From positions 1 to 64,000 of the forward strand of contig JASJCI010000016.1 in the NCBI GenBank assembly GCA_030066085.1: a DNA stretch of 64,000 nt. Reading direction: 5' to 3'. Positions 1-64,000 of this stretch are shown in pieces. A program made the position numbers and the translations under genes. Source of the stretch: Gammaproteobacteria bacterium (GTDB lineage: Bacteria > Pseudomonadota > Gammaproteobacteria > GCA-001735895). The first letter of the stretch is position 1, and every line of letters begins with the position of its first letter. Under the pieces are notes generated by a model. The model ran no database searches, was not told the DNA's origin, and was given only the letters and a program-made list of their open reading frames with translations.

Positions 1-725
1 TTCTGGTTTGCCTTTGTAATCAATTGCTTGGCAGCTTCTTCTAGATTAGCACTAAATTCCTTAATAGTGTAGTATATATCTTCGTCTTCAACCAGATCGG
101 TTAACCCATCAGAACATAGCAGATATATATCGTTTTTCAGGACGATATCTTCCTGTATGTCCGGCATGACGATCGGATCGATGCCAAGCGCACGGGTCAC
201 GAGGTTCTTGTTCATCGAGTTACGCGCTTCTTCCGGCGTATAAAATCCGCGATCGATCAACTCCTGCAGTAGCGAATGGTCCTTGGTGATCTGCTCCATG
301 CGATCGTTACGGATGCGGTAGCAGCGTGAATCGCCGATGTGTGCCAGCGAGAAAGAATTGTTGTAAAACTGCAGCACGACGATGGTCGTGCCCATCCCCT
401 TGTGTTCCGGGTTGGCTTCGGCCGTGTTGTACACCAGTTCGTTGGCCGCAACTACCGCATCCTGGATACAGATCGACTCCATGGAAAAGCCGCTGGCCTC
501 GTCGATGTCGCCGGTATTGATCTCGGGCAGTCGCTGTTGCAACAGGTCGATAATGGTGTCCACCGTCATGCTGCTGGCGATTTCGCCGCCGCGATGCCCT
601 CCCATGCCGTCTGCCAGCACCACCAGGCCGAGCGCGCTATCGTAACCGATGGCGTCCTCGTTCTTGCTGCGCACCATGCCGGCATCCGTCAGGCCTGTAA
701 TCGTTATCTTGTTTTGCAAATTCAT
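1..725 (-). CDS. PP2C-family Ser/Thr protein phosphatase (C-terminus cut by window edge)
   Basis: Metal-dependent (Mn/Mg) cytosolic protein phosphatase of the bacterial PP2C/Stp1 type, which removes phosphate from Ser/Thr. Reading from an ATG at 725, 241 residues are visible and the frame runs off the left edge. A typical stand-alone PP2C is about 240-260 residues, so only a short tail should be missing. The family motifs occur in order: SKNED near the N-terminus, ADGMGGH, MGTT, HIGDSR, TKDHS and CSDGL. It starts 15 nt downstream of the stop of the membrane Ser/Thr kinase on the same strand, so the two are probably one transcript and act as a writer/eraser pair. The last 40 codons are noticeably AT-richer than the rest of the window. 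Confidence 0.9.
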   Translation of the reverse strand, partial: MNLQNKITITGLTDAGMVRSKNEDAIGYDSALGLVVLADGMGGHRGGEIASSMTVDTIIDLLQQRLPEINTGDIDEASGFSMESICIQDAVVAANELVYNTAEANPEHKGMGTTIVVLQFYNNSFSLAHIGDSRCYRIRNDRMEQITKDHSLLQELIDRGFYTPEEARNSMNKNLVTRALGIDPIVMPDIQEDIVLKNDIYLLCSDGLTDLVEDEDIYYTIKEFSANLEEAAKQLITKANQ

Positions 726-740
726 GTTCGGGATGCGGGA

Positions 741-3383
741 TCAGGACTGCAGGAAAGCCTTCAGTGCTTCGGCAAACTCCGCGCCGGTTTGAAAACGCTG
801 GTCTGCATCCTTGACCAGCGCGCGTTCGATGACCGCTGCCAGGTCGGGGGGTATCTCGGTGCGCAGGCTGCGGACGTCCGGTGCATCCTCGTTGGTGATC
901 TTGAACATGAGGCTTGCCATCGAGTCGGCCTTGAAGGGCAGCGAACCGGACAACATCTGGTAGAGCATCACACCCAGTGAAAACAGGTCCGAACGACCGT
1001 CGACTTTTTTGCCGGCGAGCTGTTCCGGTGACATGTAGGAGGGCGTGCCCAGCACCATGCCGGTCTTGGTTTTGCTCGAATCCGTGATTCGCGCGATGCC
1101 GAAATCGGTGATCTTGACCGTGTCCGATTCGGGTTCGTACATGATGTTGGCCGGTTTGATGTCGCGGTGGACGACGTTTTGCTTGTGGGCATAATCGAGA
1201 CCCTCGGCGGCGCGTTGCACGATGCTGATAACGGTCTGCATATCGAGCAGGTGATCCGCTTTGCAGTAGCGCGCGAGATCGTGACCCTTGAGAAATTCCA
1301 TCGCGATGTAGGCCAGGTCGTGCTCCTCGCCAGCGTCGTAAATGGTAACGATGTAGGGATGGTTGAGACGCCCCGCGGTTTCAGCCTCACGAAAGAAGCG
1401 TTCCTTGACTTCTTCCAGTTCGTCTTCCTCGAACTCCTGCGCCAGTTCCATGGTCTTGATCGCGACCACGCGGCTGATCTTGGGGTCCTTGCCGAGATAG
1501 ACGATACCCATTGCGCCCTTGCCAAGCTCCTTTTCCACCTCGTAACGACCGAGCATCGGCTTTTCGACGCCCCCGGCGTCCAGCAACAGGGTGCCGCCGG
1601 CATGCCCGCCGCTGCCGCCGAGCATGACGGTTTCCTCCATTTTCTGGGCACGCTCCATGCGCGATGCGATATCGCGGAAATCCTTTGCGTGCTTCGCCAT
1701 GTACTGGTAAACCGAGCTCGCCTTGTTGAACTGGCGCTTGCGCTCGAAATCGAGCGCGAGGTTATACATCGCCTCGAGCACCTGCTCGTCGACCGGGCGG
1801 CACTTGCGGAATTTTTCGAATGCCATGTCGAGCTGACCCTGGGTCTGGAAAGCGATACCCAGCATGCGATTACTCTCGGTCGATTCCTCGTCGGAACGTG
1901 CCTTGCCGCGTTCGGTAACGAGGAAGCGCTTGGTCGTGATCAGCAGGTAGCCGATGACGAGTAACGTCGATGGCGTCGCCAGTTTTATCCAGGTTGTAGC
2001 GGTGGTCATCAGCGAGTAGTGCGTGGCCACCATGGCAAGCAGTAGGGCTACGGACAAGACGAAGGCGACGCCGGCCTTGAGGCGAGGCATAAGTAACATC
2101 AGGAAAAGAGTCACCAGTAGATAGGTACCGATGCTGGCTTGAATGCCCCATTCAGGCTGGATGAAAAAATCCTCGTTGAGAATACTCGATACCGAGTGTG
2201 CCAGCGTCAGTACCGGTGGCATCGACGGGTCGACCGGCGTGACCTGCTGTGTACCGACACCCGCTGCGGTTGCGCCAATCAAGACGATCTTGTCCCTGTA
2301 TTTTTCGACCGGGATCTTGCCGGTAAGAACGTCGTAAAACGAGTCGACCTGGAACGCGGGGAGACCCTCGGCTATTTCGGAGTAGTAAAAGGTGTTCATT
2401 TGCAGCCGCGAGTCGGTTTTGATCGTCAGGTTACCGAGTTCGACGCTTTCGGCGAGATTCACCCGGATATCGTTGACGTCGAGGTTGAGGCTTAGGGCCG
2501 CGATCTGCAGCGAGAGCGACGGATAGTAGCGATCGTAGTGCAGCAGCACCAGTGGCTCGGAGCGCACTCCGCCATCAACACGGTCAGGAAGGGCGTTCAA
2601 ATGACCAATTGCAGCTGCGTGACGCCCGAATTCAATAATTGGAGGCTGGGGACTGATGGTTGAAAATGGGAATAATCCGTTGGTCAGTGCCGAGACTCGG
2701 TCGTGAATCTGGTTGAGCGAGTTTCTGAGGACAAAATTGGGCAGTTCCGCATCGGGTCTGCCGCGTGACTGTTGGACCTTGAAGACCATAGCCAACACGA
2801 CGTTACCTGCACTCTTGATGCTTTCCGCGAGTTCTGCATCGGTGTTCAGGGCTTGTTCCGCTTCGAACAGGTTGGATTTGAGCGTCTCGATATCCCGGCT
2901 CAGGCGCGTGTTGACGCTGGACTCCAGGTAGAAATCAAGGATTTCCCGCATCGCGGGATTGCTGCCTTCGAGCTCCAGCATTGCCCCGAGCGCGTCTATA
3001 TCGGCCGGGGCATCGCTGAAGCTGGCGTTGGAAAAGAACTCGATCAGCTCGCGGATGTAAAGCGTGCCGGGATCCGCCTGCGGCTCCAGAAACAAGACGG
3101 TTTGACCAACGACCTTGGCCCCGCCTTCGGCCAATCTGTTAATAAGCTCTGCGTGCAGATTCCGCGGAAACGGATATCCGAGATTGTTCAAACTTTCGTC
3201 GTCGATCGCAATGACCACTATCTTGTCGGTGGGCAGACGATCGGTGGAACGCACGCCCCAGTCGTAAAAGCTGCGTTCCATATCAAGAAGTGCATTGTCA
3301 GGAACAACCAACAGCCAACCCGCAACCACGATTGAGATCAACAGACCGGCAAACCAGTCGCTGTTCCAAAAGCGGGTTTTCAT
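741..3383 (-). CDS. CHASE2 sensor Ser/Thr protein kinase
   Basis: An 880-residue membrane sensor kinase. One N-terminal membrane segment (about residues 10-28) precedes a large extracytoplasmic CHASE2-type sensor region (about 30-400), then a cluster of membrane helices (about 415-490). A short helical, TPR-like stretch (about 510-590) and a complete Hanks-type kinase domain (610-878) follow. Kinase hallmarks are the Gly-rich loop GKGAMG, the VAIK lysine (about 643), HRDIKPAN (739-746), DFG (about 760) and a GTPSYMSPEQ activation segment, so it should be active. The ligand is unknown. The PP2C gene follows closely on the same strand and is the likely antagonist. A related kinase lacking CHASE2 lies at 58 kb. 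Confidence 0.92.
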   Translation of the reverse strand: MKTRFWNSDWFAGLLISIVVAGWLLVVPDNALLDMERSFYDWGVRSTDRLPTDKIVVIAIDDESLNNLGYPFPRNLHAELINRLAEGGAKVVGQTVLFLEPQADPGTLYIRELIEFFSNASFSDAPADIDALGAMLELEGSNPAMREILDFYLESSVNTRLSRDIETLKSNLFEAEQALNTDAELAESIKSAGNVVLAMVFKVQQSRGRPDAELPNFVLRNSLNQIHDRVSALTNGLFPFSTISPQPPIIEFGRHAAAIGHLNALPDRVDGGVRSEPLVLLHYDRYYPSLSLQIAALSLNLDVNDIRVNLAESVELGNLTIKTDSRLQMNTFYYSEIAEGLPAFQVDSFYDVLTGKIPVEKYRDKIVLIGATAAGVGTQQVTPVDPSMPPVLTLAHSVSSILNEDFFIQPEWGIQASIGTYLLVTLFLMLLMPRLKAGVAFVLSVALLLAMVATHYSLMTTATTWIKLATPSTLLVIGYLLITTKRFLVTERGKARSDEESTESNRMLGIAFQTQGQLDMAFEKFRKCRPVDEQVLEAMYNLALDFERKRQFNKASSVYQYMAKHAKDFRDIASRMERAQKMEETVMLGGSGGHAGGTLLLDAGGVEKPMLGRYEVEKELGKGAMGIVYLGKDPKISRVVAIKTMELAQEFEEDELEEVKERFFREAETAGRLNHPYIVTIYDAGEEHDLAYIAMEFLKGHDLARYCKADHLLDMQTVISIVQRAAEGLDYAHKQNVVHRDIKPANIMYEPESDTVKITDFGIARITDSSKTKTGMVLGTPSYMSPEQLAGKKVDGRSDLFSLGVMLYQMLSGSLPFKADSMASLMFKITNEDAPDVRSLRTEIPPDLAAVIERALVKDADQRFQTGAEFAEALKAFLQS

Positions 3384-3708
3384 TCCGTCTCCATAGCTTT
3401 ACTTTTCGGCGCCACGCTGTTTCATTGTTGTGTTTTTGGAAGTGTGATCGACTGGGTCAAACTGGAAACCAGACCGTATTTTAGTCTATTGCCCGAGCGC
3501 CCGCCCTGAACTGGTTAACATCCAGTGGTCTACGCCCTGTACCGATGGCGCGAAGACAATTAACTATAAGGTTGTAGGCGCTTTTTTACCAGCCATTCAG
3601 GGTAAAAAATGCAGCGCGGCAATTTTGAATTGGGCCTGTATTCACCTAGAATAAAACGCCGCCGAGCCGCTCGCGGACAGGTGTCACAGGGAGTTCCAGG
3701 TAGGCCCG
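3384..3708. other. Divergent intergenic region between CHASE2 kinase and GAF-HD-GYP gene
   Basis: 325 bases without a gene. The right half holds a good sigma-70-like promoter for the rightward gene (listed separately). The left half must hold the leftward kinase promoter, but I could not pick a convincing -35/-10 pair there. No RNA gene or repeat is visible. Confidence 0.6.
3625..3652 (+). promoter_or_regulatory. Predicted sigma-70 promoter of the GAF-HD-GYP gene
   Basis: TTGAAT (3625-3630), a 16-nt spacer, then TAGAAT (3647-3652), about 57 nt upstream of the start codon. This is a pattern match only. Confidence 0.45.
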
Positions 3709-5313
3709 ATGACAGAACTACTCGAACGAATCGACCGACTCAACGAGATCGGAATAGCACTCTCGGCAGAGACGGATACGCCGAAACTGCTCGAGCTGAT
3801 AATGATGGGCGCCAAGTCGCTGACGCATGCCGATGGCGGCTCAATGTATTTCCTGAAAGACGGTATGCTGAGCTTCGAAATCATTTCCAATGACTCGCTC
3901 GGCATCCAGATGGGCGGCACCTCCGGCAGCCAGATTACCTTTCCGGCGATACCGCTGCTGGTCGACGGCAAGGAGAATCATGCCAACGTCGTTACGCACT
4001 GCGTGCTCTCCGGTAAAACCATCAACATCGCCGACGCCTACAACGAAGACGGGTTCGATTTTACCGGCACGCGCAAGTTCGACAGCAAGACCGGTTACCG
4101 TACGCAGTCCATGCTGACCTTTCCGCTCAAGGATCACGAGCAGGAAATAATCGGTGTACTGCAGTTGATCAATGCGCGCGACCCGCACAGCGGCGAGGTC
4201 GTGGTATTCAGCAAAATCGAGCAGCAGCTGGCCGAATCACTCGCCTCGCAGGCCGCGGTGGCGTTGACCCAGCGGCGGTTGATAACCGAGTTACGCGAAC
4301 TGTTCGAATCCTTTATCCGCATGATTGCGTCGGCAATCGACGACAAGTCGCCCTATACCGGCGGGCACTGCCGCCGAATCCCGGTGCTGACGATGATGCT
4401 GGCAGAGGCGACGCACCGAACCGAACAGGGTCCGCTGGGAGATTTCAAGATCGACGAGCAGGACCGTTACGAGCTCGAGACGGCGGCCTGGTTACACGAT
4501 TGCGGCAAGGTGGTTACGCCCGAGTACGTGATGGACAAGGCTACCAAGCTGGAAACGATTTACGACCGCATCAATACGCTCGAAACCCGTTTCGAAGTGC
4601 TGCGACGCGATGCCGAAATCGACTACCTGCGCAGCTGCGCCAGCGGCGAACTGGACGCCGCGGCGAAACGTTTGCTGGAAGCGAATTATCGGCAACATTG
4701 TGCACGCTTGAACGACGATCTCGAGTTTCTCAGGAATGCCAACATCGGTGGCGAGTACATGAGTGACGAGGATATCGAGCGGGTCGAGGCGCTGGCGAAG
4801 TTGCAATGGACGGACGCGCAGGGTGAGCCCCGTCCGCTGCTGACCGAAGACGAGGCCATGAACCTGTGCGTCAAGCGGGGTACGCTCAACGACGAGGAGC
4901 GAGACGTCATCAACAATCACATCGTCGCGACCATCAAGATGCTCGAATCATTGCCGTTCCCGAGGAACCTGCAAAACGTACCGGAGTACGCGGGTGGACA
5001 CCACGAAAAAATGGACGGCAGCGGTTATCCCCGCGGGCTCAAGCGCGGGGAAATGTCGGTGCAGGCGCGAATCATGGCGATTGCGGATATCTTCGAGGCC
5101 CTGACCGCCAGTGACCGGCCTTACAAGAAAGGCAAAAAACTGTCGGAATGCCTGCGCATCATGGGGCGCATGAAGCAGGAGCAGCATATCGACCCCGACC
5201 TGTTCGATATCTTTATTCGCGAACGGGTTTATCTCGACTATGCAGAGGAGTTTCTCGATCCGGATCAGATCGACGAGATCGACGAAACCGCGATTCCCGG
5301 ATACCCGGCCTGA
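3709..5313 (+). CDS. GAF domain HD-GYP phosphodiesterase
   Basis: A 534-residue cytosolic protein. An N-terminal GAF sensor (about residues 10-175) is joined to an HD-GYP domain, the family that hydrolyses c-di-GMP. The HD part carries HDCGK (about 264-268), and the GYP part carries HHEKMDGSGYP (about 431-441), followed by IADIFEALTASDRPYK. The metal ligands and the GYP motif are therefore intact. Between HDCGK and the region before HHE there is an insertion of roughly 100 residues, charged and probably helical, which most HD-GYP proteins lack. The gene ends 10 nt from the convergent cNMP-rhodanese gene. Activity on c-di-GMP is inferred from the motif set. Confidence 0.9.
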   Translation: MTELLERIDRLNEIGIALSAETDTPKLLELIMMGAKSLTHADGGSMYFLKDGMLSFEIISNDSLGIQMGGTSGSQITFPAIPLLVDGKENHANVVTHCVLSGKTINIADAYNEDGFDFTGTRKFDSKTGYRTQSMLTFPLKDHEQEIIGVLQLINARDPHSGEVVVFSKIEQQLAESLASQAAVALTQRRLITELRELFESFIRMIASAIDDKSPYTGGHCRRIPVLTMMLAEATHRTEQGPLGDFKIDEQDRYELETAAWLHDCGKVVTPEYVMDKATKLETIYDRINTLETRFEVLRRDAEIDYLRSCASGELDAAAKRLLEANYRQHCARLNDDLEFLRNANIGGEYMSDEDIERVEALAKLQWTDAQGEPRPLLTEDEAMNLCVKRGTLNDEERDVINNHIVATIKMLESLPFPRNLQNVPEYAGGHHEKMDGSGYPRGLKRGEMSVQARIMAIADIFEALTASDRPYKKGKKLSECLRIMGRMKQEQHIDPDLFDIFIRERVYLDYAEEFLDPDQIDEIDETAIPGYPA

Positions 5314-5323
5314 CGCGGATTGT

Positions 5324-6382
5324 TCAGTCTGAAACCAGGTCGCCCGGCTCGGCGGTGTCCACGCCGTCACGCAGCACGTAGGACTCGATATCCTTCTCGT
5401 TGAGCAGGAAAGACGCGGCCGAGCTGCGCCTTCCGGTATCGCAGTAGATGACGTATTTCTTGCCGGTATCCAGCGAGTTGGCTTTCATGCGCAGGAAGAT
5501 GAGCGGTATGTTGATACTGCCCTTGATGTGCTTGGCCTTGTGCTCGGTCGGCAGGCGCACGTCGAACCAGATCGCGCCCTGGTCGTTGACCAGTTTCCTG
5601 GCCTCGTCGTATTCGACCCAGTTCAACAGGGGCTCGTTGAGCAGCGAGTTGAAATCTTCCTTGTTCAGGCGCATCAGGTTGCCCTCGGTCAGCATGGTAA
5701 CGGTCGCGTTACGTTTGCTGTCAGAGATCAGCGCTTCTTCGCCGAAACTGTCACCCACCGACAGGGTAGCGAGTTTGACCCCATTTGGGTTGGCCGGTGT
5801 CGAACGCGTCACCAGGCAGCGCCCTTCCTTGATGATGTAGAAATAATCGCCCTCGGCTTCCTGCTCGATAACCTTGTCACCGGGTTTGAATGCCACGGAT
5901 TCCATGCGCATGAACATGGCCTGGATGTTGGCCGGAGGTATGCGGTGAAAGGCACGCGTCTGCAGGATCCGCGTCATCCAGTCGGTTTCGTCGTCTTCTT
6001 CCTCGACACCCTCGACCGTGTAGCTGCCGGTCTGGTCCCAGGTCAGCATGATATCGAGCATGTCGCTGTTGATCCGGGTGATCACCGCGGCGGTCTTCGC
6101 GCGGCAGGAAAGCGGGCGCGGGAAACCATGAGCCAGGGGCTGCAGTCCGTCGGGGCTTCCTGCCTTGATTACCTTGATGACTTTCTTGTCCTGCACCAGT
6201 TCGACCTCGCCCCTGAGCACATATATGTGCACCTTGTCGGTGTCGCCTTTCTTGAACAGGTAGTGCCCGGACTGGATCTCCTCGGCCGAGATTTTTTTGA
6301 TCAGATCCTGCGCGTTTTCGGGATTCAGGGAATTGATCGGCGAAAGCGACTTAATCTGCTTGGGATCAATCTCGAAACTCAT
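5324..6382 (-). CDS. Cyclic nucleotide-binding / rhodanese fusion protein
   Basis: A 352-residue soluble protein with two cyclic-nucleotide-binding-like beta-roll domains followed by a rhodanese domain. The first roll (about 10-130) is degenerate. The second (about 150-248) keeps a phosphate-binding cassette with FGEEAL and a following RNAT, so it could bind a cyclic nucleotide. The rhodanese domain (about 258-345) has a CDTGRRS active-site loop with Cys314, so sulfur transfer or a phosphatase-like reaction is possible. There is no DNA-binding domain, so it is not a CRP-type regulator. It sits tail-to-tail with the GAF-HD-GYP gene. Substrate and ligand are unknown. Confidence 0.85.
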   Translation of the reverse strand: MSFEIDPKQIKSLSPINSLNPENAQDLIKKISAEEIQSGHYLFKKGDTDKVHIYVLRGEVELVQDKKVIKVIKAGSPDGLQPLAHGFPRPLSCRAKTAAVITRINSDMLDIMLTWDQTGSYTVEGVEEEDDETDWMTRILQTRAFHRIPPANIQAMFMRMESVAFKPGDKVIEQEAEGDYFYIIKEGRCLVTRSTPANPNGVKLATLSVGDSFGEEALISDSKRNATVTMLTEGNLMRLNKEDFNSLLNEPLLNWVEYDEARKLVNDQGAIWFDVRLPTEHKAKHIKGSINIPLIFLRMKANSLDTGKKYVIYCDTGRRSSAASFLLNEKDIESYVLRDGVDTAEPGDLVSD

Positions 6383-6483
6383 GTCTTGTCGTGGAATCCT
6401 TGACGGGTGGTTTTATTATTGGGGTATTTTGGCTGCTGCACCCTGATAAAGCAACTCCTCGAAACCCGCCTGGCAACCCGTAT

Positions 6484-8292
6484 TCAGCTGGACTGGCTGG
6501 TAATGTCGACGTATAGCTTGAGCTTCTGGCCGGGCTGGAGATACTTGCCGACGCGGTTCCAGCGCTTGATGTCGGCTACCGTGATATTGAACCGGCTGGC
6601 AATGCGATACAGCGAGTCGCCCTTGCGCACGGTATAGCGCAGCGCGTGCAGCGAGTTGCTCGGACGAGTCTGGCTGATACTGGCCAGGCTGCCGGCCTTG
6701 GCGCGCGTCCAGACCACGAGTTTTTGCCCCACGCGCAGGGTGTCGATCGGCGCCATGCCGTTCCACTTGGCCAGCGAGCGCGTGCTGACGCCGTAACTGC
6801 GCGAAATGCTCCACAGGCTTTCACCGGGGCGGACGAGGTGTTCGCGTCGAGTGCCCTTGCGCTGCGTGTTCTGGATTTTTTCGATGCGCGAATTCTGGCT
6901 CAGGGTGTAGGTTCGCAGCGAACGCGTTGCGGTTGGTACCATCAGGTACTTGCCGGCGCGAATCTGCGTGCCGCGCAGGTTGTTGACCTCGCGGATCAGC
7001 GAGACAGTGGTGCCGTACTTGCGCGAAATGTGGCTCAGGGTTTCACCGTTGCCAATCTTGTGTCGCACCCAGTTGATGCGCTGACTGGCGGGCAGCTCGG
7101 CTACCGCCACGCGAAACTGGTCAGCCTTGCCGCGCGGCAGCAGCAGGCGATGCGGCCCGTTCGGGGCGGTCGCCCAGCGATTGAACGCCGGGTTGAGCTG
7201 GTAGAGCTCGTTGACCGTAATGCCGGCCAGTTCGGCGGCCAGCGCGAGGTCGATCTGACCGTCGAGCTCGACGATTTCGTAGCTGACCTCGTTGCTTACC
7301 GGTACCAGGTCCAGGCCGTATTGCTCGGGGTGCTCGAACAGTTCCTTGAGCGCGAACATCTTGGGCACGTAGTCGCGCGTTTCCTTGCGGATGCGGGTGA
7401 GGTGCCAGAAGTCGGTCGGTTTCTTGCGCTTCTTGTTATAGCGCACGGCGCTGCGAATCTTGCCGGGGCCGGCGTTATAGGATGCCAGTGCCAGCTCCCA
7501 GTCGCCGTCGAACTGTCCGGCAAGGCTGTCGAGGTAGTTGATTGCGGCGTGCGTCGATTCGATGATGTCGCGCCTGCCGTCGTACCACCAGTTTTGCTTG
7601 AGCCCGAGAAAGCGGCCGGTCGACGGGATGATTTGCCACATGCCGGATGCGCGGCCATGGGAATAGGCGAAGGCCTGGTAGGCGGATTCGACGATCGGCA
7701 GCAGTGCCAGTTCAGTCGGCAGTTCGCGCTTTTCCAGTTCGTCGAGGACGAACGGCAGAATCGGGCGCGCGCGCTGCATGACCCGCTGCAGGTAACCGCG
7801 GTGGTCGAGATACCACTTGAGCTGTGCGCGCACGCGCTTGTTGTCCACCGGCGTCAGGCGCATACCCTGGCGCAGGCGATGCCAGGCATCGTGGTCGCGC
7901 TGAATCTGCGCCAGGCGAGCCTCGATCGCGGCAACGGCTTCCGCCTCGCGGCGGCTGGCTTCGATCGCAGCGGCCTCGGCGCTCGCGGCCTCGAACTCGA
8001 TGTCGAATGTCTCAACCGCCGGTGCCGGCATGTCGAAATCGTAGTAGTCCGGAGCGGCAAACTGATCGGTCTCCCGCCCGGCCTGCGCCATCGCGGTATC
8101 ACCGGCGGTAAAATCTTCGTGCTGGCTGGCCGCGATGTCGGTCTGCGCCGGTGGTGTGTCGAGCGGAATTGCAACCGCCGAGGCGGATTCTGCCGGGGAA
8201 CGGAGGCCGCTACAGCCGGCCAGCAGCATGGCTAGCAAACAGCAGGCCAGAGCTTTCCAGGCCCCGCCGAGGGGTTTAACAGGGAGAAACAT
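6484..8292 (-). CDS. mltD: Membrane-bound lytic murein transglycosylase D with three LysM repeats
   Basis: A 602-residue lipoprotein that cleaves peptidoglycan glycan strands with formation of 1,6-anhydro-muramic ends. The signal peptide ends in the lipobox LLAGC (Cys27). After a low-complexity Ala/Glu linker comes the SLT domain, with catalytic Glu202 in PIVESAY and the GMWQI motif. Three LysM peptidoglycan-binding repeats follow in the C-terminal third (starting IGNGETLSHIS, VRPGESLWSIS and VRKGDSLYRIA). It is divergent from the methyltransferase-rnhA-dnaQ genes, the same neighbourhood as in E. coli, but gloB, which lies there in E. coli, is absent. Confidence 0.95.
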   Translation of the reverse strand: MFLPVKPLGGAWKALACCLLAMLLAGCSGLRSPAESASAVAIPLDTPPAQTDIAASQHEDFTAGDTAMAQAGRETDQFAAPDYYDFDMPAPAVETFDIEFEAASAEAAAIEASRREAEAVAAIEARLAQIQRDHDAWHRLRQGMRLTPVDNKRVRAQLKWYLDHRGYLQRVMQRARPILPFVLDELEKRELPTELALLPIVESAYQAFAYSHGRASGMWQIIPSTGRFLGLKQNWWYDGRRDIIESTHAAINYLDSLAGQFDGDWELALASYNAGPGKIRSAVRYNKKRKKPTDFWHLTRIRKETRDYVPKMFALKELFEHPEQYGLDLVPVSNEVSYEIVELDGQIDLALAAELAGITVNELYQLNPAFNRWATAPNGPHRLLLPRGKADQFRVAVAELPASQRINWVRHKIGNGETLSHISRKYGTTVSLIREVNNLRGTQIRAGKYLMVPTATRSLRTYTLSQNSRIEKIQNTQRKGTRREHLVRPGESLWSISRSYGVSTRSLAKWNGMAPIDTLRVGQKLVVWTRAKAGSLASISQTRPSNSLHALRYTVRKGDSLYRIASRFNITVADIKRWNRVGKYLQPGQKLKLYVDITSQSS

Positions 8293-8414
8293 TAGTATCG
8301 GTCGCGCTTACTGGCTAGAATATTGTTGATTATAGCCCGTAATTGTACAACCGGACCTACAAGTTTCAAATGAGATTCTGGTGGCAAACCACTGAAAGCA
8401 AAGGAATTGCCAGC

Positions 8415-9134
8415 ATGGACGAATGGTACGCCAGCGAGACCGGCCAATACCTGCTCGAGGAGCTGCTGGAGCGCACCAATCCGGTACTGACGACGACGTT
8501 TGGCTACTATTCGGTGCAACTCGGCTGTCACGGGGTGGCGGACCGACTGCTGGAAAACTGCCGCGTCAAGCATCACTTTACCCTCGACGAAGTCGACAGC
8601 GGCGCGCAGGTGTGCGCCCATCCGGCCATGTTGCCTGTCGCCACTGACAGCGTCGACCTGGTGATCCTGATGCATCACCTGTCGAACACCGCCGAACCGC
8701 ATGCCGTGCTGCGCGAAGCCTTTCGTGTCCTGATCCCCGAAGGACGGCTGATCATCATCGATTTCAATCCGATGTCGCTGTGGGGTTTGCGCGGATTTTT
8801 ACAGTCATGGCTCGAACGCATACCTTTTCGCGGGCATTTTTATACCGCCCGCCGGATCGACGACTGGATGCGACTGCTGGGTTTCGACCAGGAACAGCAT
8901 GCCCGCGTGGGTTATCTGCCGCCGATCCAGAAGTCGTCGATCACCCGGCGCCTGACCTGGCTGGAAAAAGGCTGCAAACGCTGGCTGCGGTTTGCCGGTG
9001 CGCTCAACGTCATGGTTTATACCAAGAACATATCGCCGCTGACGCCGGTGCGGCATCGCTGGGTTACGCGCAAGATCCTGCCGGCGAGAGTTGCCCGTCC
9101 GAGCGTTGGACGCGGTATGAAGTATGACCGATAG
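8415..9134 (+). CDS. YafS-like class I SAM-dependent methyltransferase
   Basis: A predicted cytosolic methyltransferase of the Methyltransf_11 type, similar in placement and layout to E. coli YafS. The classic glycine-rich SAM motif I is weak. Motif-like stretches [11 protein letters not shown] and [16 protein letters not shown] are clear. I chose the ATG at 8415 because AAAGGA lies 9 nt upstream. An in-frame ATG at 8370 and a TTG at 8343 would extend it without a visible Shine-Dalgarno site. The 3' end overlaps rnhA by 11 nt, so translation is probably coupled. The substrate is unknown. The methyltransferase-rnhA-dnaQ order is a conserved gammaproteobacterial grouping. Confidence 0.85.
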
Positions 9135-9567
9135 CGTCACGATACACACCGATGGAGCCTGCCGTGGCAACCCGGGCCCGGGGGGCTGGGGCGCGGTGCT
9201 GCACTATCGCGGCAACCAGAAAACCATCCAGGGCTTCGAGCCGCAGACCACCAATAACCGCATGGAGCTGACCGCGGTGATCGAAGCGCTGCGCCTGCTC
9301 AAACGCGGCTGTGAGGTCGAACTGGTAACCGATTCGAAGTACGTCATGACCGGCATCAACGAGTGGCTTGCCAACTGGAAGCGCAACGGGTGGAAAACCG
9401 CGGCCAGGAAACCGGTCAAGAACAGCGACCTCTGGCAGCAACTCGAAGCCGAGACCGCCCGCCACCACCTGACCTGGCGCTGGGTCAGGGGCCACAGTGG
9501 TGATCCCGGCAACGAGCTCGCCGATCAACTCGCCAACCAGGCCATAGATACGGGAACCAGGGCATGA
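9124..9567 (+). CDS. rnhA: Ribonuclease HI
   Basis: A 147-residue endonuclease that cuts the RNA strand of RNA-DNA hybrids such as R-loops and primer remnants. All catalytic residues match E. coli RNase HI by position: Asp10, Glu48 (in MELTA), Asp70 (in VTDSKYV) and Asp134 (in NELAD), with His124. The basic handle region ([11 protein letters not shown]) is present, as in E. coli. It overlaps the upstream methyltransferase by 11 nt and the downstream dnaQ by 4 nt (ATGA), indicating a translationally coupled operon. Confidence 0.98.
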
Positions 9568-10262
9568 GGCAAATTATTCTCGATACCGAAACCACCGGCC
9601 TCGAAGTCAGCCAGCAGCACCGGGTAATCGAGATCGGCTGCATCGAGCTGGTCAACCGCCGGGTAACCGACAACCACTGGCACCACTATATAAACCCCGA
9701 CCGGGAAGTCGATCCCGGGGCATTCGAGGTACACGGTATCAGCAACGAGTTTCTCGCGGACAAGCCGCGCTTCGAAGCACTGGCAGACGACTTCCTGCGA
9801 TATGTCGACGGCGCCGAACTGGTCATCCACAACGCGGCTTTCGACGTCGGCTTCCTCAACTACGAACTGTCACTGCTGGAATCGCCACCCGGCAAGATCG
9901 AGGACCGCTGCGGGATACTCGACACCCTGCTGCTGGCGCGACAGAAACATCCAGGGCAGAAAAACAACCTCGATGCCCTGTGCAGGCGTTACGATATCGA
10001 CAATAGCCAGCGCAGCCTGCACGGTGCGCTGCTGGATGCACGGATTCTCGCCGATGTCTACCTGGTGATGACCGGCGGGCAGACCAGCCTCGGCCTGGAT
10101 AGCGCGCAAGCCGCGGATGACGGCGGCGCAAAGGTCGAGGCTCGCAGGATAGAGACCGGTCTCGACCTGCCGGTCTGGCAGGTCGACGAGGCGGCGCAAA
10201 GGGCCAACGCGGATTACGTTGCTTTTCTCGCGGCCGAGCACGTCGATCCGGCCTGGAAGTAA
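9564..10262 (+). CDS. dnaQ: DNA polymerase III epsilon subunit (3'-5' proofreading exonuclease)
   Basis: A 232-residue proofreading subunit of the replicative polymerase core. The DEDDh exonuclease motifs are visible: LDTETTG at the N-terminus (Asp7, Glu9), [13 protein letters not shown] in the middle and [12 protein letters not shown] near residue 155. The C-terminal tail (about 185-232) is the part that in E. coli contacts the alpha subunit. The gene begins inside the last codon region of rnhA. Unlike E. coli, where rnhA and dnaQ are divergent, here they run in the same direction. Confidence 0.96.
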
Positions 10263-10265
10263 AAC

Positions 10266-10745
10266 CTATCCCCCCGAAGACTTGAGCAGGCGAGCCTGGT
10301 CGCGCTTCCAGTCGCGATCCTTGACGCTGGCGCGCTTGTCATGGCTCTTCTTGCCTCGCGCCAGGCCGACCTTGAGCTTGGCGCGACCGTGGCTCCAGTA
10401 GGCCGCCAGGGCCACCAGGGTGTAGCCACGGCGTTCGACCATACCGAGCAGGCGGTCGATCTCGTTGCGGTGCGCAAGCAGCTTGCGTGTTCGCGTCGGA
10501 TCCGGCCTGACATGTGAAGAAGCGCTTTGCAGCGGGGCTATATGGGCGCCGGTCAGCCAGAGTTCGCCGTTCTTGATGAACACGTAGCTTTCGCGCAACT
10601 GCAGGTTACCCTCCCGCAGGCTCTTGACTTCCCAGCCTTCCAGGACCATGCCGGTCTCGATTTCATCGTCGATGAAATAGTCGTGCCGCGCGACCCTGTT
10701 TTGCGCAATCGTGTTGTCGGATTTTTTCTGTTTCTGCCTGGCCAT
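10266..10745 (-). CDS. smpB: SsrA-binding protein SmpB
   Basis: A 159-residue RNA-binding partner of tmRNA that delivers it to stalled ribosomes for trans-translation. The start is the ATG at 10745 (MARQKQKK). The longer open frame to 11102 runs through the SRP RNA and is not coding. Family motifs seen are IAQNRVARHDYFI, GWEVKSLR, ESYVFIKNGE and the basic C-terminal tail ending GKKSHDKRASVKDRDWKRDQ. Length matches the family (about 155-160). It is convergent with dnaQ and divergent from the SRP RNA. No tmRNA gene is visible in the window. Confidence 0.97.
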   Translation of the reverse strand: MARQKQKKSDNTIAQNRVARHDYFIDDEIETGMVLEGWEVKSLREGNLQLRESYVFIKNGELWLTGAHIAPLQSASSHVRPDPTRTRKLLAHRNEIDRLLGMVERRGYTLVALAAYWSHGRAKLKVGLARGKKSHDKRASVKDRDWKRDQARLLKSSGG

Positions 10746-10831
10746 CGAACGCCGGAGCTGCCGGGTGCCGAAAAGGGCGCCTATTCTCGGGCCTATCCGG
10801 TGCCAATACAAGCCCGCGACCGCGCTGCGCC

Positions 10832-10859
10832 TTGAAACCCGACCGGCCTTCGCTATACA
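10832..10859 (+). promoter_or_regulatory. Predicted sigma-70 promoter of the SRP RNA
   Basis: TTGAAA (10832-10837), a 16-nt spacer and TATACA (10854-10859), ending about 16 nt before the predicted RNA 5' end. This is strong, as expected for a stable RNA gene. Confidence 0.6.
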
Positions 10860-10875
10860 CTTTCGTCCTGAATTA

Positions 10876-10990
<115 letters not shown>

Positions 10991-11020
10991 ATTTTTGGCC
11001 CGGAGCCCCCACCACTTCGA

Positions 11021-12745
11021 ATGAGTTACCAGGTATTAGCGCGCAAGTGGCGACCGGCCGACTTTTCGCAGATGGTAGGCCAGGAGCACGTCGTACAGGC
11101 ACTGGTCAACGCGCTGGATGCAAATCGCCTGCACCACGCATACCTGTTTTCCGGCACCCGGGGCGTGGGCAAGACCACGCTGGGCAGGATCTTCGCCAAG
11201 TCGCTCAACTGCGAAACCGGGATTACCTCGAGGCCGTGTGGCGAATGCGCCTCCTGCCGTGAAATCGACGAGGGACGCAGCGTCGACCTGCTCGAAATAG
11301 ACGCCGCATCCCGTACCGGCGTGGACGATATGCGCGAACTGCTCGAAAACGTGCAGTACGCGCCCACGCGTGGGCGCTTCAAGATCTACCTCATCGACGA
11401 GGTGCATATGCTGTCGCGCCATAGCTTCAACGCACTGCTGAAAACCCTGGAAGAACCGCCGCCGCATATCAAGTTCCTGCTGGCGACAACCGACCCGCAA
11501 AAAGTGCCGGTCACCGTTTTGTCGCGTTGCCTGCAGTTCAACCTGAAGCGGATGTCGCGCGCGCAGATCGAGGCCCAGCTCACCTACCTGACCGAGCAGG
11601 AGCAGATCGAGGCCGAAGGCGCGGCCCTGGCGAAACTGGCGAGTGCCGCTGATGGCAGCATGCGCGACGGGCTGAGCCTGCTCGACCAGGCCATTGCCTA
11701 CGGTGCCGGAGCGGTCACGTCGACGGCGGTCGAATCCATGCTCGGATCGATTTCACGCGATTACCTGCGGCACCTGTTCGATGCATTGCGCCAGCAGGAC
11801 GCGGCCGAACTGCTGCGCCAGGCACGAGCGGTGATCGAACTGAACCCTGATTTCCAGCGGGTCTGTGCCGAGATGATCAGCCTGCTGCATCAGGCAATGC
11901 TGTATCACGCGGATCCCGGGCTGACCGACCAGGGCGAATTCGACCAGGACCTGCTGGCCGCCTGTGCCTCGGCCTGGTCGCCCGAGGAACTGCAGCTTTA
12001 CTACCAGATCCTGCTGCAGGGACGGCAGGACCTGCTGCTCAGTCCGGACGAGGCCGCCGGCTTCGAAATGCTGATGTTGCGTCTGTTTGCCTTCACCCCG
12101 GAAACCGGCCTCGATCCCTCGCCAGCGCTAAAAAAAAAGCCTGAATCGACGGCCGCTGCCGCTGCTGGCCCTGCGACGGCTGCCGCAGCTGCGCATGTGT
12201 CGCCCGCCAAATCCCCGCCGGCAGCGCCTGTCGCCGATAACGATGCCCCGCTCGCGGCGCCGGCAACGGTTCGCGAGCAACCGCCAGGCGAGCCCGCTGG
12301 TGCCGCCAGCGGGTCGGCAACGAACGGCGATTCGCGGATACCGGAGTTCGACTGGACGAGACTCGCCTACGAACTGGAACTAGAGGGCCTGGGACGGGAA
12401 ATCCTGGCTAACAGCGAACTCGAATCGCGTGCCGACGGTCGCCTGCGCATCGCGCTGCGACCGGAGATATGCGACCTTGCGACCGCGCCGGTGATAGCCG
12501 AGATCGAGTCGGCACTGGCGCGCAAACTTGGGGTATCATTGGCGCTCGAGCTGGTTGCGCGCGAGGAGCTGACCGGCGAAACGCCGCTGCAGGCGAAACA
12601 GGCACGTGAAGAACGTGAACGGCTCGCGGCTATTGCGGCCATTCGCGGGGAAAGCGTGGTGCAAAAACTGCATCATGCGTTTGCCGCCGAGCTCGACGAA
12701 TCGAGCGTGGCGAAGATCGAAACACAAGGTCGAGGTGAGACATGA
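11021..12745 (+). CDS. dnaX: DNA polymerase III subunits tau (full length) and gamma (slippage product)
   Basis: A 574-residue AAA+ clamp-loader subunit. Walker [10 protein letters not shown] is near residue 45, zinc-binding cysteines lie in CGECASCRE, Walker B LIDEVHML is near 127, and a sensor region follows. Domains I-III end near residue 365. An Ala/Pro-rich linker (about 370-450) joins the tau-specific C-terminal part that in other bacteria binds DnaB and Pol III alpha. At codons 370-373 a run of nine A offers a -1 frame that stops after one more codon, giving a product of about 374 residues equivalent to gamma (separate entry). The gene overlaps ybaB by 4 nt. Confidence 0.96.
12130..12138 (+). 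other. dnaX nine-adenine slippage / frameshift site
   Basis: Nine consecutive A (zero frame CTA AAA AAA AAG CCT GAA). A -1 ribosomal shift, or transcripts with one extra A, gives AAA AAA GCC TGA, stopping at once. The position is just after domain III, where E. coli and Thermus make gamma. The run contains the A AAA AAG heptamer used in E. coli. Its length of nine A matches what is known for Thermus transcriptional slippage. I see no obvious upstream Shine-Dalgarno stimulator. Confidence 0.65.
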
Positions 12746-13065
12746 AAGGCGCTTTGGGCGACATGATGAAGAAGGCGCAGGAAATGCAGGAAAACCTGCA
12801 AAAAGCGCAACGCGAGCAGGCCAACAAGGAGGTTGCCGGTGAAGCCGGTGGCGGCATGGTTACGGTTGTCATGCGCGGCACCCACGAGGTCAACCGGGTT
12901 ACGATCGATCCGGCACTGGTGGGCGAGGACCTGGAGATGCTCGAAGACCTGATCGCCGCTGCAATCAACGATGCGGTGCACAAGGTCGAGAAATCCAACC
13001 AGGCCGCGATGCAGGAAATGACCGCCGGACTGAACCTGCCGCCGGGCTTCAAGCTGCCTTTCTGA
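12742..13065 (+). CDS. ybaB: YbaB/EbfC family nucleoid-associated protein
   Basis: A 107-residue DNA-binding protein of the YbaB/EbfC family, which forms dimers shaped like tweezers and coats DNA. The N-terminal helix ([22 protein letters not shown]), central beta hairpin ([16 protein letters not shown]) and the C-terminal tail ending [11 protein letters not shown] are typical, and the length is normal. It lies in the conserved dnaX-ybaB-recR operon, overlapping dnaX by 4 nt and ending 3 nt before recR. Confidence 0.95.
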
Positions 13066-13068
13066 TCC

Positions 13069-13662
13069 ATGTCCGCGGCTAGCCTGGACGCACTGATCGG
13101 TGCGTTGACCTGCCTGCCGGGAGTTGGCCGCAAATCAGCGCAGCGCCTGGCGCTGCACCTGTTGCAGCACGATCGTGACGGCGCCGAACGCATCGTCGAA
13201 AGCTTGCGTGAAGCGCTCCGGCGACTGCGGCACTGCCGGCAGTGCCGGAATTTCGCCGACGACGAGCTCTGCTCGATCTGTGCCGATCCGGCGCGCGACC
13301 AGGCCACGCTGTGCGTGGTCGAAACACCGGCCGACGTGCTCGCGGTAGAAGCCTCGGGCGCCTACCGCGGGCGCTACTTCGTCCTGCTCGGCAAGTTGTC
13401 GCCGCTCGACGGCATGGGGCCGGAGCAGATCGGGCTCGATTTGCTCGAGCAGCAGCTGGAGGAGGGCAGGATACGCGAGATCATTCTCGCCACCGGCGCC
13501 ACCGTCGAGGGTGACATAACCGCGCAATACATCGCCGATCTCGCCGCCGCGCGCGATATTACCGCGACCCGTCTTGCGCGCGGTATACCGCTCGGCGGTG
13601 AGCTGGAATTCGTGGACAGCGGTACGCTGTCGCGAGCGCTGGCGGCCCGCCGGCCCGACTGA
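13069..13662 (+). CDS. recR: Recombination protein RecR
   Basis: A 197-residue protein that works with RecO and RecF to load RecA at single-strand gaps. An N-terminal helix-hairpin-helix (LPGVGRKSAQRLALHLL) is followed by a C4 zinc finger (CRQCRNF and CSIC, about residues 57-72). A Toprim domain starts at VVETPADVLAVE, and the C-terminal part contains RLARGIPLGGELEFVD. Length is typical (about 198-200). It is third in the dnaX-ybaB-recR unit. Confidence 0.97.
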   Translation: MSAASLDALIGALTCLPGVGRKSAQRLALHLLQHDRDGAERIVESLREALRRLRHCRQCRNFADDELCSICADPARDQATLCVVETPADVLAVEASGAYRGRYFVLLGKLSPLDGMGPEQIGLDLLEQQLEEGRIREIILATGATVEGDITAQYIADLAAARDITATRLARGIPLGGELEFVDSGTLSRALAARRPD

Positions 13663-13686
13663 CTCGATTCATCTGCGGGAGTACCC

Positions 13687-14034
13687 ATGACAGAAACCGT
13701 TTTTGCCAAGATCATTCGGCGCGAACTACCGGCGGACATCGTCTACGAAGACGACCAGGTCCTGGCTTTTCGCGATATCAATCCGCAGGCGCCGACGCAC
13801 GTGCTGGTAATTCCGAAAGTCGAGATTGCAACCGTCAACGACATTCAGCCCGGGCAGGCGGAGCTGGTCGGCAGGATGGTGCTCGCCGCGCAGCGTATCG
13901 CGGCCGAGGAGGGTATTGCCGAAGACGGTTATCGACTGGTAGTCAACTGCAATCGTCACGGCTGCCAGGAGGTATATCACCTGCACCTGCACCTGATTGG
14001 CGGTCGCCAGTTACGCGGGATTTCCGCCGGCTAG
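13687..14034 (+). CDS. hinT: HIT family purine nucleoside phosphoramidase (HinT-like)
   Basis: A 115-residue HIT-domain hydrolase, expected to cleave P-N bonds of nucleoside phosphoramidates such as AMP-NH2. The histidine triad is seen as YHLHLHLIGG near the C-terminus (about residues 99-108), preceded by the GYRLVVN strand and an N-terminal FAKIIRRELPADIVYEDD block typical of HinT. It starts 24 nt after recR and could be the last gene of that operon. The downstream rsgA is convergent. Confidence 0.93.
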   Translation: MTETVFAKIIRRELPADIVYEDDQVLAFRDINPQAPTHVLVIPKVEIATVNDIQPGQAELVGRMVLAAQRIAAEEGIAEDGYRLVVNCNRHGCQEVYHLHLHLIGGRQLRGISAG

Positions 14035-14077
14035 GCTGAACGAGGGCAGACCCGGGGATGCGACGCGGCGGCGCGTG

Positions 14078-15052
14078 CTAGCGATCGGTTCTTGTATCCG
14101 CGGCTTCCAGGCTGCGCAGGTAACTCTGGTAGCGCGAACTTGCCAGCCGGCCGTCGCCGAGCGCGGTAACAACCGCGCAGCCCGGCTCGCGCAGGTGCTG
14201 ACAGTTGTGAAACCGGCAGGCGTTGGCCAGTTCGCGGATCTCGCGAAATCCCTGCGCGGGTGATAGCGAGCGGTCGATCCAGGGATTGAACCCGCGGACA
14301 CCCGGTGTGTCGATCAGGTCGCCACCGCCGGGCAGGTGGTACAGGCGGCTGCTGCGGGTCGTGTGGCGGCCCTCTTCGTTGGCCGCGGAAATGTCGGCGA
14401 TCCGGATCTCCTCGTCGGGCAAAAGCCAGCGGGTAAGCGATGATTTACCGACACCGGATACGCCGCCGAGCACGGAAACCTCGCCCGCGAGCCTGTCCCG
14501 CAGCAGGTCCATGCCCGTGCCGTTTTCCACGCTGGTGTTGACCAGGTCGTAGCCGAGTGGCCGATATATGGATTCGAGTTCGAACGGGTCGGAAGCATGC
14601 TCCAGCAGGTCGATCTTGTTGAGGACGATGAGTGGCCGGATATCCTGCTGCTCGGCCGACAGCAGGTACTGGTCGAGCAGCAGCAGGTTCGGCGCCGGGA
14701 CGACCGCCAGGCAAACGACGAGCTGGCTGATGTTGGCGGCGACCGCGCGGGTGTTACCGAAGCCATCGATACGTTGCAGCAGGTTAGCGCGCGGCAGAAT
14801 CGCAAGCACGCGGTAATCGTCACGATCGCCTTGCTCGAGCGCGACGCGGTCACCGCAGACGATCGAGCCGAGATTGGATTTGATTTTGGCGTCGACGGTG
14901 TTGACCGCATCATCCCGCTCGACTTCGAGCAGTACTCGCCCGCCCTGGTGGGAGACGACCAGGGCCTGCAGGTGATCGGCGGACAGTGCCTCGGTCTGCT
15001 GCGCCTGTCGTATACGTTGCCGCTGCTGCTGGCTGAGCCTGCGCCGGGCCAT
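14078..15052 (-). CDS. rsgA: Ribosome small subunit-dependent GTPase A
   Basis: A 324-residue circularly permuted GTPase that checks late 30S ribosome maturation. An N-terminal OB fold is followed by G motifs in permuted order: NKID (G4), then GVSGVGKSS (G1/P-loop), then DTPGVRG (G3). A C-terminal zinc-binding segment (ACRFHNC...REPGC) follows. The start is the ATG at 15052 (MARRRLSQQ). A TTG two codons upstream opens the frame but is less likely. It lies 32 nt downstream of the M48 protease stop, in the same direction. Confidence 0.96.
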   Translation of the reverse strand: MARRRLSQQQRQRIRQAQQTEALSADHLQALVVSHQGGRVLLEVERDDAVNTVDAKIKSNLGSIVCGDRVALEQGDRDDYRVLAILPRANLLQRIDGFGNTRAVAANISQLVVCLAVVPAPNLLLLDQYLLSAEQQDIRPLIVLNKIDLLEHASDPFELESIYRPLGYDLVNTSVENGTGMDLLRDRLAGEVSVLGGVSGVGKSSLTRWLLPDEEIRIADISAANEEGRHTTRSSRLYHLPGGGDLIDTPGVRGFNPWIDRSLSPAQGFREIRELANACRFHNCQHLREPGCAVVTALGDGRLASSRYQSYLRSLEAADTRTDR

Positions 15053-15084
15053 CGGCAATCAGTTCCGGATGACCGTCACCCGCA

Positions 15085-16350
15085 TCACGCCCCGGTCCGC
15101 GAAGCGCCGTCCGCCAGCGACTGCAGGTGGTTGATCCGGATCGAGGCAGGGGGATGCGAATCGTAGAATACCGAGTGCACCGGGTCGGGTGTCAGCGTGC
15201 TGGCGTTGTCGCGGTAGAGGTTGACCAGGGCCGAGATCAACGCGCGGTAATCGCTGTTGCGATGAGCGAATTCGTCCGCCTCGAATTCATGCTTGCGCGA
15301 CAGCGCGGAAAACAGGGGGCCAACGAAATAGGCGAAGACCGGCATGACCAGCAGGAACAGCAGCAGTGCATTGTGGGTCGCGACCCGCTCGACCCCGAGT
15401 GCATGGTAGAACCAGGCTGAATTCATCAGCCAGGCCAGCAGTGCAAAGGCGATAAAGGAGATAATCGACGACATCAGCAGCATCTTGCGAATATGGTGGC
15501 GTTTGTAGTGCCCCAGTTCATGCGCCAGCACCGCTTCGACCTCATCCGCCGACAGGGTTTCCAGCAGGGTGTCGTAAAACACGATGCGCTTGTTGCGACC
15601 AAATCCGGTGAAATAGGCGTTGCCATGTGCCGAGCGGCGCGATCCGTCGACCACGAATACGCCCTGGCTGTGGAAGCCGCAGCGTGCCAGCAGCGCCTCG
15701 ATGCGGCCGCGCAGGGCGTCGTCCTGCAGGCGACTGAAGGTGTTGAACAGGGGCGCGATGAATGCCGGGTAGGCCCAGATCATCAGCAGGTTGAAGCCCA
15801 TCCACAGCAGCCAGGCGTAAAGCCACCACGGATCACCAGCGCGGTTCATCAACCACAGGATCGCGATCAGCAGGGGGGTGCCGATCAGGGCAACCAGCAG
15901 GGTAGTCTTGACCAGGTCGAGGATCCAGGTCGACAGGGTCGTCTTGTTGAAGCCGAAGCGTTCCTCGATGACGAAGGTGCTGTAATAACTGAATGGCAGG
16001 CCGAGTATCGACGTCGCCAGCATCAGCGTCGCAATCACGAGCACCCCGGTCGGCAGCGGTGACAGCGCCTGCTGCTGCCACCAGCCGTCAATCAGGCTGA
16101 TGCCTCCTCCGAGGGTCCACAGCAGCAGCCACAGCGTGTCCCAGGCCAGTTCGAAACGGCCGAAGCGCAGCTTGGTGCAGTTGTAGTCGCCGGCCAGCCG
16201 GTGGTCTTCGAGCGAGATATCGTCGGCAAAAGCTTCGGGAACCCGGTCGTAGTGGGCGCGGATGTGATCGACCTGGCGGCGGACGAGCCACAGGCGAACG
16301 ATCACCGATGCGGCGAGAAAAACGAGGAAAACGGCGGTAAAGGTGGGCAT
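15085..16350 (-). CDS. M48 family zinc metalloprotease (Ste24/CAAX prenyl protease-like)
   Basis: A 421-residue integral membrane protease. Seven or so hydrophobic segments surround the zinc motif HELGH (about residues 283-287), with the third ligand in SRKHEFEADEFA (about 345-356). An N-terminal M48 extension, as in Ste24, is present and contains VIEERFGFNKTT. In bacteria such proteins contribute to membrane-protein quality control, but the substrate here is unknown. It is divergent from orn and upstream of rsgA on the same strand, so rsgA may be co-transcribed. Confidence 0.9.
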   Translation of the reverse strand: MPTFTAVFLVFLAASVIVRLWLVRRQVDHIRAHYDRVPEAFADDISLEDHRLAGDYNCTKLRFGRFELAWDTLWLLLWTLGGGISLIDGWWQQQALSPLPTGVLVIATLMLATSILGLPFSYYSTFVIEERFGFNKTTLSTWILDLVKTTLLVALIGTPLLIAILWLMNRAGDPWWLYAWLLWMGFNLLMIWAYPAFIAPLFNTFSRLQDDALRGRIEALLARCGFHSQGVFVVDGSRRSAHGNAYFTGFGRNKRIVFYDTLLETLSADEVEAVLAHELGHYKRHHIRKMLLMSSIISFIAFALLAWLMNSAWFYHALGVERVATHNALLLFLLVMPVFAYFVGPLFSALSRKHEFEADEFAHRNSDYRALISALVNLYRDNASTLTPDPVHSVFYDSHPPASIRINHLQSLADGASRTGA

Positions 16351-16420
16351 GCATCAACCCGGCTCGAAAAACTTGCTATAGTTTAGCGCATCTGCTGTGG
16401 CCATGTAGTGCGGAGCCGGA

Positions 16421-16966
16421 ATGACGATTAACGATACCAACCTGATCTGGATCGACCTGGAGATGACCGGGCTCGATACGCAAACCGACCAGATCATCGA
16501 GATTGCAACCGTCGTGACCGATGCCGGACTCGAGATACTCGCGCAGGGACCCGTGATCGCCATTCACCAGCCAGCGGCCGTGCTGGATGCCATGGATGAG
16601 TGGAATACCACCCACCATGGCGACTCCGGACTGATACGGCGGGTGCAGGAAAGCTCGAGCACGGCAGCGGATGCCGAGAGTGAAACCCTCGAATTCCTGC
16701 GTCGATACGTAGCGGCGGGCAAATCGCCGATGTGCGGCAACAGCATCTGCCAGGACCGGCGCTTCCTCGCGCGCCTGATGCCGACGCTGGAGGCTTTTTT
16801 CCACTACCGCAATCTCGATGTCAGCACGCTCAAGGAACTGGCGCGGCTGTGGAAACCCGAACTCATGGCGGGCTTCGCCAAGAAAGGCGCGCACCTGGCG
16901 CTGGACGATATCCTCGAATCCATCGAGGAGCTCAAGTACTATCGCGAGCGTTTTATCGCGCTCTAG
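16421..16966 (+). CDS. orn: Oligoribonuclease
   Basis: A 181-residue DEDDh exoribonuclease that degrades short RNAs, including the pGpG left from c-di-GMP breakdown, which matters given the c-di-GMP genes in this window. Motifs seen are [11 protein letters not shown] (Asp, Glu), [11 protein letters not shown] and the late [11 protein letters not shown] block with the catalytic His and Asp. Length is normal (about 180). It is divergent from the M48 protease and upstream of motAB. The orn, rsgA and motAB genes also cluster in Pseudomonas. Confidence 0.97.
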
Positions 16967-17075
16967 TTCAACCCGCCGCTACCCCGCCGCAGGGGCCTCG
17001 CCTGGCGGTTAAAGAAAATGCGTTTGCTGCCGATCCACTGGTCTGACTCGGTTTACCCTGACGCAGCGTACAATT

Positions 17076-17849
17076 ATGGATCTCGCCTCGCTCATCGGCA
17101 TCATTTCGGGCATCGGTCTGATCGTTTCGGCGATCATTCTGGGCGGCGATATGCATCATTTTTTCAATGTGCCCGGCGTCATGATCGTCATGGGTGGAAC
17201 CATGGCGGCCACGCTGCTGACTTTCCAGTTCCGCGACGTGCTCAATGCCTTCAAAAGCGCCTATTTCGTGTTTTCCTCGCCCAAGCAGGATCCGCAGGAA
17301 CTGATCAATACGATGATCAAGCTGGGTACCATCAGCCGGCGCAAGGGTTTGCTCAGCCTGATGGACGTCAAGACCAATTCACCGTTCCTCAAGCGTGTCT
17401 GCACGCTGATCGCAGACGCCGCCGACGAGGAAACCCTGCGCAGCGCCATGCGCACCGAGATCGAGTCGATGCAGATGCGCCACTACATCGTGCAGGACGT
17501 GTTTCGCAAAATGGCGATGTACGCACCGTCTTTCGGCATGCTCGGGACCCTGATCGGCCTGATCCAGATGCTGTCCCTGCTCGCCAGCCCCGAAAACCTG
17601 GGGCCCGCGATGGCAATCGCGCTGCTGACGACGTTTTACGGCACGCTGCTGTCGACCGTTATATTCCTGCCGATCGCCGGCAAGCTCAAATCCCGCACCG
17701 TTGCCGAGGTCATGAATTTCGAAATCATCTACCAGGGCGCGGTCAGTATCCTGCAGGACAACAACCCGCTGTCGGTCTACGAGAAACTGTCGTCCTTCGT
17801 GCCCGCGAAAAAGCGTAAACCGCTGCAGAAGATGCGTCGGAGCGCCTGA
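17076..17849 (+). CDS. motA: Flagellar motor stator protein MotA/PomA
   Basis: A 257-residue inner-membrane stator subunit with four hydrophobic segments (about 5-22, 30-50, 150-172, 180-202). The N-terminus MDLASLIGIISG and the overall length resemble sodium-type PomA more than the longer E. coli MotA. The cytoplasmic loop between helices 2 and 3 carries the charged residues that contact FliG. The conserved block GMLGTLIGLIQML lies in helix 3, and GPAMAIALLTTFYGTLLS in helix 4. Its stop overlaps the motB start by 1 nt. Sodium coupling is inferred. Confidence 0.93.
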   Translation: MDLASLIGIISGIGLIVSAIILGGDMHHFFNVPGVMIVMGGTMAATLLTFQFRDVLNAFKSAYFVFSSPKQDPQELINTMIKLGTISRRKGLLSLMDVKTNSPFLKRVCTLIADAADEETLRSAMRTEIESMQMRHYIVQDVFRKMAMYAPSFGMLGTLIGLIQMLSLLASPENLGPAMAIALLTTFYGTLLSTVIFLPIAGKLKSRTVAEVMNFEIIYQGAVSILQDNNPLSVYEKLSSFVPAKKRKPLQKMRRSA

Positions 17850-18601
17850 TGTCGGCGCGTTCGTTCTCCGATGTTTTCGACGAGGATTCCGGCGGCAGCG
17901 CCTGGGTCGTGACCTTCGCTGACATGATGACGCTGATCCTGGTGTTTTTTATCCTGCTCTACACGCTGGCGGATTTCGAGGATGATGCGTATCGCGACCT
18001 GGTCGACTCGGTGGAAGTGCTGGATGGCGACGGTAATCGCATCAGCGTGATCGATTTTGCCACCCGCAAGGGGCGTGACCCCGAACCGCTGCAGATGGTC
18101 GAGGACATGCTCGGCATGAATCCGTCGAGCGCGCCGATCGAAAACCTGCGGCCCGCAATCGTCGGCGAGATGGAGAGCATGATCGAGAATACCGAGATCG
18201 CTGACAGTGTCGCGCTGAGTTTCAACGGTGACCAGATCAACCTGCAGATCGATGGTCGTTTCCTGTTCGATTCCGGACGAGCCGAACTCAAGGATCGTGC
18301 TCGTTTTATTTTTGCCAACCTCGCGGCCCTGTTTCGTGAACACGCCGATTACCGCATCGCGATCCGCGGACATACCGACGATCGCGATATCTCGACCGCG
18401 CAGTTTCCGTCCAACTGGGAACTGTCCGCGGTCAGGGCGACCACGGTATTGCGCTACTTCATCGGCCAGGGCATCGACCCCGAGCGTATGACTGCCACCG
18501 GCTACGCGGATTACCTGCCGCTGGTGAACAACGACAGTAACGAAAATCGGGCACGTAACCGGAGAGTGGAATTTGTTCTGGAAAAAGAAAACGACGCTTG
18601 A
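17849..18601 (+). CDS. motB: Flagellar motor stator protein MotB/PomB (OmpA-like domain)
   Basis: A 250-residue stator partner anchored to peptidoglycan. A short cytoplasmic N-terminus is followed by one membrane helix (about 18-40) with the ion-binding Asp25 in TFADMMTL, the position of PomB Asp24. A plug/linker region (about 42-120) follows, then an OmpA/MotB peptidoglycan-binding domain (about 130-248) with RGHTDDR and the ending RARNRRVEFVL. It overlaps motA by 1 nt and the PilZ gene by 29 nt, so the three are probably translated together. Confidence 0.93.
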   Translation: MSARSFSDVFDEDSGGSAWVVTFADMMTLILVFFILLYTLADFEDDAYRDLVDSVEVLDGDGNRISVIDFATRKGRDPEPLQMVEDMLGMNPSSAPIENLRPAIVGEMESMIENTEIADSVALSFNGDQINLQIDGRFLFDSGRAELKDRARFIFANLAALFREHADYRIAIRGHTDDRDISTAQFPSNWELSAVRATTVLRYFIGQGIDPERMTATGYADYLPLVNNDSNENRARNRRVEFVLEKENDA

Positions 18602-18956
18602 CGTCTCGCTTGAGCCGCGTTTCAACGACCATCGGGCGGCGTACCGAATTGCACCAGAAAAGGGCAAGCCGGTGATCGTATCGGTCGACGGCAACTCTTT
18701 TGATGCACTGAACGTCAGCGGTACCGGGATAGCCTTTCGCGCGCACAATTTCGAGGCGGGCGACCAGCTTCGGGGCATGCTGCGCCTGCCCAGCGAGAAC
18801 AGGGTATTCCCGGTTCGACTGGAGGTGGTCGCCAAGCAAAAGGACCTTTGCCGTTGCCGGTTCACAGAAATTCACGAGGACGCTGAAAATCTACTACACT
18901 CTTATATACTCGATTTGCAAAAGCGCAAAATCAGGCAGAACAGCGGTACGCACTGA
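18573..18956 (+). CDS. PilZ domain c-di-GMP-binding protein coupled to motAB
   Basis: A 127-residue single-domain PilZ protein. Both c-di-GMP-binding motifs are present: RxxxR (RAAYR, about residues 21-25) and NxSxxG (NVSGTG, about 48-53). The start is a TTG at 18573 inside motB with a strong GGAGAGTGGA just upstream; no ATG is available near the N-terminus. Being overlapped with motB, it is a good candidate for a stator regulator that changes motor function when c-di-GMP rises, as YcgR does in E. coli. That role is inferred from context only. Confidence 0.88.
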   Translation: MFWKKKTTLDVSLEPRFNDHRAAYRIAPEKGKPVIVSVDGNSFDALNVSGTGIAFRAHNFEAGDQLRGMLRLPSENRVFPVRLEVVAKQKDLCRCRFTEIHEDAENLLHSYILDLQKRKIRQNSGTH

Positions 18957-19061
18957 GCCCTGTTCTGGGGTAGCCGGGATACGGAAACCTGTTGTGTTTT
19001 CAGGCATTTATTTGGATATTCTATTGAATTGCATTGATTTTCCGGGTGAAATCGGCGACAC

Positions 19062-19089
19062 TTGCCTGCACGCTGGCACAAAATACAAT
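19062..19089 (+). promoter_or_regulatory. Predicted sigma-70 promoter of lpxC
   Basis: TTGCCT (19062-19067), a 16-nt spacer and TACAAT (19084-19089), about 47 nt upstream of the lpxC start. It lies in the 180-nt gap after the PilZ gene, which is AT-richer than its surroundings. Confidence 0.4.
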
Positions 19090-19136
19090 AGCCAGTGCAA
19101 CTGTCTGATTTTACTCAATTTTTTCGGGAAGCGGTC

Positions 19137-20051
19137 TTGATTAAACAGCGCACGTTGAAGAATGTGATACGCGCCATGGGCGTCGGTTTGCATACGGGGA
19201 AAAAGGTATATCTGACGTTGCGTCCGGCGCCGGTCGACTCAGGCATCCGGTTCCGGCGCATCGACCTCGACCCGGTAGTCGAAATCCTGGCCCGCCCGGA
19301 CAAGGTTGGCGACACCAACCTGTCGACCACGCTGGTCGAAGATGGTGCGCGGATCTCGACCGTCGAACACCTGCTGTCGGCAATTGCGGGTCTCGGCATC
19401 GATAATGCCTACATCGATCTGAGCGCCGAGGAAGTGCCGATCATGGACGGCAGTTCCGGTCCCTTCGTCTTCCTGATCCAGTCCGCCGGTATCGTCGAGC
19501 AAAACGCAGCCAAGAAGTTCATCAAGATCCGCAAGAAGGTCCGCGTCGAGGACGGCGACAAGTGGGTCGAGTTCAAACCTTTCAATGGTTTCAAGGTAGC
19601 GTTCGAGATCGACTTCGATCACCCCCTGTTCACCAAGCAGAAGCAGGCCTGCCAGATCAACTTCTCGACTACTTCGTTCGTCAAGGAAGTCAGTCGCGCG
19701 CGCACCTTCGGCTTTCAGAAAGATATCGAGTTCCTGCGCGCTAACAACCTTGCGCTCGGCGGCAGCCAGGACAACGCGATCGTGCTCGACGACTACCGCG
19801 TGCTCAACGAGGAAGGCCTGCGCTACGACAACGAGTTCGTCAAGCACAAGATCCTCGATTCGATCGGCGATCTTTACCTGCTCGGTCACAGTCTCATCGG
19901 CGCTTTTTCCGGTTACAAGTCGGGTCATGCGCTGAACAATCGCCTGCTGCTCGCGCTGATGGCCGATGCCGATGCCTGGCAAGAGGTCACCTTCGAAGAT
20001 GCATCGTCCGCACCGATTTCCTACGCGCAGCCCGTGGAAGCGACAGTCTAG
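19137..20051 (+). CDS. lpxC: UDP-3-O-acyl-N-acetylglucosamine deacetylase
   Basis: A 304-residue zinc amidase catalysing the committed step of lipid A synthesis. The start is set by family alignment: LpxC begins (M)IKQRTLKN, which here uses a TTG at 19137 with GGGAAG 5 nt upstream. A GTG at 19095 would add 14 unlikely residues. Zinc ligands are His78 (in STVEH) and the His/Asp pair in [11 protein letters not shown], and a late catalytic His lies in SGHALNN. It is followed 9 nt later by an M23 peptidase gene and then secA, a common gammaproteobacterial order. Confidence 0.97.
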
Positions 20052-20060
20052 GACCGGTTC

Positions 20061-20975
20061 GTGAATATACTTTTTCTGTCATCGAACAAGGGCAAGATCG
20101 GCGGGCTAAACCTGTTCCGGCCGCTGCACCTGGTGGCGATGATTGCGATGACAGGCATACTCATGGCGGCTTCCGCCTATATCGGCTACAGCGTCAACCC
20201 GAACCAGGACAACCAGGCCATCATCGACGCCTGGCAGGAAGACGTCCATCGCTACCAGGTCGAGCTGGACAATATTCGCCAGGAGGCTGATGCCGATATC
20301 GACGCGATGTCCTCGCGTATCGGACTGCTGCAGGCGCACGTGATGCGACTCGACGCGCTCGGCCGCAAGCTGATGCACATGGCCAGCATCGACAAGGGCG
20401 AATTCGACTTCGACAACACACCGGCGCTGGGCGGACCGGAGTCGGTCAGCAGCGAGAGCCTCGAACCCGACGAGCTCGACATTGCCATCGAACAGCTCGG
20501 CATGGATCTCGAGATCCGCGAAAACCAGCTGGTGGTGCTGGATAACTACCTGCTGAACGAAAACCTGCGCAAGGAAGTTCAGCCCAGCGGCCGCCCGATC
20601 GTCAAGGGCTGGATTTCGTCTTATTTCGGCATGCGCACGCACCCGATTTCGGGACGGCGCGAAATGCACAAGGGTATGGACTTTGCCGGTAAGCTCGGTG
20701 GTCCGGTCATCGCGGTCGCCAAGGGTGTCGTTACCTATTCCGGCAAGCGCTGGGGCTACGGCAATGTAATCGATATCAATCACGGCAACGGTTACGTCAC
20801 GCGTTACGCGCACAATTCTCGCCTGCTGGTTTCCGTGGGCGACACGGTCGAAAAGGGATTCCAGATCGCGGAAATAGGATCCTCCGGGCGCTCCACGGGG
20901 CCCCACGTCCATTTCGAAGTCATCAAGGATGGACGAGAGATCAATCCGGTACGCTTCATCCGGGCTACCAATTGA
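20061..20975 (+). CDS. M23 family (LytM-type) metallopeptidase
   Basis: A 304-residue inner-membrane-anchored periplasmic protein. One N-terminal membrane helix (about 24-46) is followed by a coiled-coil stretch (about 60-135), then a LytM/M23 domain (about 195-300). The zinc ligands are intact: HKGMD for the HxxxD motif, a YAH motif, and HVHFE. It is therefore a candidate peptidoglycan endopeptidase rather than a degenerate EnvC-type activator. It starts with GTG at 20061 preceded by AGGA. It lies between lpxC and secA. Confidence 0.92.
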   Translation: MNILFLSSNKGKIGGLNLFRPLHLVAMIAMTGILMAASAYIGYSVNPNQDNQAIIDAWQEDVHRYQVELDNIRQEADADIDAMSSRIGLLQAHVMRLDALGRKLMHMASIDKGEFDFDNTPALGGPESVSSESLEPDELDIAIEQLGMDLEIRENQLVVLDNYLLNENLRKEVQPSGRPIVKGWISSYFGMRTHPISGRREMHKGMDFAGKLGGPVIAVAKGVVTYSGKRWGYGNVIDINHGNGYVTRYAHNSRLLVSVGDTVEKGFQIAEIGSSGRSTGPHVHFEVIKDGREINPVRFIRATN

Positions 20976-21062
20976 TCGGCCGGCGCCGTATTCGCGACGC
21001 CGACTTGAAACTCAAGCAGTCACCTCCACGTCAGCAGGCAGACCTGTCATAAGCTCCGCACG

Positions 21063-23759
<2,697 letters not shown>

Positions 23760-23761
23760 GC

Positions 23762-24970
23762 GTGGCGGTCGGCCTCGCAGCTCCTTCCAGTCTGTTGCCG
23801 GTAGGCGGGATCCGCCTGGCGGCGATGCGTTGCGGGATCAAGCCTGCGGGTGACGACAGGGACCTGGCGCTGGTCGAAATTGCGGCTGGCGCGAGTGTGG
23901 CCGGGGTATTCACCCGCAGCCATTTTGCCGCGGCACCGGTTGAGATCTGCCGGCGACACCTCGCCGAGTGCCCGGGCTCCCGCTACCTGCTGATCAACTC
24001 CGGCAACGCCAATGCTGCCACCGGCGAAGCCGGCTACCAGGCCGCGCTCGACTGTTGCCAGGCGGTGGCGGACGCCGCCGGTATCGAGCGCTGCGAGGTG
24101 CTGCCGTTTTCTACCGGCGTGATCGCCGAAGCCCTGCCGCTGCAGCCGATCCTGGCCGCGGTGCCGCAACTGTTCGAGAATCTCGATGCCGATGCCTGGC
24201 TGGATGCCGCCGAGGGCATCATGACTACCGATACCCTGCCCAAGGCGGTTAGCCGGCGGCTCGAGATCGAGGGCAGGCCGGTGACCATAACCGGCATGGC
24301 CAAGGGATCTGGCATGATCAAGCCGGATATGGCCACGATGCTGGCGTATGTCGCTACCGACGCGCGGATCGACGCGGCGGCTATCGATGGCCTGCTGCAG
24401 GACATGGTCAACGACAGTTTCAACTCGATCACGGTTGACGGCGATACATCGACCAACGACTCCTGCCTGCTGATCGCCACCGGTGCCAGCGGCGTCGACC
24501 CGGGCGGCAACGAGGCCTTTATCGACGCGTTGCGGGCGGTGTTTCGCGAGCTGGCGCAGGCGATCATCCGCGATGCCGAGGGCGCGACCAAGTTTGTCGA
24601 GGTCGAGGTAAACGGCGCCGCCAGCCGCGAAGATGCCCGTGCGGTGGCTTTTACCATTGCCGAGTCGCCGCTGGTCAAGACCGCGCTGTTTGCCTCCGAT
24701 CCCAACTGGGGGCGGCTGATCATGGCAATCGGGCGAGCGCCGGCGGCGCGCATCGATACCGACCGAATCGATCTTTTCCTGGGGTCGGTGCGGCTGCTGT
24801 ACCGGGGATTGCCCGATCCCGCTTACCGCGAGGAGCTCGGTCAGGCGGCGATGAACGATACCGAGATCGGTATTCGCGTGGAAATGAACCTGGGCGAGGC
24901 CGCTGCCAGGATCTGGACCTCGGACCTGTCCTACGAATACGTCAAGATCAATGCCGAATACCGCAGCTGA
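23762..24970 (+). CDS. argJ: Glutamate N-acetyltransferase / amino-acid acetyltransferase ArgJ
   Basis: A 402-residue arginine-pathway enzyme that moves the acetyl group from N-acetylornithine to glutamate, and in some bacteria also makes N-acetylglutamate from acetyl-CoA. The precursor self-cleaves at the Ala-Thr bond in KPDMATMLAY, leaving Thr as the nucleophile. The start is a GTG at 23762 (family N-terminus xAVGL), not the longer frame inside secA. A separate ArgA at 37-38 kb supplies acetylglutamate, so ArgJ may only need the recycling activity. It overlaps mutT by 20 nt. Confidence 0.96.
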   Translation: MAVGLAAPSSLLPVGGIRLAAMRCGIKPAGDDRDLALVEIAAGASVAGVFTRSHFAAAPVEICRRHLAECPGSRYLLINSGNANAATGEAGYQAALDCCQAVADAAGIERCEVLPFSTGVIAEALPLQPILAAVPQLFENLDADAWLDAAEGIMTTDTLPKAVSRRLEIEGRPVTITGMAKGSGMIKPDMATMLAYVATDARIDAAAIDGLLQDMVNDSFNSITVDGDTSTNDSCLLIATGASGVDPGGNEAFIDALRAVFRELAQAIIRDAEGATKFVEVEVNGAASREDARAVAFTIAESPLVKTALFASDPNWGRLIMAIGRAPAARIDTDRIDLFLGSVRLLYRGLPDPAYREELGQAAMNDTEIGIRVEMNLGEAAARIWTSDLSYEYVKINAEYRS

Positions 24971-25424
24971 CGGCGCGATCGTCAATCCGGGACACATCGA
25001 CGAAGACCACCTGCACGTGGCCGCGGCCATAGTCTGGGAGTCTCCCGATCAGCGGCGCTTCCTGATCGCGCGACGTCCCAGGGGCAAACATCTCGAGGAC
25101 CTCTGGGAACTACCTGGCGGCAAGCTCGAAGCGGGTGAATCGGTGGTCGACGCGCTGCAGCGCGAACTCGAGGAGGAAATTGGCATCGTGCCAACCGAGG
25201 TTGCGCCTTTCATGCGGGTCTACTACCGCTATCCCGAACGCAACGTACTGCTCGATACCTGGGTGGTCGAGGCTTATCGGGGCGAAGTCAGCGCGCGCGA
25301 ACGACAGGAACTGTGCTGGGTCGGGAGCGACTCGCTGGATGAATTCAGCTTTCCGCCCGCCGATCTACCTATCCTGGATGCTATAAAGTGCAGCTGGACA
25401 ACAGGAACTCGACGTCATCCTTGA
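24951..25424 (+). CDS. mutT: 8-oxo-dGTP diphosphatase MutT (Nudix hydrolase)
   Basis: A 157-residue Nudix hydrolase, expected to sanitise oxidised dGTP. The Nudix box GGKLEAGES...RELEEEIGI is complete (about residues 57-79). Placement downstream of secA-argJ and beside zapD-coaE supports MutT identity. It is somewhat longer than E. coli MutT (129) because of an N-terminal extension. The ATG at 24951 overlaps argJ. The 3' end overlaps the convergent zapD by 44 nt, so the two genes share sequence on opposite strands. Confidence 0.92.
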   Translation: MPNTAADGAIVNPGHIDEDHLHVAAAIVWESPDQRRFLIARRPRGKHLEDLWELPGGKLEAGESVVDALQRELEEEIGIVPTEVAPFMRVYYRYPERNVLLDTWVVEAYRGEVSARERQELCWVGSDSLDEFSFPPADLPILDAIKCSWTTGTRRHP

Positions 25425-26154
25425 CCTGCACCGGCAGGCCCTCGCGCGGATTCGGAATAAGAAAGCGCACCGAAAACCGGTGCTTGCCGGCGCTGATCTC
25501 GGGGTACATGCCGGCGTCGGCATCAACGCCGATACGAATCAACTGCGTCGACTTGCGCGTATCCAGCGATTTTTGATAGAAGCCGTTCTCGGCCATCGTC
25601 GGCCGCGGCGCGCCACTGTCGCGGATGACCGTCAGGATCAGGTCGATTACCTCGGCCAGTTCGCAATAGGGTTCCGACCAGGCACGCAGGTCGGCAACGC
25701 GCGACTCGTGATCGAGGTTGAGCCAGAAGCGCAGCTGCGGCAGATCGAAATCGCAGGAGCCGCCCGGAATCGAGGTGCGTTGCTTGATCGCGACGAGGAA
25801 GTCGACGCGCTTCAGGTGCTCCCCGAGCTTGCCATCGAGACGGTGAATCCGGTCCAGCGCACCCGCCAGCTTGCTTAACACGAGGTCGAGTTTTCCCCGG
25901 TCGATATCGCTGTGCTCGGCGATCGCTCGCAGCGCGGTTTGCTGGCGCTCGAGCTCTTTCATCAGTTCCTGCTTGAGATCGCCGCGTTCGAGCAGCGAGG
26001 TCAGTTCGAGAATCGTCAGCAGGGCGCTGTAGGCACTCCAGTCACCTTTCAGGCCTTCGAAATAGTGATACCTCCGCATCAGTGTCTCGACCCGCAGACA
26101 CATGCGAATTCGCTCGTTAAGCGGCTGTTCGAAGGTTTGTAACTTGGCCGACAT
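25381..26154 (-). CDS. zapD: Cell division protein ZapD
   Basis: A 257-residue cytosolic FtsZ-bundling protein. Sequence features of the family are the N-terminal FEQPLNERIR, MRRYHYFEGL, a central helical region and the later SIPGGSCDFDLPQLRFWL block. Length is normal (about 247-260). Neighbour coaE is upstream on the same strand, as in E. coli. The small zinc protein YacG that normally accompanies zapD and coaE is not present here. Confidence 0.94.
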   Translation of the reverse strand: MSAKLQTFEQPLNERIRMCLRVETLMRRYHYFEGLKGDWSAYSALLTILELTSLLERGDLKQELMKELERQQTALRAIAEHSDIDRGKLDLVLSKLAGALDRIHRLDGKLGEHLKRVDFLVAIKQRTSIPGGSCDFDLPQLRFWLNLDHESRVADLRAWSEPYCELAEVIDLILTVIRDSGAPRPTMAENGFYQKSLDTRKSTQLIRIGVDADAGMYPEISAGKHRFSVRFLIPNPREGLPVQVKDDVEFLLSSCTL

Positions 26155-26205
26155 GGCAGGTCAAAAAACGGGTAACCCAGTAATTATAGCCGAAAATCCC
26201 TGCTG

Positions 26206-26835
26206 TCATGTGTCGGCTCCGGGTTTGCCGGAATCCGCGCCGACGGCCATCCGCCGGTATTGCCGGTGCAGGTTTTCCACCTGTTGCTCCAGGTTGGAGC
26301 CAGAGTCGCCGTTGAGTATCAGGTCGTGCGCGCGCGCCACGCGCTCGTCGTTGGTCAATTGCTGGGCGAGCATGCTGTGCGCCAGTTCCTCGCTGATGTC
26401 ATCGCGTCGCATCAGGCGCTCGATTTGCACTTCCGCGGGACAGTCGACTACCAGGATGCGATCGACCAGGGCCTGGAAGTTGGTTTCGAATAGCAGCGGT
26501 ATGACCACCATGACGTACGTCGAACCGGCCTGCCGTTTCATTTCGTCGTGACTGCGCTTGAAAATCAGCGGGTGCAGCATAGCTTCGAGCCAGCTCTTCT
26601 GATCGGGCCGGCTGAATACGATCTGCCGCAGCAGCGCGCGATCGATACGGCCCTCTTGATCGAGGATCTCGCTACCGAAATGGTCGACGACCTGGCTAAA
26701 AGCACGTTCGCCCGGTTGCAGCAGGGAGCGGCTGATCACGTCCGTGTCGATGATCGGTACGCCGCGCGCGGCGAAAAGGTCGCTGATCGTGGTCTTGCCC
26801 GACGCGATGCCGCCTGTCAGACCCACCGAGAACAT
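26206..26835 (-). CDS. coaE: Dephospho-CoA kinase
   Basis: A 209-residue enzyme that phosphorylates dephospho-CoA in the last step of coenzyme A synthesis. The P-loop GLTGGIASGKTT (residues 5-16), the DTDVISR motif and the VVIPLLFE block are present. Length is normal. It begins 3 nt after the pilD stop. The pilB-pilC-pilD-coaE order matches Pseudomonas and relatives. Confidence 0.96.
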   Translation of the reverse strand: MFSVGLTGGIASGKTTISDLFAARGVPIIDTDVISRSLLQPGERAFSQVVDHFGSEILDQEGRIDRALLRQIVFSRPDQKSWLEAMLHPLIFKRSHDEMKRQAGSTYVMVVIPLLFETNFQALVDRILVVDCPAEVQIERLMRRDDISEELAHSMLAQQLTNDERVARAHDLILNGDSGSNLEQQVENLHRQYRRMAVGADSGKPGADT

Positions 26836-26838
26836 CGC

Positions 26839-27714
26839 TCAGAATTTGAACAGGGAGAAGTAAAAGCCGGCCAGTTCCGCGCCCCACAACAACGCGATCC
26901 AGCCGGCCGCGGCGAGGTAGGGCCCGAACGGAATCTGGGTGCCGCGCTCGGTTTTTTTCAGCAGGATCATGCTGATGCCGACCACCGCGCCGACCAGTGA
27001 AGACGTCAGGACGATGACCAGTAACAGCTGCCAGCCGGTCCAGGCACCGAGCATTGCCAGCAGTTTGAAATCGCCGTGTCCCATGCCTTCCTTGCCGGTC
27101 AGCAGTTTGAACAGTACGAACACGCTCCACAGGCTGAGGTAGCCCGCCATCGCACCGATCACGCTGTCCTCGAGGCTTACGAACACGTTGCCGAGTGCCA
27201 GCAGCAGGCCGAGCCACAATAGCGGCAGCGTAATCGAATCCGGCAGCAGCTTGTGTCCGATATCGATGCCGGCCGCGGCAATCAGGCTCCACGTGAACAG
27301 CAGCGCGGCGAGGGCCTGCAGGCTGACGCCGAGCTGCCAGCCGACGACCACCGTTACGATCCCGGTAAACAGTTCGACCAGCGGATACTGCGGGGAAATC
27401 CGGGTGCCGCATGACGAGCATTTGCCGCCGAGCAGCAGGTAACTCAGGAGCGGGATGTTTTCACGCGCGGTAATCCGGTGGCCACAGTGACCGCAGCGCG
27501 AGCGTGGCGTGACCAGGTTGAAAGCGGGCTGTTCCGCTTCGGCCGGCTGTTCGAGGTATTCCAGGCAGTCCCTGCGCCACTCCCGCTGCATCATGACCGG
27601 CAGGCGGTAGATGACGACGTTGAGAAAACTGCCGACCAGCAGTCCGACCAGGAACAGGTAACCCAGGTAGAGTGCCGGCGTCTGATCGAGTACCGCTATC
27701 AGGTTGGCGAACAA
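26839..27714 (-). CDS. pilD: Prepilin peptidase / N-methyltransferase PilD
   Basis: A 291-residue polytopic inner-membrane enzyme that cleaves the leader of type IV prepilins and methylates the new N-terminal Phe. An N-terminal cytoplasmic domain has two CxxC pairs (CGHC and CSSC). The two catalytic aspartates lie in AAGIDIGHKLLPD and the GHGDFK motif. The start is a TTG at 27714 with AGGA 7 nt upstream; no ATG or GTG lies in frame. It follows pilC on the same strand and should process both pilins at 31-32 kb. Confidence 0.95.
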   Translation of the reverse strand: MFANLIAVLDQTPALYLGYLFLVGLLVGSFLNVVIYRLPVMMQREWRRDCLEYLEQPAEAEQPAFNLVTPRSRCGHCGHRITARENIPLLSYLLLGGKCSSCGTRISPQYPLVELFTGIVTVVVGWQLGVSLQALAALLFTWSLIAAAGIDIGHKLLPDSITLPLLWLGLLLALGNVFVSLEDSVIGAMAGYLSLWSVFVLFKLLTGKEGMGHGDFKLLAMLGAWTGWQLLLVIVLTSSLVGAVVGISMILLKKTERGTQIPFGPYLAAAGWIALLWGAELAGFYFSLFKF

Positions 27715-27742
27715 CAGCCGTTCCTGTTTGCCGCCCGGGGCA

Positions 27743-28966
27743 CTAGACGACCGATCCCAGTTTGAAGATCGGCAGGTACATCGCGATGATCAGGCCGCCG
27801 ACGAGTACACCCAGTACCGCCATGATGATCGGTTCCAGCAGCGAGGTCAGCGCATCGACCGCGTTGTCGACCTCGGCTTCGTAAAAATCCGCAACCTTGC
27901 CGAGCATCGCGTCGAGCGAACCGGCTTCCTCGCCGATCGCGATCATCTGGATCGCCATGTTCGGAAACAGGCCGGTGTTGCGCACCGAGGTCTGCAGCTG
28001 CGTGCCCTGCGAAACCTCGTCCTTGATCCGCAGGCTGGCGTTGTGGTAGATGATGTTGCCGGTAGCACCTGCAACCGAGTCCATCGCCTCGACCAGCGGC
28101 ACACCGGCGGCGGACATGGTTTCGAGGGTACGGGAGAATCGCGCTATCGCCGACTTGGTCGTGATATCGCCGATCACCGGCGCCTTCAGCGCCCAGCGGT
28201 CGAAGGCTTCCTGCACCTTGGGCGAGGTGGCCTTGAGACGCAGGATCCCCCAGACACCGGCACCGATCGCGCCGGCAATCACGTACCACCAGCTCTGCAT
28301 GAACTCGGAAAGGTTGATGACGAACTGGGTCAGCGCGGGCAGATCGGCGCCGAAAGAGGTGAACAGATCCTCGAACTGGGGGACCACGAACACGAGCAGG
28401 ATAACCGTCACGATGAAGGCAACGATCAGTACCGCTACCGGGTAGAACAGGGCTTTCTTGACCTTTGCTTTCAGCGCTTCGACCTTTTCCTTGTAGGTCG
28501 CCAGCTTGTCGAGCATGGTTTCGAGTGCACCGGACTGTTCGCCGGCGTTGATCAGGTTGATGAACAGTGCGTCGAAGTAAAGCGGTTCCTTGGCCAGCGC
28601 TTCGGCCAGCGAGACACCGCCCTCGACTTCGTTCTTGATGCCGAAGATGAGCTTCTGCATTGCCGGGCTCTCGTTACCCTGGCCGATGATTTCGAAGGAC
28701 TGTACCAGCGGTACGCCGGCCTGCATCATCGTCGCCATCTGGCGCGCGAAGATAGCGATGTCGGCGGGTTTGATCTTGGAGGCACCGCCGAACAGCGGTT
28801 TCGGCTTCTTCTTGACCTTGAGCGGATTGATGCCCTGCTTGCGGAGTTCGTTTTTCGCCAGCGTGTCGTTGAGCGCATAAATTTCGCCCTTGACCTTGTT
28901 GCCGCCACGATTGGTGCCTTCGTAGGAAAACTCGATTTTTTCCGCGGTTGCTGCTTTCGCTGCCAT
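27743..28966 (-). CDS. pilC: Type IV pilus inner membrane platform protein PilC
   Basis: A 407-residue polytopic protein that couples the PilB motor to the growing pilus. It contains the two repeated GspF/PilC cytoplasmic domains (about 70-195 and 275-395), each followed by membrane helices. The family motif FARQMATMMQAGVPL is at about 68-82. Start and length are typical. It begins 3 nt after the pilB stop with AGGA 8 nt upstream. Confidence 0.96.
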   Translation of the reverse strand: MAAKAATAEKIEFSYEGTNRGGNKVKGEIYALNDTLAKNELRKQGINPLKVKKKPKPLFGGASKIKPADIAIFARQMATMMQAGVPLVQSFEIIGQGNESPAMQKLIFGIKNEVEGGVSLAEALAKEPLYFDALFINLINAGEQSGALETMLDKLATYKEKVEALKAKVKKALFYPVAVLIVAFIVTVILLVFVVPQFEDLFTSFGADLPALTQFVINLSEFMQSWWYVIAGAIGAGVWGILRLKATSPKVQEAFDRWALKAPVIGDITTKSAIARFSRTLETMSAAGVPLVEAMDSVAGATGNIIYHNASLRIKDEVSQGTQLQTSVRNTGLFPNMAIQMIAIGEEAGSLDAMLGKVADFYEAEVDNAVDALTSLLEPIIMAVLGVLVGGLIIAMYLPIFKLGSVV

Positions 28967-28969
28967 GGT

Positions 28970-30676
28970 TTAGTCCTTGGTAACTCGATTTGCTTCTTCA
29001 AGACTGATCAGGCCATCCTTGACCTTCTTCAGTGCCGACATTCGCAGGTCGGCAACGCCTTCTTTTTTCGCCTGGTCGGCGAGGTCGATGGAGTTGGCGC
29101 CGCTCATGATCAGCCGCCCCATCTCCTCGGAAATGGTCATGACCTGGTAGATGCCGACGCGCCCCTTGTAGCCGCCGGTGCACTTATCGCAGCCGACCGC
29201 CTTGTAGATCTTGAGACCCTCGGCAACTTCCTCCTTGGTGAAACCCTCCTTGACGAGCGTTTCCTCCGGGATATCGTCGACCGCCTTGCAGTCGCCGCAC
29301 AGCCTGCGTCCGAGGCGCTGGGCTATGATCAGGCTGACCGAGGTCGCGATGTTGAACGCGGGTACCCCCATGTTCATCAGGCGGGTCAGCGTTTGCGGAC
29401 CGTCGTTGGTATGCAGCGTTGACAGCACGAGGTGTCCGGTCTGCGCGGCCTTGATCGCGATGCTCGCGGTTTCCAGGTCACGGATCTCACCAACCATGAT
29501 CACGTCCGGATCCTGGCGCAGGAAGGCCTTCAGCGCCTCGGCGAAGGTCAGTCCCACCTTGTCGTTGACGTTTACCTGGTTGATACCCTCGAGGTTGATT
29601 TCGGCCGGGTCTTCGGCAGTCGAAATATTCGTTTCCGGCTCGTTCAGGATATTGAGACCGGTGTAGAGCGACACCGTCTTACCGGAACCGGTGGGGCCGG
29701 TGACCAGGATCATGCCGTATGGATTTGCCAGCGCCTTGAGGTACAGCTCTTTCTGCTCGGGTTCGTACCCCAGCGCGTCGATACCGAGCTTGGCGCTCGA
29801 CGGATCGAGAATACGCAGCACCACCTTTTCGCCGAACAGGGTAGGGCAGGTGTTGACACGAAAGTCGATCGCGCGCTTTTTCGACAGCTTGAGCTTGATC
29901 CGGCCATCCTGCGGTACGCGGCGCTCGGAGATATCCATGCGCGACATGACCTTTACCCGCGCGGTGAGCTTGCCGGCGATATTGACCGGCGGCGACGCGA
30001 CCTCCTGCAGGATGCCGTCGATGCGATAGCGAATCCGGTATTTTTTCTCGTAGGGTTCGAAGTGGATATCCGAGGCACCCTTGTTGATCGCATCGAGCAG
30101 GATCTTGTTGACGTACTTGACCACCGGTGCGTCTTCGGCGTCCGCCGCGGTCGGACCAGAGTCTTCCTCTTCCTCGCCGCCGATATCGAGGTTTTCGAGA
30201 TCGTCGTCGAGCATGTCGTCCATCGCGGTATCCATCGCGCTGGAGGCTTGCTCGATGAACTCGGCGAGCTGGTCTTCCTGCACCAGCACGGCCTCGGTGG
30301 ACAGGCCGGTGGCGAACTTGAACTCATCCAGCGCCTGGGTGTTGGTCGGGCTCGAGATCGCGACGTAGAGCTTGTTGCCACGCTTGAACAGCGGTACGGC
30401 ATTGAGCTTGCCGATCAGTTTTTCCTCGACTACCGAGAAAGCCGCCATTTCCGTGTCCATGACCGACAGGTCGAACACCGGCAGGCCGAATTCCTGCGAT
30501 GAAATCATCGCGATGACGCTGGAAGGGACGATCTTGTTCTTGGCGAGGTAACTGGTGAGCTGGATACCTTCCTTGTTGGCGCTTTCGACCGCCTGTATCG
30601 CGGTGGCCTCATCCAGGTGATTATCCATCACCAGTTTTCGGGCAATGCCCGTCAAATTCATGTTGGTTGCGGCCAT
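28970..30676 (-). CDS. pilB: Type IV pilus assembly ATPase PilB
   Basis: A 568-residue cytoplasmic hexameric ATPase that powers pilus extension. The N-terminal GspE-N/MshEN-type domain is followed by the ATPase core with Walker A GPTGSGKTVS, the Asp box, and Walker B VGEIRD. A zinc-binding pair of cysteine groups (CGDC and CDKC) lies near the C-terminus. I chose the ATG at 30676 (MAATNMNL), which aligns with Pseudomonas PilB. An ATG at 30715 gives 13 extra residues without a ribosome site. MshEN domains can bind c-di-GMP, but I did not verify the binding residues. Confidence 0.95.
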   Translation of the reverse strand: MAATNMNLTGIARKLVMDNHLDEATAIQAVESANKEGIQLTSYLAKNKIVPSSVIAMISSQEFGLPVFDLSVMDTEMAAFSVVEEKLIGKLNAVPLFKRGNKLYVAISSPTNTQALDEFKFATGLSTEAVLVQEDQLAEFIEQASSAMDTAMDDMLDDDLENLDIGGEEEEDSGPTAADAEDAPVVKYVNKILLDAINKGASDIHFEPYEKKYRIRYRIDGILQEVASPPVNIAGKLTARVKVMSRMDISERRVPQDGRIKLKLSKKRAIDFRVNTCPTLFGEKVVLRILDPSSAKLGIDALGYEPEQKELYLKALANPYGMILVTGPTGSGKTVSLYTGLNILNEPETNISTAEDPAEINLEGINQVNVNDKVGLTFAEALKAFLRQDPDVIMVGEIRDLETASIAIKAAQTGHLVLSTLHTNDGPQTLTRLMNMGVPAFNIATSVSLIIAQRLGRRLCGDCKAVDDIPEETLVKEGFTKEEVAEGLKIYKAVGCDKCTGGYKGRVGIYQVMTISEEMGRLIMSGANSIDLADQAKKEGVADLRMSALKKVKDGLISLEEANRVTKD

Positions 30677-30740
30677 AAGCGTCTGTTTTCCCGGAGATTC
30701 CCGGCCCAGTAACATTACAGAATAAGAGCTCTAGAAAAAG

Positions 30741-30769
30741 AGTGTAGCACCAATTTCAGAACCTGTTAA
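30741..30769 (-). promoter_or_regulatory. Predicted sigma-70 promoter of pilB
   Basis: On the minus strand, TTAACA (30764-30769), a 17-nt spacer and TACACT (30741-30746), about 65 nt before the pilB start. It would drive pilB-pilC-pilD-coaE-zapD. It lies in the roughly 250-nt gap between pilB and the pilin genes, which otherwise holds only the pilin terminator. Confidence 0.5.
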
Positions 30770-30880
30770 AACCGCTTGCTATCGACTTTTGCGTGTGCAG
30801 AGTTGATTGAAAATCAAAAGCTTACTCACGATCGTTAATTTTTATCCTTAAATGGCAGCCGCCCCTGTCAGAGGTGCTGG

Positions 30881-30918
30881 AAAAAGTGCCGCCGAGGCCG
30901 GCCCCGGCAGCACTTTTT
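30881..30918 (-). terminator. Rho-independent terminator after the distal pilin gene
   Basis: AAAAAGTGC (30881-30889) pairs with GCACTTTTT (30910-30918) around a GC-rich loop that can pair further. It has a T tract on both strands, so it can act in both directions. Confidence 0.75.
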
Positions 30919-30927
30919 GCAGTCGTT

Positions 30928-31365
30928 TCAGCAGCTGATTCCGCGTCCGGGTGTAACCGATGAACAGCCGCTGCCGGTGAGGTCCCAGTCGATGGATTGC
31001 GCGATCAGGGTCGGCGTCATGGTGATGTCGAGCGAGGCGCCACCCGCGCTGACCGCGTCGGAATCGATGGTTATGACACCATTGGCGCCGGTGCTGATGC
31101 CGTCGACGTAATTCAGTATGCCGGCGGCGATGTTGGCCGGCACCCCGTTGGTGCTCGGCGTACCGCAGGTTGCCAGCTGTCCCTGCTCCTGGACACAGAG
31201 CGAAATCGCGGATTTCCAGGTGGCTGCTGCACCCACCGCGGCGGTCAGTCGCGTACGCTGGGTATAGTCGGCATATTGTGGCACCGCGATGGCGGCGAGA
31301 AGGCCGATGATCGCGACCACGATCATGAGTTCTATCAGGGTAAAGCCAGATTCTCGGTTGTTCAT
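30928..31365 (-). CDS. Type IV major-type pilin, second copy
   Basis: A 145-residue prepilin. A short leader ending in Gly is cut before [14 protein letters not shown], with the required Glu at position 5 of the mature protein. The hydrophobic alpha-1 helix, beta region and two C-terminal cysteines (GSGC and the final Cys) that should form the D-loop disulfide follow. It is very similar to the pilin encoded upstream at 31637-32083 (most residues identical by eye), with differences near the tip. A good GGAGGGG lies upstream. I see no sigma-54 site directly upstream, so it may depend on read-through. Confidence 0.93.
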
Positions 31366-31580
31366 TTTCCCATCCCCTCCAGGAAAGATAATCCGGTTGT
31401 TGTTGGTTCGGGTTCCTCGGTTATCGGGTGCAGCCGCGCTTTCTCCGTGGTGGCGGCCGGGGTTATTGGCGGAAATGCCTGGCTATTCAGTCCGCTGCCC
31501 GGTCCGGGTGCTAGCGCCGTCTGTGCTTCCGTGGTTCGCGGGGCTCGGCTGCTTCCCGCGCGGCGGTTGTCTTGGGGGGT

Positions 31581-31608
31581 GAAAAAGAACGGGCCCCGCG
31601 GGGCCCGT
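31581..31608 (-). terminator. Rho-independent terminator between the two pilin genes
   Basis: Perfect inverted repeat ACGGGCCCC (31589-31597) / GGGGCCCGT (31600-31608), followed on the minus strand by a T-rich tract (31581-31588). It lies 29 nt after the first pilin stop and would limit expression of the second pilin. The GC-rich gap 31366-31580 shows nothing else I can name. Confidence 0.8.
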
Positions 31609-31636
31609 CTTTCAAGCTTTGGTAAGCAACCCGTGA

Positions 31637-32083
31637 TTAGTTACAGGCGATACCGCGGCCGGGGGTGTCGTCGTTGCAGCCGCTGCCATCCAGGGCCCAG
31701 TCCACACCAGAGGCGACCAGGGTCGGCGTCATGGTGATGTCCAGTGAAGCACCGCCGGTGTTGACCGCGTCGGAATCGATGGTGATCACGCCTGCACCCG
31801 TGGTGGTGATACCGTCAACGTAGTTCAGGACACCGGCACCGATGTCAGCCGGAACGCCGTTGGTACCCGGGGTGCCGCAGGTTGCGTTGGTGATCTGGCC
31901 CTGCTCCTGGGCACACAGCGAAATAGCGGTCTTCCAGGTAGCTGCCGCGCCAACCGCGCCGGTCAGGCGAGTACGCTGGGTATAATCGGCGTACTGCGGA
32001 ATCGCGATGGCAGCCAGGATGCCGATAATCGCTACCACGATCATCAATTCAATCAACGTAAAACCAGATTGTTGTTTCTTCAT
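31637..32083 (-). CDS. pilA: Type IV major pilin PilA, promoter-proximal copy
   Basis: A 148-residue prepilin with leader MKKQQSG and mature start [14 protein letters not shown], Glu5 present. The hydrophobic helix, the [11 protein letters not shown] segment and a C-terminal disulfide pair (GSGC and the Cys before the last residue) are typical. AGAGGTAA precedes the start. A sigma-54 promoter and inverted repeats upstream, plus adjacent pilSR, mark it as the regulated major pilin. It is the likely parent or sister of the copy at 30928-31365. Confidence 0.95.
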
Positions 32084-32154
32084 TGTGAGTTACCTCTTGT
32101 CTAAAACTTTTGCGGATCAGAAATCGACTTGAGCCGTTTCATGTAGGTATATAT

Positions 32155-32170
32155 AGCAATCCCGATGCCA
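32155..32170 (-). promoter_or_regulatory. Sigma-54 (RpoN) promoter of pilA
   Basis: On the minus strand TGGCATCGGGATTGCT matches the -24/-12 consensus TGGCAC-N5-TTGCW, with the GG-N10-GC spacing exact. It lies about 72 nt before the pilA start codon, and the sigma-54 activator PilR is encoded next door. Confidence 0.8.
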
Positions 32171-32254
32171 ATTGTGCCTGTGAAATATTTACCGTTAAAA
32201 ATCAAGTACTTGGCAAATTCCCCGTAAATCGGGCCGAGAAATCCGGCGCCGTTG

Positions 32255-32290
32255 TTTGACAAAATTGTCAAATTTTGACGAACTTTGTCA
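32255..32290 (-). promoter_or_regulatory. Probable PilR upstream activating sites
   Basis: Four TGACA/TGTCA-type half sites in two inverted repeats: TTTGACAAAATTGTCAAA (32255-32272) and TTTTGACGAACTTTGTCA (32273-32290). They sit about 85-135 nt upstream of the sigma-54 promoter, a normal enhancer distance. Assignment to PilR is inferred from position and from the TGTC-containing sites known for Pseudomonas PilR. Confidence 0.55.
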
Positions 32291-32313
32291 GATCGGGGCA
32301 GCGCTCCGTGCCG

Positions 32314-33642
32314 CTATTCCCGATTCAAGTCTAGTTTATCGATGCGATAGCGCAACTGACGCAGTGTAAGACCCAGTGCGCGCGCGGTGGCCGACTGGTT
32401 CCAGCGATGTTTTTCCAGCGCGGCCACGATCTGTTCCTTTTCCAGGTTCTGGGTCATTTGCTCGAGGCTGGGTTGCGCGCCCGCGTTGGTCTCGCTGGCG
32501 GGCAGCTGCAGGTCCGGGGGTTCGATCTGCTCGTTTTCGCACAGGGCCAGGGCGCGTTCGAGGATGTTTTCGAGTTCGCGCACGTTACCGGGAAAAGCGT
32601 AGGCGGTAAGTGCGTCCTGTGCCGCGGGGGCGATACCGATGTGCGTGCCCTGCTGACGGTTGTGCTTGTCGATCAGGTAGCCGGTAAGCAACGGAATATC
32701 CCCTCGGCGTTCGGCCAGCGTCGGTACGGTGACCCCGATAACGTTGATCCGGTAATAGAGGTCCTGGCGAAAGCTGCCGTCGCGTACCATCGCCTCCAGG
32801 TCCTTGTGCGACGCGCTGATGATGCGCACGTCGACCGGCTCTTCCTGCTGCGCGCCAACCGCGCGAATCGACTTTTCCTGGATTACCCGGAGCAACTTGA
32901 CCTGCATCGCCAGCGGCAGGTCGGCGATTTCATCGAGGAACAGGGTGCCGCCGTCGGCGGCGCGGAACAGGCCTTCATTGTCGGTGGTCGCACCGGTGAA
33001 GCTGCCCTTGAGGTGGCCGAAAAGCTCACTTTCCATCAGTTCCGACGGGATCGCACCGCAGTTGACCGCGACGAACGCGGCGTCGGCGCGCGATCCCTGC
33101 AGGTGTATCTGGCGCGCGACCAGTTCCTTGCCGGTACCGGAGTCGCCGCAGATGAATACCGGCGCCTGGCTGCGCGCAAACTTGGCAATCGAGCGTTTGA
33201 GCTCGACCATGGCCGGTGATTCGCCGATGATCTGGTAACGCAGATCGGTTTCATTGTCTGCCTGCTGCGGTGTACTGGGCAAGGTCAGGGCCTTTTCCAC
33301 CAGGTTGCGCAGGGTATCGAGCGATACCGGCTTGGAGACGAAATCGAAAGCACCGCACTTCATTGCCTTGATCGCGAGGTCGATACTGCCGTGCGCGGTG
33401 ATTACCGCGGCCGGGGTATCCGGGTAGTGCTGCTGTATGTGTTCTACCAGCGCAATTCCGTCACCATCGGGCAGTTTCATGTCGGTCAGGCACAAATCGA
33501 AGGAATCCTGCTTGAGGCAGCGGCTTGCCTGGCTGAAGTCCTCTGCGCAGCTGGTTTCGAGTCCCATGCGCAGCAACGTGATTTCCAGCAGCTCGCGAAT
33601 ATCGGGTTCGTCGTCGACGATCAGTACGCGTTGTTTGCTCAT
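32314..33642 (-). CDS. pilR: Sigma-54-dependent response regulator PilR
   Basis: A 442-residue NtrC-type activator. Receiver domain (1-120) with VDDEPD and phospho-Asp in [10 protein letters not shown]. An AAA+ domain (about 135-375) has Walker A GDSGTGKE, a sigma-54 contact loop reading GSFTGA instead of the usual GAFTGA, and [10 protein letters not shown] Fis-type helix-turn-helix (about 400-440) lies at the C-terminus. The S-for-A change in the loop is, from memory, also found in Pseudomonas PilR. It is encoded just upstream of pilA and after pilS (15-nt gap). Confidence 0.96.
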
Positions 33643-33657
33643 GCCGCAGGCTACCGG

Positions 33658-35265
33658 TTACGCGGGGTTGCTGGAGGCGGAGACGCCGAGCACGAAGCTG
33701 GTACCATCGTCGTCGTTCGGCTGCGCCGATATCGACGCATCGTTGAGCTCGCAGAGCTGAGCGACGATGTACAGACCGAGCCCCGAACCCTGGTGGCTGC
33801 GGGTAAAGAAAGGTTCGAATATCTTGTCCATGATGTCGGCGTCGATTCCCGGACCCTGATCCGCGATCTCGATACGAATCCGCGACTGTGGTTCGCGGGT
33901 AACGCGAATCGTGATCTGGCCGTCCTCGATCCCGTGCAGGCAGGCATTGGTAAAAAGATTGGTCAGGATCTGCGCCAGATTGCCCGCGTCGAACTCGATT
34001 TCGAGCGGGCCCTCGGGCAATTCGAGTTCGACGCGGTCCGGTTCGGCCAGGCCCGACTGGCAGAAATCGTCGACGAAACGGGGCAGCCAGGTCTGCAGGT
34101 CGATGGTTTCGCGCACCGTCGGACTGCCGCGGGAGAGTCTCAGGATATCCTCGATGATGTGGTTGATGCGCAGGGTATGCTGGTTGATGATTTCGACCAT
34201 GCGCTGCTCCGGTTCATCGATATCCTTGTTTTCATGCAGCAGTTCCGCGGCGTAGGATATCGCGCCGAGCGGATTGCGGATTTCATGCGCGATGCTGGCG
34301 GTGAGATGGCCCAGTGACGCCAGTTTCGCCTGCTGCATGCTGTCGCGGATCGAGGACACGTCGTTGAGAAAGACCAGCGTATTGGGTTGTCCATGGCTTT
34401 CCAGCGGGCGAAAGCTGACCTGCACGTTATCGATGCCGGTTTCGGAAGGCAGGTAGGGAGTGGCAACCTCGGGGTTCTGCCGCCAGGCATCGAGCGTTGC
34501 CAGCAGCCGCGGGCTGTCCTTCGACAGTGAAATCGAATCTTCCTGCCCCAGGTGCAGCAAGTCGAGCGCGGCCTGGTTTATGTGCAATATGCGGTTGGCC
34601 GGATTCAGTACCAGTACGCCGCCCTGCAGGTTTTCGATGATTTCCTGGTTCAGCGCGGACAGCAGCGCGACATCGCGCTCGCGCTGCTGCACCAGCTGTT
34701 CGCTGCTGCGCAGTCGCATCATCAGGTTATGCGTGACGAAAGCGGTCGCGATCAGGCTGGCGCCGAGGATGCCGACCTGGGTCGACTTGCCCTGGTAGCC
34801 CACGATATTGGTTACCGAGTAGACGTACTCGGCCAGCAGGCCGATCGAGGCCAGCGATGCAAACAGGATGGCCAGCGAGCGCTGGGTCAGCAGGCCGATG
34901 ACCGCCACCGGTATGATCAGCAGCATACCGAGGCCGCTGGCGATGCCCCCGCAGGCGTGCATCAGCAGGATGATGATGATCGAATCGCTGTAGATCTGCA
35001 GCGCGATTTGCGACTGAAAGCCGCGGCGCTCGATCCACGAAGCCACCAGCCATATGATCGACAGCACGAGAAAAGCGAAACTGACCCAGGAGTAAAGCGT
35101 GAGGTGAACAATTTCGAACAGCGGTGACTGGCTGACGAAGCCCTGGGCGAAGAATATCGCCGCCAGCGCCAGGCGATAGATATTGAGCAGCCGTAGCGAT
35201 GTCCAGTTGCTGCGGCGAGGCTTGAAACCCTGGGCGATGAATCCGCTACTGGTCAAGCTCTGCAT
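33658..35265 (-). CDS. pilS: Sensor histidine kinase PilS
   Basis: A 535-residue membrane kinase with six N-terminal hydrophobic helices (about 20-185), a PAS-like domain (about 220-320), then HisKA (SIAHEIRNPLGA, phospho-His) and HATPase (NLFTNACLHG, DQGPGID, GSGLGLY). It is the partner of PilR; in Pseudomonas PilS senses pilin in the membrane. The start is the ATG at 35265. The frame is open to 35358 but those residues overlap the upstream small gene. It overlaps that gene by 20 nt. Confidence 0.95.
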   Translation of the reverse strand: MQSLTSSGFIAQGFKPRRSNWTSLRLLNIYRLALAAIFFAQGFVSQSPLFEIVHLTLYSWVSFAFLVLSIIWLVASWIERRGFQSQIALQIYSDSIIIILLMHACGGIASGLGMLLIIPVAVIGLLTQRSLAILFASLASIGLLAEYVYSVTNIVGYQGKSTQVGILGASLIATAFVTHNLMMRLRSSEQLVQQRERDVALLSALNQEIIENLQGGVLVLNPANRILHINQAALDLLHLGQEDSISLSKDSPRLLATLDAWRQNPEVATPYLPSETGIDNVQVSFRPLESHGQPNTLVFLNDVSSIRDSMQQAKLASLGHLTASIAHEIRNPLGAISYAAELLHENKDIDEPEQRMVEIINQHTLRINHIIEDILRLSRGSPTVRETIDLQTWLPRFVDDFCQSGLAEPDRVELELPEGPLEIEFDAGNLAQILTNLFTNACLHGIEDGQITIRVTREPQSRIRIEIADQGPGIDADIMDKIFEPFFTRSHQGSGLGLYIVAQLCELNDASISAQPNDDDGTSFVLGVSASSNPA

Positions 35266-35470
35266 GTTCGTCACAGCAATAGGTTTTATCGTCGACCCGA
35301 ACGATCGACGACTCGGGTACGTGAACGCCACAGTAGCGACACTGGCGCATGGTTTCACTCTGCGCCGATTCGAGGCGTTCGGGTTCGGGTTCGGAAGTGA
35401 ACAGGCGTTTCAGCAGCCACATCAGGACCGCGACGATAACCAGCAGTATGACCAGGCGCAATAGCATCAT
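35246..35470 (-). CDS. PP0621-family small membrane protein with zinc-ribbon-like cysteines
   Basis: A 74-residue protein. One N-terminal membrane helix (about 3-20) is followed by a basic/acidic linker and a C-terminal CRYCGVHVPES...CCDEH motif that resembles a small metal-binding ribbon. This family commonly sits directly upstream of pilS, as here (20-nt overlap), so a role with PilSR is possible. Function is unknown. Confidence 0.8.
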   Translation of the reverse strand: MMLLRLVILLVIVAVLMWLLKRLFTSEPEPERLESAQSETMRQCRYCGVHVPESSIVRVDDKTYCCDEHAELDQ

Positions 35471-35612
35471 GAAGTCGGGAGATAAGCTTGTCGAAGCTTG
35501 TATTCGGCGTCTGGCCTATGATTATAACCGTTATTCCGCAAAGCGCTTTAACCGATGACTGGCGCGGGCGCGGGGCCTTACCGCGAGCCGTGAAAAATTA
35601 TCGACGGGGGGA

Positions 35613-35641
35613 TTGCTGAACGCATAAAACGCCCCTATACT
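35613..35641 (+). promoter_or_regulatory. Predicted sigma-70 promoter of dksA with GC-rich discriminator
   Basis: TTGCTG (35613-35618), a 17-nt spacer and TATACT (35636-35641), followed directly by the GC-rich GCCCGCC, the kind of discriminator found at ppGpp/DksA-inhibited promoters. It lies 45 nt before the dksA start. Autoregulation is suggested, not shown. Confidence 0.55.
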
Positions 35642-35686
35642 GCCCGCCTTTTTATTGTTGATGGTTATCTCTGGGAGCACGAATCA

Positions 35687-36103
35687 ATGACAATAAATCT
35701 GCCGGATGGCTACAGGCCGTCGCCCGATGAAGATTATATGTCGCCGCAGCAGCTCGAGTATTTTCGCCAGAAACTGCTCGACTGGCGGGCGGAATTGCTG
35801 CAGGAATCGGAAAACACGATTTCTCACCTGAAGGAAGAAAACTGGCAGGAGCCCGATATCAACGATCGCGCCTCGCTCGAAACCGACGCCGCGCTGGAAC
35901 TGCGCACCCGCGACCGTTACCGCAAGCTGGTCAACAAGATCGATTCGGCCCTGTCGCGGGTAGCCGACGGCACTTACGGCTACTGCGCCGACACCGGTGA
36001 AGAGATCGGCCTGTTCCGTCTCGAAGCGCGGCCGATTGCAACCCTGACCGTGGAAGCGCAGGAAAAACACGAGCGGCTCGAAAAGCAACGACGCGACGAC
36101 TGA
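35687..36103 (+). CDS. dksA: RNA polymerase-binding transcription factor DksA (cysteine-poor zinc-finger region)
   Basis: A 138-residue DksA-family protein that enters the RNA polymerase secondary channel and works with ppGpp. The coiled-coil tip keeps the key DxxDRA motif (Asp57, Asp60). The C-terminal globular region retains only one of the four zinc-finger cysteines (Cys100). The others are replaced by Thr103, Thr121 and Ala124, with EARPIATLTVEAQEKHE resembling the zinc-independent forms known from alphaproteobacteria. It should therefore fold without zinc. GGGAG precedes the ATG. A hairpin terminator follows. Confidence 0.92.
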   Translation: MTINLPDGYRPSPDEDYMSPQQLEYFRQKLLDWRAELLQESENTISHLKEENWQEPDINDRASLETDAALELRTRDRYRKLVNKIDSALSRVADGTYGYCADTGEEIGLFRLEARPIATLTVEAQEKHERLEKQRRDD

Positions 36104-36120
36104 GCGTAACAGCCCCGCTA

Positions 36121-36158
36121 AGCAAAACGGCCTGCATCGTCAGGCCGTTTTGCTTTTG
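36121..36158 (+). terminator. Rho-independent terminator of dksA, overlapping the convergent nucleotidase end
   Basis: AGCAAAACGGCCTG (36121-36134), loop CATCGT, CAGGCCGTTTTGCT (36141-36154), then TTTGC. The right arm encodes the last codons and stop of the convergent 5'-nucleotidase gene, so the element can serve both genes. Confidence 0.85.
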
Positions 36159-37078
36159 CTGTCGGTGATCTCGGTGTTGATCGGCACCCGCGCGGTCGGC
36201 ACGACCCGCGCGGCCCCCTCGCAGTGTTGATGCTGGTCGTCGAAGAAGATATGCGGCGAAAAGGATTCCAGGATCTTGGCTTTCGGCACGCCACCGAGGA
36301 AAAAGGTTTCGTCGATGCGCACGTTCCATGCTCGTAGCGTGCGAATCACGCGCTCGTGTGCCGGGCTGTTGCGCGCGGTGACCAGCGCGGTTCTGATCGG
36401 CGGTTCCTCCAGGCCGGCCGCCTGCTGCAGGTCGAACTGCAGGAACGACAGTGTTTTCAGCAGCTTGGCAAAGGGGCCCTCGGGCAGCGGCTGCTGCGCA
36501 TTTAGTTGCTCGTGCTCGAGAAAAGCCTCCAGCCCCTCGTTCTGGTAAATCATTTCCGACTCCTCGGAAAACAGCACCGCGTCCCCGTCGAAGGCGATAC
36601 GGATCTGTTCCAGCGGGCTCGGTCCGTTGCGCCGCGCGCCGTCATAGATCAGCCCCGCGGCAACATTCGATTCGACCGCGGCCTGCACGTCTTCCTCGGT
36701 GGCCGACAGAAACAGGTCGACCTCGAAGGCACTGAGATACTTGGCCACGGGTTCGCCGCCGGTGAAGGCGGCGCGCGTGATATCGAGGTTGTAGCTGTCG
36801 ATCGAATTCGAGATGCGCAGGCTGGTGTCAGCCGAATTGCGCGAAATGATCACGACCTCGGTGCGCCGGACGCCGGGCTCGACCTGGTTGATCCCGAGGA
36901 TTGCCTCGATCAGCGCGAAGCCGGTACCGGGCTGCAAAATATCGTTTTCGTGTTCCAGCTGGTAGCGGCAATAGGCCTCGAGCCCTTCGTGTTCGTAAAT
37001 CTCGTTTTCCCGGCTCAGGTCGAACAGTGCCCGCGAGGACACACCGATGACCAGATAGTTGGAGAGATCGTAAGGCAT
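36140..37078 (-). CDS. 5'-nucleotidase (cytosolic NT5C1-like family)
   Basis: A 312-residue protein of the bacterial/eukaryotic cytosolic 5'-nucleotidase family (PF06189 type), expected to dephosphorylate nucleoside monophosphates. Typical blocks are VIGVSSRALFDL near the N-terminus, IAFDGDAVLFSEESE in the centre (about 165-180, the HAD-like Asp motif), TARNSPAHERVIRTLR, and FFDDQHQHCEGA near the C-terminus. The ATG shares one base with the stop of argA (TAATG), suggesting translational coupling. The physiological substrate is uncertain. Confidence 0.85.
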   Translation of the reverse strand: MPYDLSNYLVIGVSSRALFDLSRENEIYEHEGLEAYCRYQLEHENDILQPGTGFALIEAILGINQVEPGVRRTEVVIISRNSADTSLRISNSIDSYNLDITRAAFTGGEPVAKYLSAFEVDLFLSATEEDVQAAVESNVAAGLIYDGARRNGPSPLEQIRIAFDGDAVLFSEESEMIYQNEGLEAFLEHEQLNAQQPLPEGPFAKLLKTLSFLQFDLQQAAGLEEPPIRTALVTARNSPAHERVIRTLRAWNVRIDETFFLGGVPKAKILESFSPHIFFDDQHQHCEGAARVVPTARVPINTEITDSKSKTA

Positions 37079-38379
37079 TACAGCGCCTTGACCAGGATCT
37101 TGGAGCGCCGATCCGGGTTATAACTGGCGAGCTTGGCCGCGGGCAACTCGAAATCGACGGCTTCGTCGAAACCGTGCTCGAGAAACCAGTGCGAAGTACG
37201 CGTGGTCAGCGTATACAGGCGCTGCGCGCCGGTCGTGCCGGCCCGGAGCTCGGCGAGTTCGAGCAACTGGCTGCCGAGGCCCGCGCGCTGGTAATCCTCG
37301 TGCACCGCGAGGCAGGCTATCTCGGCCAGCCCCTGGTCGCTGTAGGGGATGCAGGCAATACAGGCGATGATCATGCCGTCTTTCTCGATAACCTCGAAGT
37401 GCGCGATTTCCAGCTCCAGCTGCTCACGCGAGCGCGGCACCAGCACACCGTTTGCCTCGAGCGGTTCGATCAGGCTGATGATACCGCCGATGTCGTCGAT
37501 ACTGGCGCGCCGGCTGCCCTCGTAGAACAGGTTGGTAATCATGCTGCCGTAGCCGTCGCGGGTAAACAGCTCCAGCAGCAGGCCGCCGTCGACCTGCTGG
37601 TCGATCAGGTGTACTCGCTTGACCTGCGCCTGGATTGCGCGAATAGCCTGTTCGAGCAGGTGGCGCAGATCGGCAGGCAGCGCCGGGTCCGCCCGCAGGC
37701 GCTCGCAATCCGCGGTCGACAGTGTGCTTGCCAGCTGCTCGCCGCCCTCGACGTCCTGCAGCACGTAAATCAGCTTGTCGGCCCGCAGCGCACGCGCTAC
37801 TTCGCAGGCCAGCTCCTCGGAGGGCAGGTTGAAAACCTCGCCGGTGCGCGAGTAACCGAGATTGGACAGCAGGATCACGTGATTCAGCGCCAGTACCTGG
37901 TTGATTTCGTCGTGCTTTACGTCGCGCACCTTGCCGGAATGCTGCATGTCGATGCCGTCGATGACGCCGAGCGGCATGCCGGTGACGAAGTTACCGCTGG
38001 TCAGGGTGATATCGGAGCCCGACATGGGCGTATTCGGCAGGCCCATGGACAGGTGTGATTCGAGATGGGTCCTGACCTCGTTGATCGCCTGCACGATCAG
38101 CGGCATCGAGTCGCCATCGCTGATACGCACGTTGTGATGAAAGCGCGACTCCCGCTGGTTGGCGGCGAGATGGGTATCGATGCGCCGGCGACTGCTGTGC
38201 AGAATGACGAGCTTGATGCCGAGATGATTCAGCAGCGCGATATCGTGCACCAGGCCGATAAAACGCTCGGAGTAAATCACGTCGTCGGCGATCAGGATGA
38301 CGAAGGTCTTCTTGCGATACGCCTTGATGTACGGCGCCGCGGCACGAAACCATTGCACGTAATCCTGCGTGTTGCTCAT
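37078..38379 (-). CDS. argA: N-acetylglutamate synthase ArgA
   Basis: A 433-residue first enzyme of arginine synthesis, acetylating glutamate with acetyl-CoA. An N-terminal amino-acid-kinase-like domain (about 1-280) that binds the inhibitor arginine is followed by a GNAT acetyltransferase domain (about 290-430) with EIACLAVHEDYQRAGLGSQLL and the ending YNPDRRSKILVK. The start is the ATG at 38379; one codon upstream a TTG also opens the frame. It is coupled to the downstream 5'-nucleotidase. A cyclic ArgJ is also present at 23.8 kb. Confidence 0.96.
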   Translation of the reverse strand: MSNTQDYVQWFRAAAPYIKAYRKKTFVILIADDVIYSERFIGLVHDIALLNHLGIKLVILHSSRRRIDTHLAANQRESRFHHNVRISDGDSMPLIVQAINEVRTHLESHLSMGLPNTPMSGSDITLTSGNFVTGMPLGVIDGIDMQHSGKVRDVKHDEINQVLALNHVILLSNLGYSRTGEVFNLPSEELACEVARALRADKLIYVLQDVEGGEQLASTLSTADCERLRADPALPADLRHLLEQAIRAIQAQVKRVHLIDQQVDGGLLLELFTRDGYGSMITNLFYEGSRRASIDDIGGIISLIEPLEANGVLVPRSREQLELEIAHFEVIEKDGMIIACIACIPYSDQGLAEIACLAVHEDYQRAGLGSQLLELAELRAGTTGAQRLYTLTTRTSHWFLEHGFDEAVDFELPAAKLASYNPDRRSKILVKAL

Positions 38380-38627
38380 CAACTTCTATATTCGCTAAAC
38401 TCGTCAACGCACTATAGTACAAAGACCCTGGCTAACATAGGGCGTAAAGGGAATTCGAGATCGACAACTCCGGCCATTCAGCAGGTAGTCACCAGCTGCA
38501 GCAACAGGAACTGGTTGCATTTCTGTATCACCGGTTCCGCTTCGGCATATTCATAACCCTGTTCGTATCGGCCGTCGCCTCACTGCTGGCCTATGTCGAG
38601 CTTTCCATCCAGGGGCGCGAGGCCTGG

Positions 38628-39656
38628 GTGCTGGGCTGGTTCCTGCTGCTGTGCGCGCTGCTGTTCCTGCGCTGGCAGCTGTTGCAGAAGTTTCTCAACC
38701 TGCCCAACCGGGGCTACTTTCAGTACCAGAAGTGGCACAACCGCTTTTACCTCGGCGTGATCGCCACCGGGGCCATGCTCGGCTGCGGTGCGGCGCTGCT
38801 GATGCCCTTCATAACCACCAACGTGCAGATCATCCTGCATTCCGCGCTGCTGGCGATGTGCGCCGGGGCAATTGCCTACCTGTCGACCTCGCTGCGCGTC
38901 TACATCGCCTACATGGTAACCACCATGATGCCGGTAACCGTGTGGTTGTTTCTGCAGCAGAACTCGGACACTTATGTGCTCAGTTTTCTCTACCTGTTTT
39001 TCATGATTGCGGGCTGGATCAGCGTCAAGCGCATGAACGACCTGGTCAACGACGCGCTGTATTACCGCTACGATAACGAAATCCTGATCGACGACCTGCA
39101 GCGCCTGCTGGCCTCGGTATCGAGCAACAACAAGGCGCTGGAAAAAATCTCCACTACCGACGAATTGACCGGTATCTCGAACTATCGCGCTTTCCGGGTA
39201 CACCTCGAAGATGTCTGGCGCCAGTATGCGGGCAACAAGGTCCAGGTGTCGCTGATCAAGCTGAATCTCGACTACTTCCAGGAATACAACGCGTACTACG
39301 GCCAGGAAGCGGCCGATGAAAAACTGGTTAAGCTGGCGCGCCTGCTCAATGAACAGATTGCGCACAAGAGCCAGCTGGCCGCACGCCTGCACGGCGCGGA
39401 GTTTGCGCTGCTTTTGCCGGGCGTTAGCTGCGAAAATGCACGCCAGGCTGGCGTCAGCCTGCAGCGGGCGCTGGCCGGGCTCGCTATCGAACATGCACGC
39501 TCGCGGGTCGATGTCCACCTGACCATGAGTATAGGGATCGGTTCGCAGAGCGTGGCGGTCGATTCGTCCTCGCGCGAGTTGCTGGTGCGCGTGGACACCG
39601 CGCTGAAGCTGGCCGTCGAACGCGGTCGTAATCGCATCGAGGTACTGGAAGGGTAG
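38628..39656 (+). CDS. Membrane GGDEF-like protein with degenerate active site and unclear start
   Basis: From the first canonical start (GTG at 38628) the protein is 342 residues: five or so hydrophobic helices (about 1-145), a short coiled coil, then a GGDEF-type domain (about 175-340) beginning TTDELTGISNYRAF. The signature reads HGAEF (about 254-258) instead of GG(D/E)EF, and the first metal-binding Asp is Asn in LNLDYF. A cyclase activity is therefore unlikely; a sensory or c-di-GMP/GTP-binding role is possible. The open frame continues upstream to 38448 with convincing coding content including a further membrane helix but no ATG, GTG or TTG, so the true N-terminus is unsettled. Confidence 0.8.
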   Translation: MLGWFLLLCALLFLRWQLLQKFLNLPNRGYFQYQKWHNRFYLGVIATGAMLGCGAALLMPFITTNVQIILHSALLAMCAGAIAYLSTSLRVYIAYMVTTMMPVTVWLFLQQNSDTYVLSFLYLFFMIAGWISVKRMNDLVNDALYYRYDNEILIDDLQRLLASVSSNNKALEKISTTDELTGISNYRAFRVHLEDVWRQYAGNKVQVSLIKLNLDYFQEYNAYYGQEAADEKLVKLARLLNEQIAHKSQLAARLHGAEFALLLPGVSCENARQAGVSLQRALAGLAIEHARSRVDVHLTMSIGIGSQSVAVDSSSRELLVRVDTALKLAVERGRNRIEVLEG

Positions 39657-39714
39657 CCGTGAAACCCCGTGGGTTCGAGCGGCGGGGTAACCGTCTCGAG
39701 GTGCCCGAGGAAGT

Positions 39715-40626
39715 CTAGACAACTCCGCTGTCGGACAGCAGGATTTCGAGCAGGGCCTTTTGCGCGTGCAGCCGGTTTTCGGCTTCCTGCCAGACCACCG
39801 ACCGGGGGCCGTCAAGCACTTCCGCGGTGACTTCCTCGCCGCGGTGAGCCGGCAGGCAGTGCATGAACAGCGCGTCTCGATTGGCATGCGCCATAATCTC
39901 GCGGTTGACCTGGAATTCGCTGAATATCTCGCTGCGCTGCTGCTGCTCGTCTTCCTGGCCCATGCTGGCCCAGACGTCGGTTACCACCAGGTCCGCAGCG
40001 GTCGCGGCCTCGGCTGGTGACGCTGACAGCTGTACCCGTTCGCCACCGCTGGCCAGCAGCGAAGCGTCCGGTGAATGCCCGGCGGGGCAGGCGATTCTGA
40101 GGCTGAAGCCGAAACGGATCGCGGCGTTGATGTAGGAGTGACACATGTTGTTGCCGTCGCCGATCCATGCCACCGTCGCACCGTCGATATCGCCGCGCAG
40201 CTCGAACCAGGTCATCATGTCCGCCAGCAGCTGGCAGGGATGCAGCAGATCGCTGAGGCCGTTGATCACCGGCACCCGCGAGTGCTCTGCCAGGGTCGTA
40301 ATCCGATCGTGGCCGAAAGTACGAATCAGGATGCCGTCGACCATCGACGAGATGACCCGTGCGCTGTCCTCGATCGGTTCGCCGCGGCCGAGGTGGCTGT
40401 CACGCGGCGACAGGAACATCGCGTGACCGCCGAGCTGGTGCATGCCCGCTTCGAACGAAACCCGCGTCCGCGTGGAGGATTTCTCGAAGATCATCGCCAG
40501 CAGCTTGCCCGTCAGAGGCTGATGCGGCCGGCCCTGTTGCAGTCCGGTCTTGACCCCGATCGCGTGCGCAATAAGGGCGCGCAGTTCGTCGCCGGTAAAG
40601 TCCAGCAGGCTCAGGAAGTGGCGCAT
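39715..40626 (-). CDS. argF: Ornithine carbamoyltransferase
   Basis: A 303-residue enzyme making citrulline from ornithine and carbamoyl phosphate. Carbamoyl-phosphate site SSTRTR (about 51-56), the [11 protein letters not shown] block, and the ornithine-site [10 protein letters not shown] are present. Length is typical of the ArgF group. It lies 4 nt after the argD stop, so argD-argF form an operon. Carbamoyl phosphate would come from the CarAB pair at 60.8-64 kb. Confidence 0.97.
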
Positions 40627-40630
40627 GGGA

Positions 40631-41803
40631 TCAATCCGTAAACTGGCGGATGGCGGTTACCAGGCGGCGTCCGAGTTCGTCGGTCTGGTCCGCGTCCATG
40701 ATCAATGGCGGCAGGATGCGTACCACCTTGCCGGCGGTTACGTTTATCAGCAGGCGTTGCTCGAGCGCGAGCTCCACGATCGGCTGGCATGCCTCGGTCA
40801 TTTCGACCGCGAGCAGCAGGCCGAGGTGGCGAATTTCCGCTACCTTCGGATTGTCCGCCAGTTCGCGCGCGAGCAGGCTGGCCAGCTGCGCGCCCCGCGC
40901 CGCGGCGTTGGCGGCGATATCATCTTCGATCATCGTCTGCAGCGTGCTGTAGGCCGCCCGGCAGGCGAGCGGATTGCCGCCAAAGGTCGAACCGTGGTTG
41001 CCGGGCTGAAAGACGTCTGCCGCCGGGCCGGCCGCGATACAGGCGCCGATAGGAACGCCGTTGCCGAGCGCCTTGGCCAGGGTCATGACGTCGGGCAGGA
41101 TCATTTCGTGCTGATGCGCGAACAGTTTGCCGCTGCGCGCCATGCCGCTTTGAATTTCATCGACCATCAACAGCCAGTGGTTGGCATCGCAGATGCGTCT
41201 CAGCTCGGCCAGGTAGCCTTGCCGTGGTATGACGATACCCGCCTCGCCCTGCACCGGCTCGAGCAGGATCGCGACCACGTTGCGATTGTTGGCCGCGATT
41301 GCCTCGATAGAGGTTATATCGTCGTAGGGCGCGCGCACGAAACCGGCCACCAGCGGTTCGAAGCCCGCCTGCACCTTGCGGCTGCCGGTTGCGCTCAGCG
41401 TGGCCATGGTGCGACCGTGAAACGCGTTTTCCATGACGATGATCTGCGGATTGTCGATGCCGCGCCGATGGCCGTACAAACGCGCGAGCTTGATGGCAGC
41501 TTCGTTGGCCTCAGCACCGGAGTTGGCGAAGAATACGCGATCCATCGACGCCGTTTCGCACAGCAGGCTGGCCAGCTTCTGCTGCCAGCCGATCGAGTAC
41601 AGGTTTGAAGTGTGCAGCAGCGTTGCCGCCTGTTGCTGGATGGCACGGGTAACCGCCGGGTGGGCGTGCCCCAGGCTGGTAACCGAGATGCCGCACAGGC
41701 CGTCGAGGTATTCGCGGTCGTCGCCGTCTTTCAGGTAGCAGCCGGCACCGCTGGCGAAGTGTACCGGCAGCGGCTGGTAGGCATGTATCAGGTGGTCCGG
41801 CAT
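40631..41803 (-). CDS. argD: Acetylornithine aminotransferase (class III, PLP)
   Basis: A 390-residue PLP enzyme. The start ATG at 41803 ([16 protein letters not shown]) fits the family; 11 upstream codons to 41836 cross a terminator-rich region and are unlikely. Motifs are [15 protein letters not shown], the ENAFHGRT block, [12 protein letters not shown] and the PLP-lysine region [11 protein letters not shown]. It converts N-acetylglutamate semialdehyde to N-acetylornithine. It is immediately followed by argF. Related class III aminotransferases share these motifs, but the argF context supports ArgD. Confidence 0.94.
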
Positions 41804-41871
41804 CGGAGAATGGCGCCAAAAAAAACGCACAAACATACAGTGATTTGTCGCGATTTCAAGTTTTTTGGCGC

Positions 41872-41897
41872 AAAAAAAAGCCCCGCCGTGGCGGGGC
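41872..41897 (-). terminator. Rho-independent terminator of the PuuD-like gene
   Basis: GCCCCGCC (41880-41887) and GGCGGGGC (41890-41897) with a 2-nt loop, followed on the minus strand by eight T. It lies 23 nt after the membrane-protein stop and upstream of argD. Confidence 0.85.
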
Positions 41898-41920
41898 TCT
41901 GGAATTGCTGCGCGCCGCGC

Positions 41921-42517
41921 TCAGAATGGATAGCCGCCGTGCGCCCACGCGGTCATCGACAGCAGCATCGGAATCGACAGCGCGGTGTTGGTGCGAGAAG
42001 CCATCAGGGCCACGTTCTTGGCCTTGGCGATGACCTCGGGATCATGGGTCTTGCCGTCGAGGCCGAGGATCTTCTTCTGATTGGGCCAGATGAAAACCCA
42101 GACGTTGAACAGCATGATGGTGCCGAGCCAGGCGCCCACGCCGATGACCGCGGCACCTTCCTGGAAGGTAAACGCGGCACCCAGGATACCGTACTGCGAC
42201 AGCAGGACGGCGCCGGATAGCCAGGTGACCACGGCCGCCCAGCGGAACCACAGCAGGGCCGTGGGTGCGACGTACTTGTTGATCGCGGCAGGTCCCGGGC
42301 CACCGCTGTCGGCTTCGGACAGCGCCTTGGCCACGCCGGGCACCTGCACGAAGTTGAAGTAGTAGAGCAGGCCGATCCAGGCTACCCCGGCAAGAACATG
42401 CAGCCACACGGCCCACTGGATGCCGGTGGAGCTGCCGTCGGCAAAGATAACCATCACGATGGCGGCGATCACCAGGCCCGTAATGATGGTGCCGGTGATG
42501 GATTTGAGCGGATTCAT
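41921..42517 (-). CDS. PuuD-like urate hydroxylase N-terminal domain membrane protein
   Basis: A 198-residue membrane protein with four or five hydrophobic helices, of the Urate_ox_N (PF06181) type. Recognisable blocks are WLHVLAGVAWIGLLYYFNFVQ, FRWAAVVTWLSGAVLL, LFNVWVFIWPNQKKI and a late SRTNTALSIPMLLSM. Full-length PuuD enzymes carry an extra C-terminal cytochrome c part, which is missing here, so urate oxidation is doubtful. No purine-degradation genes are nearby. It stands alone between argD and the amidotransferase and has its own terminator. Confidence 0.75.
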   Translation of the reverse strand: MNPLKSITGTIITGLVIAAIVMVIFADGSSTGIQWAVWLHVLAGVAWIGLLYYFNFVQVPGVAKALSEADSGGPGPAAINKYVAPTALLWFRWAAVVTWLSGAVLLSQYGILGAAFTFQEGAAVIGVGAWLGTIMLFNVWVFIWPNQKKILGLDGKTHDPEVIAKAKNVALMASRTNTALSIPMLLSMTAWAHGGYPF

Positions 42518-42676
42518 TTACGACTCCCGGTTATAAATGTTTAGAATAACGGCTTTCTTTGAATAGCGTTTGTGCTCGGCCGTTTCACGCGGCGCAGTAT
42601 AAGGACTTTCGGTAGGCCGCGCAATGTACCCCGGCGCGGGCCCGGCCCGGGCAGCAGGCGGCTCAAGCGAGGCATT

Positions 42677-44455
42677 ATGTGCGGAATTTTCGGCGCCCTG
42701 ACTTTCGATGAATCAGCGATAGACGCGGCAGTCGCGGAAGCCATGTCGGCGCGCGTGGCACGGCGCGGGCCGGACGACCGGGGCGAGTTTTTCGACGGCC
42801 CGGTCATGCTCGGACACCGGCGACTCGCAATCATCGACCTGTCGCCGGCCGGACACCAGCCGATGACCGAGGTCGAGGGCCGCTACACCATCGTGTTCAA
42901 CGGCACGATCTACAACTATCCCGAGTTGCGCCAGGACCTGATCGCCCGCGGCTATCGCTTCAACTCGCATAGCGATACCGAGGTCATACTCAACGCCTAT
43001 GCCTGTTGGGGCGCCGACGCGGTCGCTAAGCTGCACGGCATGTTCGCGTTTGCGATCTGGGACAAGCGGACACGGGAACTGTTTCTTGCGCGCGACCGCA
43101 TGGGGATCAAGCCGCTCTACTACGCGCGCAACGAGCGCGGCTTCTACTTCGCGTCGAATCCGCAGGCGCTGCTGGCGACCGGTGAGTTCGACGGGGATAT
43201 CGATCCGGTGGGTCTGCATCACCAGCTCAGCCTGCATGCGGTTATCCCGGCACCGCGTACCCTGCTCAAATCGATTCGCAAGTGTCGTCCCGCGCACCAC
43301 ATGCGCGTATCGACGGGGAGAATTATCGATGAACGACGCTACTGGACACTCGACGCGCGGCGACCGGTTAAATCGATGGATGCCGAAGCCTGGAACCAGG
43401 CCGTGCACGATGCGCTGATGGAAGCGGTCAGGCGCCGCCTGACCATCGCCGACGTACCGGTCGGTGTGCTTTTATCCGGTGGCCTGGATTCCAGCCTGCT
43501 GGTAGCGCTGCTGGCCGAGGCGGGACAGCACGATATTCGCACTTTCAGTATCGGTTTCGAGGACCAGCCGGAAGAGCGCGGCAACGAGTTCGAATTCTCG
43601 GACCCGGTGGCCGAGCGCTATTCGAGCGCGCACGAAAAATTCCTGATCCCCAACGACGAGGTCCTGACGCGACTGCCCGAGGCGGTCGATGCGATGGCCG
43701 AACCCATGTTCGGCCAGGACGCCGTAGCCTTCTATCTTCTCGCCGAGCGGGTATCACGCTCGGTCAAGGTGGTGCAGAGCGGGCAGGGTGCGGACGAGGT
43801 ATTCGCCGGCTACTTCTGGTATGCACAGATGTCGGCCGCGCAAGACGAAGCCGACCTGCCGCGCTTCGCCAACCGCTACGTCGATCGCGACCACGCCGAG
43901 TACCTCGCGACCGTCGACGCGCGTTATCACGGCGAAGATCACACCTCGGCGCTGATCGAGGAAAACCTGCGCACGGACCAGGCCGACAGTTTTCTCGACG
44001 CGGTACTGCGTTTCGACGTGACCACGCTGATCGTCGACGACCCGGTCAAGCGCGTGGACAACATGACCATGGCCTGGGGTCTCGAAGCGCGGGTGCCGTT
44101 TCTCGATCACAAGCTGGTCGAAATAGCGGCAGCCTGCCCACCGGAACTCAAGCTCAAGCATGACGGCAAGGGGCTCCTGAAGGAGATCGCCCGCGGCCGC
44201 ATACCGGATGCGGTCATCGATCGGCCAAAGGGTTATTTTCCGATGCCGGCGCTAAAATACGTCCGCGGCGATTTCTACGCCTTTATGAAGGACACGCTGA
44301 ACAGTCGCCGCAGCCGTGAACGGGGCCTGTTCGATCGCGCCTACATAGATCGGCTGCTGGCGGAGCCGGAACGGCATTTTACCCGCCTCAACGGCAGCAA
44401 GCTCTGGCACAGTGCCCTGCTCGAATTCTGGCTGCAGCGCCATGTCGATCGCTAG
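42677..44455 (+). CDS. N-acetylglutaminylglutamine amidotransferase (asparagine synthase family)
   Basis: A 592-residue class II glutamine amidotransferase. The start is the ATG at 42677, giving the catalytic N-terminal Cys in MCGIFG, with GAGG just upstream. Glutaminase domain (1-210) with RGPDD and HRRLAIID; synthetase domain with the pyrophosphate loop VLLSGGLDSSLL. Blocks DPVKRVDNMTMAWGLEAR and VIDRPKGYFPMP match the NAGGN amidotransferase family (TIGR03104), which amidates the osmolyte dipeptide, rather than ordinary AsnB. The partner acetyltransferase/ligase gene normally next to it is absent here. Confidence 0.85.
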   Translation: MCGIFGALTFDESAIDAAVAEAMSARVARRGPDDRGEFFDGPVMLGHRRLAIIDLSPAGHQPMTEVEGRYTIVFNGTIYNYPELRQDLIARGYRFNSHSDTEVILNAYACWGADAVAKLHGMFAFAIWDKRTRELFLARDRMGIKPLYYARNERGFYFASNPQALLATGEFDGDIDPVGLHHQLSLHAVIPAPRTLLKSIRKCRPAHHMRVSTGRIIDERRYWTLDARRPVKSMDAEAWNQAVHDALMEAVRRRLTIADVPVGVLLSGGLDSSLLVALLAEAGQHDIRTFSIGFEDQPEERGNEFEFSDPVAERYSSAHEKFLIPNDEVLTRLPEAVDAMAEPMFGQDAVAFYLLAERVSRSVKVVQSGQGADEVFAGYFWYAQMSAAQDEADLPRFANRYVDRDHAEYLATVDARYHGEDHTSALIEENLRTDQADSFLDAVLRFDVTTLIVDDPVKRVDNMTMAWGLEARVPFLDHKLVEIAAACPPELKLKHDGKGLLKEIARGRIPDAVIDRPKGYFPMPALKYVRGDFYAFMKDTLNSRRSRERGLFDRAYIDRLLAEPERHFTRLNGSKLWHSALLEFWLQRHVDR

Positions 44456-44509
44456 ACCCGCCCGGGAAGCCGGCGGTAGCAGGATCGTAATCCGCGCTGG
44501 CGGAAAGAG

Positions 44510-44537
44510 TTGCCGGGCTTGAAAAAAACGGTATCAT
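44510..44537 (+). promoter_or_regulatory. Predicted sigma-70 promoter of grxD
   Basis: TTGCCG (44510-44515), a 16-nt spacer and TATCAT (44532-44537), about 43 nt before the glutaredoxin start. Pattern match only. Confidence 0.4.
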
Positions 44538-44579
44538 GAATACCTTAGCGTTTTACTTGGTTATTTCTCGAGGTATCGA

Positions 44580-44906
44580 ATGGAAGTCCTGGACCGCATC
44601 AAAGAGCAGGTCGAAACCTACCCGGTCATCATATACATGAAGGGTACGCCGCAACTTCCCCAGTGCGGCTTTTCCAGCCGGACGGCGGAAGCACTCAAGT
44701 CACTCGGTATCGAGTTTGCCTACGTCAACGTGCTGGCCGATCCCGAGATTTTCGAAAACCTGCCGCGCTTCGCCGACTGGCCGACCTTCCCGCAGGTCTA
44801 CGTCGACGGCGAACTGATCGGCGGTTGTGATATCACGCTGGAAATGTTCGAATCGGGCGAGCTGGAAAAGGTTACCCAGGCCGCGCTGGACAAGCAGGCC
44901 AGCTAG
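44580..44906 (+). CDS. grxD: Monothiol glutaredoxin, Grx4 family
   Basis: A 108-residue monothiol glutaredoxin with the CGFS active site (in PQCGFSSRT, about residues 30-38), the WPTFPQVYVDGE block and the GGCDI glutathione-binding segment. This family binds and delivers iron-sulfur clusters with glutathione and BolA rather than reducing disulfides. Length is normal (about 105-115). Transcribed alone: convergent to the downstream response regulator. Confidence 0.96.
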   Translation: MEVLDRIKEQVETYPVIIYMKGTPQLPQCGFSSRTAEALKSLGIEFAYVNVLADPEIFENLPRFADWPTFPQVYVDGELIGGCDITLEMFESGELEKVTQAALDKQAS

Positions 44907-44953
44907 GCACGTCGTCGCCGAGGCGTTCCGCCGGCGCCGCCGTGTCCCGCTAA

Positions 44954-45856
44954 TCAGTCGATTGCCTCGCTGGCCTTGCGAGCGTGGTCGATTATGTCGT
45001 CCACCGTCGGTGCCGGGTCGAGCACGTGGCCGTGCCAGCTGCCCACCGAAATCCTCAGCTGTCGACCCTGGGCGCTGGTTTGCAGCGTGTGCCGGCGAAT
45101 ATTCTGCGTCAGGCGCTGAAACAATCCTGCGTTGAACGCCGCCGGATCGGCGAACTGCATCGAGACGGCGAAAACGTTGCTGTCGAAGCGCGAAACCATG
45201 TCCAGCGGACGCAACGCCAGCAGCAGCGAGTTTGCAACGGTCTTGAGTGTCGCCGGGTGCAGGACTCCGCTATCGGTGCTGACCTCGATCAGGCCGACGC
45301 CCATGCCGCCGCCACGCGCCCTGATGTGTTCGATTAGCGACTCGATATGCAGCTCGAGCTGCGCGCGGTTGGGCAGGTTGGTTTCGGGGTCCAGCAGGCT
45401 GTACTGCTTGATGCTGAGAAACTGGTTGCTGAGACGGCGCATCCGCGCGCGCAACTGGTTCTGCTGGTAGGCGGTGCGACCGGCGCCGAAAACCCGCGCC
45501 GCGAGTTCGAACTGGTTGGCCGACTTCGACACGAAGTCGTCGACGCCGCGGTCGAAGGCGACCACGATGCTCGACGCGGTGTCTTCCGCGGTCAACAGCA
45601 CGATGCCGGTATAACGATCGTTGTTTTCATCCCAGCGGCGGATGAGATCGGTCATTTCGAGGCCATTCATGCCGGGCATCCAGAAATCGGCCAGAATTAC
45701 GTGGGCGCGCCGTTCGTTCAGCATGTACATGGCTTCGTCGGCGGAGGACGCGGTGCGGATGTCGGTAAAGCCGGATTTGCCCAGCCCGGATTTGACGACT
45801 TCGCGGCTGAACTGCAGATCGTCTACGACGATGATGGACAGGTCTTCTTTGCGCAA
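44954..45856 (-). CDS. Response regulator with degenerate GGDEF-like output domain
   Basis: A 300-residue protein. Receiver domain (about 5-125) has the acidic pair Asp12/Asp13, phospho-acceptor Asp57 in ILADFWMPG, and the conserved Lys in VSKSA. The C-terminal part (about 150-298) begins LLDPETNLPNRAQL like a GGDEF domain, but the signature position reads RFDSNVF, so catalysis is not expected. The start is a TTG at 45856; no ATG is available in frame. TATACT on the minus strand (45887-45892) may be part of its promoter. No cognate kinase is adjacent. Confidence 0.82.
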   Translation of the reverse strand: MRKEDLSIIVVDDLQFSREVVKSGLGKSGFTDIRTASSADEAMYMLNERRAHVILADFWMPGMNGLEMTDLIRRWDENNDRYTGIVLLTAEDTASSIVVAFDRGVDDFVSKSANQFELAARVFGAGRTAYQQNQLRARMRRLSNQFLSIKQYSLLDPETNLPNRAQLELHIESLIEHIRARGGGMGVGLIEVSTDSGVLHPATLKTVANSLLLALRPLDMVSRFDSNVFAVSMQFADPAAFNAGLFQRLTQNIRRHTLQTSAQGRQLRISVGSWHGHVLDPAPTVDDIIDHARKASEAID

Positions 45857-45914
45857 GGCTGGCAGGACGTCTCTTGTTATGCGCCGAGTATAACCGAATT
45901 CGGCGTGTGGACCA

Positions 45915-46526
45915 CTAGGCCTGCACCAGCCCGAAACCGTTGACTATCCTGCAAAACAGGGCCGCGGTCATTTCCGCGTCGTAGATGGCCGAGTGGGCCT
46001 CGTCGGCATTCCAGTCGAGACCGGCCGAGCGCACCGATCTCGCCAGCACGGTCTGGCCGTAAGCCAGCGCCGCCAGGCTGACCGTGTCCAGCGTGCTGAA
46101 AGGATGAAATGGATTGCGCTTGATCCCGCAGCGTTCGGCCGCCGCGTTGACGAACTTGAGATCGAAGTGCGCGTTGTGGCCGACCAGGATTGCCTTGTTG
46201 CAGTGGTGCCTGCGGACCGCGGCGCGCACCGGTTGAAAAATTTTTGGCAAGGCCTCGCGCTCGTCGAGTGCGAGCCGAAACGGGTGATCGACGTCGATGC
46301 CGTTGACTTCCATCGATTTCGGATCCAGGTTTGCGCCAGCGAAGGGATTTACATGGCAGGAAACCGTTTCCGCGCAGTAGAGCCTGCCAAGCTCGTCGAT
46401 ATCGAGTATGACCGCCGCAATCTGCAGCAGTGCGTCGGTGCGCTCGTCGAAACCGCCGGTTTCGACGTCGACCACCACCGGCAGGTAACCGCGAAAGCGC
46501 CGCGACAGCGCGCTGGTTTCAGTCAT
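45915..46526 (-). CDS. rnt: Ribonuclease T
   Basis: A 203-residue DEDDh 3'-exoribonuclease that trims tRNA and other stable RNA ends. The start is the ATG at 46526 ([13 protein letters not shown]), overlapping the pyrC stop by 4 nt (ATGA). The longer frame lies inside pyrC. Motifs: [10 protein letters not shown] (catalytic Asp, Glu), [13 protein letters not shown], and [11 protein letters not shown] with the catalytic His and Asp. Placement after pyrC matches other gammaproteobacteria. Confidence 0.96.
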
Positions 46527-47569
46527 TCGTTCGTATTTCCGCGCAACTTCCAGTGTAAAACTTCGCCGGCGCGAAACGGTATCAGCGGCGAGTCGGGAAA
46601 AGGCAGGGTCGCCGGCACGGTCCATTCACGCCGTTCGAGCGTGACCGTACCGGTATTGGGTTCGAGCCCGTAGAAAGCCGGGCCGGACAGGCTCATGAAA
46701 GCTTCGAAATGGGAAAAATCTCCGGCTTCCTCGAAAGCCTCGGCGTACAGTTCGAGCGCAGAGTACGCGGAATAAATTCCTGCGCAGCCGCAGGCGGATT
46801 CCTTGTCCGACTGGCTGTGTGGCGCGCTGTCGGTACCAGCGAAAAATCGCCGATTACCGCCGCTTGCGGCCTGCAGCAATGCCTGCCGATGAACTTCGCG
46901 CTTGGCAATCGGCAGACAGTAGTTATGCGGCCGAATGCCGCCGGCGAACATGGCGTTGCGGTTGATCAACAGGTGATGCGGTGTAATGGTCGCGGCCAGC
47001 CTGTCGTCGGCCGCCGCCACGTACTCGACCGCATCGCGGGTCGTGATGTGCTCGAACACGATCGGTAGTTCCGGAAACTGTGCGCGGATACGCTCGAGGC
47101 TGCGCTCGATAAACACTTTTTCCCGGTCGAACACGTCGATCTCGCTGCCGGTTGCCTCGCCGTGCACCTGCAGCATGAAACCCCGCGCCTGCATGCGCTC
47201 GAATACCGCGTCGAGACGAGCGATATCGGTCACGCCGGCATCGGAATTGGTCGTCGCGCCAGCGGGATACAGCTTGGCGCCGAAGACGAAATCGGAATCG
47301 CTGGCGGCGTCGATATCGGCAGGTGACGTGTTGTCGGTCAGGTACAGCGTCATCAGCGGCTGAAAGTGGCTGCCCGGCGGCAGCGCCGCGAGTATACGCT
47401 CGCGGTAGGCGCGCGCGTCGTCGACGTTGCGTACCGGCGGCACCAGGTTCGGCATGATGATCGCGCGGCGAAACTGGCGCGCGGTATCGCCGACCACGGC
47501 CTCCATCCGCGACGAATCGCGCAGGTGCAGGTGCCAGTCGTCGGGCGTGGTAATGGTCAGTTCATTCAT
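46523..47569 (-). CDS. pyrC: Dihydroorotase (class II, PyrC)
   Basis: A 348-residue zinc amidohydrolase that closes carbamoyl aspartate to dihydroorotate in pyrimidine synthesis. The N-terminal metal motif DWHLHLRD (about 11-18), the carboxylated-lysine block [13 protein letters not shown], later His ligands in VHGEA and FEHIT, and the [10 protein letters not shown] motif with the catalytic Asp are all present. Length matches E. coli PyrC (348). It overlaps rnt by 4 nt. Carbamoyl phosphate from CarAB feeds this pathway. Confidence 0.97.
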
Positions 47570-47667
47570 CCGGAGCCTGTCCGCGGATTAAAATATGGTT
47601 ATTGCAATTAATTATGATGATAATTCGATAAATCGTGATAATTGCGCCCGCCTGACGGCGTACACGG

Positions 47668-47673
47668 TATAAT
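47668..47673 (+). promoter_or_regulatory. Candidate -10 element of the aceE-aceF-lpdA operon
   Basis: A perfect TATAAT 30 nt upstream of the aceE GTG, in an AT-rich 133-nt gap after pyrC. No good -35 hexamer is placed correctly. The AT-rich block at 47590-47640 could be an UP-like or regulator-binding region. I do not see an E. coli PdhR-type operator. Confidence 0.35.
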
Positions 47674-47702
47674 CGCGACAATTTACAACAAAGGCATCCC
47701 AC

Positions 47703-50360
47703 GTGGTAGACGAAACTGATATTGATCCCGGGGAAACCCAGGAATGGATAGAATCGCTCGAATCGGTGCTCGAGCGAGAGGGCCCGGAGCGCGCTCATTT
47801 TCTGCTGGAAAAACTGATCGATAAAACCCGTCGCTCTGGCGCCTACCTGCCTTTCTCTGCCAATACGGCTTACGTCAACACGATTCCGCTCGACAAGCAG
47901 CGGCCGATCCCGGGTGACCAGGCGATCGAGCACAGTATCCGTTCGGCGATCCGCTGGAACTCGGCGGCGATGGTGGTGCACGCCAACCGCAAGGCCAGTG
48001 AACTGGGCGGCCACATTGCCAGCTTCGCGTCCGCGGCAACGCTGTACGACGTCGGTTTCATGCATTTCTTCCGCGCGCCCACCGAGGAGCACATGGGCGA
48101 CCTGGTATTTTTCCAGGGGCACTCCGCACCCGGGGTATACGCGCGCGCGTTTCTCGAGGGACGCATCAGCGAGGAGCAGTTGAAGTCCTTTCGCCAGGAG
48201 GCGCTCGATGACAAGGGGTTGTCGTCGTATCCGCACCCGTGGCTGATGCCCGACTTCTGGCAGTTTCCGACCGTGTCCATGGGACTCGGCCCGATCATGG
48301 CGATTTACCAGGCGCGCTTCATGAAGTATCTCGAGAACCGCGGCCTCGCCCCCGCCCAGGATCGCAAGGTCTGGGCTTTCATGGGTGACGGTGAAATGGA
48401 CGAGCCCGAGTCGCTCGGCGCCATTTCGCTGGCGGCGCGGGAAAAGCTCGATAACCTGATCTTCGTCGTCAATTGCAACCTGCAGCGCCTTGACGGCCCG
48501 GTGCGCGGCAACGGCAAGATCATCCAGGAGCTGGAGGCCGTGTTCCGCGGCGCTGGCTGGAACGTGCTCAAGGTCGTCTGGGGATCCTACTGGGACCACC
48601 TGTTCGCCAAGGACAAGGACGGCGTGCTGCAGCGCCTGATGGAGGAAACCGTCGACGGCGAGTACCAGGCCTACAAGGCCAAGGGCGGCGCCTACACGCG
48701 GGAACACTTCTTTGGCAAGTATCCGGAAACCCACGATATGGTCGCCGATATGTCCGACGAGGACATCTGGCGGCTCAACCGGGGTGGTCACGATCCGCAC
48801 AAGATCTACGCGGCCTACGCCGAGGCGGTCGAATACACCGATCGGCCGACCGTCATCCTCGCCAAGACCGTCAAGGGGTACGGCATGGGCGAAGCCGGCG
48901 AAGGCCAGAACATCACCCACTCGCAGAAAAAGATGGGCGAGGATGCGCTCAAGGCTTTCCGCGACCGCTTCAATATCCCGATCAGCGACGACGATATCGC
49001 CGATGCGCCTTTTTACCGCTTTCCGGAAGACAGCGAGGAGATGCAGTACATGCGCGCCGCGCGTGAAAAACTCGGCGGCTACATGCCGGTGCGCAGCGAC
49101 AGCGCCGAACCGCTGGTGGTGCCGGGTATCAGTATCTTCAAGGCGCTGCTGGAAGACAGCGGCGAACGCGAGTTCTCCACCACCATGGCCTTCGTGCGTA
49201 TCCTGTCGACGCTCGCGCGCGACAAGCAGATCGGCAACAACATCGTGCCGATCGTGCCCGACGAGGCGCGCACTTTCGGCATGGAAGGTATGTTCCGCCA
49301 GCTCGGTATCTACTCGCACAGCGGCCAGCTTTACAAGCCGATGGATGCCGACCAGGTCATGTACTACCGCGAGGATGTCAACGGCCAGATTCTCGAGGAA
49401 GGTATCAACGAGGCCGGCGCCATGTCGTCCTGGATCGCGGCCGGTACCGCATACAGCGCGCACGGGATTGCGATGATCCCGTTTTATATTTACTACTCGA
49501 TGTTCGGCTTCCAGCGCATCGGCGACCTCGCCTGGGCCGCCGGCGACATGCAGGTGCGCGGGTTCCTGATGGGCGGCACTGCCGGGCGCACGACGCTCGC
49601 AGGCGAGGGGCTGCAGCACCAGGACGGTCACAGCCTGATCGTCGCCGGCACGATTCCGAACTGCGTCTCCTACGATCCGACCTACGCCTACGAGCTCGCG
49701 GTGATCATTCACAGCGGTCTCAAGCGCATGTACCAGCAAAAGGACAACGTGTTCTACTACATCACCGTGATGAACGAAAACTATGCCCACCCGGCAATGC
49801 CGAAAGGCTGCGAGGACGGGATCATCAAGGGTATGTACTGCCTGCAGGAGGGCGAGGAAAAAGGTCTCAAGGTCCAGCTGATGGGCTCCGGCACGATCCT
49901 GCGCGAAGTGCTGGCCGCGGCCGAACTGCTGAAAGAGGATTTCGCTGTCAACTCTGACGTCTGGAGCATGACCAGCATCAACGAACTCGCGCGCGAGGCG
50001 CGCGACTGTTTGCGCTGGAACCGGCTGCACCCGACCAAGAAAGCCCGCCGCAGCTACATCGAAACCCAGCTGCAGGGCCGCAAGGGACCGGCGGTGATCG
50101 CCACCGATTACACCCAGACCTACTCCGACCAGATTCGCGAGTTCGTGCCGATGCGTTACGTCGTGCTCGGTACCGACGGCTTCGGTCGCAGCGACACGCG
50201 CGAAAACCTGCGCATCTTCTTCGAGGTCAACCGGTATCACGTCGTGCTGGCCGCGCTCAAGGCGCTGGTCGATGACGGCGAGCTGGACAACAAGGTCGTT
50301 ACCCAGGCGATCAAGAAGTACGGCATCGATCCCGAGCGACCCAACCCGATGTCCGTGTAA
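47703..50360 (+). CDS. aceE: Pyruvate dehydrogenase E1 component (homodimeric)
   Basis: An 885-residue thiamine-diphosphate enzyme decarboxylating pyruvate for acetyl-CoA formation. TPP/Mg motif GDGEMDEPES...NLIFVVNCN (about 228-262). Other family blocks are SANTAYVNTIP near the N-terminus, RGGHDPHKIYAAY and GEGLQHQDGHSL. Start is a GTG at 47703. Length agrees with E. coli AceE (887). First gene of aceE-aceF-lpdA, with aceF 21 nt downstream. Confidence 0.98.
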   Translation: MVDETDIDPGETQEWIESLESVLEREGPERAHFLLEKLIDKTRRSGAYLPFSANTAYVNTIPLDKQRPIPGDQAIEHSIRSAIRWNSAAMVVHANRKASELGGHIASFASAATLYDVGFMHFFRAPTEEHMGDLVFFQGHSAPGVYARAFLEGRISEEQLKSFRQEALDDKGLSSYPHPWLMPDFWQFPTVSMGLGPIMAIYQARFMKYLENRGLAPAQDRKVWAFMGDGEMDEPESLGAISLAAREKLDNLIFVVNCNLQRLDGPVRGNGKIIQELEAVFRGAGWNVLKVVWGSYWDHLFAKDKDGVLQRLMEETVDGEYQAYKAKGGAYTREHFFGKYPETHDMVADMSDEDIWRLNRGGHDPHKIYAAYAEAVEYTDRPTVILAKTVKGYGMGEAGEGQNITHSQKKMGEDALKAFRDRFNIPISDDDIADAPFYRFPEDSEEMQYMRAAREKLGGYMPVRSDSAEPLVVPGISIFKALLEDSGEREFSTTMAFVRILSTLARDKQIGNNIVPIVPDEARTFGMEGMFRQLGIYSHSGQLYKPMDADQVMYYREDVNGQILEEGINEAGAMSSWIAAGTAYSAHGIAMIPFYIYYSMFGFQRIGDLAWAAGDMQVRGFLMGGTAGRTTLAGEGLQHQDGHSLIVAGTIPNCVSYDPTYAYELAVIIHSGLKRMYQQKDNVFYYITVMNENYAHPAMPKGCEDGIIKGMYCLQEGEEKGLKVQLMGSGTILREVLAAAELLKEDFAVNSDVWSMTSINELAREARDCLRWNRLHPTKKARRSYIETQLQGRKGPAVIATDYTQTYSDQIREFVPMRYVVLGTDGFGRSDTRENLRIFFEVNRYHVVLAALKALVDDGELDNKVVTQAIKKYGIDPERPNPMSV

Positions 50361-50381
50361 GCCGCGCGCTGGAGAAGATCA

Positions 50382-51740
50382 ATGGCAGACAAGCAAACCA
50401 TTACGCTCCCTGACGTCGGCGACTTTCAGGATATCGAAATCATCGAGGTGCTGATTGCCCCCGGCGACCTGGTCGAGGCCGAGCAGTCGATTCTCGTGCT
50501 GGAGTCGGACAAGGCGACGATGGAAATCCCCAGCCCGCTCGCGGGCACCATCGAGAGCGTCGATGTGAGTGTTGGCGACCGGGTCAACCAGGGTGATCAA
50601 ATTGGCACCCTGAGTGTCGCCGACGGCGCGGGGCAGGCCCCTGCGCCGGTGCCCGAACCGGAACCCGAGCCGGAACCCGAGCCTGAACCCGGGCCGGAAT
50701 CGCAGGCAGCCGCCGAAGCAGAAGTTACCCCCGCGGCCGCACCGCCACCGGCGGCGGCACCCGCGCGTGCTGATACCGCGCTCGGCAAGACCCGCAAACC
50801 GCATCCCGGCAGCGGCGACGGCACTCGCGAGGGCGGCCGTAAACTGATTCACGCCAGCCCGTCGATTCGGCGCTACGCGCGTGAACTGGGGGTCGATCTC
50901 GAGCAGGTCATGGGCAGCGGCCCCAAGGGCCGAATCATCAAGGCCGACGTCAAGGCCTTTATCAAGACCGCCATGGCCAGCGGTGGTGGCGGTGGCGGTG
51001 GTCTGCAGGTCAGCAGTATCCCGGAAGTGGATCACGCCAGGTTCGGCGAGATCGAATCGGTACCGCTCAGCCGGATCAAGAAGATTTCAGGCGCCCACCT
51101 GCACCGCAGCTGGGTCAACGTGCCGCACGTCACCCAGTTCGACGAGGCCGACATCACGGACCTCGAAGCCTTCCGCAAATCGCTGGCGAAAGAGGCCGAA
51201 CTGAAGGGCGTGCGCCTGACGCCGCTGATCTTCTTGATGAAAGCCGTGGTCAGCGCGCTACAGGAATTTCCCGATTTCAACGCATCGCTGGATGCCAGCG
51301 GCGAAAACCTGATCCTGAAAAAGTATTTCCACATCGGCATTGCCGTCGACACGCCCAACGGGCTGGTGGTGCCCGTGGTCCGCGATGTCGAGCAGAAAGG
51401 TATCTACGAACTGGCCGCGGAACTCGGCGAAACTTCGCAGCGTGCGCGTGCAGGCAAGCTTGCCCCCGGCGATATGCAGGGTGGCTGTTTTACGATCTCC
51501 AGTCTCGGCGGTATCGGCGGCACCAGTTTTACCCCGATCGTGAATGCGCCCGAGGTTGCGATCCTGGGCGTGTCGCGCTCGCGCATGCAGCCCGTGTATG
51601 TCGACGGCGAGTTCGTGCCGCGTTTGATTTTGCCCCTCGGTCTTTCATATGATCACAGGGTCATCGACGGCGCCCAGGGCGCCCGTTTCACTTCGTATCT
51701 CAGTCGGGTCATTTCCGACATCAGAAGGGTATTGTTGTAG
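50382..51740 (+). CDS. aceF: Pyruvate dehydrogenase E2, dihydrolipoamide acetyltransferase
   Basis: A 452-residue core subunit with a single N-terminal lipoyl domain (about 4-80; lipoyl Lys in ESDKATMEIPSP). A flexible linker with a Pro-Glu repeat (about 88-105) and a Pro/Ala stretch follow. The E1/E3-binding domain (about 150-187) starts HASPSIRRYAREL, then a run of seven Gly. The catalytic domain (about 215-452) ends with the DHRVIDGAQGA active-site motif. E. coli AceF has three lipoyl domains; here one sits on E2 and another on E3. Confidence 0.97.
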   Translation: MADKQTITLPDVGDFQDIEIIEVLIAPGDLVEAEQSILVLESDKATMEIPSPLAGTIESVDVSVGDRVNQGDQIGTLSVADGAGQAPAPVPEPEPEPEPEPEPGPESQAAAEAEVTPAAAPPPAAAPARADTALGKTRKPHPGSGDGTREGGRKLIHASPSIRRYARELGVDLEQVMGSGPKGRIIKADVKAFIKTAMASGGGGGGGLQVSSIPEVDHARFGEIESVPLSRIKKISGAHLHRSWVNVPHVTQFDEADITDLEAFRKSLAKEAELKGVRLTPLIFLMKAVVSALQEFPDFNASLDASGENLILKKYFHIGIAVDTPNGLVVPVVRDVEQKGIYELAAELGETSQRARAGKLAPGDMQGGCFTISSLGGIGGTSFTPIVNAPEVAILGVSRSRMQPVYVDGEFVPRLILPLGLSYDHRVIDGAQGARFTSYLSRVISDIRRVLL

Positions 51741-51742
51741 CC

Positions 51743-53485
51743 ATGAGCGAAAAAGACCTGTTAGTACCGGACATCGGCGATTTCGACGCGGTCGAGATTA
51801 TCGAAATTCACGTTGCTGCCGGCGATACGGTAGCCGTCGAGGACGCTATCCTGACGCTCGAATCCGACAAGGCGACGATGGATATTCCGTCGCCGTTTGC
51901 GGGCACGGTCAAGTCGCTCGCGGTCAAGGTGGGCGATCGGGTATCCGAGGGCAGTAAACTCGGCAGTATCGAAACCGCTGCTGCGGCGCCTGCCGCAGCA
52001 GCGCCCGCGCCGGCGGCAACTCCGGCCGAGCCCGCCCGGGCGACCACTCCGGCACCGGCCGCCGCGAGTGGCGACGACATGAGTACCGAGGTGCTCGTGC
52101 TCGGTGCCGGGCCGGGCGGTTACACCGCCGCGTTTCGTGCCGCCGACCTCGGCAAGCAGGTCGTGCTGGTAGAACGCTACCCGTCGCTCGGTGGCGTCTG
52201 CCTCAACGTGGGCTGTATTCCGTCCAAGGCGCTGCTGCACACCGCGCAGATTATCAACGAAGCCGAGCACATGGGTGCCAACGGCGTGCATTTCGATAAA
52301 CCCAAAATCGATCTCGACGGCATCAATGCTTTCAAGGGCAAGGTGGTCGGCAAGCTGACCGGCGGGCTCGCCGGACTCGCCAAGCAACGCAAGGTCACGG
52401 TGGTCAACGGGGTCGGTGAGTTTGTCGATGCCAATCACCTGCAGGTTACCCGGGATGGCAAGACGACCCGGATCCGGTTCGAAAACTGCATCATCGCGGC
52501 GGGTTCCCAACCCACCGAGATTCCGCCGTTTCCGAACGACGACGAACGCCTGATGGATTCTACCGACGCGCTCGAACTGCGCGACGTGCCCAGGAAACTG
52601 CTGATCGTCGGCGGTGGCATCATCGGCCTCGAAATGGCGACCGTGTACCACGCGCTGGGGTCGGAAATCACCGTGGTCGAATTCATGGACAGCCTCATTC
52701 CCGGCTGTGACAAGGATATCGTGCGCCCGCTGACCAAGATTATTTCCAAGCGTTACAAGGCCATCCATCTCAACACCAAGGTGTCCGAAATCAAGGCGCA
52801 AAAGAACGGGCTCAAGGTCAGTTTCGAGGGTAACAAGGCACCCGAGCCCGAGCTGTTCGACAAGGTGCTGGTAGCCGTCGGGCGCCGTCCCAACGGCGCC
52901 AGGATCGGCGCCGAGAACGCCGGTGTGCGGGTCGACGAAGCGGGATTTATCCCGGTAGACCGGCAGATGCGCACCAATGTCGCCAACATTTTCGCTATCG
53001 GCGATATCGTCGGCCAGCCGATGCTTGCGCACAAGGCGACGCACGAGGGCAAGGTTGCGGCCGAGGTCATTGCCGGCATGAAGTCGACCTTCGAACCGTT
53101 GACGATCCCCAACGTTGCCTACACCGACCCGGAGGTTGCCTGGATGGGGCTGAGTGAAAACGAGGCCAAGGCACAGGGTATCGAGTACGAAAAAGGCGCC
53201 TTTCCCTGGGCCGCCAGCGGCCGTTCCCTCGGCATCGATCGTGACGAGGGCGTGACCAAGGTGCTGTTCGACAAGGAAAGCAAGCGCATCCTTGGCGCGG
53301 GTATCGTCGGGCCGAGTGCCGGAGAGTTGATCGCCGAGGCCGTGCTGGCACTGGAAATGGGTGCCGACGCGGAAGATATCGGGCTGACCATCCATCCGCA
53401 TCCGACCCTGTCGGAAACCTTCAACTTCGCCGCGGAGATGGCCGAGGGCACGATCACCGACCTGTACATTCCAAAGCGCAAGTAA
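51743..53485 (+). CDS. lpdA: Dihydrolipoyl dehydrogenase (E3) with N-terminal lipoyl domain
   Basis: A 580-residue flavoprotein that reoxidises lipoamide with NAD. It has an extra N-terminal lipoyl domain (about 3-78, ESDKATMDIPSP) and an Ala/Pro linker. The FAD-binding GAGPGGY motif (about 120), redox disulfide GGVCLNVGCIPSK, NAD motif GGGIIGLEM and C-terminal dimer domain with HPHPTLSE follow. Lipoyl-E3 fusions are known in Neisseria and some other proteobacteria. It starts 2 nt after aceF. Confidence 0.97.
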   Translation: MSEKDLLVPDIGDFDAVEIIEIHVAAGDTVAVEDAILTLESDKATMDIPSPFAGTVKSLAVKVGDRVSEGSKLGSIETAAAAPAAAAPAPAATPAEPARATTPAPAAASGDDMSTEVLVLGAGPGGYTAAFRAADLGKQVVLVERYPSLGGVCLNVGCIPSKALLHTAQIINEAEHMGANGVHFDKPKIDLDGINAFKGKVVGKLTGGLAGLAKQRKVTVVNGVGEFVDANHLQVTRDGKTTRIRFENCIIAAGSQPTEIPPFPNDDERLMDSTDALELRDVPRKLLIVGGGIIGLEMATVYHALGSEITVVEFMDSLIPGCDKDIVRPLTKIISKRYKAIHLNTKVSEIKAQKNGLKVSFEGNKAPEPELFDKVLVAVGRRPNGARIGAENAGVRVDEAGFIPVDRQMRTNVANIFAIGDIVGQPMLAHKATHEGKVAAEVIAGMKSTFEPLTIPNVAYTDPEVAWMGLSENEAKAQGIEYEKGAFPWAASGRSLGIDRDEGVTKVLFDKESKRILGAGIVGPSAGELIAEAVLALEMGADAEDIGLTIHPHPTLSETFNFAAEMAEGTITDLYIPKRK

Positions 53486-53509
53486 GCCGGTGTATCGGCG
53501 GAGCAAGCG

Positions 53510-54292
53510 GTGACGGCGGACTTGCCCTTGCTGCACCACGTGGTTTCGGGGCAGGGCGAGCCGCTGCTGGTCCTGCACGGCCTGTTCGGTTCGGGCAAGA
53601 ACTGGCAGTCGCACGCGCGGCGTATCGCCGAGCATTTCAGTATCCATGTCGTCGACCTGCGCAATCACGGGGATTCCTTCCACGCCGAGGATATGAGTTA
53701 TCCCGCGATGGCGGCGGATGTCCAGCGATTGATCGAAACGCTGGGAATCGAGGGCTGCCGGGTCCTCGGCCACAGCATGGGAGGCAAGGTCGCAATGACC
53801 CTGGCCGCGCGCTATCCGGGACTGGTATCGCAGCTGGTTGTTGCCGATATCGCTCCCGTCAGTTACTTCCACGATTACGACGACCTGCTGGACCCGGTGC
53901 TCGCGCTGCCGCTGGCTGAGCTGCAGTCACGCGCGCAGGCCGACCTCGCCTTGCGCGAGAATATACCGGAAGACCCGCTGCGCGCGTTCCTGCTGCAAAA
54001 CCTGCAGCGGGATGCCGGCGGATGGCGCTGGCGGGTCAACTGGCGCGTGATTCAGCGCGAGATGGAATCCCTCACCGGTTTCGAATCGCTGGCCGGTTGG
54101 CAAATCGACCTGCCGACCCTGTTTATCCGCGGCGCGCGCTCGGATTACGTCGGCGATGCAGAGCTCGAGGTGATCCAGCGCCATTTCAGTCGCGCCGAGA
54201 TCGCCACCGTCGACGACGCCGGCCACTGGTTGCACGCCGAACAGCCCGAGGCCTTCGTGGGCGCGGTGCTCGAGTTTTTGCGCCGTAGCTGA
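53510..54292 (+). CDS. Alpha/beta hydrolase, YbfF-like esterase
   Basis: A 260-residue alpha/beta-fold hydrolase. Oxyanion-region motif HGLFGSGKNW (about 23-32), nucleophile elbow GHSMGG (about 88-93), and the final catalytic His in DAGHWLHAEQP. It resembles E. coli YbfF esterase; the natural substrate is unknown. Starts with GTG at 53510 preceded by GGCGGAG and lies 24 nt after lpdA, so it may be read through with that operon. Confidence 0.87.
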   Translation: MTADLPLLHHVVSGQGEPLLVLHGLFGSGKNWQSHARRIAEHFSIHVVDLRNHGDSFHAEDMSYPAMAADVQRLIETLGIEGCRVLGHSMGGKVAMTLAARYPGLVSQLVVADIAPVSYFHDYDDLLDPVLALPLAELQSRAQADLALRENIPEDPLRAFLLQNLQRDAGGWRWRVNWRVIQREMESLTGFESLAGWQIDLPTLFIRGARSDYVGDAELEVIQRHFSRAEIATVDDAGHWLHAEQPEAFVGAVLEFLRRS

Positions 54293-54349
54293 TCAAGATT
54301 CCGCGCGGGGCGCCGATAAACCGGTCAGTTTTCGAGAATCGGGCAGATA

Positions 54350-55207
54350 ATGACCAGCAGGTTTTTGTTCGCGGCAACGCTTTTTCTTGGCCTGAGCCAC
54401 CCGGCCGATGCGCAACAGTTGCGCTACGCGGCCGTTCTGGAGCAGTCGAGCTGGACGCTGACCGCGGATGGTCCGACCCTGTGCCGCCTGGAACACGGGA
54501 TACCCGGGTTTGGCCACGCCCGTATCAGCCAGGCGTCCGGCCGGCCGCTGACGCTGTCGCTCGCAACCGCCCGCCGATTTGCGCGCGGGATCAATGTCGA
54601 ACTGCGCAGCGAAAAGCCTGCCTGGAGCAGGGATGCGGCGCCGCTTGTGCTGGGACGGCTGGAAATGAACGGCCGCCGCGAACCGCTGCAGATTTCGGGT
54701 ACGCTGCTCGAGAGCATGTTGCGGGAGCTACGCGCCGGTAACCAGCCCGGTTTCCTCTTCTATACCGATGCGCCGATGATCGCATCGCTATCCTCGATCG
54801 GCTTCGGTCCGGCCGTGATCCAGTTCGAGCGTTGCGTGGCTAACCTGTTTCACGACAGTTTCGATGATGTCCGCCTGAGCAACATCTATTTCGATCCCGA
54901 TCGCGAATTTGCGAGCCCGCAACAGGAAGACAAGGCTTTTCGGCGCATGCTTGCCTATCTCGCGGTCGACGATTCGATCGCCGAGATCGTCGTTACCGGT
55001 CACGCCGATCGCAAGGGGCTGGCCTGCTATAACGAGGGCCTGTCGCGCCGGCGCGCCGACTACGTATTCGAACTCCTGCTGGCACTCGGGGTTGATCCCG
55101 ATCTGATTCGGGTCGACTACGTCGGTGAATCGCAGCCGCGAAAAGCCGGCGGCAGCGCCGGATCGCTCGCGGCCAATCGCCGTGTCAGCGTCGAGTTGCG
55201 TCGCTGA
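54350..55207 (+). CDS. MotY-like T-ring protein with OmpA domain
   Basis: A 285-residue exported protein. A signal peptide ends near AHPADA-QQ (about residue 21). The N-terminal half contains LEQSSWTL, CRLEHGIPGFG and NLFHDSFDDV, blocks I associate with Vibrio MotY, which forms the T ring that holds PomAB stators. The C-terminal OmpA-like peptidoglycan-binding domain (about 175-285) has VVTGHADRKG, SRRRADYV and ANRRVSVEL. A MotY role fits the PomA/PomB-like genes at 17-18.6 kb. No flagellar structural genes are nearby. Confidence 0.82.
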   Translation: MTSRFLFAATLFLGLSHPADAQQLRYAAVLEQSSWTLTADGPTLCRLEHGIPGFGHARISQASGRPLTLSLATARRFARGINVELRSEKPAWSRDAAPLVLGRLEMNGRREPLQISGTLLESMLRELRAGNQPGFLFYTDAPMIASLSSIGFGPAVIQFERCVANLFHDSFDDVRLSNIYFDPDREFASPQQEDKAFRRMLAYLAVDDSIAEIVVTGHADRKGLACYNEGLSRRRADYVFELLLALGVDPDLIRVDYVGESQPRKAGGSAGSLAANRRVSVELRR

Positions 55208-55222
55208 AGCGATCGCCGCGAC

Positions 55223-55786
55223 CTAGGACTGGTCGCGGTTGATGCGCGAAAATCTCGAGTTCCAGTACACCTCGCCGTCTTCGCTCGACTGGCAGCGGGC
55301 CAGGATAAACAGCAGGTCGGACAGGCGATTGATGTAACAGCGGGTCAGCGGATTACCCTCCTCGAAATCGGCGAGACTCACGAGCGAACGTTCGACCCGG
55401 CGACACACGGTGCGGGCCAGGTGCAGGCTGGCGACCGCCTGCGATCCCCCGGGGAGGATGAACTCGCGCAACGGGGGGAGCTCGACATTGAGTTCGTCCG
55501 CGGCCTGTTCTAGGCCGCTTACGTAAGTCTCGTCTATCAGCGTCTTGCCGGGCTGGCACAGTTCGGCGCCGATATCGAAAAGGTCATGTTGCACGGCAAA
55601 CAGGATCTGCTGTCCGGGCCCGTCCTCGATGAAGCTCAGTGCAACGCCGATACAGGCATTCAGCTCGTCGACCTCGCCCATGCAGATCACGCGAGGATCG
55701 TTCTTGGCGCGCCGGCTGCCGTCGGCGAGCCCGGTCGTGCCTTCGTCTCCGGTACGGGTGTAAACCCGGGTCAGTCGATTACCCAT
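55223..55786 (-). CDS. Cob(I)alamin adenosyltransferase, PduO type
   Basis: A 187-residue ATP:corrinoid adenosyltransferase that converts cobalamin to coenzyme B12. Signature N-terminus TRTGDEGTTGLADG with the ATP-binding Arg/Lys of SRRAKNDPRV, the GEVDELNACIG block and RRVERSL near residue 135. Its ATG overlaps the stop of the upstream TonB receptor by 1 nt (TAATG), placing it under the same B12 riboswitch. It should act on imported cobalamin. Confidence 0.95.
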   Translation of the reverse strand: MGNRLTRVYTRTGDEGTTGLADGSRRAKNDPRVICMGEVDELNACIGVALSFIEDGPGQQILFAVQHDLFDIGAELCQPGKTLIDETYVSGLEQAADELNVELPPLREFILPGGSQAVASLHLARTVCRRVERSLVSLADFEEGNPLTRCYINRLSDLLFILARCQSSEDGEVYWNSRFSRINRDQS

Positions 55787-57744
55787 TAGTCGAACCTGTA
55801 GCCAGCGTTGATGAAGAAATTACGCTCGGGGCTGGGCTGGTAGGCAGCCCCGAAGCCGTTGTTGGTGACGAATTCCGCGTAGGATTCATCAGCGAGGTTG
55901 TTGATCCTGAAGTCGATTTCCAGGGCCTTGTGTGCGTAGGCAACGCCGGCATTATAAACCTTGATCGAGTCGATCTTGCCAAATTGATTGGCATTGTCGC
56001 CCTGTGCGTAAAAGTCGGAGCGGTAGTTGCCTTCCAGGTAAAGACTGACAAAGTCGTCGACGCGGTAGTCTCCCCTCAGTTTCGCGATCTGCTCCGAAAC
56101 CCCCGATATGTCCTTGCCCTTGAAGCTGCCGGAACGAAACTCGGCCTCCACCAACCCGAGTTCGAACCGGAGGCCGAAATCCACACTCAGCTGGCTGAAT
56201 AACGACAGGGTCAGGCCATCGCGGCGGGTTTCGTCGAGGTTGATGTTTTCGCCGAACAGGCCGACGTTGGGATCGAACACGATTTCGTCCTCGAGGTCGA
56301 GCCGGTAGATCGACGCCAGCAGTTGCAGGTTGCCGATGGTGGTCTCGAGACCGAGTTCGAAGGATTCGCCGGTCTGGGTATCGAGGATTTCGCCGGGCGC
56401 CGCCAGCGCCAGCTCGTTGACCTTGGCAAAGCGAAAGTTTTCGTCGATGCGCGCGCTCAGCCGCGTGCCGTCTGGCAAGCGGTAGACGAGGCCCAGTTCG
56501 GCGACGGTGATATCGTCGTCCACCTCGATGCCGTCCGGGAACGAATTGCCGTCGGTCAGGTCGTTCTCGACGCTGCTGTCGCGCATGCCAAAAGTCAGTT
56601 GCAGGTTGTCGCCGATCATCGGGTTGAGCTGAAAATAGAAACTCTCGGTCTCCTGCTCGTTACTCGACGTGGTCACGCCGGGCCCGAAGAAATCGAACGG
56701 TATCGCGAGATCGAAATCCGAGTCTTCGAGGTCGATACCAACCACGTAACTTACCGGTACACCGGCTTCGAATGTGCCGTAGAGCTTGGGATTTACGCTT
56801 TCGTTGGTTCGGTCGACGAAGCCGTCCTCCGGGCTCGGGAAATTGCGAAAGCTCTGGCGTAGGTCCGCATCGGTGTCGCGCTTGGTGGCGTCGATACTGA
56901 AGGCCTGTTCACCCAGCTGGCGCTCGTAGCCGATGCGATAAACGGTGGTATCCTCGTTGATAAAATCGTCCGCGAAGCCCGGATTGGACTGCTGCGGATC
57001 CTCCTCGAACTCGTCTTCGAGCAGCGCGCCCGGCAGCTCGAGCTCGTCGTCGATAAGCTGGAATTCGACAAATACACGATCGTCTCCACGCTCGTAGTCC
57101 AGCACACCGCTGAAGTTCGTGTTTTCCTGCTCGTTATTATCGCGGTAGTGGTCGCTCGAAAACGTCTCGGCGGAAATGCGGTAGCCGAACGACTCGTTCA
57201 GCTGCATGCTCGAATTGAACTGCAAGCCGTTGTAATCGTAGCTGCCGACGCGGGCGCTGACGCGGTGGGCGGCCTGTTCGGGGCGCCGGGTGATGATATT
57301 GATGACGCCGCCCACCGCCTGGTCGCCGTAGAGTACGCCGGCGCTGCCCGCGAGCAGCTCGATGCGCTCGATATCGTCCGGGAACACGTGGTGCAGGTCA
57401 GGCCCGGTCGTGTCGCTGTAGTTGAGCCGACGGCCGTTGACCAGCACCAGCGTGTTGGCATTGGCGGTTTCGGAAAAGCCGCGTACGCTGATGGTCACCT
57501 CGGTGCCGTTGCCGAACAGGTCGGCGACCTGCACCCCGGGCATGCCGCGCAACAGTTCCGCGGTGGTAGTGGCGCCGCTGGCGCGGATGGCCGCCGAATC
57601 GAGCACGTAAACCGTCGCTGCGGAGGTGTTGCGCGGCTGTTCCGTGCGGGTCGCGGTGATCACGATCGGCCCGAGTTCGGCCAGGGCCACGCAGGGCAGG
57701 GCCGCCAGGCAGAGGCCCAGCGACAGTGAGCGAAAGGATTTCAT
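55786..57744 (-). CDS. btuB: TonB-dependent outer membrane receptor, BtuB-like (cobalamin uptake)
   Basis: A 652-residue outer-membrane receptor. Signal peptide (about 1-22), then a TonB-box/plug domain (about 28-150) with IVITATRTEQ, AELLRGMPGVQV, TLVLVNGRRLN and YGDQAVGGVINIITRRP. A 22-strand-type beta barrel follows, ending in an aromatic-rich strand (NAGYRFD). The substrate is inferred to be cobalamin from the riboswitch directly upstream and the coupled adenosyltransferase downstream. AGGGGA precedes the ATG. Confidence 0.92.
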   Translation of the reverse strand: MKSFRSLSLGLCLAALPCVALAELGPIVITATRTEQPRNTSAATVYVLDSAAIRASGATTTAELLRGMPGVQVADLFGNGTEVTISVRGFSETANANTLVLVNGRRLNYSDTTGPDLHHVFPDDIERIELLAGSAGVLYGDQAVGGVINIITRRPEQAAHRVSARVGSYDYNGLQFNSSMQLNESFGYRISAETFSSDHYRDNNEQENTNFSGVLDYERGDDRVFVEFQLIDDELELPGALLEDEFEEDPQQSNPGFADDFINEDTTVYRIGYERQLGEQAFSIDATKRDTDADLRQSFRNFPSPEDGFVDRTNESVNPKLYGTFEAGVPVSYVVGIDLEDSDFDLAIPFDFFGPGVTTSSNEQETESFYFQLNPMIGDNLQLTFGMRDSSVENDLTDGNSFPDGIEVDDDITVAELGLVYRLPDGTRLSARIDENFRFAKVNELALAAPGEILDTQTGESFELGLETTIGNLQLLASIYRLDLEDEIVFDPNVGLFGENINLDETRRDGLTLSLFSQLSVDFGLRFELGLVEAEFRSGSFKGKDISGVSEQIAKLRGDYRVDDFVSLYLEGNYRSDFYAQGDNANQFGKIDSIKVYNAGVAYAHKALEIDFRINNLADESYAEFVTNNGFGAAYQPSPERNFFINAGYRFD

Positions 57745-57809
57745 GTGGTTCCCCTACTAACAGAGGGACGCACACAGTCTGCATTTATTGTCAACGCTGC
57801 GAACTGTGA

Positions 57810-57828
57810 GAATTACCACCCGTAATTC
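57810..57828 (-). promoter_or_regulatory. Hairpin downstream of the cobalamin riboswitch (possible expression platform)
   Basis: GAATTAC (57822-57828 on the minus strand) pairs with GTAATTC (57810-57816) around a GGGTG loop. It lies just after the aptamer and about 70 nt before the btuB start. It has no T tract, so it is not a clear terminator. Confidence 0.4.
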
Positions 57829-57837
57829 TGGTCCAGT

Positions 57838-57955
57838 CAAGTATTTCCAGGCCGGTCTCCGGACTTGGAGGCAACGCAGCGCCTCTTTACCGTTGCGGGG
57901 GCAGTACTCGATTTGCACGAGTTTCCCGATTATCGTTTTGTTAACGCACCTGGAA
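57838..57955 (-). promoter_or_regulatory. Cobalamin (B12) riboswitch
   Basis: Minus-strand leader with the class signatures in order: GGGAAACTCGTGCAAATC, then CTGCCCCCGCAACGGTAA, then the B12 box AAGTCCGGAGACCGGCC (57848-57866). It lies about 95 nt upstream of the TonB receptor start. Adenosylcobalamin binding is expected to reduce expression of the receptor and adenosyltransferase. Ends are approximate. Confidence 0.93.
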
Positions 57956-58025
57956 CCCGCCAAAACTCTAATGGATTTCGCCGAAACAAGTCCAGTCATC
58001 GCGTCGCCGCTGTCGCATTCAGGCA

Positions 58026-59657
58026 GTGTTTGCGTCGATTATCGATATGTCGCATGATCCCAACCTCGTCTCAACCGCGCGATCGAGAGTGTTCAGCCTT
58101 AAGTCCAGAGCCTGGCAAATCGGACTGACCGCAACCCTGCTGGTCTTTACCTACCTGCTCAGCCTTACCGCGGCGGTGGCTGATTTCGAGTACGAGCTGT
58201 TTCTCGATATCCTCGGGCTGCAGCCGGCCGATCGGGACCTGCACACGATCGCGTCGATCACGCTGGCGCCGCAGTGGAGCGTGGTGCTGGTGTACGGGCT
58301 CATATTCGCGATTTACGTACATCGCTATACCCGTTCGCCGACCACCGCGAGCTCGCTGCTCGGCATGATCCTGGCCCTGTTCGCGCTGCTGATGCTGGAG
58401 GTCATGCTGGCGGTGTTTGCGCGCCTGTTCCTGCCGGTGGTCTTTCCGGCGCTGGTGATGCTGATGTTATCGGCTGCCTACTGGTTCATCGACGTTTACC
58501 GACGTTTTGCCACCAGTACCCGCCTGACTCGCGAGACGGTGACGCTCGACGACATTCGTCAAGCGATCGAAAAGCCCGACCTCAAAACCGCGCTGATCCT
58601 GCTCAAGCAATGCGCTTACAGCGACGAGTTACTCGAAATCGGTTACGAGCTCGGCATGCTGCTCGAGTCGAACAAGCACTGGGCCAGCGCACTGAACCTG
58701 TATCACTGGCTGTCGCGCTACGATCCCGGGCTGGGCGATTTTGTCGCGCGTATCGAGGAAATCCGCAACAACCGCGCGCGCCTGCTGGAAATCGGCAAAC
58801 CGCTGCCGATCGCCGAACCCGAGTCGCCCGCGATCGGCAACTATCGCCTGTCACGCAAGATTGCCAAGGGCGCTACCGCGGTGGTGTACGAGGCCACCGA
58901 CAACCGCACCCATAACCGGGTAGCGCTCAAGGTCATGGCACTGCGCCAGGGCGAACGCGTGGACAGCGACCGTATCCAGCAATGGCTGCACGAAGCCGTC
59001 ATCGTGTCACAGCTCGACCATCCGAACATCGTCAAGATTCACGATGCCGAAACCCAGGACGACAAGGCTTTCATCGCGATGGATTATGTCTCCGGCTACT
59101 CGATGTCTCTGCGCCTGCGCAGGCGCGAATTCCTGACCGTCGGCGAATGTATCCGCATATCGCGCGACATGCTGAGCGGCCTCGCGGTCGCGCATGCCCA
59201 CGGTATCGTTCACGGCGACATCAAGCCCGCCAACATTATGTACGATGCGGTCAACGACACCTATATCCTGACCGATTTTGGTGCGGCCTATACCGAACGT
59301 CGAGAGCGCCAGGCCGACAACCTCATCGTCGGCACGCCGGCCTACATGTCGCCCGAGCAACTCAAGGGGCGCAAGCTGGACGGCCGCTCCGACCTGTTTT
59401 CCCTGGCGGTAACCCTTTGTCACCTGCTGACCGGCCAGCAGCCGTTTGCCGGCCGCAGCCTGCCGGAACTCAAGCGCAGCATCACTCGCGACGAACCCGA
59501 TCTCGGCAGCCTGACGCTGCCGGCCGGCATCAGCGAGGTCTTGCTCAAGGCGCTGCAAAAAAAGCCCTACATGCGGTTTGCCGACGCCCAGCAAATGCTG
59601 ACCTCGATCGAATTCTGCGAAACGCAGCTGCGCGAACGCATGCGCCGCTACAGCTGA
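58026..59657 (+). CDS. Membrane Ser/Thr protein kinase (no CHASE2; HGD variant)
   Basis: A 543-residue kinase. Three or four membrane helices (about 30-165) precede a helical TPR-like segment (about 195-260) and a Hanks-type kinase domain (270-535). Gly loop AKGATAVVYE, ATP-site Lys302 (VALK), catalytic loop HGDIKPAN (396-403) in which the usual Arg of HRD is Gly, DFG Asp417, and GTPAYMSPEQ are seen. The Asp, Lys and DFG needed for catalysis are intact. The layout parallels the C-terminal half of the CHASE2 kinase at 0.7-3.4 kb. Start GTG 58026; ATG 58047 is an equally possible start. No adjacent phosphatase. Confidence 0.88.
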   Translation: MFASIIDMSHDPNLVSTARSRVFSLKSRAWQIGLTATLLVFTYLLSLTAAVADFEYELFLDILGLQPADRDLHTIASITLAPQWSVVLVYGLIFAIYVHRYTRSPTTASSLLGMILALFALLMLEVMLAVFARLFLPVVFPALVMLMLSAAYWFIDVYRRFATSTRLTRETVTLDDIRQAIEKPDLKTALILLKQCAYSDELLEIGYELGMLLESNKHWASALNLYHWLSRYDPGLGDFVARIEEIRNNRARLLEIGKPLPIAEPESPAIGNYRLSRKIAKGATAVVYEATDNRTHNRVALKVMALRQGERVDSDRIQQWLHEAVIVSQLDHPNIVKIHDAETQDDKAFIAMDYVSGYSMSLRLRRREFLTVGECIRISRDMLSGLAVAHAHGIVHGDIKPANIMYDAVNDTYILTDFGAAYTERRERQADNLIVGTPAYMSPEQLKGRKLDGRSDLFSLAVTLCHLLTGQQPFAGRSLPELKRSITRDEPDLGSLTLPAGISEVLLKALQKKPYMRFADAQQMLTSIEFCETQLRERMRRYS

Positions 59658-59663
59658 CCGGGT

Positions 59664-60638
59664 TCAGTCGACCGTAGCAGCCGCTGCGCCGCGCTGGCGC
59701 CGCAGGTGTTCCCGCCAGGCAATCAGCAGTCCACCGCCGACGATCAGGAAAACCCCGGGTAGCAGGGTTGCGAACGGTGCCTCGTCGAAGAATATCCAGC
59801 CGAGTACGAAGGCGAACGGGATGCCGAAGTATTCGAACGGCGACAGGCTCGCGGGCCGCGCCAGGCGATACGCGCTGATCATGGCCAGCACCGCGAACCC
59901 GCCGACCATGCCCATCGCCAGCAATAGCAGCCAGTCCCCGCCGGAAACCACGGGCCGATAACCGCCGGTGGCGAGCATCAGGCCGAGCGAGCCGATCAGC
60001 GCGCCGACCGATGCATACATATTGATCAGTGCGGTCGGTACGCGGTCGTCGATCAGGCGCACGCAGACCGTCGACAACGAGTAGCCGAGCGCGGCGCCGA
60101 GCGGCAGCAGGCTGACCGGGGTAAAAACCTCGCTACCCGGCGCCATGATCAGCAACACGCCGCCGAAACCTACGAATACCGCCAGCCAGCGCCAGATACC
60201 GACCTGGTGACGCAGGATGGGCACCGACAGCAGGGTGATCAATACCGGGCCGATGAAGGCCAGCGTGGTTGCGGTTGCCAGCGCCATCTGGGTGATGGCG
60301 AAGTAAAAACAAAGCTGCGCCGCGGCCACGCTCAGGCCGCGCGCCAGTCCGAGCCGCCACTGGCGCATCCCCAGGCGACGCCCGCGGGCGTGCCATTCCT
60401 GCGACAGCAGCAGCACCAGCAGGCTCGGGATCAGGCCGAAGATGTTGCGCAGGGTGGCGAGCTGCTGCACCGGGTAACGATCGCCGAGGAACTTGATGAA
60501 CACGCCCTGCAGATCGAACAGGAAAATTGCGATCAGGATGTAGGCGACAGCCCGCGCAAACGGAGCCTGTGAGGTTAAACTGCCGATGACTGAGACCTGG
60601 CTGGCCGGCGCCAGCCGCGCCGCGGCGCATGGTAGCAA
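59664..60638 (-). CDS. DMT superfamily transporter (EamA domains)
   Basis: About 324 residues with ten hydrophobic helices arranged as two EamA repeats, a drug/metabolite exporter type. Features: AVAYILIAIFLFDLQGVFIKF in helix 1, ATTLAFIGPVLITLLS in the first repeat, and SPFEYFGIPFAFVLGW in the second. No ATG lies in frame. TTG at 60638 has GGAA a few bases upstream, and TTG at 60671 is an alternative that overlaps the carA promoter region. Substrate is unknown. Convergent with the kinase gene and divergent from carA. Confidence 0.85.
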   Translation of the reverse strand: MLPCAAARLAPASQVSVIGSLTSQAPFARAVAYILIAIFLFDLQGVFIKFLGDRYPVQQLATLRNIFGLIPSLLVLLLSQEWHARGRRLGMRQWRLGLARGLSVAAAQLCFYFAITQMALATATTLAFIGPVLITLLSVPILRHQVGIWRWLAVFVGFGGVLLIMAPGSEVFTPVSLLPLGAALGYSLSTVCVRLIDDRVPTALINMYASVGALIGSLGLMLATGGYRPVVSGGDWLLLLAMGMVGGFAVLAMISAYRLARPASLSPFEYFGIPFAFVLGWIFFDEAPFATLLPGVFLIVGGGLLIAWREHLRRQRGAAAATVD

Positions 60639-60654
60639 AAAATTCCGGCAGGCG

Positions 60655-60683
60655 TGGACTCGCCAATCCAATCATCATACAAT
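60655..60683 (+). promoter_or_regulatory. Predicted sigma-70 promoter of carAB
   Basis: TGGACT (60655-60660), a 17-nt spacer and TACAAT (60678-60683). It would give a leader of about 110 nt before carA containing a terminator-like hairpin. Confidence 0.45.
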
Positions 60684-60736
60684 GCGCGTTCAAGAAGATG
60701 CTGCCTCCGCAGTGTTGAAGCATGATCGGATAAACG

Positions 60737-60767
60737 ATGGGAAGAACTGCGGTTCCTCCCATTTTTG
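60737..60767 (+). promoter_or_regulatory. Terminator-like hairpin in the carA leader (possible attenuator)
   Basis: ATGGGA-GAAC (60737-60747) pairs with GTTC-TCCCAT (60752-60762) with one mismatch and a TGCG loop, followed by a short run of T (60762-60766). It sits between the promoter and the carA start, 33 nt before the GTG, so premature termination could control the operon. Confidence 0.5.
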
Positions 60768-60799
60768 TGCGCGCGCATTTTTTTGAATCGGGAGACTGA

Positions 60800-61944
60800 G
60801 TGGCGAAGCCTGCCTTACTGGCCCTGGAAGACGGAACCCTGTTCCGGGGCATATCGATTGGAGCCGACGGTATTTCGGCCGGCGAAGTGGTATTCAACAC
60901 GGCGATGACGGGTTACCAGGAAATCCTGACCGATCCGTCCTACTGTCGACAGCTCATAACCCTGACCTACCCGCACATCGGTAACACGGGCGTGAACACC
61001 GAGGACGAGGAAGCGCGCGAGATATTCGCCAGCGGCCTGATCATCCGCGACCTGCCGCTATGTGCCAGCAACTGGCGCAGCGAGGGGCGTCTCGAGGACT
61101 ATCTCGAGCAGCGTGGCGTGGTCGCGATCGCCGATATCGACACGCGCAAACTGACCCGCCTGCTGCGCGACAAGGGTGCCCAGAATGGCGCTATCCTGGC
61201 CGGCGACTACATCGACGAAGCGGCCGCGCTGGCCGCGGCCCGCGCCTTCGAAGGCCTGGCTGGCAGCGACCTGGCGCAGGTGGTGACTACCGCTTCGAGT
61301 TATGAATGGCGGACCGGCAGCTGGACGCTGGAAGCCGGTTATGGCGAAGCCGCGGAGTTGCCCTGGCACGTCGTGGCTTACGATTACGGCGTGAAAAAGA
61401 ACATTCTCTGCATGCTTGCCGATCGCGGCGCGCGGGTAACCGTGGTGCCGGCGAAAACGCCCGCCGCCGAGGTACTGGCGATGAATCCCGACGGGGTATT
61501 CCTGTCCAACGGCCCCGGCGATCCCGAGCCCTGCGACTACGCAATCGATGCCATCAGGCAAATTCTCGAAACCGACGTGCCGGTATTCGGTATTTGCCTC
61601 GGTCACCAGCTGCTGGCGCTGGCCAGCGGCGCGGCGACGATCAAGATGAAGTTCGGCCACCACGGCGCCAATCACCCGGTGCAGGACCTTGCCAGCAAGG
61701 TGGTCATGATCACCAGCCAGAACCATGGTTTTGCAGTCGACGAGGACTCGCTGCCGGCCAGCCTGGAGGCCACGCATCGCTCACTGTTCGACGGCAGCCT
61801 GCAGGGCATCGCGCGCCGCGACCGTGCCGCGTTCAGCTTCCAGGGTCACCCGGAAGCGAGCCCCGGTCCGCACGACGTGGCGCCTATGTTCGATCACTTT
61901 TTCGACCTGATCGCGCGCTACCGCGCCAACGCGGGGGCCGCCTG

Positions 61945-61945
<1 letters not shown>
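60800..61945 (+). CDS. carA: Carbamoyl-phosphate synthase small subunit (glutaminase)
   Basis: A 381-residue glutamine-hydrolysing subunit that passes ammonia to CarB. N-terminal domain with [11 protein letters not shown], then a class I amidotransferase domain with the nucleophile Cys in GICLGHQ (about 259-265) and the His/Glu of GHPEAS (about 343-348). Start is GTG at 60800 with GGGAGA upstream. The stop overlaps the carB ATG by 1 nt (TGATG). Carbamoyl phosphate serves both arginine (ArgF) and pyrimidine (PyrC) pathways encoded in this window. Confidence 0.97.

Positions 61946-64000
<2,055 letters not shown>

Follow-up and report, generated by a model that had tools for sequence, protein, structure and literature searches.

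In an uncultured gammaproteobacterium, a run of nine A's very probably allows the single dnaX gene to yield two clamp-loader proteins, one long and one short. We analyzed this run within a 64,000-nucleotide stretch of DNA (here, the window) and across relatives of its genome, where half of the family carries the gene with its frames reversed; this reversal is the best evidence that slippage occurs. We regard a dual output of tau and gamma as highly probable, and we assign a probability of roughly 0.75 to the full reading, in which the two subunits are made from one dnaX by programmed slippage on nine A's, the run being ancestral and its roles having been reversed once.

The nine-A run and its reading frames

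The dnaX open reading frame occupies positions 11021 to 12745 on the forward strand of the window, with matches to NCBIfam PRK07994 (718 bits) and dnaX_nterm (442 bits) and to Pfam domains, and its zero frame encodes tau (574 aa). A Pfam search places the end of domain III (PF12169) at residue 362. Farther on, the translation contains an Ala/Pro-rich tau linker (12140 to 12349), and the alpha-binding domain V (PF12170, residues 444 to 563; 12350 to 12709), absent from gamma, was found with Pfam. An SRP 4.5S RNA gene (10886 to 10981, forward strand; RF00169, 64.6 bits) lies directly 5′ of dnaX, whose start codon is 39 nt 3′ of it. The dnaX stop codon is overlapped by a ybaB/ebfC-like ORF (12742 to 13065), which precedes a recR-like ORF (13069 to 13662), both on the forward strand and named from gene order and translation.

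Nine A's stand at positions 12130 to 12138, followed by G, just 3′ of the part encoding domain III and before the tau-specific part. In the frame of the ATG at 11021 they are read as CTA AAA AAA AAG CCT GAA, that is, codons 370 to 373 and then CCT, and an E. coli-type heptamer, A_AAA_AAG, lies in phase inside the run (12133 to 12139). After a −1 shift or with one extra A, the reading becomes ...AAA GCC TGA and ends at the TGA at 12142 to 12144, giving a predicted gamma of 374 residues. The other off-frame (one A fewer, or a +1 shift) is closed 81 codons past the run by a TAG at 12381 to 12383. Both the coordinates and the frame analysis of the original prediction, which had placed CTA AAA AAA AAG in the zero frame and a −1 TGA after domain III, were confirmed from the sequence.

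No other A9 occurs in the 64-kb window, for which dinucleotide shuffles give an expectation of 0.09. Across the 4.39-Mb genome there are 17 runs of at least nine A's, mostly in intergenic or terminator-like contexts. Only two other A8 runs occur in the window, at 41818 to 41825 and 41872 to 41879, 46 nt apart.

Under the proposed mechanism, an unslipped message would yield tau (574 aa). If RNA polymerase added one A, or slipped by a number that is not a multiple of three, the tau frame would be lost and an early stop reached. The slipped product would be gamma-like (374 aa for one added A), with the ATPase domains I to III but without the helicase- and polymerase-binding part.

Conservation of the run in two phases

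The window's genome belongs to an order that is represented in our collection by one family of 3 genera and 41 genomes, and 37 dnaX genes span the site. All 37 keep the run, as A9 in 36 and as A10 in one (L015), and an off-frame stop adjoins it throughout. Because the run is present in every site-spanning family member with a stop beside it, we conclude that it is not there by chance. The probability of the run, calculated from the encoded residues and the codon use of the individual gene, was 0.3 to 15% per genome (median, 3.6%).

The run is read in two phases. In clade A (n = 19, window included), the codons are xTA AAA AAA AAG and the zero frame encodes tau; the A10 of L015 reads GAA AAA AAA AAG. 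In clade B (n = 18), the codons are GAA/CAA AAA AAA AGC/AGT (for example, GAA AAA AAA AGC CTG TAA), and the zero frame encodes gamma, 373 to 379 aa long in the genomes with the start covered. The encoded residues vary with phase (xKKK versus EKKS) while the nucleotides remain A9. The A's outside the minimal heptamer are fixed in each phase: in clade A, the third base of GTA/CTA/TTA/ATA, and in clade B, the second base of GAA/CAA and the first base of AGC/AGT.

The stops follow the phase. In clade A, the −1/+1A stop falls one codon past the run in 18 of 19 genes, compared to a control median of 15 codons; the remaining one, L013, has it at five codons, and L018 retains the stop with a different sequence, GAC TAA. 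The original prediction had called for an alignment of relatives and turned on whether the run and the adjacent −1 stop are both missing from them; with 37 of 37 genes carrying the run, that outcome does not occur. For 16 of the 17 clade B genes analyzed, the zero-frame stop lies two codons past the run (control median, 13); in L027 it lies six codons on. In the window, the −1A off-frame stays open for 81 codons, versus 3 to 29 in the other clade A members. The remaining off-frame of clade B was no shorter than the control, so nothing in that clade points to selection for slippage in both directions.

Domain V in the slipped frame of clade B

In the 18 clade B genomes, the linker and domain V lie after the run only in the −1/+1A frame (L027 is cut by its contig end), and the other frames of this region contain stops. 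Significant PF12170 matches of 59 to 72 bits were obtained in the −1/+1A frame of all four genes tested. The dN/dS of the region after the run in that frame was 0.09 to 0.18 in the three closest pairs, with a median of 0.27 over the usable pairs; domain V of clade B is intact and, to judge from its sequence, under purifying selection. A search of the family genomes for a second dnaX found none, each genome having one dnaX-level match. Given that domain V of clade B is encoded only off-frame and that dnaX is single, tau there must arise through a change of frame within the run. These data indicate that slippage at the A9 run is in use, at least in clade B species, in which we see no alternative route to tau.

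The clade B relatives therefore offer a natural demonstration of the slip, in that it is tau rather than gamma that requires it. In Thermus dnaX, where slipping yields the shorter of the two proteins, sequence can hardly prove that slippage is used (PMC1088944), a difficulty that the reversed relatives remove. The paired arrangements also provide a clean system for measuring slippage and for testing what constraint the tau:gamma ratio places on it, could separate polymerase from ribosome slippage, and bear on whether gamma matters beyond E. coli.

The slipping agent

Slippage of bacterial RNA polymerase on nine A's is established (PMC1088944, PMC5009743), and we consider it, in the form known from Thermus, a good deal likelier here than ribosomal frameshifting, because the site lacks both E. 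coli-type stimulators, Shine-Dalgarno and stem-loop, and because the A's that flank the heptamer do not vary. In the window's dnaX, the upstream pairing (up-24 window) was −1.7 kcal/mol, a strength reached by 86% of other dnaX windows, whereas in the E. coli positive control the same pipeline returned −6.9 kcal/mol at its Shine-Dalgarno site, the strongest window of that gene. The 40-nt downstream fold had a z score of 0.25 in the window, compared to −2.59 for the E. coli stem-loop; family means were −0.18 and −0.02, and 1 of 36 genes fell below −2. The view that the site lacks an upstream Shine-Dalgarno stimulator was thus upheld, and so was the proposal that transcriptional slippage is a real alternative, with neither stimulator found and a run that is unlikely under the gene's codon use.

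The strongest competitor is programmed −1 ribosomal frameshifting on A_AAA_AAG or A_AAA_AAA, which would produce clade A's gamma and clade B's tau, either without polymerase slippage or together with it. We consider it improbable. The same shift (−1/+1A) is required in both clades, so ribosomal −1 frameshifting predicts identical products, and a heptamer is in phase in each: A_AAA_AAG in clade A and A_AAA_AAA in clade B, where A_AAA_AAG is not in phase. However, clade B tau would then depend on A_AAA_AAA, which, according to a review, is much less shift-prone than A_AAA_AAG in E. coli (PMC5009743). Ribosomes are reported to slide on lysine-coding poly-A in E. coli (PMC4363877). The −1A off-frame of the window's species, open for 81 codons, would give no tight gamma, which counts against our main reading. 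Against the ribosome stand the missing stimulators, unlike in E. coli, and the length of the run, held at nine with its outside A's fixed although seven A's would suffice. Pattern searches of 41 genomes, which are not a full tRNA census, found tRNA-Lys(UUU) alone, and ARAGORN confirmed the ttt anticodon in the window's genome; this favors ribosomal frameshifting, as in E. coli. We had considered a tRNA-Lys(CUU) as an argument against ribosomal slippage, but CUU was not found in these searches and the argument fails. For RNA polymerase, rather than the ribosome, as the slipping agent, and likewise for the ratio of the products, our statements are what we infer.

History of the reversal

To place the two phases, we used trees of the domain I to III region, for both DNA and protein and with the run excluded. 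Clade A was monophyletic (100/98 and 100/99) and nested inside the family in the DNA and protein trees. Gamma-in-frame genes make up all of the two other genera (sister genera) and nine lineages of the window's genus. An identical 21-mer, GAAAAAAAAAGCCTGTAATTC, is common to gamma-in-frame members of two genera, which argues that the gamma-in-frame state was inherited. By phase alone, two independent gamma-in-frame origins would require an equal number of steps. Based on the phylogeny together with the shared 21-mer, the best reading is that the family started out with gamma in frame and that tau came into frame later, in a single reversal.

In the order's ancestor, accordingly to this reading, the run would have been present with gamma in the zero frame, and a slip would have been needed for tau. 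In the ancestor of clade A, one base would have been gained at or just before the run, reversing the roles with the length still at nine A's. The first branch of clade A unites the window's species and L015, whose A10 may be an intermediate of the reversal; a one-step insertion of T (GT-A9) is an equally possible route. It is highly probable that an invariant A9 is read in two phases within one genus, and that a single upstream base, with run length kept, changed gamma by default and tau by slip into tau by default and gamma by slip. If true, this would be a natural experiment indicating that slippage is near-symmetric and that selection acts on the run rather than on the frame.

Two further explanations concern the run itself. 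That homopolymer sequencing or assembly error, or DNA-level phase variation, produced the two phases is very unlikely. The named members are metagenome-assembled genomes and A9 tracts mutate via replication slippage, but phase tracks phylogeny with a single well-supported switch, the phase-matching stops are conserved, and the run is exactly A9 in 36 of 37 genes. In addition, tau is essential in E. coli, so that on/off phase variation would be lethal. The idea that the run is neutral or matters only for encoding KKK, with gamma not purposely made, is the least credible and already contradicted: Lys-rich linkers are common and an A9 by itself is no proof of use, but half of the family requires a frame change at the run for tau, off-frame stops adjoin it in both phases, and the amino acids change between phases while the nucleotides do not.

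Outside the family, dnaX mostly lacks the run. An A9 or A10 in the linker occurred in 5 of 96 other gammaproteobacterial dnaX genes (L049, from Oceanospirillum sanctuarii, L051, L053, L086, and L091); in each of them, both off-frames reach a stop within 7 codons. These five have the Thermus arrangement (PMC1088944), and their occurrence suggests repeated independent gain of Thermus-like A9/A10 dnaX sites. Among the matches listed from 370 gammaproteobacterial genomes, no other reversed dnaX was found, and the short open frames that we fetched were contig ends.

Comparison with known systems

The window's dnaX resembles that of Thermus thermophilus (PMC1088944) in having nine A's on the sense strand, a zero frame that encodes tau, and an early stop in the +1A frame, with no Shine-Dalgarno or stem-loop stimulator seen. 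It differs in belonging to another phylum, in the off-frame that stays open for 81 codons, and in having half of its relatives reversed. With E. coli dnaX it shares the in-phase A_AAA_AAG, a −1 stop that follows immediately, a tau-encoding zero frame, and tRNA-Lys(UUU) as the only one found; unlike E. coli, it has no upstream Shine-Dalgarno sequence and no downstream stem-loop, its run is A9 rather than A6, and the site is nearer domain III. Thermus, with A9 slippage, and E. coli, with ribosomal frameshifting, represent the classical dnaX systems, and in both tau is in frame.

Genes that need recoding for tau are also known. Antonov et al. 2013 (PMC3711429) described 17 of them, spread over 12 genera; nine carry A10, and others, in Chlorobi, have 7 to 9 A's. 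Clade B is like these two-ORF dnaX genes, with gamma in the zero frame and tau reached via a −1 frame transition at poly-A; unlike them, it has A9, belongs to one gammaproteobacterial order, and stands side by side with the other arrangement. The two-ORF arrangement is absent from the window's dnaX and is found here in the 18 clade B genomes only. In Blochmannia, homopolymer slippage has likewise been proposed to restore the tau frame of dnaX (PMC3017870); there, however, a frameshift in a reduced genome lies 3′ of the normal site, whereas here the site is conserved and has dedicated stops. A 2016 review notes that a single nucleotide can reverse the roles of the two arrangements. Both arrangements therefore have precedents (Thermus; Antonov 2013), while a natural series within one genus seems to be new: among openly licensed papers, we found no report of both with an invariant run in one genus.

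A second coding run

Further A9 runs within coding sequence of this genome served as controls for conservation, and one was conserved in only 1 of 5 cases. A second coding A9 (G000:C36:22038-22046, reverse strand; loci L171/L207, with relatives L208 to L224, L229, and L232) was tried as a negative control and rejected, since every one of the 20 clade A genomes with a homologue retains it, and so it provides no clean control. The gene encodes a protein of ∼480 aa with no significant match in Pfam or NCBIfam, and may possibly be a second slippage gene. The run, mostly CAG AAA AAA AAA CTG (Lys-Lys-Lys), is kept in 20 of 20 clade A-type homologues and is absent from 8 clade B homologues, which have A3 to A7 instead. 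In most homologues, that of the window's species not among them, the +1A off-frame reaches a stop within 9 codons.
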